A DNA stretch of 64,000 bases, from assembly GCA_013180625.2 (NCBI GenBank), contig SNVD02014502.1:62001-126000 (forward strand), written 5' to 3'. A model generated the notes under the pieces. That model searched no databases. It was not told the DNA's origin and saw nothing but the letters and a program-made list of their open reading frames with translations. The DNA is from Boswellia sacra. Lineage: Eukaryota > Streptophyta > Magnoliopsida > Sapindales > Burseraceae. The translations under genes and the position numbers were made by a program. The number at the start of each line of letters is the position of its first letter. Position 1 is the first letter of the stretch. Shown one piece after another: positions 1 to 64,000 of the stretch.

Positions 1-2395
1 TTAAAAAAAAAAAACTCAAATAGATGAGAAACGACCAACTTTTAAGTTACCTGATAAAGGATTTGATTTGATGTAATAAAAAAGGTAAGTGATTATATAG
101 GGTCATTATTTTGTAAGAAACAAGAAATCATTAATTAAGGAATTTATTTATATACTTCCTATTTATTTAATATGGGATATAATTTATTACTCTAATAAGA
201 AATTTATTTATACAAAAAATTCTTATTCGATTAGGAAATATTATTTTCTTATTTAAAGAACATTTAATTAATTAAATATAATAAAAATAAAAGAAATTGT
301 GGATCCATCAATTTAAGATATCAATTGTATCCTTACAAATTTAATTATAAAAGATAATGAGAGGATGAAATAATAAAACAACATATATTACATATTTAAC
401 ATAACATTTAAAAGGAAATTTAAATTATTTTAAAAACTTTAAAATAGTATTAGTAGATAATGGTTTGATGGGTAAATGGGCACATTAGTCAATTCACGAA
501 AAATTGGCCTGCAAGGAAACTGGTTGGCTGTCAACTAGGATGGGAAACAAAGAACAAGAGCACACGCAACCAAAAGTGATTTTATCGATGAAGGGTATTT
601 TAGTCAATTCAAAACCGGATTGTCCAAGAAGGATATACAGTACAAGTCAAAATTGGCCTTCTATGACTGTTGCGCGTGCAAAAAGCGCGTCACGGCTGTC
701 CATAGACGACGTTGTCTCTTGACTTCAAGATTATAAACAAAAATAGATAAACAAAAGTGTACGAGGTTCAACGAATTAGAACAAGGGGTTTGGCTCTGTT
801 TGGTTATAATGGAAGATTTTTTTTTTCTAACATTAAATAGTGCCTTTATTATTATTATTATTGGGTTTGATTATAATTTTAAATTAAATGGTGGCCATGG
901 ATGTTTGAGATTTTGATAAGATTGAATATGTTAAAAAATAAATAGATTATATTAGATAATCTATTTATTTTTCTTATTTGTATTAATGCATACTACTATT
1001 AAAATTAATCCAATAATGAACAACTTGATAAGAAAAAGAAAGTGTTGTGATAAAAAATTTGTATGAAAAAATTATTTATTTCAGTAAAATTTTTATCCAC
1101 GCCCCTGGGACATGTGTCGACCACTAACACTATAAATACTATTCATGAAACAAGCTAATAATATAATTTAATCAATTAATAAGCATGCTTAATTAACATC
1201 TTTCATGGGCCTATAACTATATATTAACACCTCAATTAGACTTAAACATAAGTTATTAATTATGGATTTATTTTTTTCTTTTATATAAATAATTTGTCTT
1301 TAAAATTATTGGATAAGAATTAAAAAAGAAGGTTTTAAATTTAAATATGGATTAAGGATAAGGGTTTTTCTAATAGTTCCAATTCATCCAATTTTTTTTT
1401 CATGATATTCTAAATCAGTTATAAGTTATAAAATATATTGAAAAAAAAGTTTTAAATAAGGAGAAATTTTATACTCATCAAATGTCTCAATCTCCGACAT
1501 ATATTTCAGTTCCATTTAACTCATAAAATGACTTTTGTAAAATTAGTTTTTAATCGTTAAAAGAAATATATAAATTTAATTTTTTAATTTTTACGATTGG
1601 CAATATATATAGTAGAGTAGTGCTGTTTAAAATAATTTATAGAAAATGAATATCGATTAAAAACTTACAAAGAAGTAAGAATAATTGTGCAAATAACTAA
1701 GTATAAAAGAAATTTATTAAAACCATAATATTCTTTTTATTATCTAGCAATGATAGGCAGAGATGGTGGGGTTAAACTGCAATTGTGTGAATCTACTTTT
1801 ATGGGGATAAGGATGATGTTGCTATTTGTGAGGATGAGGTAAATATTTAATCACTGCACCAGAATGGCAAAGGGAAGGGCTTGATACTCCCCAACCCACC
1901 CCACCCGGTCCCTGCTCTACACCCCATTATATATATAAAAAGAACATTAAATATAAATATTTTTTTGTATAATATATAAATTAATAGTAATAATATAATA
2001 TAATATAATATTATGTTAGTAAGAATAATACTAAGTATTAATATACTTACCCTGCTTCGTGCCATCCCACATATGGGTTAATTGGGTAATGAGTTTCTCA
2101 CCCATTAGATTAGAAATAAAAGTTGATTGGATAACAAAAACAAATTACACCTATTAAGACTCAAAACAATATCATAATTTTAAGAAAGAAAATAATTTAG
2201 TGATATTCAAAAAAATCAGTATCATCGTAAAAATCATCTTTAATTTTGTAAGAATAAAGGATTTTTTAATTATATTTGATAAATTAAAAACTTTTAACTA
2301 GATAGAAATTATGACGTTCAATAATCTATTGTTGATTAGATGAAAAATATAACAAATAAAATAAATACCGGAACGGAGGGTGGGTGGAAACAGCG
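1..2395. other. AT-rich intergenic spacer
   Basis: No coding region is supported here. The stretch is strongly AT-rich with many short A or T runs and no open frame resembling a known protein. Near 495-700 two partly similar segments share agtcaattca and a following aaattggcct, which looks like a decayed local duplication. The last part before about 2,400 is the presumed upstream region of the gene at 2,896. Confidence 0.6.
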
Positions 2396-2539
2396 TCCAA
2401 GTAACGCTCCAAGTGGGTGCGTGGCGCAAGAAGCAAGTTCACCGCCGCTGACTAGGCTTTGAAGACTTATCAGGGAAGAGAGCAACAGAACAAAGCAGCA
2501 GTAGAATCAGTAGAGTAATTCAAACCAAAAGCTAAGGGC

Positions 2540-2546
2540 TATAAAT
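2540..2546 (+). promoter_or_regulatory. TATA-box candidate of the W/G-rich protein gene
   Basis: A TATAAAT motif lies about 30 bp before a CT-rich stretch (2,557-2,578) typical of plant transcription start and leader regions. It is about 350 bp upstream of the coding start at 2,896. The position fits a TATA box, but no transcript data are available. Confidence 0.4.
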
Positions 2547-2895
2547 TCATTCATCCACTCTCTCTTTCCTTCTCATCAAAAACAAAAACGAAAACGAGGA
2601 AATAAAAACAGGAACTCAAAAAGCGGTTCAAACAGCTTTCCTTGTTCGTGATCACCTAGAAACCTCCACAATTTTCTCTAATTACTCCAACTATCAAAAC
2701 CGTTTTCAATCTTCCTCTTTCTTTATTATTATTTCTTTCATCACAAAATCCCTCTCTTCTCTTGCTTCAAACGACAACCCATTCGGAGACCCTGCAATTC
2801 TCTCTGCCTCTCTCTGTTGCTTTGTCACTGTTTCTTCAACGCCTTCTGCCCCAAGCCTCCTCTGGGTTGTTTTTATTTCTTGGCTTGGGTCGTTC

Positions 2896-4721
2896 ATGGA
2901 CAGCTGGAGGAGACAAAGAGGTGAATTTTATCATCAGGAAGTTCAGGGTCCAAGATCACACAACAGGAAGCCACCTCAAGGTTTTTTTGTTTTTTAGATT
3001 TTTTTTTCTCGGTGGATTTTTGGTTTGATGAAGTGGATTGTTCTTAGATTTTGATATTGTTCCTTCTTTGCATGTATCATCATGTGTCTTGCTCCCTGTT
3101 CAAGGGTTTTCACTGTTTTTGTTTCAATTTGTTTGTAGTTGATGTTGTTATTTTTGAGTAATTTCACGCTTTTCATGATGCTTTTCCTGCTTTTGTGACG
3201 AAGAAGAGGATCGTGATCCCTGTGTGATCGAATATTGTGCAGTGGGGGTTTGTTGTGCGTTAAGTGAGAGAGTAACGACTGTTGTGAGTTGAATTTTAAG
3301 GTCAAATATGACTCTTGTTGGTTCCTATTAAGATTTTCAGCTTCTTGCCTTGGCCGCCCTGATGATTGTTAGATTGTTTCGTTGTTCAAGTTACTTTTGC
3401 CGAACATGGGAACTATGTTGAGTACCAAATGTGGAAACGTTTTATAGCGTCGCACTTTTGACTGATTTAGCTATCGGAAACGTGTGTAATGATATACATG
3501 GCAGGAAATATTCTAATTTCTTGACCTTTCGTTTTTTATTTATTCCAATTGTCGTTTTCCTTTGATTATTCCATTATGCCGCTCTGTGTTTTGTTCATTA
3601 GCTATATTCTGCATATTTTTCTTGTACTGGTTTTCTCCTGTCTCTTCTTTGTGTCTGTTCTGCTTTCTGGTAAATACGGCTTTAAATTTTATGTGATCAA
3701 GTGGGTTTTGTATTATGTGTTTGACTTTATCATGATAGTGACTTCTCTGGCATGCAGAATCGGTGAGCTCATATCTTTTTTAATTAATTTTTCAGGTAAT
3801 TGGCAGCCTACTGTTCCGTCATGGGAGAAAAAGTTTTGCTCTTCAATTGGTTCTGTACCATGGAGAAAACTTCTGGAAACCAAGAGGCTTATGTACCTAT
3901 ATGAGAATGTGGTTCAGTGGAATGACTCTGCTGGTGAAGAGGCGTTCCACAATGCAAAAAACCGATTTTGGGCAGAGATTAACGGTCTCCCCTGCAACAT
4001 ATCATTGCCCGATCCTGACATCTATATTGATGAAATTGATTGGGATGCAAACATTGACCCTGAACTGCTTTTAGACTTGGAACGAGATCCAAAAGTTCCT
4101 GAGGATGTAAATAAAGATGAGAAGGTTGTGATTCTTAATAACTCTGTTCTCTTTAATCAGTCATTTTCATGCACCGGATGGGGGGATGCAGAAGACGGTA
4201 TTCACAAAGATACTGACTTGTGTTTGGCTCCTGGATATGGGGATTTTAACCAGAATGCTGGTAATGATAAAAATTCATGGGAGCATAATTGTGCTCCTTC
4301 TAATGTTGCAATAAAAGATGATCAATGGGGAAACCAGTGGAACGGCTCATGGGGATTGAACCAAGTGGATAATAATTGTAATGATTGGGACAATAGTTAT
4401 AATGATTGGAGAAATGTAGATACTAGAAGGGGTGGTGGAGATTGGGGAACATGGAATTGGAATGGCAGAAAGAGAGAAGAAGGTTGTTATATGTCAAGGT
4501 ACAAGACTTCACGGTTTCATGGTGATGACTATCAGATGGGTCGTGGATGGAGGAATAAGAGAGGAGGATGGAAGAGGTCAAATTTTGCACCTCAGAGACC
4601 ATTTAATGATGAAAATTGTTCTTCAGGGCAATGGAACTCGATGAATTCTTGTGGACCTGTTAGTCATAATGACTTCAGCCAAGCAGGACTTTCCTGGGGT
4701 TGGGAGAAACAAGTTTTGTAA
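2896..4721 (+). CDS. W/G/N-rich protein of unknown function (two exons)
   Basis: Exons 2896-2980 and 3796-4721 join across an 815-bp GT-AG intron in frame to give 336 aa. The start is the ATG opening MDSWRRQRGEF. The N-terminal half is a conserved-looking globular part with PTVPSWEKKFC, VPWRKLLETKR and WNDSAGEEAFHNAKNRFW, followed by an acidic segment (IDEIDWDANIDPELLLDLE). The C-terminal half (about residues 170-336) is rich in Trp, Gly, Asn and Asp, with about nine WG/GW dipeptides (for example QWGNQWNGSWG, DWGTWNWNG, LSWGWEK) and a basic R/G/W patch (GRGWRNKRGGWKR). The first part resembles a plant-specific family of uncharacterised proteins; I do not recognise a function. An open frame reading back into the intron from 3,549 encodes a hydrophobic stretch that is intronic, not a signal peptide. 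Confidence 0.82.
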
Positions 4722-7700
4722 GCATGTCGGTATATAATACTGTAGCTAGTAGTATTCTTTCGAATTAGATTTATTCGTTGCTGTGCATCGATGAAAAATA
4801 CATAATAGAACAGTATCAACTAGGCAAAGTCCTCACGTTTGCCTAACATGAGTTTTGTTCTTTCCTTGTTTTGATGACTTATCCGAGATTTTGATCGTGG
4901 CTTGAAGTATCAATTAGATGAGTGTGCTTTGTGAGCTCGATATGTTCGTTGTCACAAACAATTTGGTGTATTACTTCTTATATTCTTAACCGGATCCCAA
5001 TGTTAATTCTTCAGTCTATCTTGTTCTGGCCAGCTCTTCAAAGAATGTATTGCATCCTGTTTCCATCGTATGATTTATCTGTTCATTGCTGAAATATGTG
5101 CTTCATTTGCACAACAGAAACCTAATGATCACGCTTGCAAATCTCGTGTTAATGAAAGTTTTCGTCAAGAGCCAATACAAGATGAGAACAAGGAGGCTAA
5201 AGCCTTGATAGACACTAGCATGCTTCCCTTTCAATTCGATCTTGGCGCCTTGAGCCGTTTTTTTTGTCTTCTCTTCCTCTCGTTCTTTGCTTTTACCATA
5301 GCTTTCCAACTTCAGAATGAGTTCTGAGTTCAATTTTGATATTAGTGCGAATAGAATTTTGTCCCATACTTGTAATTTTGAATAACTGCTCGGTGTTCGG
5401 GTAACATATTGTGGACGGCAAAGTGTCTTTCTTGAAGTAGCTCCCCCCATGGCTTCTTGTGGGAAAAAGGATAAAGATGGAGATCTATTCTGTTTAATCT
5501 TCGAAGTATATTGCACATTAGTGTTGATATATGACTCTTCAAACTTGGACGGGATGGAACAAGTTTGTAACAAATATATTAATCTCAAACCAAAGTCAAA
5601 TACCTTCTTATATAATTTGGAATACAAACTTCATTACGTATGTGCTATTATAAATGATTTTAATCTGACAAAAGAGGTCCTGACCATATTAAAAATGATT
5701 CAAATGAGAAAATAAGAAGTGTTCACCTTGTAGATTGACAACAGTTAAGGAGGCTTGTTATGCCACCAAGTCTGTCATCATCTACTTCATTAGTTGTACC
5801 ACCAACTGTGTTTCGAGCTCCTCCAGCACCTCGAAAACAAAAAGCTAATTTTGAATATACAATAAACACAGGCAGAAGGTTCAGAAGTAACCTTATTAAG
5901 CAAACTTCTCTATATCTTGAGTTCGTCTACGGTATATTAGCTGTACCTATACAATCACTGTTCGTTTTATATAAAATCGTAAACTATATATAAAAGTCGA
6001 TAAATAAAAGTTATATTTATAACTTTTATATACTCGTTAATGATTTTTATATAAAATAAATAGTGACTATACAGATATAGCTGCTATTTCCGAGTTATTT
6101 CCCTATGTCTTGGGCAACACTTGGCATTATGTCCAAACCGACCAAACCCCGCGGAGATTCCACACTTTTTTAAGTCAAATTTTCTCTCTTATGGTACTGT
6201 CTCATCGGGCTCTTTCCCCAAAGCTAACTTGGTCTACCAACTCTGGGCCTGGCTTTGGGGTGTCAACAGCTCATCAACTTGAATTGTTGGCCACAGACTC
6301 TCACTTGATATGGAACGAGGATGAGCCATCTGTGAATAAGTTCCCATAACGATAGGGTTAAGACAGTGGGGCAGTGAACTGGGTGCCACATTTCTTGTAA
6401 TTGAGGGACGCATGCAAGAGAACGCTTGCAATGAATGTTACTGTTACTGATTCTATGGTAACCATAAAAGCGCCTAGAGTTTCTCAAACCCACAACAAAG
6501 GTTATGCTTGCACATCTACAAGGACTTTGATGCTGTTCATCATTTACAATAAACCAACCAGGAACTTTAATGTGTCATTGCCTCTTTTGGTATCTCCATC
6601 AAGTAATATCAAGCTACCTAGTTGACCAATTTTATACGTATACTCCACCACAAAATACCCTCAAATGGCCCACTTAGATGGCACCCATCGATGTCATGAG
6701 TGGCCTACATCTGGTCAAACTCTTCCACTTCACATGACATGGCCGTATGTGGCATTTAAAAAGAGTTCGTGTGTATGCAGTAGAATCCTTTCAAAATATC
6801 AGGGGCTTTTTATGTTTGTGAGATTAATAAATGCTAATTGATTCTAGATTTTTATTAATCAACACTCTTTCATACTTCTACAACTCTTTGTAACATTGAG
6901 CTAGCATTAGGGCTTGGTGTATGGTGTATTAGGAGTTTGGTGCATCGTCTTCTTATTCTCAAACTTTTTGGGTTTTATCAAAGTTTTTGGGGAGTATTGA
7001 GGGTAGTGGCTGCATTATAGCTAGACCCTAACATTGATTTTGGCCATTGTGGACTTGGAGTTTGGTGCACCCTCGTGTTAGAAGCTAAAGTTGTGGCCTC
7101 TACACTAGACTTCTGCTAGTATGCACTTACGATAAGTTTTACTTCTAAGTTTCATCTTATAAAATCACCAAGTTTTGTGAGCTAAATATACATGGTGAAA
7201 GACCTCTTTGTTTTTATAATTAATGTGTTCTTTTTAGTAGAATTATATTTAATAAGGATTTAACTTTTAGTTGAAACATTTTTAATCTTCTTATTTAATA
7301 ATGATTGCTTAGGTTCTTCATTCCTAAAGTTATAATTGAAAACCATTAATTAGATTGTATCAACTTTCATATATAGGAGAGCTTTTTAAAAATTATACCA
7401 AGTCCGAGTAAGAGTAGCAACAACTACTGTCATTAATAACAAATAAACAAGGTAGCCAAAGCTCAAAATTTCACATTCAATAATATAGGAAAAGAAAATG
7501 AAATTGTCCTTACATTATCTTCTTTCTAAATTGCATTTCATTCATTTATAATTTTCAACTAAATTAATAAAAATTTTCTATGAAAATAAAAATTAGAAAA
7601 TCAAAGGGTTATTATCATCCACCCATAATCCCATCTGAGTAATGAGAAAACATCAGCCGTCTCTCAACTATTCAAAAACTGTCATTAAACCAAGGGAAGA

Positions 7701-8880
7701 GGTGGAGATGCTGGGTTAGCTAGTGGCAGATGGCGTGATAGTTTAAGTAGTAAAATCTTATTGGAGATGTAATTTTTCTTATCCACTTTTATTTTTTCCT
7801 CATCTTGTGAATTTTGGTTATGTAAACTGTCACATCATGTTATAAAATGTATGTTGTATAAATATTATAAGTTTAACATTATCTATGTTGTAAAATATTG
7901 AATTTCCTGGTTCAACTTTCTCATAAAGAAGTCTACGTCTTTCTTGTAAATATATCACTATATGTACAGAATTGACTTTTTAATTTATTCGGTACACAAA
8001 TTTTTTGCTTTTATTATATATAATTAATTAAATATTATTTTCAAACTTTAATTAAATTGGAAAGTGGTAATACCTATATAAAAAAAGTGACTCACTCTTT
8101 TTTATCTATCAAATTGTCTTTTGCTTTCATTAGTGAAGTTAATTATTCGATATTATTTACTCTTCTCATCCATTTGAGGATAATTTTCTTTCTCTTATTC
8201 TAGTGCAATTTTGTTGTCTTGAAAATTATCGAGTTGCCAAGTTCTAAACGCCAAACCTTCAAGTGCCAATTTAATAGAAGTAATTGTGACTTATGTTAAA
8301 GAAAAATTACCAAAAAAATTAGGATAGAATTAATCATAGACAATTTTTGAAATTTAGAACAATGTTGAGTTCCCTTTTTGCCTCCCAAAAATTCAATCAT
8401 GGTTCCACTGTTGAATATAACCTAACCACCGTTTTAGGAAAAATAAAAATTGTATATACAACAACTACGAAATTATTCATAGGTTAATCTAGATTTTGAT
8501 TTTAAAATAAAATAGTTTTATATTTTCACTGTCAACCTAGGATTTTAACCAAAAAAAATTGTATATGAAATATGATTAAATAATTTTAAGCAAATTTATA
8601 TTTTAATGAAACGAATATTGGTTCATGATATGTCGCATAATTTGATTGGAAAGAAGAATGTCGAAAGTTAATAATGTCAATTAAAATTGATGATAGGGCA
8701 ATTATGTAATAATTTCATGTAAATTTGTATATTGGGTTTTAGTAGTTTTATTTATTACCCTACTTTAAATAATAATATTTGTTAAATAATAAAATAATAA
8801 AATATTAATTATTTAAAAAGAATACAACTATCGGGTCAAATCTGGATCCGATGGATCTTCGATTACTCGACCCATAAAAT
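4722..8880. other. Spacer with decayed sequence
   Basis: It begins with the 3' UTR of the upstream gene (roughly to 5,050). Several short open frames on both strands between 5,070 and 6,625 have no recognisable domain and no splice-consistent partner exons. They may be relics of a mobile element. A MITE-like element lies at about 5,928-6,095. From 6,650 to 8,800 the sequence is AT-rich and I see no gene; the end of the interval is the promoter/leader region of PRP4. Confidence 0.5.
5928..6095. mobile_element. MITE-like element, copy 1
   Basis: The ends are inverted relatives of each other: tagctgtacctatacaatca on the left and, reversed, tagctatatctgtatagtca on the right. The interior is AT-rich, carries the motifs taaaatcgtaaac and tataaaagtcg, and has a near-perfect palindrome around 6,003-6,030. 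The same end and interior motifs recur in the element at 51,255-51,494, which defines a shared family. There is no coding capacity. Target duplications are not clear for this copy. Confidence 0.5.
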
Positions 8881-8940
8881 GAATCTGGGTTTAACGCCCT
8901 CGTACGAGAAAACCTCTGGCTTCGTGAACTTGTTGTGTTG

Positions 8941-9520
8941 GGTAACTTGTAATTTCTTTGGAAGCTTTAGCTTGTAAGTTGCTTTGCCCACTTCACATTT
9001 TTTGTTTTTACTTTTATTTTGTTTCAGCTTGTAAGGGTTTCGTCTGTGTGATTCTAAAGTTTTAAGTTTTTGTGGTATGGTGCTCTTTTGCTTAATTTGG
9101 GTGGTGAGTGTTGGTGAGTTTAAGCTTACTTTGCTTGTTTTGAGAATGGAAACTAAGGGAAATTGTTGGATTTTGATATTTCTTGTGTTTTCTTTTGGAT
9201 TGCCAGCAATTAAACTGAGTTAGAATTACCAGGAAGAGAATCTTGTTGGTTGCACACCACTGGTTTGTTGCTTTGCTCTTCTATTTGTTGAAGCTTGTTT
9301 TAGTGAAAGGATGTTCAATTGAGAATTTGGTTGGTTTGGTTGATGAAATCAACTGCAAAGGCGTTTGGGTTGATGTTTTGATTGTTCGCTTTTTTGTCAA
9401 GCAATTTATGAGCTTGTGTTTCATACTGGGCCTTTTGTATTTTTGACTATTGTTATACGAATTCCTATGACTGGGAAATGGAGTTTGAAAGTATGTTAAC
9501 TATAGAGTTTATTTGGTCAG
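8941..9520 (+). other. Probable 5'-UTR intron of PRP4
   Basis: The leader before the PRP4 start appears split. A donor at about 8,942 (ttgg then gtaact) and an acceptor ending at 9,520 (tttggtcag) bracket a T-rich stretch without coding signal, and the true ATG follows five bases after the acceptor. An in-frame upstream ATG at 9,478 lies inside this intron. Inferred from splice motifs only. Confidence 0.45.
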
Positions 9521-9525
9521 GTGTC

Positions 9526-12102
9526 ATGGCGGGAGAAGAGGAAAACCCAGCTTCCCTGGCAGAGTCTGCTGAAGCAGTCCCTGATAGTGAAACCCTAACT
9601 TCTAACGTCGAAACGACTCCAGCTCAATCAGTCCAACCAGTTATTCCACCAGTTCTCCCACCAATAATCCCTGCAGCAATACCACCAGTAGTTGTGCCTC
9701 CAATAGCTCCAATACCTCCAATTGCTCCTCCACAAGTTCCTGCTCCATTAGCACCGCTCCCTGTCCGGCCTCCAATTTTTAAACCTGTGGTGCCACCGCA
9801 GAATGGAGAGGTGAGAACCGGTGACTCAGATTCTGACTATGATGACTCGGGTCCAACCCGGGCTACTGCTGGTGAATATGAGATTTCGGAAGAAAGTAGA
9901 CAGGTGAGGGAGCGACAGGAGAAAGCTATCAATGATCTTCTAATGAAGCGCCGTGCTTCTGCACTGGCAGTGCCTACTAATGATATGGCTGTTCGGGCTC
10001 GCCTTCGCCGGCTTGGTGAACCCATTACACTTTTTGGGGAACGAGAGATGGAAAGACGGGACAGATTACGAATGCTTATGGCTAAGCTGGATGCTGAAGG
10101 ACAGTTGGAGAAGCTGATGAAAGCTCATGAGGAAGAGGAGGCTGCAGCTAATGCAATTCCTGAGGATGCCGAGGAAGAAATAATCCAGTACCCCTTCTAC
10201 ACCGAGGGATCAAAGGCGCTCTTGGATGCTAGAATGCATATCGCAAAGTATTCTCTTGTGAGGGCAGCAACTCGCCTTCAACGAGCTCGCAGGAAAAAGG
10301 ATGATCCTGATGAAAATTTGGATGCAGAAATTGATTGGGCTCTGAAGCAGGCAGAGACTTTGTACCTTGATTGCAGTGAGTTTGGGGATGATCGGCCACT
10401 CTCTGGTTGTTCCTTCTCACATGATGGAAAACTTCTTGCAACCAGGTATCCTTCCTTCACTGTTGCTTCTCTCTCCACCAATCACGCATATGCACCAATG
10501 GAGTTTTAATTCCTATGATTTGATAGCCGTTGACTTTCACTACATGCTAATGAGTTGTTATTTCAAGGATCAGTCTCTTTATTATCTTCAAATAGAATGT
10601 TAGAACATACTTAATAAAAGGACCCTTTTGTGGGCTGAAAAATAAATATTCAATGCTACCCACAGTGGCTGAGAAACCCACCCTTCTTAAATTGAAACAT
10701 TGCAAATGATATGTTTCTTTGGATGGAGTCTTCTCTAGCCTTCGCTTTTTGTGGGGCTTAAAAATACATATTCATCTTATTAATTGGAAGTTCAGCTGAG
10801 AGTTTTGATTTGCACTAATATCTTATTTTTTATGTTAATTAGGTTTCAATAGGGTGGTCATGAATTATGGCTTTGCAATTCCTATGGCATTAAAAGAGTC
10901 TCCTCCAGTGGTATATTGGATAATTAGAATTCTTGCCTTCTTGCTGTTGTGGTGATCTGTCTAAAATAATCTTTTATCTCTCTGTCTCTCTGTTTTTTTT
11001 TTCTTTTTTTCCTTCAGTGCTTTAAGTGGAGTTGCAAAGATATGGAGCATGCCAAAAGTGGAAAAGGTTTCTGCCCTGAAGGGACATATAGAACGCGCAA
11101 CTGATGTTGTATTTTCTCCGATACAAAATATATTGGCTACTGCTTCTGCCGATCGGACTGCAAGGTTGTGGAATGCTGATGGATCTCTCCTAAACACTTT
11201 TAAAGGCCATCTGGATCGTCTTGCACGAATTGCCTTCCATCCAACAGGAAAATACCTGGCAACAACTAGCTTTGACAAGACGTGGAGATTGTGGGACATA
11301 GATACAGGAGAAGAGTTGCTTCTTCAAGAAGGTCATAGTAGGAGTGTCTATGGAATTGCCTTCCACTGTGATGGGTCTTTGGCAGGTTCTTGTGGACTGG
11401 ATTCGTTGGCTCGAGTTTGGGACCTTCGCACAGGAAGAAGTATTCTTGCCTTGGAAGGCCATGTCAAGCCGGTAGGACCCAATACTTGTGTGCTTCCTTC
11501 TCTTCCTATTAGTTATTTTAAATACAGTATCTAACTCAATGACATGTGTCTTTGCTATTTCTTTAGGTTCTTGGCATTAGTTTTTCACCTAATGGATACC
11601 ATCTAGCAACAGGTGGTGAGGACAATACTTGTCGTATATGGGACTTAAGGAAGAAAAAGTCTATATATGTCATCCCAGCACACTCAAATCTTATATCACA
11701 AGTGAAGTTTGAGCCTCAAGAAGGGTACTTCCTGGTGACAGGGTCATATGACATGACAGCTAAGGTACATTTTCTTTGCAATGCAGTGATTATTTCGTTG
11801 CAAATGGGTTATTTTAACTTAGATTGTTTGAGTCATTTCATTTAATGCGTGTGTTTCCAGGTATGGTCAGGCCGAGATTTTAAACTTGTAAAAACCTTGT
11901 CAGGGCATGAGGCCAAGGTTACTTCTTTGGATGTTGCTGCAGGTAACTTAGCTATGTATAACCAAAACTTAACTAAGCATGTATCAGTACTTTTGGTTTC
12001 TTTTCCTTTACTTTTATTGACACATCTATTAACATGATCGAGAGATTTTCTACTGAGATATCTTGCTATTCTTGTTCGACTTTTTGAAATGTTTATATCT
12101 GG

Positions 12103-12154
<52 letters not shown>

Positions 12155-13479
12155 ATAGATAATTAATATTTCTTTCACTCTTTTGTCATCCGGTTCAGTA
12201 TGCTTGGATTCTACAAATTCTGAACTACCTTACCTTTTCCTTCTTGTATACAGTGCTTCTGTATTCTTCTTATCCTTCAATCCTTTTAAAATTTTCTGTT
12301 GTAATGCATGGGTATCCCCAAAGAACTTTTTTGGTTGGAATATCTTTGAAGATCATTGACAGTTTCCATGCAAGTTTCAGGGTTTCCTCAAAGGAAACTT
12401 AGTTTTTTGTATTTCTTATTTTTAAATATGGTTTCAAGTCAACACACAATTCAGTAGCTGCTATGTACACAAATACATATCAATACTAATTTTGTTTGAA
12501 GGTCTGGTAGTGGATTTGTACTTCGGGGAGTTAATCCAAACCAATCCAATCCAAAATGTTTTGCTTTTATCTTTTCTCCTCTTTATATTCTAGAGTGATA
12601 ATTTATAGCCAGAAGTGATACATATCTACTTCAGAAATGCAACTGAGTGTCTCTGGCAGAAATACAGAAATTGTACAATTCCATTACCAGACCAGACCTA
12701 CTTGACCTTCTACAGGGGAGTTAATCCAATCCAGTCCAAAAAAACTAAAACTTTTTCTAATGCCATATTTCTAAATTAATTAAGTTTAGCTTAGGTTTAA
12801 GGATTTAATCAAATGATTGATTATCAGATTAGGTGATTAATAATATGAAGCCAAAACTCAAGTCCAGATACTGATATTGCTTTAGACATTTCGTACCATA
12901 TTCAAAGTAGTCAAGTGTGAGGACTTTGGTAGCAGAATTTAGACATTTCCCACCATATTCAAAGTAGTGAAGCGTGAGGACTTTGGTAGCAGAATTCGAT
13001 TTTAAAGATGTTTCAGAAGTATGGTTGTTGACTAAGTTTTTAAATTGGGGGCTACATCCACATCTTTTAGGCTTGGTAGGTGGGAAACATATTAGACATG
13101 TATTTGTCCCAAGTAGGTGGCCCAAGGGGAAATTGGTTCGAGTCTTGTTTCTCTCATATCGTAAAAGTTACATTTTACCTTTCTCTTTATCGGAGAGCTC
13201 AATTATGCTTCTAATTTCTTGGCTTATTCCTTGTTCATACTAGAGTATCTAATGTTTTACATGGTTTGGTAATTTATAAAGTCGTTAAAGGTGTTAGGTT
13301 ATTATAGTATGTCGTTTCAGTGTAACAGATTTTTCTTAGTTTTAAATGCAGTCTTTTTGAGAGGATAAATATTATGTTTCTTGATTGCAGATGGGTGTTC
13401 CATTGCAACTGTCTCACATGATCGGTGGATCAAGCTTTGGTCAGGCAATGCTAAAGAGCAGGCTATGGATGTTGACTGA
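9526..13479 (+). CDS. PRP4: U4/U6 small nuclear ribonucleoprotein PRP4-like (WD40)
   Basis: Five coding exons, 9526-10445, 11018-11471, 11567-11764, 11861-11942 and 13391-13479, join in frame to 580 aa, close to the plant PRP4/LACHESIS family size. After a short acidic start there is a Pro-rich segment (about 45-100), then the SFM/PRP4 motif with [13 protein letters not shown] (about 157-170), a charged helical region and a C-terminal WD40 propeller. Blades end in [43 protein letters not shown] and IKLWSG. The family is a core part of the U4/U6 and U4/U6.U5 tri-snRNP acting in nuclear pre-mRNA splicing; in Arabidopsis its loss affects gametic cell fate and embryo development. The last intron (1.45 kb) is the longest and holds a CT microsatellite and repeats. 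It is convergent with ARP. Confidence 0.95.
12106..12151. repeat. (CT)n microsatellite in PRP4 last intron
   Basis: About 46 bp of uninterrupted TC/CT dinucleotide lies within the intron between 11,943 and 13,390. It is probably length-polymorphic. Confidence 0.95.
12886..12995. repeat. Tandem duplication of about 55 bp in PRP4 last intron
   Basis: Two adjacent copies share accatattcaaagtagt, then a variable base and gtgaggactttggtagcaga. They differ at only a few positions. It is noncoding. Confidence 0.85.
13071..13131 (-). repeat. Dispersed repeat fragment shared with the NLR relic
   Basis: The reverse complement contains ccccttgggccacctacttg followed by ggaca, and then a diverged atgtct-atatgttt segment ending accaagc. 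The same order of motifs occurs on the + strand at 24,204-24,264. The flank gcccaaggggaaattggttcgagtc resembles a pol III B-box (GGTTCGAGTC) after a 3-part spacing, so a tRNA-derived SINE fragment is possible. Confidence 0.6.
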
Positions 13480-14424
13480 ATGGCAGTTTGATTTTGTGGT
13501 TCTTAGATTTAGCTTCTCCTGACTTTTCAAACCATCTTAGAAATTGGATACCAGAGAATCGGTTGTTTTGAGGGTGGTACTTCGGCTCAATATATTATTC
13601 TGTGAGGTTAGTGCTTTCACAACTGAAAGGATTTAAGCCTCTTGTATTCAGTGTGTCTTTGATGTTCACTTCCGTTGCCAATATCTAGTGCCACTATTTT
13701 TTTTTTTTAATTATTGATCAAATTAGGTATATTTTTTGTAATTGATTCGAGAGTAGGATGCCAACTTTGAAAGATTTAGTGAAATTTATCTTCATATTGA
13801 CAGGTGTGAAAATTATTTTGGCTGATTCAGTGTAGTTTATCGTTATATTAACAATACTACAGTGCTATCGGTAGAAATTGCAGGCTGACAACGGGTTGTA
13901 AAAATGATAATCGACCATTTTGCACCAGTGTTGAACTTAGCTACTAGATTTTGGCTGAAAGTATAATTTGATCGTTGCTTCCAGTTGCATCAATTCCTTC
14001 TGTTCTTGTTGGATTTCACCTTTCATATTATAGCAAGTCACCTTTGATTTCTCATTTTGATCTTGTAAATAGATGTCAGTTAGCCTGAAGGGGGAAACGT
14101 TTTAGCTTTTTATTTCACGGTGATGGTAATTGGGCCTATTCGAAATCAAAAGTTATTTTTAAGTAGTGTTACAGTTTACTTTTTGCAATAATTTGCGTCC
14201 TGTTTGAAATTAAATTAACTGAACAATACTTACAAGTTTTCATAATATCTTTTGGTAGGTTTATGAATCAAGTTGAGACAGATGATGAAGTGGCCGTTTG
14301 AGACTAACAACAGGGAAAACAATGTGACAATGCACAATATATTTTGTTAAAAGCAACATAAGGTGTATGTATCTTTTCACAAGAACATGTAAAAAGATCC
14401 TTCATTAATATGGTTAGATTATTG

Positions 14425-14467
<43 letters not shown>

Positions 14468-15873
14468 CATTAATTTATAGTCCTCCATTCATTGTAATCT
14501 AATAGTTGTGAATGTGGGGTGAGAAAGGTTATAAACAAAAATAAGTAAAAGAAATCCAACATGTTGATAAAGCTGACGAGGTGGCCAGTAAGGGTTGAAC
14601 GAGACTGATAGACTGCTGGTATTTAAAAAAAAAAAAAAAAAATCTGTAACGCTGGATTAAATCTAATTTACCAGTTCTGTAATTAAATAAGAATTAGAAA
14701 TCAACATTCGAATTTAAGCTAATTTAAAATCCATCTCTTGCCATTAAGATTAATAGAAATAGGTGATTAAAGCAGAAGAAAAATGTCGAGCATTTTATTA
14801 GATATGTTGACAATAATTCATCAAGTATGTACATCGTGTATTTAAAAGACATTTACGACCAAAAAATTTGTTGTACGTACTATCAAGTATTTAAGAGATA
14901 TACTTGTATAAATTATATTAGAGGATATTTTTCTCCCGGCAATTTAAACTTGGTTAAATGATTAAAGAATTTTTAAAATCTAATACGACTAAGAAGATAA
15001 TTACCCCAAAATCTGAACATTTTAACTTATTTCATGAGACAATTTAATGAAAAAGGATCATCTTCTTTGGAATGAAAGTGATTCTTATTCATTGTTTGCT
15101 TGACTCCAACTACCTGCTCCTTTTGAAGGTAACTGAAGAAATCTCTCTAATTGTTTCAGAATGATCAATGGAAGCATGGAGTCCTCCAGGAGGATGGTTT
15201 GCTTTATTTTTGTTTATTTATAAAATTATTTTTTGTCACGAGAATTGTTTTTGTTATTGTTCTTTTGCATGCATACAATGCAGACTTACAGAATTTTATT
15301 ATATATTTTTTCTTTAATTAAATTCCATTAACATCCCCTAACTCGAAGAATAAGTGTTGATAATATCTCAATTCACTCATTCAATTTGTGTGTATAAATT
15401 TCGAGAATCATGTGTATTTCTAGCTTTCTTGTGGAATTCTCGAAATTTATTTTCATTCCGAACTATATGCCAAAAAAAAAAAACCGGTACATGGTAGCCA
15501 AAGCTTAAATATCAGGATTTTATCAATTAAAATTGCCATAATCAACATATGATAATTGTCCCAACTCTGCCAAGCTTTACATGATGACAGCAAAATTTTA
15601 AAACCTTCAATGGCTTTCCAAGTTGCACCCAGTTGAGATTCCATATATCACCACTTCAGAGCTCCCAAAATCCTGAAAATTCATGTATGGACAAAACCAA
15701 AGGAAAGTATTCCTTGCTGTGGTTCATGCTATAACAAAATGGGTTGCATGTAGATCTTGTTATCAGCCTCATGCTACCACCAGAAGTTCTATGAAGGTAG
15801 GAATTTGTGCTGACCTACTAGATACACAGATCCTCAATGCCACCAACAGTTGGCTCAAATGGTGCCGGAAGAA
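13480..15873. other. Convergent spacer between PRP4 and ARP
   Basis: It holds the two 3' UTRs and AT-rich sequence. There are simple repeats at 14,427-14,464 ((AT)n) and 14,625-14,642 (poly-A). No gene is supported. Confidence 0.6.
14427..14464. repeat. (AT)n microsatellite
   Basis: An uninterrupted AT dinucleotide run of about 38 bp in the PRP4-ARP spacer. Confidence 0.95.
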
Positions 15874-18800
15874 CTAGAGATTGAGTATAAGGCCAATAGG
15901 GCAATGATCACTACCAGCAACATCAGGAAGAATGTATGAATCATGAACCTTGTCAGCCATGGATTCTGAGACAAGGAAGTAGTCAAGCCTCCACCCTGTT
16001 TCAGAATCCAATACAACCATATAAGAGAATGGAACATAGAAAAATGAAACATCATAGAAAGGAATTGCCAAAAAATCGTGAAAACATAAATATATGTCAG
16101 CATTTAAAGAAATATATAAAGCAACAAACAAAATCCAAAAAGTTAACTCTTCTGGTACAGCTAAAAATTTAAGGACTTCAGATGTCATTTACCTTTATTG
16201 GTTTTCCGACAACCTTGCCGATAACCCCAATAAGTATAGCCAACAACACCAGGATGTTGTGCTCTAAAGGTGTCCACAAATCCCTGAGACAAGAAGTTTG
16301 TGCCAAAAGATTGCCTCTCTTCATCTGTAAAGCCAGCACTTCTTCTGTTTCCCTGTTAATTAATACAAATATTACAACACATAACTTGGAATTTGAGACT
16401 GGAATTGAAATCATACATTTGTAATACAGAGTGACAATATCCCTAAGTTGTTGCAGTTGAGGCTGCTGAATTATAGTGTAACTAATATATCTAACCAGAA
16501 CAGATGGAAAAACGCCTTGGGTGAACATTTTTGCAGCCAACAGTTTAGATGTCAGCAACAAGGTAACGATATAATAATAATAACAAGAAAAAAGAGAGAG
16601 AACTAACACACATCAGAAAGTTTTGAATCACTTACAGCAGGGTTATAAATATCTATCTCTTCATGAGCACAATTTAGATCACCTGTCAAAATGACAGGCT
16701 TCTTCTTTTCTAGCTCCTGGACATTCACGTGAAACATCATAAGAATAAGTTTTAACAGAACATAAAAAGTGCAGAATATAGAATACACGTACACTGAGAG
16801 AACCAATGTCCTATGTGGCTGCGTTGTAAGTTAGAAATATTGGATTCAGAATAAGTACTAAGCAAAAGGGCATGCTTACTTTCATGTAGCTGCTGAGAGA
16901 TGGATCCCAATTTGTAACTCTGTAGGACTAAATCAAAGGCAAAACCATCAGTTCAAGAAAAAAATCTTTGAAGAATATAGCAGAATGGCAACATAATAAG
17001 AAATGCTTAAGGTTGTCACCAGTCTTCTCAAGCCATCTCCAGAGTTAGGAACATAGGCACTTAGTAAATAAAATGAATCAAACTCTGCTGTCACAAGCCA
17101 TCCCTCACTATCATGATCAGGTATGCCAAGGCCATATGTGACTGAAAGTGGTTTTACCTGTCCAAAACGTGCTAAACTTTATAAGTACACTAGAAATAAA
17201 CAAAACCATCGCCAAAGTGAAAGACATGCTTCCAAATTAAAAATCAGGCAGTGGCACTTGATAGTAGGAAAGAAACATGTGTCAATAATAACCCCAATAG
17301 CGACCTAAATTAAAACATCAAAATGAAAAGTTAATTAATCAGACTTTGCAGAAAGGACTAAACTTTATAGTTTCTTGCATGAAACAGATTAATCATATGG
17401 AACTAAGATTTTAACCTAATGCAGATATTCTCTGTATTATGTAATGGAACTATTATTAAATTCATGATACATATCAAACTAACAGTAAACAAGAATTATA
17501 ACTAAGTCATCATTCACAAAAGTGATTTTGCTGCTTTTATCATCCACAAAAAGAATAAAAGATACAAATGGAAAAAGATAGGAGGCATCCAACAATGATG
17601 GTATTTTTCAACACTATAGATGGTTAATGAAAACTTGAGGATTTAAAGTTATAGTCTAAAATAACTAAATTATAGGTGACCAGAGAAAACCATCACAATT
17701 ATCAGAATTTCTATGAGATTAAGACACAGCTTCCCTGCAAATATAAGAAAATACATTATTTTCTTCCTTTTTGGATAAGGCACAAAAATTTTATTAAAGA
17801 AGAATTTGAATATATATATACAAATATATATAACACAAAAGCGAGCCAGTTCACATAGAAAAGAAGAGAAAAACAAAAATACTACAAGCAACAGTTGCCC
17901 CATCCCTTTGAATAAATAGGAGGGAAATCCCTTCAAATTGCTTAGTAACGGAAGCCCATAAAGAAAATACATTATTTTCTAAACGTTGAAACAGATTGCC
18001 CTTTTGTCAAAACTGATGCAGAGAAGAAACATACCCGCGAGATAATTGCAGTACCAGAATAACCAAGTTTAGAAACACTACAGGTCCAGAAGCTATTTTC
18101 ATATCCATGTATGAGAGACTCTTTGATTGATTCAACATCTTTTTCCTGCTCCCAAATTCAGTTGCATTAATGGCTGAAACCAAAAATTATACTAGATGCA
18201 AGTAATGAAGGTTAGTGAAAGAAAAATGATCAAAACATGTATACATTGTAAAATAAAAATAAAAAATGATAATTTGTTAAATAAATTAACAACATCAGCA
18301 ATGGGTGCACTTTAAACATGATTTTAAAGTTTGAAAGCAATATATATCCAGATTTATTAACACGCTTACCTGCAATTTGGTTTCTTGTAAACATAGTACA
18401 TCAAAATCTTCCCTTTGGGCAAGTTGCAAAGCAGAGAATCCCTCTAACTTCAGTAATGCTCTTAACCCATTTACATTCCAAGACATAACCTTCATAGATT
18501 TTGAACCCTCGTCAAGAGGTGCAGGCCTCATTATTCTAGGATTATAAGGAATCCACCCCTTTTGAGGTTTCTTATGGGTAAGAACAGTCCAAGGTTCAGT
18601 TTGATTCATTGGGAGAGTAACTGCAGTATTGACAAAATTAAAAATATCCAAATATAATTTACTCTTTGTTCACAAGGATTTCTGCTCAAGCCATCAACAT
18701 AGTGCAATCTAAGCTCTCAATAAAATCAAATAAATTCACAATAACCAGCACATGTAAGAGGGAACAGTTCATAAATGAAAAATAGTGAGACTTGAATATT

Positions 18801-20843
18801 ATTAGCATAGGAAAGAGGACCTGACAACAATATACACATATTTTAGAGTACCTGAAATCTCATTGGTTTTCACTGAAATCTTCTGTTTGGCTTTGATTAT
18901 TTTAGCATCAACTTCGATAGTTTTATCCTGAGCGGGTGATTGTTTAACTTTTTTCTTATTCCGTTGAAGTACAGAAACCTCTGAAACAGATTCAATTTTT
19001 TGCACAGGCTTCTGCCCAGATATATTCTTAGCCTTCCTTTTTGCTGATATACTTTCTGAAGAAACAGAGTGTACTTCCTTTACTTCTATGTGAGAACTTT
19101 CACCTGCACACAGAAGGAATTTCTTACTTCAGGAAAAGAGTAATCTAGCTCTGAACCTCTACAGTTTGTGAGAATAAAGAAGACAAGAAAATAAACAGCT
19201 GAAATAAGTCATTAATTTCCAATTAATTCGTTTGGTTCATCTTATCAGTAATGACCAGAAGCTTTACAAGATATTTCTAGAGTATTACACTTTGGTTCAG
19301 CAGCAAAAACTTTTACCGTCTATCTTTTTGTCCATGTAACCCTTCAAGGCAGATACAAGATCACGTTTACAACCCTTGGCAGTAACCCCAATGCTCCTAA
19401 TAATTCAAAATGAAAAAGCACAAACACATTCTTAAAAATTAGAGGTCAAAAATAACAATTTTAGCTATCAAACCATCAAAAAAAGAACCGATTACATTTA
19501 CGTCTCCGAAGCAGAACATTAGAAGTAATTTGAAGAAATGTTTTGAATTGAAAAGACCAGTGCACTCCTAAAGCCTCTAGATGCAAGCTGAGTAAAGAAA
19601 CCAATAACTAAACCATCTGAAGTTGTTCACATGTTACTAGTTTAACACAAAGCTTCTTGTATGAAGTGGACTTCTCCAATACGTGGACTTCTCCAATACC
19701 TAAGGCCACTAGAAAAGAGCCAAACATATGAATGCATGATGGACACAGAGCATATAATTCTTTTAAATGTATTATTAATAAATAATGTGCCATGCGTGAA
19801 GACAATTTCATTTTCATGAAGAAGAATACAAGTATATAAAATCAGTTACTTCAGTATGCTAAGCCTTAAAACTTCTACTTACCTCAATGTAGTCCTAAGT
19901 TCTTGAACTGTCATCTTCTCAATTCTCTCTGGATCATCTCTAATACTCTGAATTTTAACCACACTACTTTCATCAACATTTCCCTAACAAATGTACATTA
20001 AAGCAAAAAAAAGTATCATTCACCCATTAGACTAAAACCAAATAGACAATGGCTGGTACATGTAAAGCCATAAAATGACCTAACAACCTTATCAGAATTT
20101 TTGCTCAACTGCTTATACCCACATATCCTTTCAATTTCTTGTCCTCCTTTTTTGTAATTCTGCCCACCCCATTATCCCCCTAGACATTAATCATAACTAA
20201 CAACAAATCTGTGCAAACCCATAAACAACAAAACAAAGAATTTTCTGCTGCTATACACGCGGTATGGTCACAGGTACCAACTTTTTACAGCATATAACGT
20301 AACGCTAACAACATGATCTGCCACATTTACAAGTTACATTCATAAAATTTTCAGTATTTAACATTAGAAAACACACATTATATTAACAAATACGACATTA
20401 AACGTTACAAAATTTTGATATAGCATAACCATGAATACTAGTAAGCAACAAAAACAAGTAGCAGCTAAAAGTAAAGCAATGAACCACCTTGAGAAACCCC
20501 TTATCAGAATTTTGAGCTGAACCCATTAATCCTTTCAGTATTTTATCTTCCTTGTCCTCAATGATTGATGAAATGGGTTTAGACTTTATTCCTCTTGCTC
20601 TCAGAGAAACCGATGTTCCAATCCTCAAATTCCTTGGAGTCACTACAATGCTACTAATATGATGTTTACTGCAATATTCAGAATCACAAAGCTAACAAAT
20701 GAACTTACATTCTAACACAAGTAACAAACTTTATAGAAAAAAAAAAAAAACCCATATTGGAAAATAGTAAAACAGAAAAGAAATGAAAATTACCCGCTAA
20801 AATGGATGAAACTTTTGAGTCCTAATTGCAGAACTTGATTCAT
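15874..20843 (-). CDS. ARP: Apurinic/apyrimidinic endonuclease-redox protein (ARP, SAP + exonuclease III fold)
   Basis: Twelve exons on the minus strand: 20843-20794, 20668-20488, 19983-19883, 19396-19317, 19103-18852, 18620-18370, 18145-18035, 17157-17020, 16927-16880, 16716-16636, 16352-16193 and 15995-15874. They join in frame to 524 aa, near the known plant ARP length. A stop lies just upstream of the chosen ATG. A SAP DNA-binding helix pair is at about 98-134 ([11 protein letters not shown], then [13 protein letters not shown]). A Lys-rich linker follows, then the exonuclease III/APE1 domain: SWNVNG (268-273), [35 protein letters not shown] (415-430) and the terminal SDHCP (513-517). These carry the metal-binding Glu, the Asp/Asn pair of GDLN and the catalytic Asp-His. 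The family cleaves abasic DNA in base-excision repair, in nucleus and plastid. The N-terminus is weakly conserved and could be targeting sequence. Confidence 0.94.
20088..20159 (-). other. Possible cassette exon or decayed exon copy in ARP intron 2
   Basis: A 72-nt open segment lies between exon 2 and exon 3 of ARP. It has an AG before it and GT after it and is phase 0 at both ends, so inclusion would add 24 residues ([20 protein letters not shown] then NSDK) without changing frame. The upstream tract is purine-rich, a poor acceptor context. Its 3' end (caaaaattctgataag) nearly repeats the end of exon 2 (caaaattctgataagg), suggesting exon duplication. Confidence 0.35.
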
Positions 20844-20978
20844 GGATCAACTGCTTCACCTTCACCTTCACTGTGAGAGAGGCAAGTGCGCAGGTTAAGA
20901 AGGATGAAGCGCAGGTTAGCAACATAAGAGTACCGCCAAGACCAACTGCAACAGAGCGAAGAGAGCTTCGCGGAGAAG

Positions 20979-20986
20979 TATTTATA
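20979..20986 (-). promoter_or_regulatory. TATA box of ARP
   Basis: On the minus strand, actataaatacttc lies about 135 bp upstream of the ARP start codon and about 30 bp before a plausible leader start. It is a close match to the plant TATAAATA consensus. Confidence 0.55.
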
Positions 20987-22479
20987 GTGGCTGGCCTTCA
21001 AATTAGCACGACTGCACGGTTAGCTTAAACGTGGGCCCAATTCAATTTTCCCCCTTAGGTTTGTGGAATTTTCGAAAACCCCCTCACCATTGTTTTGCCA
21101 AGTTGGCGGTCTAGTCGACTCATGTCATGATATCTATGCAAGCATTTTTATTTTCTTTGTTTATCTATTAATTTAATTTATTTGCTTCATATATACACCT
21201 AATTTCAATGCAAAATCAATGCATTAATATTTAATTGAAAAAAAAGTTATGCTAAAAATTAATGAAAAAGAACATGTGCATTTTAAAGTGTGAAGCGTAC
21301 ATATAGCACTACAAATAACTCTCCTCGTCTACTGTTCACTAGAACACTGACATGCTTAAGCTTCTTATATAAGAAAAAAGAAAAAAAACAAATAATTTAA
21401 TAAGCTTTTTACTTAAATGTTTGTGTTGAACTATTGATCAGGGTCATTCTTTAAAAAAAAAGAATAAGAGGAAAAAGAAAAAAATTATGTGAAAATTCTA
21501 TTTCTAATCAAAAGGAAAATTAGAATAAGTTTAATAAGAGTTTTAAATATCCCAAGTCCAATCAATCTACAATGTCTTTAGAGTTGAGTCATTTTACAAT
21601 AATATCACAATATAATAGACTCTAGAAATTGGTAACAACATAATTTGATGGTAATATTTTCTAAAAGAACTGAAAATAAAACTGATAATTGACTCCACAA
21701 TGAAAATTTTCTTTAATTCTTTATCATATATAGACAAATTGTGGTGAAACATTACAAATAGTTATTAAATATCTTAAATATCTATACCTTAAGTGTACAT
21801 ATTTAGTGCTTAAGCACACCAAATTAATTATTAACATCTCAGTAGAAGATGTTAATTGGTAATTAGAATATTGAATGAGCCAAGCTAAGAATATATAATA
21901 ACTTTAACCGTTCACATTCTCCTGACTTTGCTTGATCTCTTCTTTAGAGCATAAAGCAATGAATTCATTTTCTTCCTTAGTACAGAATATGTAATTAATA
22001 TTAAGTTGAGGTTAATAATTATTAACAAATAAATTAAAAACGATGAACTCAAACGAAATTTACACATTAATTAGAGTGTAAATGTTAGTTTGGCAAACTA
22101 AATAGCACCTCTTAATCATATCAGACAATAAGAGACATGAATTAGTTTGAATATAACTCTTAATTTGGTAGATTGATGTTGAAGCAAATATTCGTTTCTC
22201 AAACAAGAGGGAAATTATACTAAAAAAAGAAAAAAACTATTTGATGTTGTATAGGTTAAGCTTCAATTTGCTTTGTTCTTTACTACAAGGAAAGACCAAA
22301 GAACGTACACTAGTCTTTAAAAAGTTGCATTCTTCATGCAAACTTATGCAAGATATATATATATATATATATATTTGTAATCTCCCTTATTCAACAATCA
22401 CCATAATCTCAACAAATTAATTAAGCAAAAACACTTACAAGTTAAACACCTGCAAACTTCTATTTTTCATCTACAAAAC
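20987..22479. other. AT-rich spacer upstream of ARP and the NLR relic
   Basis: No gene is supported. An (AT)n run sits at about 22,352-22,374, just ahead of the NLR relic, and could include its former TATA region. Confidence 0.55.
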
Positions 22480-24296
22480 ATGGCCGAATCATTTGTCTTC
22501 AGCATTGATGAAAAGATGTTGGTTAAGCTAGGGTCTCTAGCTTATGAAGAAGTGTGCTTGGCTTGGTGTGTCAAAGCTGACCTACAAAAGCTTGATCAAG
22601 AGATCTTATCCGCTATCAAAGCTGTGTTATTGGATGCGGAGGAACAACAGGTCCGCAGTCACGAGTTAAGAGAGTGGTTGGCAAAGCTCAAGGATGCTTG
22701 TTATGATGCAGAAGATGTACTTGATGAGTTCGATCGAGGTCGAAGCTTTACGAAGGCAAGTCACTAGGCAGAAGAGTATTGGAAGAAAGGTACGCAGATT
22801 GCTTTCAAGCTCAAATCCACTTGCTTTTCGTTTTAGGATGGGTCATAAAATCAAGGAAATTAGAGAGAGGTTTGCTGAGATGATTGCAGCCTCAAAGGAA
22901 CACTTTAATCTTACTGTGCGAGTTGATAATAGGCAAGTCATGCATAGGGGGAGGGAAATGACCACCCACTCCTTTGTGCCTACTCCAGTTGTTATTGGTA
23001 GAGATATATAAAGATAAAGAAAACATCATAAAACTATTAATAGATTGTAGTGATGGTGAAATCTTGGATGGCTTATGGACTTCTCCAAGTCCATAAGATG
23101 AGTTAGAAAATATTGGTATCCGATATTTAAAAGAATTATGGTCAAGATTTTTTTCAAGATTTTGTAGAAAAACTTTAAAATTTTCAGATTTAAAATGCAT
23201 GACCTTATTCACGATCTTGCACAATCAATATGTAAAGATGAGTATTTACTGGCAAACTCCGATAGTGATCAAGTTGCTTCCAAAAAGGTCCGGCATGTAT
23301 CGTTTGTAGGAGTTAATCCTTCTGTGAATCGAAATATAAGCATTCATCTAAGAAATATATTCTCCCAGCGAGGAGGGGCCAAGTCAGTCATTTGTTGAAT
23401 CGTGCATCTCAAGGTTCAATTCCTACGAGTGCTAATTTAAGTAATTCTAATATTGAAGTATTGCCAAAAAAGATTAGTAATTTGAAACATTTGAGATATT
23501 TGAATTTGTGTGCATGTCTTAAAATCCAGAAACTCCCAAACTCTATTTGCAGCCTACAGAGTCTGCAAAGCCTATATCTCTATCGATGTAAGGAATTGGA
23601 AGCGTTACCTGGAGACATAAAGCATCTTATCAACCTTAGATTGTTCGAATTAACCACCAAACAGAAGTATCTACAAGAGAATGGAATTGGTTGCTTGAAT
23701 TCTCTTCGATTCTTGGGTATCCATAAATGCCGCAATTTAGAATATTGGATAACAAGATATTGATCAACTCAGAGTACTTCAAACTTTACAGATTGATTGT
23801 TGCGAAAGTCCAATGGCATTACCACAGGGTATAAAACACTTGACCTTGTTAAAAAAATTGATGATTTTCGATTGTGAAAAACCTTGATCTTAATTTGGAG
23901 GTGGAATTGAAAGGGGAAGACGACAGTGGTCAAGACCCCAACACAACAAGATTTAACCTTGAGAAGCTTGTTATTAAAGGATTACCTCCACGGCTTCTTC
24001 AATCTTCTCCAAAATCTTTGCAATTCTTGCAGATTGTCGATTGCTCCAACTTTATCTCACTACCAGAGTCTTTACACAATCTCCAATCCCTTCAATTGCT
24101 TTTTATATGGAATTGTCCAAATTTGTCATCTCTACTGGCGGATATGTGTCGCCTCACGACTATGAAACAATTAGATATTAAAGGATGTCCTATGCTGAGC
24201 AAAATCCCCTTGGGCCACCTACTTGGGACATTTATATGTCTCATATGTTTACCGGTTACCAAGCTAGTAGAGTGTGAACGTACTTTAGGGTGTTAG
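22480..24296 (+). pseudogene. CC-NB-LRR (RGA-type) resistance gene relic lacking the NB-ARC core
   Basis: The start [20 protein letters not shown] and the motifs [35 protein letters not shown] are a classic Rx-type coiled-coil domain. A frameshift at about 22,730 moves the reading to the frame with [12 protein letters not shown] and MGHKIKEIRERF. After the conserved entry to the nucleotide-binding domain (SFVPTPVVIGRDI, about 22,970-23,010) the P-loop, kinase-2, GLPL and MHD region is absent. The sequence then jumps to KFKMHDLIHDLAQSI (about 23,187) from the winged-helix/LRR boundary. LRR blocks continue to about 24,210 (LRYLNLCACLKIQKLPNSIC, LQFLQIVDCSNFISLPESL), broken by frameshifts and stops. 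The tail from 24,204 matches a dispersed repeat. A functional product is very unlikely. Confidence 0.88.
24204..24264 (+). repeat. Dispersed repeat fragment at the NLR relic 3' end
   Basis: It matches, in reverse orientation, the segment at 13,071-13,131 in the PRP4 intron, including 25 identical bases (starting ccccttgggccacctacttg). It replaces the normal end of the LRR region. Confidence 0.6.
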
Positions 24297-25078
24297 CAAA
24301 AAATAAAAACAATAATTGTAGCCAAAACAAGCCTTAGCTCAATTGTTTGTGATGCCTCAATGAAATGCATTTTTCATTACGCTTTAATTAAGGAAGATAC
24401 TTAGTGTCTTCACAAAGAATTGTTTAAAAGATATTTTTAAAGATGTGCATGTAAATAAGTTCAGTGCCGCTGCTTAGCATGAAAATGTTATGGGCTTATC
24501 TTGCATGGTCTTCTTTTTGTCTTTGAATTGCTTGTTTGTCCTCTTATCTATGGGTTTGCCAATGCAGGACCCGAAGTATTCAATTATAAATTTAAAAAGT
24601 TCCAGTGACAACTTGTCATAAAATTTTTATTTTGCCTCCTATTTGCAACTCGGTAATATGCTTTCAAGTTAGCCTTTTTACCGGGAGATTCATCTCATTT
24701 AGTTGTTCACCTATGATAGTTCTTTTAGTGTACCACCTCTAATTAGACCATGACATTTGGTTAACAAGTGGCAGACTCTTTGGTTCAGAGTCATTTCCAA
24801 CTCTAGGAAAATTATATTGTATAGACGATAAACAGCTTGAGTTCAAGAGCCAACTGCCAAATTGTTGTACTTCGTTATCTGTGTATATCATGTTTTCTTA
24901 GAACTAATGGTAAATATTAATTATGATAGTCAATTTGTACACGGGCATTTATTGTTTTAAAGGCCTGTTCTAACAAGTTCTCACCACCAATGGAGCAGAA
25001 AAAGAGAAACGATTTCAGTATTGCCCTTGAGATGTATTCTGTATTGAACTTTCCTATAAATTTATTTATTTTGACTTT
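24297..25078. other. Spacer between two relic genes
   Basis: No coding signal is recognised. It may include unrecognisable upstream parts of the phosphatase relic. Confidence 0.4.
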
Positions 25079-26859
25079 TTGGCGTATCCTGAACTGACTC
25101 ACATAGCAGATTCTGTCATATACGTTGGAGATGTTATTACAGCCAAGAACATGCCAATTGCAAATGCAAGCTTGGTTAAGAACGGTGATGATGGGCCATT
25201 CGTGTGGCCTTTAGAGTGGTTTTCAGCTCCTGGAATTCTGCAACTTGGTTGCCCTGCGTCCAATTTATCATATTCAGGTGGGCATGGAGTTTTAAATATT
25301 TAATGCATAAATCAATGACAAGTCAATGAAGAGAGAAATTGATTACAAATATGTTTTCACATTCTAAAAATGGTCCTAAAATTCTTTGGCCTAGTATTTC
25401 CAACTATGTCCGCAAGGTCTCATCTTCAAATGACGCTCAGAAGGCAGTTTTGTATATTTATTTTCTGGATTCTGGTGGTGGCTCCTATCCGCAACTAACA
25501 TCAAGTGCACATGCAGAATGGTTCCAGCATAAATCCCAAGAGATCAATCCTGATTCAAGGTGGGACAATTTGTTTGAAGCTGGTGTATATTGCAGACAAT
25601 AAATTGGAATTAAGTTTTAACTTTTAGTCGCTCATTATGTATATGGTTGCCAAAAAGAGATAATCATGAAAATGAACTAGAGTCTGAGATCTCATCTATC
25701 AACATTTTTTTAAGGTTACGTCAATTGAGATTGATATTCTGCTGTTGAAGGGTAGCCCAAAAAAAATTATTGTTATTATTTACAATATATATCTCAATTT
25801 TTAATTAAGTACCTTTTTTTTTTTGGTCGATGACACTATTATCGACAGCATTCCTGAGATAGCTTTTTGGCTAGACGAAGTAAAGCTTATAAGTCAGGTG
25901 GGTCCAATTTCAGAGTATACAAGCCTTGTGTGGCTTCAATAATAAAGAAAGAGTTGCTGCTCAAGAAGCTGAAAAAGGCTTTATGAAATTCCTGTCAAAA
26001 GGCCATCTATCAAGGTGAGATCATAAAAGAAGTGCTTCTTTCCCATACAATTACCCCATGATATAATGAATGCCAAAAGACAACTCTAATTAATCAGTTG
26101 GTGCCTACTGCCCAAATGTTATTTTTGGGTATCTCTGTACAGCGTTTTTGGATCATTTCTTGTTTGGAAAACTTATTGCCATCGAAGCTGTCCCTGGCTA
26201 AAAACCTACCTCCTTTTAAACCCTACCTTCCCCCACACCCCCCAAAAAAAGAAAAATGTGGAATGGGTAGTTATTCTAACACTGCCTGCAGATTTGACGC
26301 ATGTTTTAACCCTTGGAAGGTTCTCAAGAAATGTCTTCTTTGCTTAAGGACCTCTAAAGGAACTTAAGAACCATGAAACGAGCTCTTCAAAGCTTCCTCA
26401 TTTATAAAGAAAAAAAAAATTCTAAAATTTATGTTGCTTTAATGTTTCTGATAAAATTGACGGTTCCTCACCATTTTGCTGTTTTGCTTACCATAATGGT
26501 CAGACTGAAAACTAATTATCCCAGATTAACATTATAGTTTGAAAGTTTTCTTTGCTTTTATCATCATTTTTTTCCTTGTCTCATAGAACCTTCCTTCATG
26601 GATTCAATCATCTCCAGATTTCTTGCTGACTGACTTGATGGGTGCATGTTCACATGACAGGCAGCGTTTATTGGACACAACCATAGATTGGACTGGTGCT
26701 GCCCCTACACAAACCTCTGGCTGTGCTTTGCTTGACATGCTGGTTATGGTAGCTATGGAAATTGTCCTCAGGAGCTAGAATTCCTGAGACTACCCAAACA
26801 CCCTTTTTCTATTAAGAATGGAAGATGGTGCTGTACATAGTGAAGTTATCCTGCGTTGA
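25079..26859 (+). pseudogene. Purple acid phosphatase 16-like (metallophosphoesterase) relic
   Basis: Pieces of a plant inactive-purple-acid-phosphatase-16-type protein appear in the correct order. VIYVGDVITAKNMPIANASL and PFVWPLEWFSAPGILQLGCP lie at 25,100-25,260. HSKNGPKILWPSISNYV and YFLDSGGGSYPQLTSSAHAE lie at 25,360-25,590. IPEIAFW is at about 25,850, then NKERVAAQEAEKGFMKFLS at about 25,940-26,000. FIGHNH.LDWCCPYTNLWLC is at about 26,665-26,740, and RMEDGAVHSEVILR ends with a stop at 26,859. Breaks are a deletion between the GDVITA and PFVWPLEWF blocks, a frameshift near 25,930, a TGA after LWLCFA and a frameshift before the last block. The family has a metal-dependent phosphatase fold; some members are thought inactive. 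Spacing between blocks suggests retained intron positions. Confidence 0.85.
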
Positions 26860-28056
26860 TAACATTATTTGTTGAGATGTTATCATTTTAATAAATTTTA
26901 TAGGTTAATAAATGTCATCAATCAATAACTTAACCTTAGTTGAAACATGATCCACTTGAATATATGAAGGATACTAATAGAATATATAGAATGTTTGATT
27001 ATAATTCAATAACAATTTTAGAAAGTTACAAGTTTAAGAAGGATTTGATATTTTTAAAGTATTATTTCAATAAAACAACATAAAAATAATTTTTTAAAAG
27101 ATAATTTCTAGGTTTAGAATTATCATTAATGTTCTAATATAACAACAACTTAGGTTAATTTGCGGATTATAATACTAGAAAATTATTGTTAAGTTTAAAG
27201 TTTTTGGTTGTTCAGAAAAATAAATGTACTTCTAATCTTGAAAAATAAGTAGAAATAAGGTGATGGATCAAACGCTTCTTTCATGTAGATAATAATTATG
27301 TATGGTCATTAATTTCTCTGAAAAAAAAAACTAAAATAATAAAAAATAATAATAATCAACTCCCCCGAAAAAGGTAGAAGAATAGTCATCAACTCCCGCA
27401 AAGGAGAGAAATGAAGCTTCAACCAGTTTATTCTATTCCACCTCTTATATTTATCATCATAACTTTTCATCTTTCTCGTACTTGTAAGAACAGATGGGGA
27501 GTAATTTAATTTACTTTTACAATTATTACCAGACAATCATACTATCAAGTCACTACTCAACAACTGAACTTGGTTTAGAATGTTTGTCCTGGAATGCAGC
27601 AGACTAAAGAGAAATAAATGGTAAAATGCCATTTGCAATGAATATAAGTATCTGTGTACGAAGAATGGGGTAACAATGACCCTTTCAATGTGTTAAACAA
27701 ATGTGACAGAATGGAACTTAAGACTAAAAACCCAGTTTCTAAGCCAAAGCATTCTAAGAAATATACCAGTAATGAGGAAAAAATGAAAATGCTCTGACCA
27801 TTGGATCCCGCTCTACATATCTATAACTCTATAAAACCTAACTATAATCTAAACCTGAAATGTACATCAGCGCTTGGGTAATGATCGGGAAGAGCTCCAC
27901 GAAACTGAACGATGAGATGCCCTGTTGTAACAGGCAGACCTGTTTCTCAATCACTCACTCTGAGTTCTCTCTTTTCCTAAACATGTCAAAATCTTAGATC
28001 CTTCTTTGACTAGGAAGTCAGGTAAGATTTAAGCATGACTGTTCTGTAATGTTATA
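26860..28056. other. Spacer and 3' UTR of KOB1
   Basis: AT-rich sequence without a supported gene. The last few hundred bases before 28,057 are presumably the KOB1 3' UTR. Confidence 0.5.
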
Positions 28057-31000
28057 TTATGTATCAATATGAAAATCATTTATGCCAGGAGGCGATTGTG
28101 GTGGGATTGCTGAGGGGTGAGTTGCATCATCAAGCGTCTCCAAGAGCATTCTTGCAGCTGCCTGATATTTATGCTCATCACCAATCTTTCTTGATGAAAA
28201 TATTCCAGAGGTAGCAACTCTTGTTCTATTACCACCTTCAACTGATGAGAAAAATTTTCCTTTTGAGAGGGCAGTCTGTGCTGATTCAATTACCGAAGCG
28301 AAAACCCCAGATTCCCTCAGTCCTTGAATAATGACCTGTGAACAGTAATTTATTGAAAAGTTGAGGAAAGTGGGGGGAAGAGGCATGCTTAGGTGCACAC
28401 AAAAATAACAATTCTGAAGTTACAAGAATTATAAACAGGGTAGACTTCAGCTAAATTTTGACAATTGAACTCACCATGGGAGCATAAATGCGAGTCAGGA
28501 TGCCCTTCCTCATAAGCTTCAAGTTCAACTTTTTGTCAGTCCAAACGATGCGCTCATGGTACCTAAATCAACAGAATACAGTCATTGGCGAAGCAATCAT
28601 TTGAAGAATCTATACCAATTTAAGAATGAAATACTAATATTAATCTATGTAGTAGACAGCGAAGAATTTTATGTCATGTGAGACACCCCTAAAAGCTCCA
28701 CAAGTTCATAAATCTGCGCTAATGACTCTATTAGCAGTACTTCAGTTTGTTACTGTTATGTCATAAACCGAATAGACTTATTCGGGTCCTCTATGATTCT
28801 GTAATAATTTCTCATTACAACTTTACCAGCGTAGCATCTCATCCTCTGTTGCAGTCGAAGCAATTATAAATGCCTGCAAAAACATAAGAGGAAAGAGCTA
28901 TTGTTATGACTGTTTGGATGTTCTACTACATAAGCCTAAATAATGACGTGTTCTGCACAATAGAGATAAGAAATGATACCAGAAAATAAGACTACCCTAA
29001 CAATGCTCATAAAGCCTTTGTGATGGCAGAGAGACCATCCATCAAGAAGACTATAACTAGTTTCAAAGGAGAATCCCAATCAACTAGCTTTAAAAAACTA
29101 AAGAGCTTATGTTTGAAGCAATAAGTGCCTTTTACTCATTATTTCTAAATTTTGCCGATACATGCTTTCGCTTAGTATGAGTTAGCCAAGTTCCTATTTA
29201 CCTTCAATAAATATCCACATCACAATGATTATTTATTGAAACAATTTTTTACATGAATCAGTTAAAGAGAATGAAAAAGAAAGGGGGAAATGATCAAAGT
29301 GAAACAAGATGATCACCATAACCATAATCAGAAGAAAAAATAGAGAGTGAATGGAAAAGAGTAAAAGAAAAAGAAAAGGGCAACAGAGCAAAGGACCAAA
29401 AAGTAAGCGAAAGAAAACTCACAGCTCTGTCAAATTCCAGCATGAAGCATCTTTTAACATCCTCCTTTGTAGGCTTGCAACCACACCGGTCACGTCTTGA
29501 AGTCAAATCAGAATATTTGGGATATGTGTAATGCAGGACAGCAGCTTCATCCAGTTTCACCTCACTATAAGATTTAAAGTCATATTAAGTTTGTCTCTAT
29601 GGATGAGGGTAGAGAAAAAAAAAAGGATCTCCCTAACCATAAAAATGATAAATAATCTGAAAGAAGATATGGAGAGGCAATTTGAAAGAGGGAATCCAAT
29701 AATGACCATGTTCTCAGACAGTTAATAAACAATAAGTGCAAGTACGAAAGGCAATTTGTACAGGTTCCATAAGAATTTGAACCTTCCTGACCTGGAAGGG
29801 CAAGGATTTTCCTTCAATTTTGGGTAGCAGATAAATATGCTGTTCAAATTTGGAAACTTAAAATTGCTAATTGACATAGTTGAGCAAACTCTGCCCTGCT
29901 CTGCCAATATTTACCAAAATATATCTGATTATATTTAAATTAGTGATAATCCATGAGAATGACCACTTTGTAAAGCTGAAGGCTGCATTGACACCCAATC
30001 AGGTGGCAAGAGCAGAATTTTCAGAGAGATTAATCTTGAAAACAATCCATGAAAGGTATGTGGGAGCACCAGAAGATTTTGTTTCAAGAAAAGAGTGATA
30101 TTTGTATTCCCTAGTTTACATATGTTTACTTGAAAAATTGAATGGTGACTGCTTTGCAGAACTGAAGAGTATTTGATAAATTCTTTTCCCACATTTTCTT
30201 TCTTCAAATTTTCCTTTTTCCTGACAACTTTCTTAAAAGAAACAAAATTTTATTTGCTAAGTAGAAAAGTAGTAAGTTATCAATAGAAAACAGTACACTG
30301 TATGAAGAGAGAAACTTTAAAAAAACTACCAACATTGAAGATAGCAAAAAAAAAGAAAAAACAGATCACTGCAACATAAATAAATTACTGCTTTTCCTTT
30401 ATCTTTAGTATGAGTAAAGTTGTAATCTACCTTGATTTATTGGTCCACTTGATATTTGAAAATTTATATGGAATTTCACATTGAATTTGGTTTGTAGATT
30501 TCAATCTAAAATGTCGTAGTTTGTTCAATGCTTTGTCTGGAACCTAAAAGGTCACGTTGAAAATGTTTAGGAGCTCTTTTATAAATGGACCCAGTTGCTA
30601 GTACTCTCTTTTTGTGATTCCCATCTCTTCTACATCTTACTATATGCTTAATCATATGATACCACACATGGTTTTGACACAATCCTACCCATTTAGTGCA
30701 AGACCCACTGCATGGAGTCAAAGATGGGGTTCCAGGGAGCAAACTATGTAGGGAAACCCATCCATAAGCACATGAATTTTTGTGTAGAAATATGCTTGAT
30801 TCTTCTTTTACAGGACAAATGATCTACATCAGTAAATATATACAAGGATTCCCACATAAAATTTTATATGGAACTAGGTACTAGAAAAATAAGATAGAAT
30901 CACCATACTTTGGGGTCTTCATGTAGTTGTGCCATCTGTGTGCACCATTAGGACGAAGATGATCTTGAATACGAGCAGCTGATTTCCCATTTCCATAAGT

Positions 31001-34000
31001 CAAAAAGTAGTTTGGATTTCCACGGGTTGCTTCTCTATAGTTACCAAAATATACATCTTTAGGAAGATGGTCATAATTCTTCTTAAACATTGACACCTAG
31101 GGCAACATAATAAATAGCAATCATGGTTAGTAACAATGTGTGCATGTGCTAAAACTAAAACTTCAAAACATAATACATAGCATGTTCAGACAGGAACTTC
31201 AGCGGCAACTTTACAATTTCTACAAGTTGCTCAATACCATTCAAGTCATATGTTTTATTAGAAACAGGATAAATTAAATCCATGAAAGAATATACAACAA
31301 AATCAAGTGAACCAGAGGTCCATGACAGGAGAAAAGAAACAAAAGAAATAGAACGTCATAATCAAACAATAAAGACTGAAATTTATCAGCTTCCACCCTT
31401 TATATAAGAAAAAACAAATCCCTAAAAATTCTTTGGTCACCGAAGGCCACAAAGAAGCAAGAATTTCCACATTCGCATAACACAAACCATTAAAAAAGCC
31501 AGCTTAAAAATGTCTGGACGATAGCGACATGAAAGAAAACATTTCAAGTCTCAAGGTAAGTAGCCTAGACTGTTCATAACTTTCAAATTACATTAATTTA
31601 TCTGTTTTTATTAAGCTCAGCAAAGCATAGGGAACAACCAAAGAACAGGTTATACCTCAGTGAAGGGTTCCTTGATATCGTCTCGCTCGACGCTACTCTC
31701 CTGAAACAAATTATAAATCCCATCATCAACTTTAATCTCGACATTTAAAATTAAAAATAAAAAGTGCAAGAGAATAAGAGACCACAACAATAAAAATGCC
31801 CACCCATACATAGAAAATATATTAAGTAAATCTATTTAATAAAAGCTGATCTACTCACATAGTTAGGGAAGACAACCATATCAACATTTCCAGGAATGTC
31901 TGCCAGCAATTGTCTCAAGGAGTATTCACGAGTTCCTGCAGGATGTATGAGCTCATCAGTGTCAAGATGGAAAATCCAGTCCATGCCTGCATCCTGAAAA
32001 TGATCAGGGAAAAAAAAGCTATCATCAATAAAATTTTGATATGCATATATAAATAAATATACTGATTTTCAGATGTCCATAGATGAAAATGTAAAGCACA
32101 TACCCTTGCCATGACAATGGCCATTTCCATATTCAGGGATTGCTTCACAAATAATTCATAATTACATGGTTTATAGAAGAAGCTTGACAACCAAGACTCA
32201 TTCCAGATGCGGCTAGCCCAAAAATATGCAAAAACAAAATGAAGCATAATTCATCAGACTAATAATAGTAGATAATGTATAGAAAACATAAAGGTGTCAC
32301 AGTCTCATAAGACAATTAAACCATAAGCAAACTAAAACTATCCAACATAAGCAAGGAAAAACAGGTTATGATTTCAACTACAAGGTTACGATGTTAGAGG
32401 TTTGTCTCAATATAACAAACCAAAACTGTTTATTCTCTAGCTCATGGTCTCCTCAACGTTGGACACTTTATTTTCTATTTCAGAAACATATTAGACTGTC
32501 TTTTTTAAACCTTAAAGATTGACTGATTGAACATCCACCTGCTAGAGGATTCTACCAAATTTCCCTCAAACATAAATGAGAAATCCTAAGGAGCATAGCA
32601 GCTTAAATAGCAGAAGCAGATTAATCTTTTCAGCCTTCCAACATAAATTCACCACTGGTCTACCACATAAAAAACTATCTTCATCACCTTTCAAAAGGTT
32701 TATATATGAACTAAAGAAAATCAGATAAAGCACTTTCAGCTTATTTTCCACATTAAATACTGCTTAAAGGTATAAAAAGGAGCAGAAATTATCATATCTT
32801 TATAATAAACTATTTAACTAAGTTATATACTGACCTTTTAGCTTGCTGTTCCTCTAATTCCTTTGTTCTGTATATAACCTTTACCCCCTGCAATTAGTAA
32901 GGTATATAGCACATTAAACAGAAACTCCAGAGATAACTGAAAGAAAGGTGAAACTTAAAGACGAGTTGGTTAACAAAGCAGAAAATACGAACTAACCGGA
33001 ATTAATTCCAAGATTTTGGAAACATCAGCTGACGCAGCCTTCCCCTCCACAAAAAGGAAAAAAGTTGAAACCCCAATAACCTTGTGATAGAAGATCCATG
33101 GTAAAGTCTGTTCTAGGCCAGCAGAAGTACTTGTTGTAATACATATCTGACAACCACAAAAGAAAATTTTAAAATCTTCAACAACTCATCCAAACCAATA
33201 GAATGAGACATGTGACAATGGATCACAATTAACTGGAAGTCCAACTAAGATTCCAATTAGTGTCCAAACAAGAAAAGATGCCAAAAATTAGAGGGCAAAA
33301 AAATAAAACAAATTAAAACTATAGGAACCATATTAAGATCCTATTGGTCAAAATTATGTCACTAATTTCTTTCTTTCTTTCTTTCTTTTTTTTTTTTTTT
33401 GATGTCCCAGTCCGCATCCTCTAAATCAGAAAAAAAATTGCTAAAAAATCGAATAAGGGCCATTTAAAGTGAAGACATTGGGTACTACCAAGTAGTTGAA
33501 CCTTAATGCAATTCCACCACCTTCTTCAATGCAAATTTGCCTTTCCTTCCACCAACATTCAGCTTTTCTAAATTTTAATATTTCTAACTTAGTTTCATCT
33601 ACCTGAGTATATATAATTTAACAAAATAATAATTACAATAATAATAAATAATCAACACTATAAGAAAATTTAAAAAAAAAAAATTGATTGGAAAGTGAGC
33701 ATATCATATTATCTAAAGATTGTCATCAAAATCAATATACAAATTCCACAACGTTAAAAAAGCAAGCAAGATTCGAATTTCCAAATAAAAAGCAAAACAA
33801 GAATATTTATTCATTCATTTCCAAACTCTAATTCAAAAACGATCAGATCCAAGAACCCACTTCAAACCCAAAAAAACACCACCCACCTTCGGCCGCAGAT
33901 CGGGAGAGAAATCAAACTTCCAGTCCTTGAAGTACGGGAACGAAGGGCTGCTACTCCGACCGAGAATATTGCTGCATTCGGAACCGGAGTCCCGGGAGGA

Positions 34001-34240
34001 ACGGGCGACAGTGGAGGTGGCGCTCATGCCAGGGAACTGGTGGTGGTCGGGGGCCCATCGGGAGACGGGGTCGGTCAATTCGCCACGCCATTGGAGAACG
34101 AAGGCGAAACAAGCGAGAGTGAGAGGGAGGAGAGTGAGGAGGAAGAGGAGCCGCGAAGCGAAAAAGTGTTGGGAAGCGTTAGAAGAAGAAGAGGAGGAGG
34201 AGGAGTTGATGGGTCTGGAAGAAGAGTGGAGACCCGCCAT
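28057..34240 (-). CDS. KOB1: KOBITO1 (ELD1/ABI8) glycosyltransferase-like membrane protein
   Basis: Eleven exons on the minus strand: 34240-33887, 33146-32997, 32887-32835, 32212-32104, 31993-31859, 31700-31656, 31096-30909, 29564-29423, 28873-28827, 28562-28475 and 28335-28057. They join in frame to 529 aa, the family size. The N-terminus is Ser-rich (6-24), followed by one hydrophobic segment at about 30-50 ([19 protein letters not shown]), giving a type II membrane topology. The lumenal part has [37 protein letters not shown] (DxD-like, about 227-242), [13 protein letters not shown], Cys-rich RDRCGCKPT and [18 protein letters not shown]. The Arabidopsis gene is needed for cell elongation, cellulose deposition, ABA and sugar responses; its enzymatic activity is not settled. 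The first intron begins in GC-richer sequence after residue 118. Confidence 0.93.
33386..33400. repeat. CTTT-type and poly-T tract in KOB1 intron 1
   Basis: A (tttc)n run from about 33,368 flows into an uninterrupted T run. It is noncoding and probably polymorphic. Confidence 0.7.
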
Positions 34241-34261
34241 GTGAGGTTGCAGAAGAACAAG

Positions 34262-34304
34262 GAAAGAAGAAGAAGAAGAAGAAGAAGGAGAAGGAGAAGA
34301 AAAT
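34262..34304. repeat. (GAA)n/(CTT)n tract in the KOB1 5' leader
   Basis: A purine-only GAA/GGA repeat just upstream of the KOB1 start codon reads as a CTT/CTC tract on the transcribed sense strand. Such tracts are common in plant leaders. The apparent open frames across it are low-complexity artefacts. Confidence 0.8.
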
Positions 34305-34324
34305 AATCAAGAGAGTGCACCATA

Positions 34325-37300
34325 TATGAAAATGAAAATGGATTTATAAATAACTAGATTTTAAATTTAAATTTAAAATAAATAAATAAATAAATACACG
34401 AAAGAAAGAAAAGAAATGAAATGAAATGAAATGAAAGAAAGCTTCGGGTTTGGAAGGAGAATGAATGAAGGAATGAAGGAACGATACAAGGAAACCGTTT
34501 TGTCGTTGATGTGTTGGTTTCGCCGTCTACTACTCCCTTCGCTTCTTTTTTATTTATTTATTTATTTATTAATATTTAATATTTTTATTTTTATTATTCT
34601 TGAAAATTAATATTATTGGATAATTTTAATCTAAATCCTCTATTTAATTAGATAATTTTAAAACTAAAACGGTTTATCCATTAATTCTTAAGGTTATAAA
34701 ATCTTTAACTTGAAACCGCTTAGTCAATCACTCGTTTAACTCTTCTTAATTAGCTATTAAACCACATACAAAACTTTAAATAATTTTTTTTAAGCTAAAA
34801 ACTTTTTTTATGAAGCAAGCCAAAGCCAATGCACTATATTACAACATCATCTTATCAAAAGTGCATTTTTAGGTTAGTCTAATATTATATATTTATTTTA
34901 ATGTTAAACTTGAGATTTATATTATGGGACAATTTCAAGAGTAGTCATATGTTAAGGGTTTTCAAGAAATGTTATAATTTTTAAAATTTCGATGATACAA
35001 CCATCTTATTTTGGTCCTGCTTGATAACTCATTCTATGATCAACTATGGAGCTCTTCAAATCTATGTATTGTTTATTAACCTTTTATCCATTGATTTATA
35101 TTATTTTTTTAATTTTAAAATAATCAAAATTATAAATGTCTATTTTTTTTAGAGGTGATTATGATATGCTACCACAGTTAACCATTTTTTATTTCACAAA
35201 ATATTATTATTATTATTATTATTATTCTTGGTCAATTGATAAACCTTGAAGTAAATAAAATTTAAACAAAATGGTCATTGATAAATGTTTTGATTTTCTT
35301 CTCTTTTTTTTTTTAATTCTTTCAACTTATTCTCTATAGAAATATAGTACATATTTTCAATAGATTTGAGTTAAAAAAATATTGGTGTAAAGTAATGGTT
35401 AGATAAAAGTAGTGATTGTAGTTTAGAGGTTGATAGGATGTTTTACAATCACCATATGACGAGATTGCAGTGTGAAGATTGGTAGTTTGCAAGTCAATTA
35501 GTGGTGATTGTGAGATGATATTCATTGTCAAATCACAATGGTTTTGGATCGATCATATTAAAAGATTTATGATTTCTGTTAGACATTGTTTTATTTTTGG
35601 GTTGGTTTTTTTTTTTTTTTTTTTCCTTTGAATAGCTTATATGGGAGTGTTGGTTTGCATGGTTATTGATCAATGGATGCAATTTAAAAAAAAAAAAATC
35701 ATTTATGCGTGATTTATAAAATTTTTTAATTTTATATTTCACATCTAACTTTTTAATTTATTTTAATATATGTAAATTCATATAGAAAAATCATAAAATT
35801 AAATTAGAGTAATTTTAGCATTAAAGTAATTTACACATGTTAGAGGCAAATGAACAATTCACGATAATGACAAAACAAGAGATCAAATTAAGGACAGTTG
35901 AGGGTCACTAAGCTAACTACGAGGGGGCTTAAAAAAATGTTATTGTCTCATGATTTTAATTCTTTATGAATAGAGCAAATTAGAAATATTAGCCAGATAA
36001 ATTTAAGAATAATTATTCAAATATTTTAATAGTAATTTGTCCTTATTTCAAGGAAAATTAAATACCATTTGAATCAATTTTTTTTTTTAAGTAGGCTTAA
36101 ATTAAGTAATCAATGATTTAGTATTAGAAAGCTTAAGATTAATAAATATTTAGATTAGTGATCGCCTATTTTTTTTTTTCTAATTGTTGTTGAATGTATA
36201 GTTGCTTTCAAAAGGGCTTTCTGCTTGTTGCGTGAATGTTTTGATAGAAGATTAATTTCATTTATTGGATCTAATGTTAATTCATTTTTAAGATTAGAGT
36301 AAACAATTAATAAATTTTATTGTTCAACCAATATATTTTTGACAGATCAAGATAACCCTTCATTATGTTATTTTACTATAGTTAGATTTTAGTCAATAAT
36401 AGTTATCTATTATTTAATGGTAGGCGACTTAAATTAAAAAAATTAAAGAGGTGATCTCAAGATGAAATAAGATTCAATTCACCAATTGACTGCTTAATGC
36501 TCACAAAATTATTCCTAATTGTTTGTATAAAAATAATTGGTCAACTCAGTTTCAGTTTCCCATACAAAATTGACCTTTAATTCATCAAATTTCTGATATG
36601 TGGCTTGTAATTATGACTTTAAAAAGATTGGAAAGGAGTGGGGACACTTTTAACACTTATAAAATTTGTTATTTATATTTTAGGAAAGCCAATTTTTGGT
36701 ATTTTAATAATATAAAAAGAGTTTGATTCAACTAAGGAAGATCTTTGTTTTTCAAAAAAAAAAAAAAGGAGTTATGCTATATTTCTCACATTTACACATC
36801 TCCTTATTTCTCTATTAAAATATGTGTAATCTTAATCACAATAGTATTATGATATTTGGAAGCATTTTATTCAATTAAAAAATTAGGTTAAAAATGCCAT
36901 TTAACTAAGAAAATTGTCATAATTTAATATTCTCTAAAATCAATTGGAGATTAGATATATTTATTACAAATCTCATACAAAGATCTCCCCCCTAATTAAG
37001 CCAAAATTTAATAAAATTTTCACATAAAAATATTAGATTATTTCTCACATGAAGCAGATGATCTCTACCAATTTAACATACCATTGAGTTCCTATAATTA
37101 AGCCATACTTTGGAAAGGACTGTCTTAATTTTATTAAAAATAGAAAAAATGGAAAAAAAAAACAATGTTAACAACTTTCTTCTTTTTCCTTTTCAAATTT
37201 TATTCTGAATTTTTTTTAAAAGAAATTTGGCAAGTATTTTATAAAATATTTAAACCAAACATGTTTTTCCAAACTTTTTATACCCAAATAAAAAGGGGAA

Positions 37301-39161
37301 ATTCAAAGAATAGCCAAGTATTGAATCTTTTTTTTTTTTTGTTTTATAAATAACAATAGTTTAAAGATTATTAGATGTCTTAGCCAAATTGAAAATGAAA
37401 TCTACCTCAATTCTCCAAATGTCTATCGAGCTGTTGCTGGTCAATTAATAGCTCAACAATTTACTTGGTTAGGTAATATTTAAAAAAAAAATGGTTTGAC
37501 AATTTCTCAAAATAACAACCAAGATCAGTTGGATACTTTACATTTTCCTGAACAAAAATTTTTATCCAGATTCTAAATGAAATGTTTTTAATTTAAAGTA
37601 AAGAAAGAATCTGATATGAATTATAAGTGCAGATATCCTATTAAATGCAGAACCTTCAATACAATGGTACTGAATGAGAACAGAGTAAAGCTGTGGAGCT
37701 CTCCTTAATTAAATTTTTTTAAAAAAAAAAAAAAAAGGTTGTAGTGGAATATAACACTATCAAATAAAAAGAACTCCATTAAGAGATAATGTATGTATCA
37801 GATATGCATGGTCATCTTTAATCCCCAACTTTGTCCAAATGCTTGCCATACATTTTTTGTTTTGGATAAAAAAGTTTATATGCAATTGTCCAATACCATC
37901 ACAGTTGTGTTGATCATTTGTATTATCAACTCCCAAGTATATCATCCTTTTAATCATTTCAAGATTGAACCACTTTTAAGCACTCACAGCCACTGCCAGA
38001 GATGTATATCATCTTATTGACTTTATCTCATGTGGAACCTGTTGCTCCTAAAACCCATCGCTGCAGTACCAAACTTTCAATATTTAGCATCCAAAATGAA
38101 ACCCTTTTGGCAATATCTTGCTGTATGTTAGTCTCGTTATCATCGATCAAATTTGATGATTGTTGGATTAGTATCTTTAAAAGTTTCAATATTAAATTTT
38201 CAATCGATCATCTCATTCGCCCTTTTAATTTTCACATCATTGATAATTTCTATAAACGATATTAACATATATTTTTTTTTTTATTAGGTTGGGCGGAGGT
38301 GAACACACTTTTTTGGTCTCATATCTCTATAATGTTAACTCTTTGGTTGGTTTTTCCCAGAAAACCAAAAAATTTGGACTATTTTGAGAGTAAGAGTACT
38401 CATTTGAAGAAAACAAACATAAAATTCAAGTACCTGGACACAAGGTGAGAGAGTGAGACAAAAGTTGGTATCACACCAATATTATTATAAGAAGAAAATG
38501 CAAGTTGGTATGCGTCCTACCAATATTCATAAATCCATTCTTCTTTGCTTTCTCGGCATTTCAATGCACAAATCCATCACCCGCCAAAGTAAAGCACTTC
38601 AGCTTAAAGAAATAAAAAAAAAAAAAAAAGGCCAACACAGAAGTTGGTTCATAAGTTGGAAGCATCAATGAGAAAACAATGTTTGATCATTGACAGACCT
38701 CAACTGGTAGGCTGCAAAAAGGTTATCTAATGGGAATGGATCCAATTCCTCCCAAAAAAGGGAGTTTAATCCTGAAACTGGAATGCATAAGCACAATTAA
38801 CTATATATTTAGAAGACTGAACCAGAATTTGCTAAATACAAGAACAAGTCTTTCCATGAATAAATTTTGGCTTGATGAATTGTTTTGTAAATAATAGTAC
38901 AACATCAAGTGATCTTACACACAACATACAGATAAATTATTGCTGTAAGGACACTTATTCTTTCCTGATACAAATATTTTGTTTTCTATCAGGAAAAAAA
39001 AAATGAAAAGACTTAAAGAATGTTATTTGTTTAGCCCAGCATCAAAGGACATGATACCCATGGACATTTCAATGATGGAGATAATAATCAATGAGGGCTA
39101 ATGAGTAGTTATACAGGAAAAATTGTTGAAGTCCCTAATTGGGACAGCTTCTTGAATGGTA
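34325..39161. other. Large AT-rich intergenic region
   Basis: The first few hundred bases are the KOB1 upstream region with (AAAT)n at 34,377-34,397 and (AAATG)n at about 34,415-34,440. An (ATT)n microsatellite lies at 35,201-35,227. There are many poly-A/poly-T tracts. I found no open frame with recognisable protein similarity and no clear mobile-element ends. The right end holds the FPGS 3' UTR. Confidence 0.5.
35201..35227. repeat. (ATT)n microsatellite
   Basis: Nine or so uninterrupted ATT/TTA units within the spacer. Confidence 0.9.
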
Positions 39162-42100
39162 TCATCTCTTTAATAGCTTTAATACATCGCCGACCAAATG
39201 CAATGAGCCAGTGACAAGAACCTGTAAATGCACAATAATAAAATAAAAACCTCCAGCTTAGCTGAATTCCAGACACCTTTAACGATATGCAAACATAGAG
39301 AACTAAATCTCTTTGATTCTCAACCCAGAAAAATAAACAAGAAAACACTACTTTTGATGAGGAGGTGGTTTTTATCACAAGATGGACATGAGAAGTTATG
39401 AATCAAATAAGATGTGGATGCACACCCCTAAACAAAAAGGGAGATAGAAAGTCAAGCACGCAACCTACTTTATGAGAATCTATATCCCAAAATGTAAGTG
39501 TACGCAACTTTCTTCATTTTCTATGATAATAAAGTGACAATAAACGTTTTTGTGACCAAGCAATAGTCATTCGAATTATAGAGAAACATTTCCCTCGAGA
39601 CTGACTCTTCCTGTATTTACAGAATCATTTTTACTGCTGGCTTGGCCTACTGATCTTTGCATAGTAATAAACAGAAGTGGAGAAACAAAAAAGCCCAGGA
39701 CGTTAGCTTGTGGGTTTCTTGGTATCCGGTCTATATTGGCCCAAAATAAGCAAAAGTTGCATCTTAATGTTGGATCTAGAATAGATACTACATGTGATTA
39801 TATCAAGAAAAAATAAGAATGAGTCAAAGAGAGCCTGCTTACCTGAAGTCTTAAGGTAGGGTTTTCTTTAACACAATCTCTCAACCATTTTATTGTCAGT
39901 GGCAAAGAAGGAAGTACTGCACTGCGATGTGAAGAATCCTCACAAAGGAATTCACGATGAGGTAAGGTCTTAGCATAATCCATTTTAGAACTCTTGTCGA
40001 GCGCACGATCTGCAAAGCCACCCAAATGAACACCAGTGAGCTGGTTAGACCACTATTCAATATCTTTAATGCGCTAACAATATTTGCAAATGTATATGCA
40101 ACTAAAATCCCTCCAATTTTTTGTTTAATTAAAAAATTAAAAAAAAAAAGTTTTGGTCCTGATGACTTGTCTAATTTGTCTTTTTGGTCGGTCCATCTCA
40201 CCAAATTACTTAATAAGATGTGGAGCTCTATTCTTAAAGATCTTCCATAATGAAATGCAAGCTTTCCCTACCATCTTACCACAGGCTGTGCCTGAATTAT
40301 TTAATAACTTAAGACACTAGAGGAGACCTGTACATCAAATTTATACTAGTTCACCAAACACCCCAAGAAGTTCCGTAGCACCCCCTACATTCTTTTTCCA
40401 GAAAAATTCTATCATTGACCTTCCTTACTAATTAATAGGTTCGCTAAAGAACTTAAGACAGCCATGTCACAATCACATTAGTTTTGCCTGCCTAAAAGTC
40501 AACTTCATTACAGACACTACAATATGATTCCTTAAATTGAAGAACCAATGTTTACTTGAACAAACAAGCTATTCTGTTTAAGTGTTGACAAACTACATTT
40601 ACTAACAGGCTGCCTCTTGCTTGAAGTATTAGCACCAAGGCACATGTTTCACCTCCAATTAACATTGACAAATGACATCAAATAAACCCATATGGATAGT
40701 ACATCCATTAAAATTTATTTGTTAGGGTTATCTAGAAGAAAAATTCAGAGTTAAGAAGTTAACCTGAGGAAGCTTAATCTTAAGAACATCAAAGTATTCA
40801 GCAAATCAAATGAACAATGAATTAGGAATTACCGGCCCCATGAATAATCCTCTCCCAAAGCCTCTGGAGGTTTAATTGCCATGACAAGTCCTTGCCAGAT
40901 ATATCTAAAGGAATGACTGAGGAACCAGAAGTAACCTTGTTATAAGTCGACATACTAGGGACGAAAAGCGCTTTTGCAAAATGAGTGCCTGAGCAAGATA
41001 ATATCAAATCCATAATGAGTTTCAGCTGAAATAATAGTAGTCAAGATCATACTTGTATTGCTCTAGATGGAGAAGAATCATACTACAAGCATTCATGTAG
41101 CTGGCTCCATGTGTTACAGCAAGAATACATTCAAATGACATTATTTCCTGATTTAAGGCATTTCTTTGCAAGCTCACAGTGTTTCAAGTTAATTCATTGT
41201 ATATACTAGTCTATTTTTCCAATTAAGTCTCATTGAAAGAAATAAATGGAGCACTAACAGGGGAAAAAAAAAGAGAGCATCAATTGGATCGATCCAGGCA
41301 TGTGTAGCAGTGGAAAGAGAATTAGTCCATAGCAGTAGAAGGATCAAAGGATGAGCAAGAAAATTTAGCTAGTGTAAAATTACATGGTCTCCATGATTTA
41401 GCAGAATAATATGACTGGATACAGAAGAAAAATTATAAACAAAATCAACACAGAGAACAAAAAATTGGTCATATGTATTCCTTCTTTCTAATTAGGGTGA
41501 TGAATGGAGACTTAGAGTTGCTTAGTCATTCACAAGATCCTATACGTGCAAGAGAAACTAATTTCTCAAGGAGATAGAAACTGTGTTCCAAAGCAGCTAT
41601 ACCTGAAGAAGCGCATGTATTCATAAGCCGTGGTAGCAAAACTTGAGGGTCTCTCACCTCCATGCAATTGAATAAAAGAATCTACAACGATGTATATACA
41701 CCATATAATGTGCCAATAAATGGAAGTGATGAGTGTTTAAAGATAAATTAAGCATTTATCAACATACACAGACATCCACATTGATAGAAGAAAAAATAAG
41801 TTCTACTCCTTGAAACTGAAATAAGCTCTCAAGAAAACGTTACATAATCTATGTCAGGAAACAGCCTCCCTCTATAGCAACAAATTTACCTGCTTTGTTA
41901 TTTTGTTTGGCTGCTCAGTCTTCTGCATCACATGTCTGATGTAACCATTACTTCGTACTTCCTCCATATTTTCAACTTTGTTAAAAGAAGATGCAGATGA
42001 TGGTGATTGTTTTCTGTCTGCTTTCACAGCACTAGAGAACCATTCGGCACAAGCCTCTATGCTCTCAGGACTATGAGCTCCATCCAAGTAAAAGATTAGA

Positions 42101-45100
42101 TCTCCAGAGGATTTTTCAGGTTCTTCTGATGAATTGCAGGACAGGAAAGAAGTATCATAAACAATTTGAGCCCTCCCTGAAAGACGTGCGGTTGACAGAC
42201 CTCTAAGAAATGCCTCTGGTAAGTCAGCTTCTGGACCATCCTGTTTCAGCATTTATCAATTCACACAGTAAATACAATGTGTCAAACCACTGAAAGCAGA
42301 CTGAAGAAATGAATCACATTCTTGATAATGGTTGATTAGCACCCACTGTACTAGATTACTCTTTTTAGTGTCCACAAAGTTTAATCAAAGAGAGATATGA
42401 CCCATTTGAAACAAAAGATCTCCCTCTCCCTCTCTCCAACAACCATCCAGCCGCATACATACTGAGATACATATGAATGATGAACACAAAAAGAGGCTGC
42501 ACACAAATATATTCTCTGCTAATTTCAGAGCATTCCATGATGAAGAACAGAGCTTACATGTAGATTTGTATGCATATAACATATAAAGAACAATAAGTCA
42601 AGTATGAAAGACATATAACCAACATTGTGAAATATTTTCTCCCAGTTTCCTGTCCTTTGAAGCCAGCCTGTACAAAGGGAAACAGCAAGACCAGCATTAA
42701 ACAACTGGTGATCACCAGCCAAGCTAAGTTGTAGTCCCTTTAGTTTTCCTTTATCAAGAGGTGCTGCTACTTTCAGAGGGACCTGCGAGTGATAAGAGGA
42801 ATGCTGTCAGGGATGCTAATTCCAACTGGCAGACATCTGTGCATGCAGGGTGCAGATTTTTATTTTATTTTTGGTTGTTTTGGGGGAGGAGTTTGAAGCA
42901 GAGGGACTCAGCTGCTTTATTTATTGGTGGAAGTACATAGAACCTATTATGAGTAATTTTGGAAAAGGTAATAGTGGATGATATAAATTACAAACATATT
43001 ATAATGGGAAAAAATAAACTAATTACCTGATTACTCGAAATTAAGATTAAATAATATATTTTTTTATATACCTTATTATTCGTCAACATCAGAGGACAGT
43101 ATTGAGGATCATAGGATTAGATTTGGATAGAATATGCATTATTCTTCCCTAAGTCAAAATATTTATATCGAACTTGGATCATACTACAACAAAATAACTT
43201 TGGACATATCTTGTCTGGCCCTGATTTCACCTGGACCTGTAACCGTTTCCAGAATTGACATGAAAAACGTGTTCATGTATTAAACTAGGTTTACATACCT
43301 AAATGCATATCTATACATACGAAAGAATTATTCAGATTGGCATCCAAAATGGAGCAACAATGTATTCTTTTATGACAATCAGTTCATATCTATTCCAAAG
43401 CTTTCTATATAGATAAAGTAATGGAGCTTGAGTCTACAGATAAATAGACAGATCATGCCAAGGACAAGAGATGTCTATAAACCAAAAAGTTCAGAATAAA
43501 TATAATGACAACAATAACAAATTAATCAATACACTATAACCAAACAATGGATTTCGGAACAATACCATAAGTTCAAGGGCCCTACTCTGAAGAACATCCA
43601 TTGCTTCAGAAAGCTGGGGCACTGTGAACGCTGGAATTTGAGGCTTCAGGAGCAGGAAAGACATCAACCATATTCAGAAAACACTTGAAAATGAAAACTG
43701 CCAATTTCAATAATCAAAACAGCAATAATGAAATAAACAGCCCATTGCTATAGAAAATCATATTCATGCTGGTTGAGATGCTTGCATATGCCTTTAGTAC
43801 CTTGAAGATTCCAGCTTTGTGCCAAGCAATCTCACCGAGGGTGTTTCCTGCATAAGATTACGATATATACCTTGATGTAAACAAGAAAATACCTCATTTT
43901 TTCACATAATTTACTTCTAATTAGAAAATTAATGGGAAAAACTGAAAGCTAAGATTTTAGAATGAGAACCATATATAATTCCAATACTACTGATGAAGCT
44001 CCCCTAGATAAATTAATTTACCACAAAAATAGAATTATATGAAATTGTGCCCATCTATTAGTAAAATGGGAAAACTCCTTGGAGAGAATTAGAACTTCAG
44101 AAAATGACGCACCCAATGACTCCATGTGATCCATTCCTAGAGAAGCAATGCCACAGACAACTGGTTCTTTAATCTGCATAATTTCACCAACAAATTCCAT
44201 AACTACAAACTTCATTTGAAAAATAGGCTAATAAAATGCCCAAGGTTATTCCTCAGAGTTTTGCTGCTTCATTTTTTCATTTGAAAAACAATAAAAAAAA
44301 GTTAATTACTAGAAATTCAAAAACCACTACAGGCAAGGATGAGAAACATACCACATTTGTTGAATCCTTCATTCCCCCAAGACCAACTTCAATGACGGCA
44401 ACATCTACCTATGAATGAAGAATTATTTTCAGTAAAAAACAGTGGAGAATCCAAGAGAATGAACAAAGTCAAAAAGAAGGCGATGTGCTTAATACATTTA
44501 ATAAACTGCTATAAGTGATTGATGATCAAATAATGGTCTTCAGAGACAGAGTTGAAGGTAGAACAACAAAAAGCTTAAAAAGTGAATAAAACTTGAGAAA
44601 AAAAAAGGAAGTTCATGAGGCTGTGACTGACAAACATAAGAAATGATTATGTTGTCAGACAAAATCACCAATAATTACAGCATAGGTGTTGGTTAGTATG
44701 TCATCAAGACATAATTCATCCATGCAAAGTAAAAACACAGATTGAATGGAGTTTTAAATAATTGATATAGACCTTCTAAATATCAGAAATAAAAAATATC
44801 CTCCATATGAGTACTTTATCAACTCGCTTCATACTTCTTAAGTTTAAGCTTAATTCAGAGCCGCTAGATCATGAACAGAAAAAATTAAAATTAAAATAAT
44901 AGATATACTTTCATGACAGTTGGAAGTGTTAAAAATGATTACTGGCAGGAAATCATCGAATCAATCAGTCAATATTAAGTCATTTAGAATCTTGCATCAG
45001 CTTCACTAAGAAAAAGTATTCTAAAAGAAGATTCAATTCCTAGTTTGTTTAGAAATAAACCATTCGTTTCATTTAGTGCACAAGATGGCACTGCATTTCT

Positions 45101-48100
45101 ATGCTTGCAAATATGAGCACCAATGAGAATTAGATATAGCACTAACCTGTTCACAAACAAATATTTTAAATGCCAAGACAGTGAGGAACTGAAAAAGTGG
45201 AGGCATTGGCAGCTCATCTGTGACATTTTCCTGCAAATTGAATTTTTTAGATTAAGTAAATTTCACTACTCATTGTAATCTCAAAGCAGATAAGAATCAA
45301 AGTACCACTTTCCCAAAAGCCAAAATTTATCATAGATACGCTATTATTCAATGCAAGGTCAAATTGCTAATTAGTGATGGTAAACAAGTAATAGCATAAT
45401 TATAGATCCAAGGTCGATTTTAAACAGTCAGGCTCGAAAATACTTCCACAATAGAAAAGATTCTGCCTCCACCTTTACAAGTAACTATCAAAAATGTTAA
45501 TTGTTAGTGTAGATATGAATGAGTGATATTTTTTACATACGGGTGTGCCCATATCAAACAAGAACCCTAATTATACACACTGTTTCTTCTAGAAAATGAA
45601 GTACCAAAATTGGCACGCCAGGTGCTGAAGAAACAACGAAACTAAACCATTCTTAATCACAAATTAGTCAATGTTGGCTGCATGCATTAAAAGGATTGAA
45701 AGAAATAGATAAAGCAACAAAAATATACTAATTAAAATGATCTCCTTTTCGTCCTTTTTGGTAAAAGGGAAAGTACCATAGCACGGCTTTGCTGTCAAAA
45801 CCTAAAGCAAGAGATGCACAACCACTAAAAATTTCCCCACATGCTTTTTAACTGGGACTTGATTAGGTGTGATAGGGTGTAACTCAAGAACACAAGTTAT
45901 TTTCAGTGTAAAAATATCTGGAATATCTTGATTAAATGATCTTTTAGTAATTATAAAGAAGAATTAAATATTACCTTCATCAAGCACCAACACTCCCAAA
46001 AGTAGTGGAGAAATTTATCTTCAGTTATGTCCAACCTACAAAGATAATTGAAGGGTCAAAGACCATAGCCAACCTCAACTAATCTAGGGCTAGAGACTTT
46101 GATGAATTTGTACAGAAACATTCATATTAACCATACAGATGACTTTCTGTTTGTTACATAATAGCGTCTGATGAAAAACAAGTTTGAATCTACTTCAATT
46201 GACAGATTAAACTTCCATATACATCAAATAAACTGTTCCTACAATTGTCTCTACTCTTATTAGGTAGCCATCTATTTTCTTTTATTTTATTATTTATTTT
46301 AAAATTCAGAAATTCTTTAACCTTTCCATTTTCACAGAGTTATATGCTGGACGCTATTTCCAGACTTTACAATCTTGGTCGCAGGAACTACGGGATATAA
46401 TTATATCCCTAGTAGGTGGCCCTATGGGATTTGAGCACTTGACTTCTTAGATTCGAACAAGGTCTTCACTCTCAATCCGACCCTTGGAGTTACAAAGTGA
46501 CCATATATTAGTGTTCCCCACACAATACTTTATCACACCACTTTAGACTCGACCTTAAGACCCAAATCCATCAATCTTTACATATAGGTTAAAAAATTCT
46601 CAAGTTGATATCACATCTATTTGAGTACCAAACTTTATAAAGTGTAAAAACTCTCATCTGATAGTTGAAGAGTCAACTGAAGCTATGAAAGGTGGGCCTC
46701 CCTTTCGGGAAGTCTCTTTCTTCTTTATTCAACAAAGTTGGAAAGCTTTGATAACCTAATCTGGGTAGTTTTTATCATACTAGTATTTAGGTCTACTTTT
46801 GCTTGTAAGATGGAAGAAGAGGTATACTTTTTGTATGGTTATCAGAAGACTTCTTTGTTGCTCAAGACAATTTGTTGATCTTTTTGTGGACAACTTGTCG
46901 ATCATAACACTTTTGTGTACTTCTTCTTTGTTAACAAAAGTTTCTTGTTTCTCAGGGGGAAAAAAAAAAGAGAGGAAGACAACTAAACACATAACTGCTA
47001 ATAAGACTAAAAACGATAAGCTCCAAATGCCTCTTAATAACTCTAATGCGTTACTAAATAAGCACCCCGCATTAATATATTAGTCACATTGGTCATAAAA
47101 GTTAATACAATTTAAATACTAACCCATCTATGCGGATTCTTTCTCTCACATCAATTAGGTGAGGGGAGGTAAAGAGTCCAGTTCGAAAACCACACTCCCG
47201 TAAGATAGCCTCACAGAATGCACATGTTGAACCCTGTAATACATATTTATCAACAAAAGATAGAAAAACAAGAAACAAAAGAGCAGGAACCAGTACTTTC
47301 AATTCTATCCAAATCCTCAAATGTTCCTGATGCATGTTTCTATCCCCCTTTCAACAAGGATAATGATGTTGGCATTATAACCATACTGAACTTAATGCTT
47401 GCAATTACCAAAAAAAAAAAAAAAAAACAGATTAATATTGAAAGAGGCTGTGAATGAATTTGTAATGCCAATTCCCATTCCATTAAACAATATAGGAAAG
47501 TAGTTAAACACAACGCTACCTTTCCTTTAGTTCCAGCAACATGGATAACCCTTAGCTTAGCTATATGCTCCTCCAAGCCTAATATCTATAACGAAAACAA
47601 ATAATGAGATTTCAATCTTGAGAAAATGCCATTTCAGGTAGCATAAAAAAAGATAACAATTCCACTCTGCAGTGGCAGTATAAAAACCAAACTGGAAGAA
47701 ATAAAGCCAACAACAAGAAAAAGAAGCAAGCCAACTAAAATAATCACAGATTCTTAATCATCCCAACAGGTAAGCATAAAAGCACAAAATATTAACTATT
47801 TACCAAAAATGGGTGATAACAAAGGTACTGAAAAAGTTGATAAGTTCATATATCCTACCAATTAGAATAGAGCCGTCTTTAAGAATTTGCATAAGTTCTC
47901 AATATAAGAGGGGCATTAACAGGTCGAGTAAAGGAATGCAAAGCATACAGGGCAATAGTTTTTTTGTTTGAAAGATGAATATATCTAAATTTGACTAAAA
48001 TCCAAATAGATATGATTTTTTTTCTTCTTTTTTTTTTTCAATCTCATAAGCAATTTTATTACAGATCATTTTTTTCGATAAAAAGAAATATTAATAGATA

Positions 48101-49064
48101 TGTTGAAAAAAATATGTAAATTCATATTGTCTTATGACAACTATAACTTATTGGATTAGGATAAAAGCCAAGATTTTTTATTTCTTTCATTCAGATAAGA
48201 ACATCTTAAAAGATTATTGTTAAGTAAAAAAAAAAATATATATATATATATAGTAACTTACATCAACATGTATTAAGTTTTTCTAATGTAAAAAGACATA
48301 TTAATTCAGAAGAATATGGTTCTCAATCATAATAAACATAAATTGTTTCCATCATTCAAGTGTTACCTTAAGATACATAGACATCCTTTCTAGTTTTCCA
48401 TATTTACCACCTATATGTGATTTCTGTCCTCGTTTTTGACGTGTAATGAGAGAGGAAAGTGCCTCCATTGCATTTTCATATGAAGATGAAAGAGGCAAGT
48501 CTTGCAAGTAATCTTTGACGAGAACATTGCTTTCTGTTTTTTCCATGATCTGAGATGACATTGTTGTATATCTAAAACCTGAAAAAATAATACCAAAGAA
48601 AAAATAAAAATCAATAATATGCACTCTACATCACGATCTGGGATCTACACTAAGAAGTGAAAGCAATATAAGATTTGTCAAATTTGGGTGTTTAATTGGG
48701 TAGGAGTTTAATATAATTGTCAATCAAATACCCAAAACCCCACCTTGAAGGACAAAATTATGTACATTAAGTTGAATGGTTTAGGTTTTGCAGTCCTTCA
48801 CATTCAAATGATCTTTAAACCTCGTAAGATTGGTAAAATCACATGCAAGTAAAAAGCACTATTGTCTTCTCAATCTTATAAACCATAAATAACATCTGTC
48901 AACTACATAATCTTACAATTCCTAGTGTGACCACGCGTGTCAAGAGAGGCTAGTAAACCAGAAAATCTCAACTCTGATCGAACAGAGAACTGACGGTGTC
49001 TCTTATGGAAGTGTGAAACTTCAAATATCCCACACTTCAGAGAAGTGTTTGTACGAATAAGCAT
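39162..49064 (-). CDS. FPGS: Folylpolyglutamate synthase, probably organelle-targeted
   Basis: Sixteen coding exons on the minus strand: 49064-48917, 48578-48367, 47585-47520, 47233-47124, 46035-45975, 45230-45147, 44408-44352, 44173-44113, 43847-43801, 43643-43566, 42782-42624, 42240-41890, 41681-41603, 40988-40833, 40009-39843 and 39221-39162. They join in frame to 631 aa. The enzyme adds glutamates to folates using ATP. The P-loop VAGTKGKGSTCAF straddles the exon 3/4 junction (about 136-148). [49 protein letters not shown] and [11 protein letters not shown] (411-421) are family hallmarks, and the end is [19 protein letters not shown]. The first ~60 residues are rich in Arg, Ser and His with few acids, fitting a mitochondrial or plastid presequence. 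A second in-frame Met (MSSQIMEK) could start a cytosolic form. Confidence 0.94.
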
Positions 49065-50022
49065 CAATCCTACATTGAAAAACAGAGGTTAATCATAAGA
49101 ACGAAGAACAATTTACACAATTAACTAAACACTCTTTCTCAGAAGTAGCAAAAATTGCCTCAAGATCCCTACACTAATATCATGAAGAGAAGCACAGCGC
49201 CAAGCAAAACACAGGATACAATCCTTTCCCCCACTCCCATGGGGCATACCAAGTTTCCTATCATTGTTTAGCTTGATTTACAATTTCAAAGATATGATTC
49301 AACCCATAAATAATAAATAAATAAATAAATCTTAAGAAAATATTCCATCTGAGAACTGCATCTGCATCCATGATTCAACAAATCTCATGCATTATAGCGA
49401 AATCATCATTTATACGCTAAAAACTCATTTAACTCCACCCTTCTGATCTGAACCCAACAACCAAAATTTATTTGACAAGAGTTAGAATTACTCAATTTTG
49501 TCAATGCAAGAAGTAATCACAAACTTCAGAATACCATATCACGGAAAAGAAAATCTAACCGAGCATCCAACAACAAAGATACAAACAAGTAAATACATTT
49601 GAAGTTATTCCATTGAACATGGATGCTTCTATCAAACATAACCAAGTAAAGCAATAGCAATAAGCCAAGCAACGCAAACAATAAAAATTCCTACTCCCAG
49701 AAGCTATCTCTCATATGCTCAGTCTCTCTCATTACCCAACCAAGCAGCAGCCAGACAAAAACCTTGCAGTTGCTTAAAACTAATTCCATTGAATATTCAT
49801 TCTCTCCACCTCAATTAACATATATAGGAAGTTAAGAGTTGAAGCAAACAAACAAACAAACAAAATCTTAACTTGAGTATATAAGGCCAATAGAAAGAGC
49901 ATATGCAAGCATCATTGACCCAGAAAAAGAAAAACAATTTTATATTAACCGACACATTCAACATGCACATACATGCAATATGTATATATGCAGAGAAGGA
50001 GAGTGAAAGAGAGTTGAGTTAC

Positions 50023-50135
50023 TACTGGGTTTGAAGGCATAATCTTTGTTTGGATTTTGAGTTGAGTTTGAGTGGCGCTTGTTGTCTCTCCTTGTTTGTG
50101 TTTTCGGTTTTGTGTCTGGCTCCGTGCTTTGTGGC
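50023..50135 (-). other. Probable 5'-noncoding exon of FPGS with a short upstream ORF
   Basis: A CA-rich leader-like stretch on the minus strand ends in donor sites at ccca|gtagta or gta|gtaact. The coding exon starts after an acceptor at 49,070. The leader contains an ATG (50,040) opening MPSNP. Spliced to the next exon it would read into a TGA that overlaps the main ATG as TGATG. The splice join is inferred, not observed. Confidence 0.4.
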
Positions 50136-51254
50136 TTTTAACAACTAAGAAGACAATATTGTAAAATTGTCAAAATACAATGGCTTTTCAGAATAGGACT
50201 CGTCATTTTTTCTTTTTCTTTTTTTTAAATAATGGTCAACATGTTCGGGTTTATAAAGTTGGCTTTAAAAGAGGTCGTCTTCGCTTGTTAAACTTTCGAA
50301 ATTTATATAAATTACCTTAAAATTTATATATTTAATTATTTTTATATAATTTTTAAGAGAATTTATGATTTTACATAATTTTAAAGGCTTAAAACGCATA
50401 TTAAGACTACTCTTAAAAAAAAAAAAAACTGTACAGTTTGACTATTATAACTAAGAGAAGGGAGAAAAATATTTAACGAAATAAAATAAAATTTTGGTGG
50501 GATTATATTTATCATGATTTTGAGTGTGAAACAAGTGACAATCATCCTCCTCATAATATACTATGCGTGAGTATTGAGTATTGACATTCTTTCAAGCTAA
50601 TTTAAATACCAATTATTAAGGTTTTATTTTTAGCAAAAAATATTGGTACATCTATATTTTAAGAATTTTGTTTAATTGGTACACTTTAGTTATTCTTGTA
50701 ACGATGGACAATTATTGCATGGGCTATCAAAGAAAGATACTTTCTTAATCAACACTTTCATATAATTTTTTTTAATCATATATGAAAATATTGAAAATAA
50801 CCCTCTAATTCTATTAATTTCAAGTATATAAATTATGAAAATTGACAAAGAAGCTAGATTTTAAATGATCAATCACTAGGACTCATAAACATGTCACTTT
50901 CTAATATTTATTGTCACATATGTTTGCCCAACGCCACCGCCTCACAATGAATCAGCTTCGAGCAGGATATTTTGATTTATAAAATTCAACTTTAATTTAA
51001 AAAAATAACAATTCCACATTTTTCAAATAATATCTCACATTTTCTTCCTAAGTAATTATTTTATCTTATATGATATTAATACGTCAGTGACCATTCATCG
51101 CTTATATGGCAATAGCAAATAAGAAGAAACATTATTAGAGACAAGAATTTCGCATCCAGTATTGAATAGTGCTTTTTTCCAGAGAAAGCGTTTGGTCATT
51201 GTCTTCAAGTTTTCCAATGTGGCTTCTAGTTTGACACTTTCACATATATTGGGG

Positions 51255-51494
51255 GAAAAACTACGGTGCAGTGGCTGTATCGATACAGCCACTGTTTATT
51301 TATGTAAAAATCGTAAATACGTTATAAAAGTCGTAAACGAATGAATAAAAGTTATATATAAAAAAGTGTAAAAAAGTCGTAAATAAAAAACATGTAAAAA
51401 TCGTAAATACGATTTTTTTCATTCGGTTTACGAGTTTTAAACATGCGTTTACGATTTTTATATGCTACAGTAAAACTGCTGTACCGCAGGACTA
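51255..51494. mobile_element. MITE-like element, copy 2, with 11-bp target duplication
   Basis: The element is flanked by direct repeats atatattgggg at 51,244-51,254 and 51,495-51,505. The ends are imperfect inverted repeats: ctacggtgcagtggctgta on the left and, reversed, ctgcggtacagcagttttac on the right. The interior repeats taaaaatcgtaaatacg and agtcgtaaa several times in both orientations. A long duplication and no coding capacity suggest a Mutator-like nonautonomous family. It shares motifs with the 5.9-kb copy. Confidence 0.65.
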
Positions 51495-53177
51495 ATATAT
51501 TGGGGCCATTTCTAATAATTCTCTTATGTCACATCAATTTGGAAGAATGTTCACCAAACAAGGGATGAGTTGGTTCAACTCGGACCATCTTGGGCCAAGT
51601 TTTTTTTCAAAAAAAAATTATGATTTTTTTTTTAACTGTAAAGAAAGTTCATAATCTTTTTTAAGTTTCATGAGAGATTATGGTGATTGGAGTTGAAGTC
51701 AAATTTGATAACCCATTTCATAATAAACAATTAAAGTTACATTTAATGAATCCCTCACATGGGTATTTATATTAAAACCATTAGGTACCCATGTGAAGAA
51801 AATGTTTCGAAACAAACAAGTGATTTGTGGGATTCAATTAAATATTAATTAATTTATATGAGGAACATGTTAATTAAATATTAGATTGATTGAATAAATT
51901 GATCATCTAAGCTTTCAAAACATAGAGTTTATTATAATAATCTGACATGGAAACCACTTTTGCATATTTTGAAGCTTTACAATAAGCGAATGGGGTTTGT
52001 TTATTAGAAAGAAGCTCAGATTGAAGCCACAAAGAAGGCACCAAAATTGGATCTTAGAATATTTAATTTTTAAAAAGTTGATGGCAGATCACAATCAGAA
52101 GGAATGTGATTCAGACTGCTTTGTCTTTATTTAACCAGTATTAATTTAATTTTTGTTATTTTAGTACTATCATTTTTTTTTTTAACCGAGATGTCCGGGC
52201 TAGCTAGGGAAAGGCCATTGTGAAGAGCTAGGAAAAGGCCATTGTGAAGAGTCAAACCCAAGACTTCTCTGTTGGTCTTATCAACTCATCAACTCCCTCC
52301 TGGGCTGCCCTTGCCACTTGAACCAACCCATCGTGGGTATTTCAGTACCACCATCTCTCTTAACAAGCCCCATTTTTGTTTGCATTTTAAGTAAAGATGA
52401 AATTGTAAAACTTAAATATTTATATTCTTCTGCTTTCTTTTCTTTCAAAAATTCTCTAGAGTTTTGTAAAATCATCTTGATAAATTCTTTTCTGAAACCA
52501 ACTAAAAAGAAGACCACGAATTTGTGCTTTTAAAAAAGTGACAAAGGCAACAACGAAAAGGGATATTAAGCGTCATGAAAGCTTGATATTGAAGAGCACC
52601 GAAAGCGAATTTATGATATAGAAAGGAAGTTGTAGGGTGCGTGCATTGGATAATTAATATTTCGACTTCATCTTATAAAATTGTAGAAGTATTCGATCAT
52701 AAAGTATAAAAGATATATCGTAACTTTGATTGTGTTTTGAATCTTTTGGGCCCCTTAAAAGTATACTTTATTGGGAAGTCTTATAACCATTTCGATTGAT
52801 TTTAATGATATTATGATTTTATTTTGTAAGAGAAGAAAAGATTATTAAGGGAGGGAAACGCAAATAATAGTTACCTCTTGAATTGTTTCCAGAAATAGTT
52901 AAATTTTTCTTTAGTATTATTACTATTATCTTATCAAAAATTGTGTCATCAATGCATTAAGTTAGTTTGTTAAATAACACGACTGTAGTAGACAATTGTT
53001 AAATGGTACTAGACATACATTTAACAAGGATTTGAGTATTCAAACAACAGTTGAAGTTTGTGAAGCATTGTAAACTGTTAAGTATCACGTAGTTAATTGG
53101 GGAAACAGGATGAACTTAATACTTTATATTCGACTTCACTAGGGTATTAAATTTTTTAAAAAATATTGTTTCACTTT

Positions 53178-53179
<2 letters not shown>

Positions 53180-53238
<59 letters not shown>
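53180..53238. repeat. Compound (AT)n(GT)n microsatellite
   Basis: About 39 bp of AT followed by about 20 bp of GT, then a short acacacac tract that could pair with the GT part. Confidence 0.95.
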
Positions 53239-54000
53239 AGACACACACATACACACCCCAAAATTTAACAATAAAATGGTCGAAATTATATCTACCATTT
53301 TGTTATGTTAATGAGTATTCTTTGGGGGATCAATGACATGGCATAACATGCATATATACATTGATGTTTGAGAACTTGAAGTTGAGGATTAAATTTGAGT
53401 AACATCCCAAACTGAGTTGCTCGACAGAAGCAAGGTTTGGGAGCTCAAGCCAATGGTTTTCTTTCAGTTTAAGAAAAAAAAAAAAAAAAAGGCACCACAG
53501 ATTATGCCCCAAAGAAAGTGGGGTTTGGAATCGGCGTTATCGTTATCGGGTCCATTTCAATCATGTTTCTTGAATTTTAGAAAATGGGTAGAGGATATTG
53601 ACTCAAATGGGCTTGTATTCAAACCAAATCTCTGTCCACAAAGCTATATGTGCATAACATGACAAGGATTAATCGTAAAGCTTGGGCTGGATGATCATCT
53701 ACTTGGTCCACTCCTTCCCTGGATTGCATGTGTAATGAAATTCAACAGAAGCACCAACTCCAACCAAGACATGGTGATAATTCAAAGAAAATAAGCAGAA
53801 GATTATGAATAAACTACAAACAACCTGATGCTTTAACATTGACAAGATGGTATGCCACTATAGACAACTAAGTCAAGGAGAGCATTTTGGGGGTGGAAGA
53901 CTTGCCTGGAGAAGCAAATTGCAGGTAACTTGAACCTTGACCCTTAATATCTACAAACTTGCCGCAGTTAGTAGCAGAATCAACCATACAAAGTGAAAAG

Positions 54001-56430
54001 ATGATGTACGTGTTCTCGACATCCAGAATGGTGGTCGTATGGCTTACACTTCTTGCATGCAATGCTAGTAGTATTACTGAAAAGTCTTCAGGGCAATTAG
54101 AAAGGGAAGCTCTACTCAAATCTGTTTGGTGGAGCAACAGCATGGTAAAAAATGCTTCAGATAATTGCAGCTAGGCTGGTATAGCTTGCAGTGACACAGG
54201 AAGCATCCTGGAGATAAACTTATACAATAATGGCATTAAAGAGGACCATGGCCAATTCAACTTCTCTTACTTTACAAACCTGAAAAGTCTTCGGCTTAAG
54301 TCCAATAATCTCCTTGGAAGCAAACCAGCACAAATTGGTCCCCTTTCAGAACTCAACTTTCTTGACCTGTCTGGGAACAATTTTACAGGTGAACTACCAG
54401 TTTTAGTAGTTAATGCATCCTCATCTCAGGCAGTTGGTATTGACCCTTTTTTCTTTTGATCACATCCTGTCCCTTCAACCATTGGTAATTTAAACTACGT
54501 GACATCTCTATATCTTCAATCCAACCAATTTTCTGGTTTTTTACCTCAAGAACTTGGGAATGTAACTAACTTTGACCTCTTGGAATCTCAGTAATAGCAA
54601 CCTAATTGGACCCGTTCCTTTAACTCTTGGTCAGTTAATCAACCTGAATAATTTACATCTTCAATTTAACAAGCTCAATGGCTCAATTCCTCAAGAAATT
54701 GGCAACAGCTTGAAGTTGCAGAATTTAAATTGAGCAACAATTATTTGAGTGGAAGCATTCCAGTAGATATTGCCTATCTTCCAGACTTATATAACCTTAA
54801 GATATAACTTCATCAGAGACACGATACCTTCAGCACTTGGAGAAACGCCAAACTTAGGATTCTTGTATGTTTCCCACAATAACCTCTCTCGTACCATCCC
54901 TGAATCTCTCAATGGAATATCTTACTTGGACATGTCATACAATGAGTTGCACCGCAAATACCCAATTAGTTTCCAACATATACCCCAATCACAATGATTT
55001 ATAGGTAACAAACACTTGTGTGGTTAAATTAGTGGCTTTAATTCTTACAATGAGCAAGCACCTACACCTTCCAGGACCGAAGACCTGGAAAAGAAACCTC
55101 AAATTTTGTGATATATTGCATGTTCTTTTCCTTTCATCACATTTTTCACAAAAATTCTAGGATTTGTGTGTTTCTTTAAATGCACGGATAAAGAAGTGTA
55201 ACTCCAGACAAGAGCTACCAAGAGTGGGGATGTGTTTTCAACATGGAATTATGATGGTAGAATGCATTTGAAGACGTAATTAAAGCAACAGATGATTTTG
55301 ACATCAAATATTGCATTGGCACTAGAGGTTCGGGTAGTGGGTACACAGCACAACTACCTAATGGAAATGTAGTCGCTTTGAAGAAGTTTCGCCATTCAGA
55401 GATTGAGGACTTCTTTGAAGAGTTTTCCGAATGAGGCTAAGCAGTATCCAAAATACAAATTGAAACATTGTGAAGCATATTATGCTTTTTGTTTGCATAA
55501 AACCTGCATGTTTTTGGTTTACAAGTACATGGAGAAAGGAAGCTTGTTCTATGCTCCATGCAATGATTATCTAGCTGTTGAGATAGATTCAATTAGAGGG
55601 GTTACCACGGTTAAGAATATAGCAAATGCTTTGTATTGTTTGCATCATAGCTTCACACCGTCAATAATTCACCGTGACATATCAAGCAACAACATTTTAC
55701 CAAACATAGACTTGGACGCATTTGTTGCTGACTTTGGCACAGCTAAGCTTCTACATTCTGACTCATCCAATCGAACAATACTAGCTAGCAGGAACTTATG
55801 GATATATTTCTCCGGGTCAAGTCAGCTAATCTTATGCTCTTTTATGATCTACCATTTCCATAACAGGTATACTACATGCCACCTATTAAATAATAGTCTC
55901 AGATACTAAAAAAATTTTATGCATATTGTAATCGAAAGGTAGCCTTGAATTACTTGTGCAATACAACCCAGAAAGATCAATTCTTACTTCTGAATGAACT
56001 AAGATATCTCCATCTAAGGCCTCAAATTTTTTAATGCAGAGTTTGGCTACACCATGGCTGTGACAGACAGACAGAGAATCTTTATAGTTTTGGGATCATG
56101 GCACTAGAAACATTAATGGGAAGGCATCCAGGAGAACTCTCATCATCTTGGAATCAAAGTAAAATGTTAGTTGATGTACTTTACCCCTGTCCTGTGGCGC
56201 CAGTTGATCATAAGATTTTTCATGATATTGCTTTTACTTCAGCAATAGCATTTGCATGCTCGCGATTGAAACCAAAGTCTCAGCCTACAATGCAATGTGT
56301 CTTTCAAGAATTTCTTAACCAAAGGACATCTAAATCTCTGCATGATATATCTATTTCACAACTCAGAAACCAAGAAATGTATTTGGTCAAGGAATTTCAT
56401 AACAGTCAAGAATGTATTGTTGATGAATGA
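54001..56430 (+). pseudogene. LRR receptor-like kinase relic (MIK2-type)
   Basis: The relic starts with a signal-like MVVVWLTLLACNASSI and the LRR cap QLEREALLKS. A TAG at 54,172-54,174 sits where the cap motif normally has Trp (CS-stop-AGIAC). LRRs follow (LKSLRLKSNNLLGSKPAQIG, LNFLDLSGNNFTGELP, NLNNLHLQFNKLNGSIPQEIG) across several frameshifts and stops to about 54,990. The kinase part has AQLPNGNVVALKKFRHSEIE with a damaged glycine loop (55,320-55,400). FLVYKYMEKGSL, SIIHRDISSNNILPN and VADFGTAKLL follow at 55,510-55,760. After a probable intron there is a frameshifted activation segment and MALETLMGRHPGEL to a stop at 56,430. HRD and DFG survive, but multiple breaks rule out a full receptor. 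The family perceives cell-wall and damage signals at the plasma membrane. Confidence 0.9.
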
Positions 56431-56465
56431 TGGTTCATCATGGATTTCATACCATGAAGTTTAGC

Positions 56466-56470
56466 ATTAC
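56466..56470. repeat. Target-site duplication, left (attac)
   Basis: The five bases attac directly before the left LTR match the five bases after the right LTR. Confidence 0.9.
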
Positions 56471-56836
56471 TGATAGGATCTGAACACTTCACACACGCTC
56501 ACAAAGAATTTAGCTAAGTTTTTAAGAGTGAATTTAGGTTAGAGACATTAGACAAAGCTGAATTGAGAGAGAAATTTAAAGGTTTATTAGACTGTAAGGC
56601 AGCAGACTTTCGAGAGGTCTGCCAGCTCTCCCAGGAGAAAACAAATCTCACACAAAACTCAAAAAAACATACCCCCCTCACTCTCCCTCTCTCTCTATAT
56701 ATATCTAGTCTCTAACTAACTCTCCAGCTGTAACTAACTCCCACAGCCCCACAATTTCCAGCATAGCATAACAGAAAACAACACTCCCCTTTAATTCACC
56801 ATTCTGCCCTTCTATATTCACTGCCTGTGTCTATCA
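56471..56836 (-). repeat. 3' LTR (relative to the element)
   Basis: Directly repeated at 59,083-59,447. Terminal TG...CA with a 6-bp inverted end (TGATAG/CTATCA). A TATATATA motif sits near 56,695-56,704. Confidence 0.93.
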
Positions 56837-56988
56837 TTACCCCCCGCCCAACTTTCACCTTGTCCTCAAGGTGAATAGTAGGAAATTTATAGGATCAGTT
56901 TGCACTCTTCTTCGCTGCTTCACAGCCTCTGCCTCTTTAGCCTTAAGTTCAGTTTTCTGCCCTTCCTTCTCCTCCATAAGCTTCACTA

Positions 56989-58410
56989 AATCTTCTTCTT
57001 CAAGAACATATCATGTGCCATTATTTCCAATATAGCAGATTGACATTGATACTTATATGACAAATTCAGAGCCTCCATTTCTGTCATATTTTCACGTTCA
57101 GGAGATTGCAATTTAGAAATTGCTGAAACTGAGTTGGACAGTTGTTTCCACAACATTCCAGAGCTTTTCAACCCCTCCAAAATATTTGTGTAGTGACGAG
57201 CCCCTTGCCACAATGCCTTTAGAAAGTTAAGTAGGTTCAGCAGTATGTGAGGATTGCTATTAATAAGGTCATCAGATCTTTCACTATGCTGCAAAAGTGT
57301 ATCTACCAGACTTGATTTTTTGGACCTCAGCAGCCCTAAGGAAGCTTCATTTGTTGGATGCTTTGCGCCATCACCATTACTAGGTTGAGCCTCCATAAAA
57401 TCTTTTTCACAAAATAAAGCAATAAGAAAAACAGGCTGATAATATACAGCTGCAGTGAGAAGATTCGCAAAAGCAACAAATAGATCTTCATTTTCTATCG
57501 ACCGCAGCATGCAATCAATAGAATGCCTTAAATCTGCAATCTGAATAGCAGGATCACGAAAATATGAGATCAAGGATGTAACGGCTGCAACAACAGGAAC
57601 CGAAGTGGTTGTAGATGACAGCACAGCTTGGTGAAAGAAGTGAAGGCTTGAAGATGTTTCCTTTGAGAATTTTGAGAGCCTGATATACAAAATATTCAAA
57701 ACAGAACCTATAGCAAGTTGTAAACCTTCAATCTCCATCAAGTTAGAGGTGGGAATGACATAAAGTTTCTCTAAGGCTTCTGTAGTTGTACAAACAATCC
57801 GAAAGAGTGTGTTGTGGATGGAAGAATCACAGAGTAGCATACTCCTGATGACCTCACCTAATTTCCCAGACCACAAGGTTGACATAATGCATGTTTTCAT
57901 CACTTCCAGAACCTTCAATGTTACTTTCCATCGAACATGCTTCACCTTATATTTCCAGTACTCATGGTTGACTAGAATATACTGCCGAGAGAAAACAACT
58001 AAAGCCAGGACAAAATCATTCTCCAGTCCTGTCCCTACAAGCTGCATGGTAAAGTCGAGCATGTAATTTCTCAAGGCCAAGTTCTGGTGTTGAATTGGTT
58101 GGGCCAGCTGCATTATCCAGCCCAGCCCATGAGGTTGCAGCAGTCTGAACTCAGCCTCCACCTCTGGTTTTAATACGTTTACGAAAGTCCCCTCTAGAAC
58201 CTCCTCAGCGACGCCGTGAAAAGACGTTACAAAAGTCTCAAACTGCCTCCGATCTCCTCTCACTATTCCGCTCTGTCTTCGATATTCTCTCACTGTTCCA
58301 CTCTCCCTTAACGCCAAATATTTCTCAAAGTTGGTTCCTTCCTGCGTCGACCAAAATCGGGTCAGTAACAGAGCCTTCAGCTCCTTCCAGTGACGTATCG
58401 GCCTGCGTCA
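56989..58410 (-). pseudogene. NUP205: gag C-terminal part fused in frame to an intron-less NUP205 fragment
   Basis: One open frame runs from just after a TGA in gag (about 58,410) to a stop at 56,989. It begins with retrotransposon gag sequence (FETFVTSFHGVAEEVLEGTF, LKPEVEAEFRLL), which contains a small internal duplication (REYRRQSGIVRGDRRQ). At about 58,010-58,040 it changes to plant nucleoporin NUP205: DFVLALVVFSRQYILVNHEY, KVKHVRWKVTLKVLEVMKTC, LCDSSIHNTLFRIVCTTTEA, IEGLQLAIGSVLNILYIRLS, NEDLFVAFANLLTAAVYYQP and AILEIMAHDMFL. NUP205 is a large inner-ring scaffold of the nuclear pore, encoded by a multi-exon gene; here roughly 340 residues are continuous without introns. Around SYFRDPAIQIADLRHSI about 30 residues expected from the family seem missing. 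A Met-initiated product is uncertain because no good ATG starts the frame. Confidence 0.85.
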
Positions 58411-59053
58411 ATCCTCCCACTGGAACCAAGTTAGGGCTTCGCCGTCAAAACTCACCGCCGACGCCTCTATTTTTTCCGCGTCAGTCATGCGATTGAGGGA
58501 GAAGTACCTCTCCGCCTTGAAGACCCACCCATCGGGATTGCTTCCGTCAAACAGCGACATCTCCAGTCGTCGCTGCAGTCAGTTATCTCTCCCGTAGATT
58601 TCGCCGGCGTGGTAGCTCCCAGGCGTAGATGGTGGCACTGATGAACTAGCGCCCGATCCTCCCAAAGTGGCCTGGAACACCGTCATCTCGACCCTACGGG
58701 TTCTGATCTCGCCTCTTGCTAAGCCATCGATTTTCCCTCCTCCGGCGGTGTAAGGAGTCGATCCTCCTCCGTTTCCCTCCATTCGGTGCCTTCTGTCTGG
58801 ACAACGACGCAGGGGGGTGAGTACCCTCTCTGTTCTTCCCTGTCGATGATTTTTGCTTGGCTCCCGACGACGAAGCTGTTGTATCGCTTTCGTTAACCTT
58901 CGCTAACCTCTCCAAACACTCCAGTATGGCCGCCACCTTCTGCTCCAGGAATGGAATCCTGGACAGTCCTTCTTTAACCACTCCGATATCTTCTTGGAAA
59001 CGGGTAAGTCTTTCCTCTAACGCCTCCATTCTTGCTTCCGTTATCTTAGCCAT
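58411..59053 (-). pseudogene. Ty3/gypsy gag N-terminal part, broken
   Basis: The frame starts at 59,053, just after the primer site, with MEALEERLTRFQEDIGVVKE, a coiled-coil gag N-terminus. It shifts frame around 58,780, has a stop near 58,580, then continues with SLFDGSNPDGWVFKAERYFS and GEALTWFQWED, the conserved retrotransposon gag core, ending at a TGA about 58,410. The breaks prevent a normal gag polyprotein, so movement would need proteins from another element. Confidence 0.85.
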
Positions 59054-59063
59054 TTCAAGATCT

Positions 59064-59080
59064 TACTGCTCTGATACCAA
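59064..59080 (-). other. Primer-binding site (initiator tRNA-Met)
   Basis: On the minus strand ttggtatcagagcagtaag follows the 5' LTR end. TGGTATCAGAGC is the usual complement of the plant tRNA-iMet 3' end. Confidence 0.9.
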
Positions 59081-59082
59081 TT

Positions 59083-59447
59083 TGATAGGATCTGAACACT
59101 TCACACACGCTCACAGAGAATTTAGCTAAGTTTTTAAGAGTGAATTTAGGTTAGAGACATTAGACAAAGCTGAATTGAGAGAGAAATTTAAAGGCTTATT
59201 AGACTGTAAGGCAGCAGACTTTCGAGAGGTCTGCCAGCTCTCCCAGGAGAAAACAAATCTCACACAAAACTCAAAAAAAATACCCCCCTCACTCTCCCTC
59301 TCTCTCTATATATATCTAGTCTCTAACTAACTCTCCAGCTGTAATTAACTCCCACAGCCCCACAATTTCCAGCATAGCATAACAGAAAACAACACTCCCT
59401 TTTAATTCACCATTCTGCCCTTCTATATTCACTGCCTGTGTCTATCA
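59083..59447 (-). repeat. 5' LTR (relative to the element)
   Basis: Near-identical to 56,471-56,836. A TATATATA at 59,306-59,315 upstream of the gag start could be the element promoter. Confidence 0.93.
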
Positions 59448-59452
59448 ATTAC
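59448..59452. repeat. Target-site duplication, right (attac)
   Basis: Matches 56,466-56,470. Confidence 0.9.
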
Positions 59453-60960
59453 ATTGTATTTTAGTCATGCAAATAAGGCTAAAAGCTTCACCTGTGTATA
59501 ACATGATACTTTCTTCCATCGGTAAATAGATCAGTATTTCTCTTCAATGGAAGGACTTTCAAGAAATGGCAAGAATCAACTTTTATACATGTAAATAACT
59601 CCTCTAATCTTTTCTGTTTTTGGACCCCGTAGTAACAATCTAAATTGTTTAATAATGCGACTCAATTACTATTAATCTAAACTATTGCTCTAAATAATGA
59701 ATTGATTCTATTGAAAGCTGTTTTATATCATTTTATAATAGTTGTTTGAAAAGCAGCCCCTTACCTATTTGCTGATAGACTTGGATTATTTGGTAATCCT
59801 TTCCAAAACATTTACCAACACTTTTTTTTTTTTAAATTAAAACATAATGCATATTCTTGTGTAAGTCCATTTGAGGCATTTTCTGCCCTACTTAAGCTAG
59901 GATTAACTCCATGTATAGGTCCATTTGCAATATACTTGCTGGTGAACTGGGTAGCTGCTAAGATTCTGATCTACTTGCGTCTATTTACGGTACTAATCAT
60001 TGATTAGCCATTGAGAACATGTTTACTTCTAACTATTTTTATTTTCATTCTCTCAACACAATAAATGATATGATTTATAAAAAACTGTCATGTATGATAT
60101 TCATGTGCTAACCTGTCTTTAAAATCCTATGCCTCCCAAATAATGTACAATTTTCTTGTTAAATTTGTTCTAGACTTGCAGTTCAATCTTTTGATCAAAA
60201 AGACCTTTCAGCTAGCAATTCTTTTAGAAGTTAATTTGACATAAGTAGTCTATAGATCTTTTCCTTAGTTGTATCTATGCACAAAGGAGACTAGTTCATA
60301 ATTCAAGATAACACATACTGATCAGGCTAATCTCACTTAAGTATATATATGACCTTTCTTATCTGATATTATTTGGACTTGTTTATGCCAACAGGGTTTT
60401 TGCCCCTCTGGAGGATATTCAAGGAGAATATCCAATATGCAGCAATTTACCACTCAAATAACTAAACTACTTGACTAATATTTTCAACCCTAAAATTAAC
60501 ATAATAAAAGTATCACTCTTTTTTAGCATTGCCAATGACTTTATGACACAGAGACAACAAAGATCATATACTAGCAAAGGTTGGCGAAAAGAGAAAAACA
60601 ACTGCAAATAAACATAATAGATAAGCTGTCAGGCAAGAAGCTTAGAAATGTTTGTCCTCGCTTAAAAATGGTCCGCTGTCAAGATGGATATAAATTGAAT
60701 ATGAAAATGGCATAAATAATACTGTTTGCAGTTTCACTATGATGGAAGTCAAAAATAAATTAGCTGAGCAGAAACTCTTATCAATTTAAATTCTTCATGA
60801 CAAAATCATTAGCTATTTCATAATCATGAAAAGATGAATTCACAGATGCAAATGTTGATTTTCTCTCCAAACATTACAGAATCATACCAATGATGGCAAA
60901 ATTTGCAGTTTCATAATACAGAGATAAGTTGGCAATCGTGAGGATTTAGTCTGTATCATT
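59453..60960. other. Spacer and 3' UTR of the PrfB3-like gene
   Basis: AT-rich, no recognisable coding sequence. The right end is presumably the 3' UTR of the gene ending at 60,961. Confidence 0.5.
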
Positions 60961-63794
60961 TCATTGTCTAATATTGATATGAGCTGCAATAAGAGGTTCA
61001 ATATTTCCATCTAAAACAGAATTTAGGTCAGGCAGTTGGATGCCAGTTTTTACATCTTGTACGACCTTGTAAGGGTGAGACACATACCTCCGAGTCTCTC
61101 TTTTCCAGACATCAGCAATGGCATCTCTGTTAATGCAACTTATGCTCGAAACTCGTTGCTCCCTCGCAATCACAAGAAGTTTGGCTTTTAATCTATTAAG
61201 AGCCTTCATTTTATTTGCAAAGTGGCTCCTCTCGCCTGCAGTAAGAAATAGAATTTTTGATCTTAACTAAAAGTTAACTGAAATCAGGAGGAAAAGCCTA
61301 AAAAAAGTAAGATACAAAACTCAGTAAAAGTAACTTTTAAAAATTAAAATTATCTTTGTGAAAAGGAAGTTATCTGAAAGCAGCCAAGGGAAATATAGAT
61401 ACAAAACTCAGTATGGACATCTACATTGAAGAAAGTGAAAGAATTCCCGATAAGAAAAATCTACCACCCTTGAATATATCTGATCTACAAAAAGGATTCT
61501 TTTTCCACCTTAAACTGATCTTCAACCCATGACAGAGCGGGAGTTGCTTTCCATTAATGAATAAATAAAGAAATATAAAAGAATAAAAAAGAACTGCAGT
61601 AGTATTAACATTTGCAGATAACTGCCTTGGAGATGGTTCCATAAACCTTTTTTTTTTTTTTTCCTTTTGTGATATTATATTCCTGAGAGTTGTCAAACTC
61701 TCCCGTGAACATTCCAAAGTTGGTAGTCTGATCTGAATTAACGTTTTGAAGGACGATTTTTTTAAATAACTAACTCTCTCTTTCACACAGACACACATGT
61801 GTTGTGTGTCTGTACACATTGATCAGGTCTAGATTACTGAACTACCAGAAAAAGATTGAACAACAAACCAAGATGCTTATGGGTCAAATACTATCTAAAG
61901 TATTGATATAAGTCCTAGAAAAACATGAAACACCTGATGACTGAACAATAATCCCAGTGGGAACATGCTGAATGCAAACTGAAGGTTCAGCTAAGTTCTG
62001 CCCTTCTCCCAACGATGAGGGAGATGAGATAATCAAATCCCCATCAGCAATTTGTATGTCAGAAGCTGTTCCCAGGAAGAGAGGTACAATATCCACACAC
62101 GCTGAGCTAGCCTGCAAGATTCTAAACCATTAATGAAGTGTTTAATGCTTTACTACAAGAAGAATAACATTTGTAGAGAGACACAAAAAAAAAAAAAAAA
62201 AAAAACTAGTTAAATTGTATTGTAACCGGTATCAGAGCTAGATAAATAGAAAATTTCGTCAAACAAAATAATAAAAAGTATGGATGCTTTCTTAGTTTCA
62301 ATGATAAGAACAATTTGGAGGTGGAGAACTCTCTCCTAGCCTTGAAATGAACCAGATTGGAATCAGTAATTGTACCTCATTGTCAGCGGATCCACTATCA
62401 GAACTTATAAGAAGGTGGAGACCTCTCTCTCCTGAAAGATAGCCAAAGGCATACTTAAATTCAAACTCAATAGTCACAGACTTGATACCACCATTCTTGC
62501 AGGAACACTTCTCAACTATCCTTCCTCTATATCCTTGCTTTTCACCCCATCTGCTATACATTCTTAGAAGTTGTTCTGCCCATATCTGGATTTGGATACA
62601 TTTAGTACCTTGAATGAGAGAGACGAACCATGAATACATTTCATACACAGGCCTATTTACTACTCAATCCATTACAACTCATAAAAACCATATAGGACTA
62701 TCCCACTCAGTGAATGCAACAACTTAAATAAATTGATGTTCAACTAAAATAAAATTTATGACGTAATGCCGAAAATAAGTGCAGCTCACCACAATTAACC
62801 TTTACCCAGAGCAGGAACATTAGTCAACATCATTTTTCTAGTAAAATTTCAGGAGTCTTCCAGTAGTAAAATGAAAAAGAGAGAACGATCAGTATTTTGA
62901 AAACAGAAATCTTTATTGTGACAGAAAATGAATCACAATCATTCCCCACAAGATATCAACAATAAATTGCAGCCATTTTGGTTGAACTGTACAGTTCCAG
63001 TGCATGATCAGACTGACTTTCCATACACCCTAGGTTTCTATAGGAGACAGAGTACATGTAAGGACAACTTCAACATGGTGATACGGTAAGTTGTTGAAAA
63101 TGAGTAAGTCAACTAGGCATGGGAGCACAGTCAAACCAAAGAAGCACAAAAGTCAGAGAGACGACTCAGAGTTACAAGAAAGAGGCCATATCATAATAAA
63201 TGAGCAACCCACCACTGTTCCCCTAGCTGTATAATTTAAGCAACAAAATGCCATCTAAGAAGTCATAATGGATATGAGAATAACGAAAAATTGTTTTCTC
63301 TTCATAAATCAAATATCATTCTAATGAAGATGATACTATAAAATACAAAATAAGAAAGCTTGCTGACCAGGAACCAAAAAGATTGGGATATTAACAAGTA
63401 ACATGTGTATGTGTATGTGTCTGTCAGATTGCTGCTGCTGAGAGCCAATCTGTTGATTTCTACTTTTTTCTTTTTTTCTTTTAAGACAAAACAGAACTCA
63501 CGAATGATCTGAATCTCAAAGCTGCATCACTTTCATTTTGCACTATGTGTTTACTCTTCCAGTCAAACTTAAGAGCAAAACATAAAATCAAACCTCAGAG
63601 TAGCTGCCCTCTGGTCCAGACTTAATAATTACACATGCTCCCTCAACGTCATACGGCCCACAAAGAAGCTTGGATATTTCATACTGATCCAACAACTTGC
63701 TAACATGTAAAGATGCATCATACGCTTGCTTGAAAAGCCTGCAATTAATAGCATCCATCTCAGCCAACTGAGAAATCAGCTTTGCCTCTTCGGC
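60961..63794 (-). CDS. PrfB3: PrfB3-like release-factor homologue (3' part, runs off the right edge)
   Basis: Four exons on the minus strand, 63794-63594, 62585-62376, 62111-61934 and 61235-60961, join in frame to the last 287 residues. The first exon seen starts in phase 0 after an AG, so upstream exons lie beyond 64,000. Domain order follows bacterial RF2: a helical part (AEEAKLISQLAEMDAIN), WAEQLLRMYSRWGEKQGYRG, FGYLSGERGLHLLIS, then the catalytic domain. The stop-codon-reading SPF site is replaced (ISSDSGSADNE) and the GGQ motif reads GEGQN, so peptide-release activity is not expected. Arabidopsis PrfB3 is a plastid protein of this kind that binds and stabilises petB RNA. Ends VLDGNIEPLIAAHINIRQ. 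Confidence 0.88.
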
Positions 63795-64000
63795 CTGCAA
63801 AAACATGCAAGAAAAATCTTATAACAAATAATTGTATTCAATTTTACTTGAGAACAGAATCACACAGTTGAAGCAGCTAGGAAGACTTAGCAAGTTTTAT
63901 GATTGTCTTAAAAATTCTTGGAACAAAACTCAAATGAGCATAAAAATGCATCAAATAAATAAAGCAAAATATTGATACATGCTTTAGAAACTGACCAAAA

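Follow-up and report, generated by a model that had tools for sequence, protein, structure and literature searches.

LTR elements of plants are well known to pick up host genes, as shown by Bs1 and by surveys of maize, rice and sorghum (PMC13317346, PMC7264820, PMC2774510). Bs1 of maize is an LTR element that carries segments of several host genes (PMC13317346). The maize B73 survey reported 425 intact LTR elements with gene fragments, representing at least 189 captures, and it reported no case in which pieces of two or more standard nuclear genes sat in one element (PMC2774510). Spliced RNA is retrotransposed in the SpIREs of human LINE-1, which are copies without the spliced segment; LINE-1 is a non-LTR element, and the splicing occurs in its own 5'UTR/ORF1 (PMC5860796). 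Likewise, in the SDARE process of murine leukaemia virus, genomic RNA that has been spliced is packaged and, after reverse transcription, becomes integrated, with a splice donor that belongs to the virus (PMC10496198). For retroviral oncogene transduction, the proposed steps are read-through or chimeric RNA, co-packaging and non-homologous recombination (PMC4997597, PMC515179).

The locus described here lies in a 64,000-nt stretch of Boswellia sacra DNA (hereafter the window). The element in question is very probably, to judge from sequence comparison, a young non-autonomous Ty3/gypsy-type element with a fragment of a host NUP188 mRNA inside it, from a family that would have taken up host mRNAs repeatedly and whose captured sequence would then have been re-spliced. 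Like Bs1, this family has segments of several host genes. It differs from Bs1, as reviewed, in comprising at least 40 loci with differing cargo, in having three cargo genes (NUP188, malic enzyme and PI-PLC) that are intronless in the elements and have intron-bearing counterparts in the same genome, and in showing GT-AG segments that went missing after capture. In contrast to the maize B73 survey, single elements here combine NUP188 with the end of a PPR gene, malic enzyme with PPR, or PI-PLC with NUP188. The likeness to SpIREs and SDARE would be in the spliced RNA; here, however, the element is a plant LTR element, the missing segments lie in captured host cDNA, and the sites are chance sites in the cargo or at its joint. 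Compared with oncogene transduction, the window element is not a virus. A literature search that covered few subscription journals returned no description of an LTR element in which host cDNA was spliced after its capture. What appears to be new is thus the marks of splicing in a multi-gene LTR family, gene capture itself being known from Bs1.

How plant LTR elements come by host genes is difficult to work out from isolated, old examples. In this instance the joints can be read base by base, because one genome holds the cargo genes, their intron-bearing counterparts, uncaptured gag sequences, and sister copies of which some keep and others lack a given segment. Should the splicing reading be true, the spliceosome would keep trimming a captured gene as the element moves, which would provide a route to new exon combinations without DNA breaks or a transposase.

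The element is complete with respect to its LTRs, occupies positions 56471-59447 of the window and reads on the minus strand, as do its LTRs, primer site, gag, NUP188 cargo, tail and polypurine tract. Alignment of the LTR pair delimits a 5' LTR of 365 nt (59083..59447) and a 3' LTR of 366 nt (56471..56836), which have TG..CA termini and differ by four substitutions, all of them transitions, and one indel. A 5-bp target-site duplication, ATTAC, stands on both sides (56466..56470 and 59448..59452). With assumed substitution rates of 1.3e-8 to 2.2e-9, the divergence of the LTRs places the insertion at about 0.4 to 2.5 million years ago. Beside the 5' LTR we read the primer binding site TGGTATCAGAGC (59068..59079), which would fit initiator tRNA-Met, and beside the 3' LTR the polypurine tract GGGCGGGGGG (56840..56849). 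Next to this tract lies a tail common to the family (56850..56991), consisting of the end of a PPR-type frame and then a portion that looks like the end of an integrase. An earlier note on this DNA had described paired LTRs, a 5-bp target duplication, a polypurine tract and a recent jump, all of which are borne out; the primer site that it assigned to tRNA-iMet is likewise present. The element sits directly downstream of a remnant of an LRR receptor-like kinase gene (54040-56430, named by eye) with stops and frame changes.

The gag gene begins at 59053 and extends over 58062..59053; one change of frame and two stop codons interrupt it. When two pieces covering its central part were searched together, with an X at one stop, the Retrotrans_gag profile matched with an E-value of 1.8e-6 and 28.5 bits against a cut-off of 24.1; searched singly, the pieces gave E-values of only 0.015 and 0.17, and Ty3_capsid reached 17.8 bits, under its cut-off of 29.1. 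Between gag and the 3' LTR there is no long pol frame, so that the arrangement in the earlier note, with gag at one end and pol absent, stands. A 443-codon frame instead crosses from gag into the NUP188 piece. A protein search for relatives of gag and of the tail gave no scoring match. The window element is a young, non-autonomous LTR retrotransposon, probably of the Ty3/gypsy type. Within its gag, a 30-nt tandem duplication is present at about 58240-58302, the two copies of which differ at six sites.

We identify the cargo as NUP188. It is a 1.07-kb open frame of host coding sequence at 56992..58061, in which exons e1-e8 of the parent gene are joined without the introns that the parent has at these places. 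In the PDB it matched a plant nucleoporin chain, 9sob_B, named Nucleoporin (DUF3414), with an E-value of 3.4e-86, and the eight remaining matches (E up to 10) were weak. We take 9sob_B to be the Arabidopsis NUP188 homologue At4g38760. The gene At4g38760 is given as the NUP188 homologue of Arabidopsis in PMC6006428. A full-length homologue of the cargo, P0019, bears the Nup188_N domain, and several other homologues are named NUP188, which rules out NUP205, the gene to which the cargo had been assigned in the earlier note. That note was right about an intronless piece of nucleoporin coding sequence of about 1 kb and about where it lies, and the NUP188 sequence is somewhat wider than the 56989-58040 it gave. 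In a protein tree of 24 rows, the cargo groups with Pistacia, Citrus, Acer, Dipteronia, Xanthoceras and one further sequence (support 100/100), its position inside this group not being resolved by the tree; the host parent NUP188 is 80% identical to that of Pistacia across the cargo part. In Citrus, three proteins (P0001, P0008 and P0013) contain fragments of NUP188 fused to the start of a different protein, which by eye looks PB1-like, and P0008 additionally bears PF10551, presumably a MULE transposase; NUP188 pieces in Citrus may have been rearranged with another type of transposon.

We searched the host genome (G000, 638.6 Mb in 7431 contigs) for the cargo. A NUP188 gene on contig C3708 matches it in seven blocks separated by introns. 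All eight introns between e0 and e8 of this gene are GT..AG, and the joined frame is without a stop; the exon joins of the cargo thus coincide with introns of the parent, and the cargo has none of them. By our own reading of the genome search, 13 places match NUP188 continuously across one or more exon joins, with the intron missing. They include the window and two full-length sisters, L010 (on C7427) and L011 (on C2972); one shortened kind, L012-L015; another shortened kind, L016 and L017; and four places with a smaller part of the gene (L023 on C6127, and one each on C6587, C6709 and C7215). L010 and L011 each possess an LTR pair and a target duplication (AATTT and GACAC, respectively) of their own, and they share with the window both the NUP188-tail joint and, 87 nt aside, the break point in gag. 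Because these three copies share joints at different sites, the element moves as a unit, and the host mRNA fragment was inside it before the insertion seen in the window, both as the earlier note had proposed. That a NUP188 copy was in place before the LTRs inserted is ruled out by the sister copies. Partial NUP188 copies on C3831, C2572, C5772, C4363 and C1284 match exon by exon, with about 90-100% identity to the cargo in single blocks; these copies probably have introns, and one of them, rather than the gene on C3708, could be the exact donor. L013 and L014 have the same 3' flank and are possibly one locus present twice in the assembly.

The description of a mobile nucleoporin gene fragment is correct as to mobility and incomplete in that the element belongs to a family with several host genes. 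With the tail as query, 40 of 137 candidates were scored, and these gave 41 matches at 40 loci. The elements that we read number 23, namely the window copy and L010-L031; every one was recruited by the NUP188 or the tail query. An LTR pair is present in 22 of them, L015 having none within its stretch, and LTR identity ranges across copies from 91.7% to 99.8%. Among the 22 LTR-paired copies, the 5-bp target duplication is exact in 16 and has at most one mismatch in 18; none was found for L013, L014, L021 and L024. These 22 have a common primer site, tail (partial in L012-L014) and polypurine tract region, and vary in the interval from gag to tail. Pfam identified PPR proteins among the cargo, and L020 has a malic enzyme domain (Malic_M, E 3.9e-82) in an 844-codon frame, its cargo being an NAD-malic enzyme. 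In the genome search, malic enzyme was found as four intronless copies and as a gene in 12 blocks on C6835. L023 contains a PI-PLC-like piece (E 2.2e-4, under the Pfam cut-off), a search with which led to a split locus on C864, one intron of which we checked by eye. By eye, we also recognised nucleocapsid and protease remnants in family elements. In the window, the C-terminal end of a PPR-type frame forms a second host piece, between NUP188 and the polypurine tract. The tail peptide EEDLVKLMEE trails PPR repeats in one frame in L018, and therefore the tail too is host-derived; by itself it gave only weak matches in Pfam and PDB. BAP31, considered at first as the source of the tail, was dropped, since the same peptide occurs inside PPR frames. 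Frames of 772, 844 and 732 codons run through gag and cargo in L016, L020 and L027.

The joint between gag and NUP188 (58061..58062) is where the window departs from its sisters. At this place L010 and L011 carry 87 extra nucleotides, ATTACA/GTGGGTGG...ATATCAG/TGCTCG, namely one G followed by parent exon e0 with its 86 nt. It is precisely this GT...AG stretch, with a single possible placement, that the window lacks, and the window copy thus resembles a SpIRE in being without a GT-AG segment that its sisters kept. The same 87 nt are absent from L012-L014 (by script) and from L015 (by sequence). In a tree of gag and the shared NUP188 part, rooted on the parent and built from seven copies and the parent (L016, L017, L023 and the copies on C6587, C6709 and C7215 were left out), the window groups with L010 and L011 (100/98) and L012-L015 form a separate clade (100/99). 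A topology that joins the window with L012-L015 was rejected (p-AU 0.004), and the window has the L010/L011 state at 77 of the 79 sites that separate the two clades. The gag-NUP188 joint in the window is a later product of the 87-nt removal and not the original capture joint. Because the window and a separate clade are without the same GT...AG segment, the element RNA was evidently, on these comparisons, spliced again after capture. The simplest reading would be that the gag-NUP188 fusion RNA can splice out the 87 nt and that both forms are copied back.

Other stretches are missing from copies of the family. Relative to the parent mRNA, the window, L010 and L011 are without 99 nt of exon e5 (CAG/GTTGGC..AAGCAG/ATTG, with the joint at 57540..57541 in the window), a removal with a placement ambiguity of 4, which could also be alternative splicing of the parent. 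L012-L014 are without 192 nt compared to the window (TTGAAG/GTTTAC..TTGCAG/ATTTAA), and L015 has the same joint; in L016 and L017 the missing stretch begins within e2 and ends within e7 (TTAG/GTGAGG..AAAAAG/ATTA, by eye). Removals of 260/261, 168, 273 and 99 nt (the last in the tail), in other cargo or gag, are not GT-AG, nor, by eye, is a loss in the PI-PLC piece. In total, 4 of 9 clear distinct events are GT-AG, all four within the NUP188 cargo, against a rate of 0.007-0.008 for random deletions simulated in the same sequences (P about 3e-7 to 4e-7, a value that is only descriptive because the test was devised only once the events had been seen). Two poorly fitting differences between copies (357 and 135 nt) had been dropped before this count, and the script alone flagged 3 of 10 removals, the L016/L017 case being added by eye. 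NUP188 models of Fagus (P0023) and Citrus (P0001 and P0013) skip a stretch with the same end as the 99-nt removal and a start five residues later.

The 87 nt and the other segments could in principle be ordinary deletions, arising without splicing from slippage or template jumps of the reverse transcriptase or from DNA repair. Such deletions would account for the five of nine removals that are not GT-AG and would fit the repeats at the ends of two that are, a 9-nt imperfect repeat in L012-L015 and a 3-nt repeat at the 99-nt removal. No repeat, however, predicts the 87-nt loss: CAGTG repeats flank the segment, and slippage between them would take 86 nt and leave one more G. This loss is moreover both GT-AG and recurrent in a separate clade, and 4 of 9 GT-AG events lie far over the simulated null, which together make deletion quite improbable as the general explanation. 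Another account has the 87 nt spliced out once, early, with the shortened joint reaching the lineage of the window by recombination between packaged RNAs. Recombination between LTR elements is common and the family is mosaic; yet at the diagnostic sites nearest the joint, at -3, +6 and +13 nt, the window agrees with L010 and L011 on both sides, so that the recombined tract would have to be very short or very early. We consider this history unlikely, and retain repeated splicing of the element RNA as the preferred reading.

The capture itself has left two kinds of joint. In L010 and L011 the 5' joint of NUP188 reads ATTACAG/TGGGTGG, which is the start of parent exon e0. The malic joint in L020 reads AGTTCGG/ATCTGGG, where the parent has CAATAG/ATCTGGG; we infer that ATCTGGG is the start of a malic exon because of the AG and of where the similarity ends. 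An uncaptured relative, L025, reads AGTTCGG/GTAATA at this place, and GT is present in three of four uncaptured relatives (L025, L018 and L016), L019 having AT. Splicing of gag onto a host exon would be expected to leave a joint like the malic one. With PI-PLC, whose 5' joint lies inside an exon, two of the three 5' joints examined (NUP188 and malic, the latter partly inferred) are at a host exon start. The 3' joints of NUP188 and of the L020 malic piece, on the other hand, lie inside exons at short shared runs, as template switching would leave them.

Template switching was the route that the earlier note had suggested, and it may be that it acted alone, between element RNA and mature host mRNA packaged together, with the exon starts due to chance or to the commonness of AG. 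We give this somewhat less than an even chance. The short shared bases speak for it (for NUP188, AG or CAG at the 5' joint and GAAGAAG at the 3' joint), as do the PI-PLC joint within an exon and the gag sequence at the NUP188 joint: we found no GT donor there, the uncaptured L022 and L027 reading ATTACAG/GCCTGT, so that splicing would have called for a GC donor or a GT variant since lost, the alternative being a switch on the shared AG. Template switching alone nevertheless leaves the NUP188 joint at an exon start unexplained, and likewise the gag GT and host AG exactly at the malic joint. On the reading that adds splicing, capture would start when gag sequence is spliced onto a host exon to give a chimeric transcript, and a template switch at the RNA level, inside a downstream exon, would then lead back into element RNA; these steps resemble those in models of retroviral oncogene transduction. 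Element RNA with cDNA that holds chance splice sites would sometimes be spliced again, and spliced and unspliced RNAs would both be reverse transcribed by enzymes supplied in trans. Some sister copies would in this way come to lack segments that others retain, the window copy being a re-spliced product. More broadly, the family may act as an exon trap, in which chance 5' splice sites in gag join host exons near new insertions, a template switch into the 3' end of the element closes the chimeric RNA, and the trapped cDNA is re-spliced in later rounds; we advance this tentatively, as a proposal that falls just short of even odds. If it is true, exons from unrelated host genes are shuffled and trimmed within a single small LTR family, through splicing at capture as well as afterwards.

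We found no clear evidence that the cargo is maintained as a selected protein. The four malic copies have no stops, with omega of 0.63 to 1.50 against each other (five comparisons, a sixth being undefined) and 0.24 to 0.54 against the parent (four comparisons); values below 1 against the parent are not taken as selection, because the parent is constrained and the mapping slightly favours L020, although some selection on the malic cargo within the element is conceivable. For NUP188, omega against the parent ranges from 0.46 to 1.8 in six comparisons, scattered around 1, and stops interrupt the frame compared in four of the seven copies (L011-L014); in all likelihood, selection does not act on the NUP188 protein piece.
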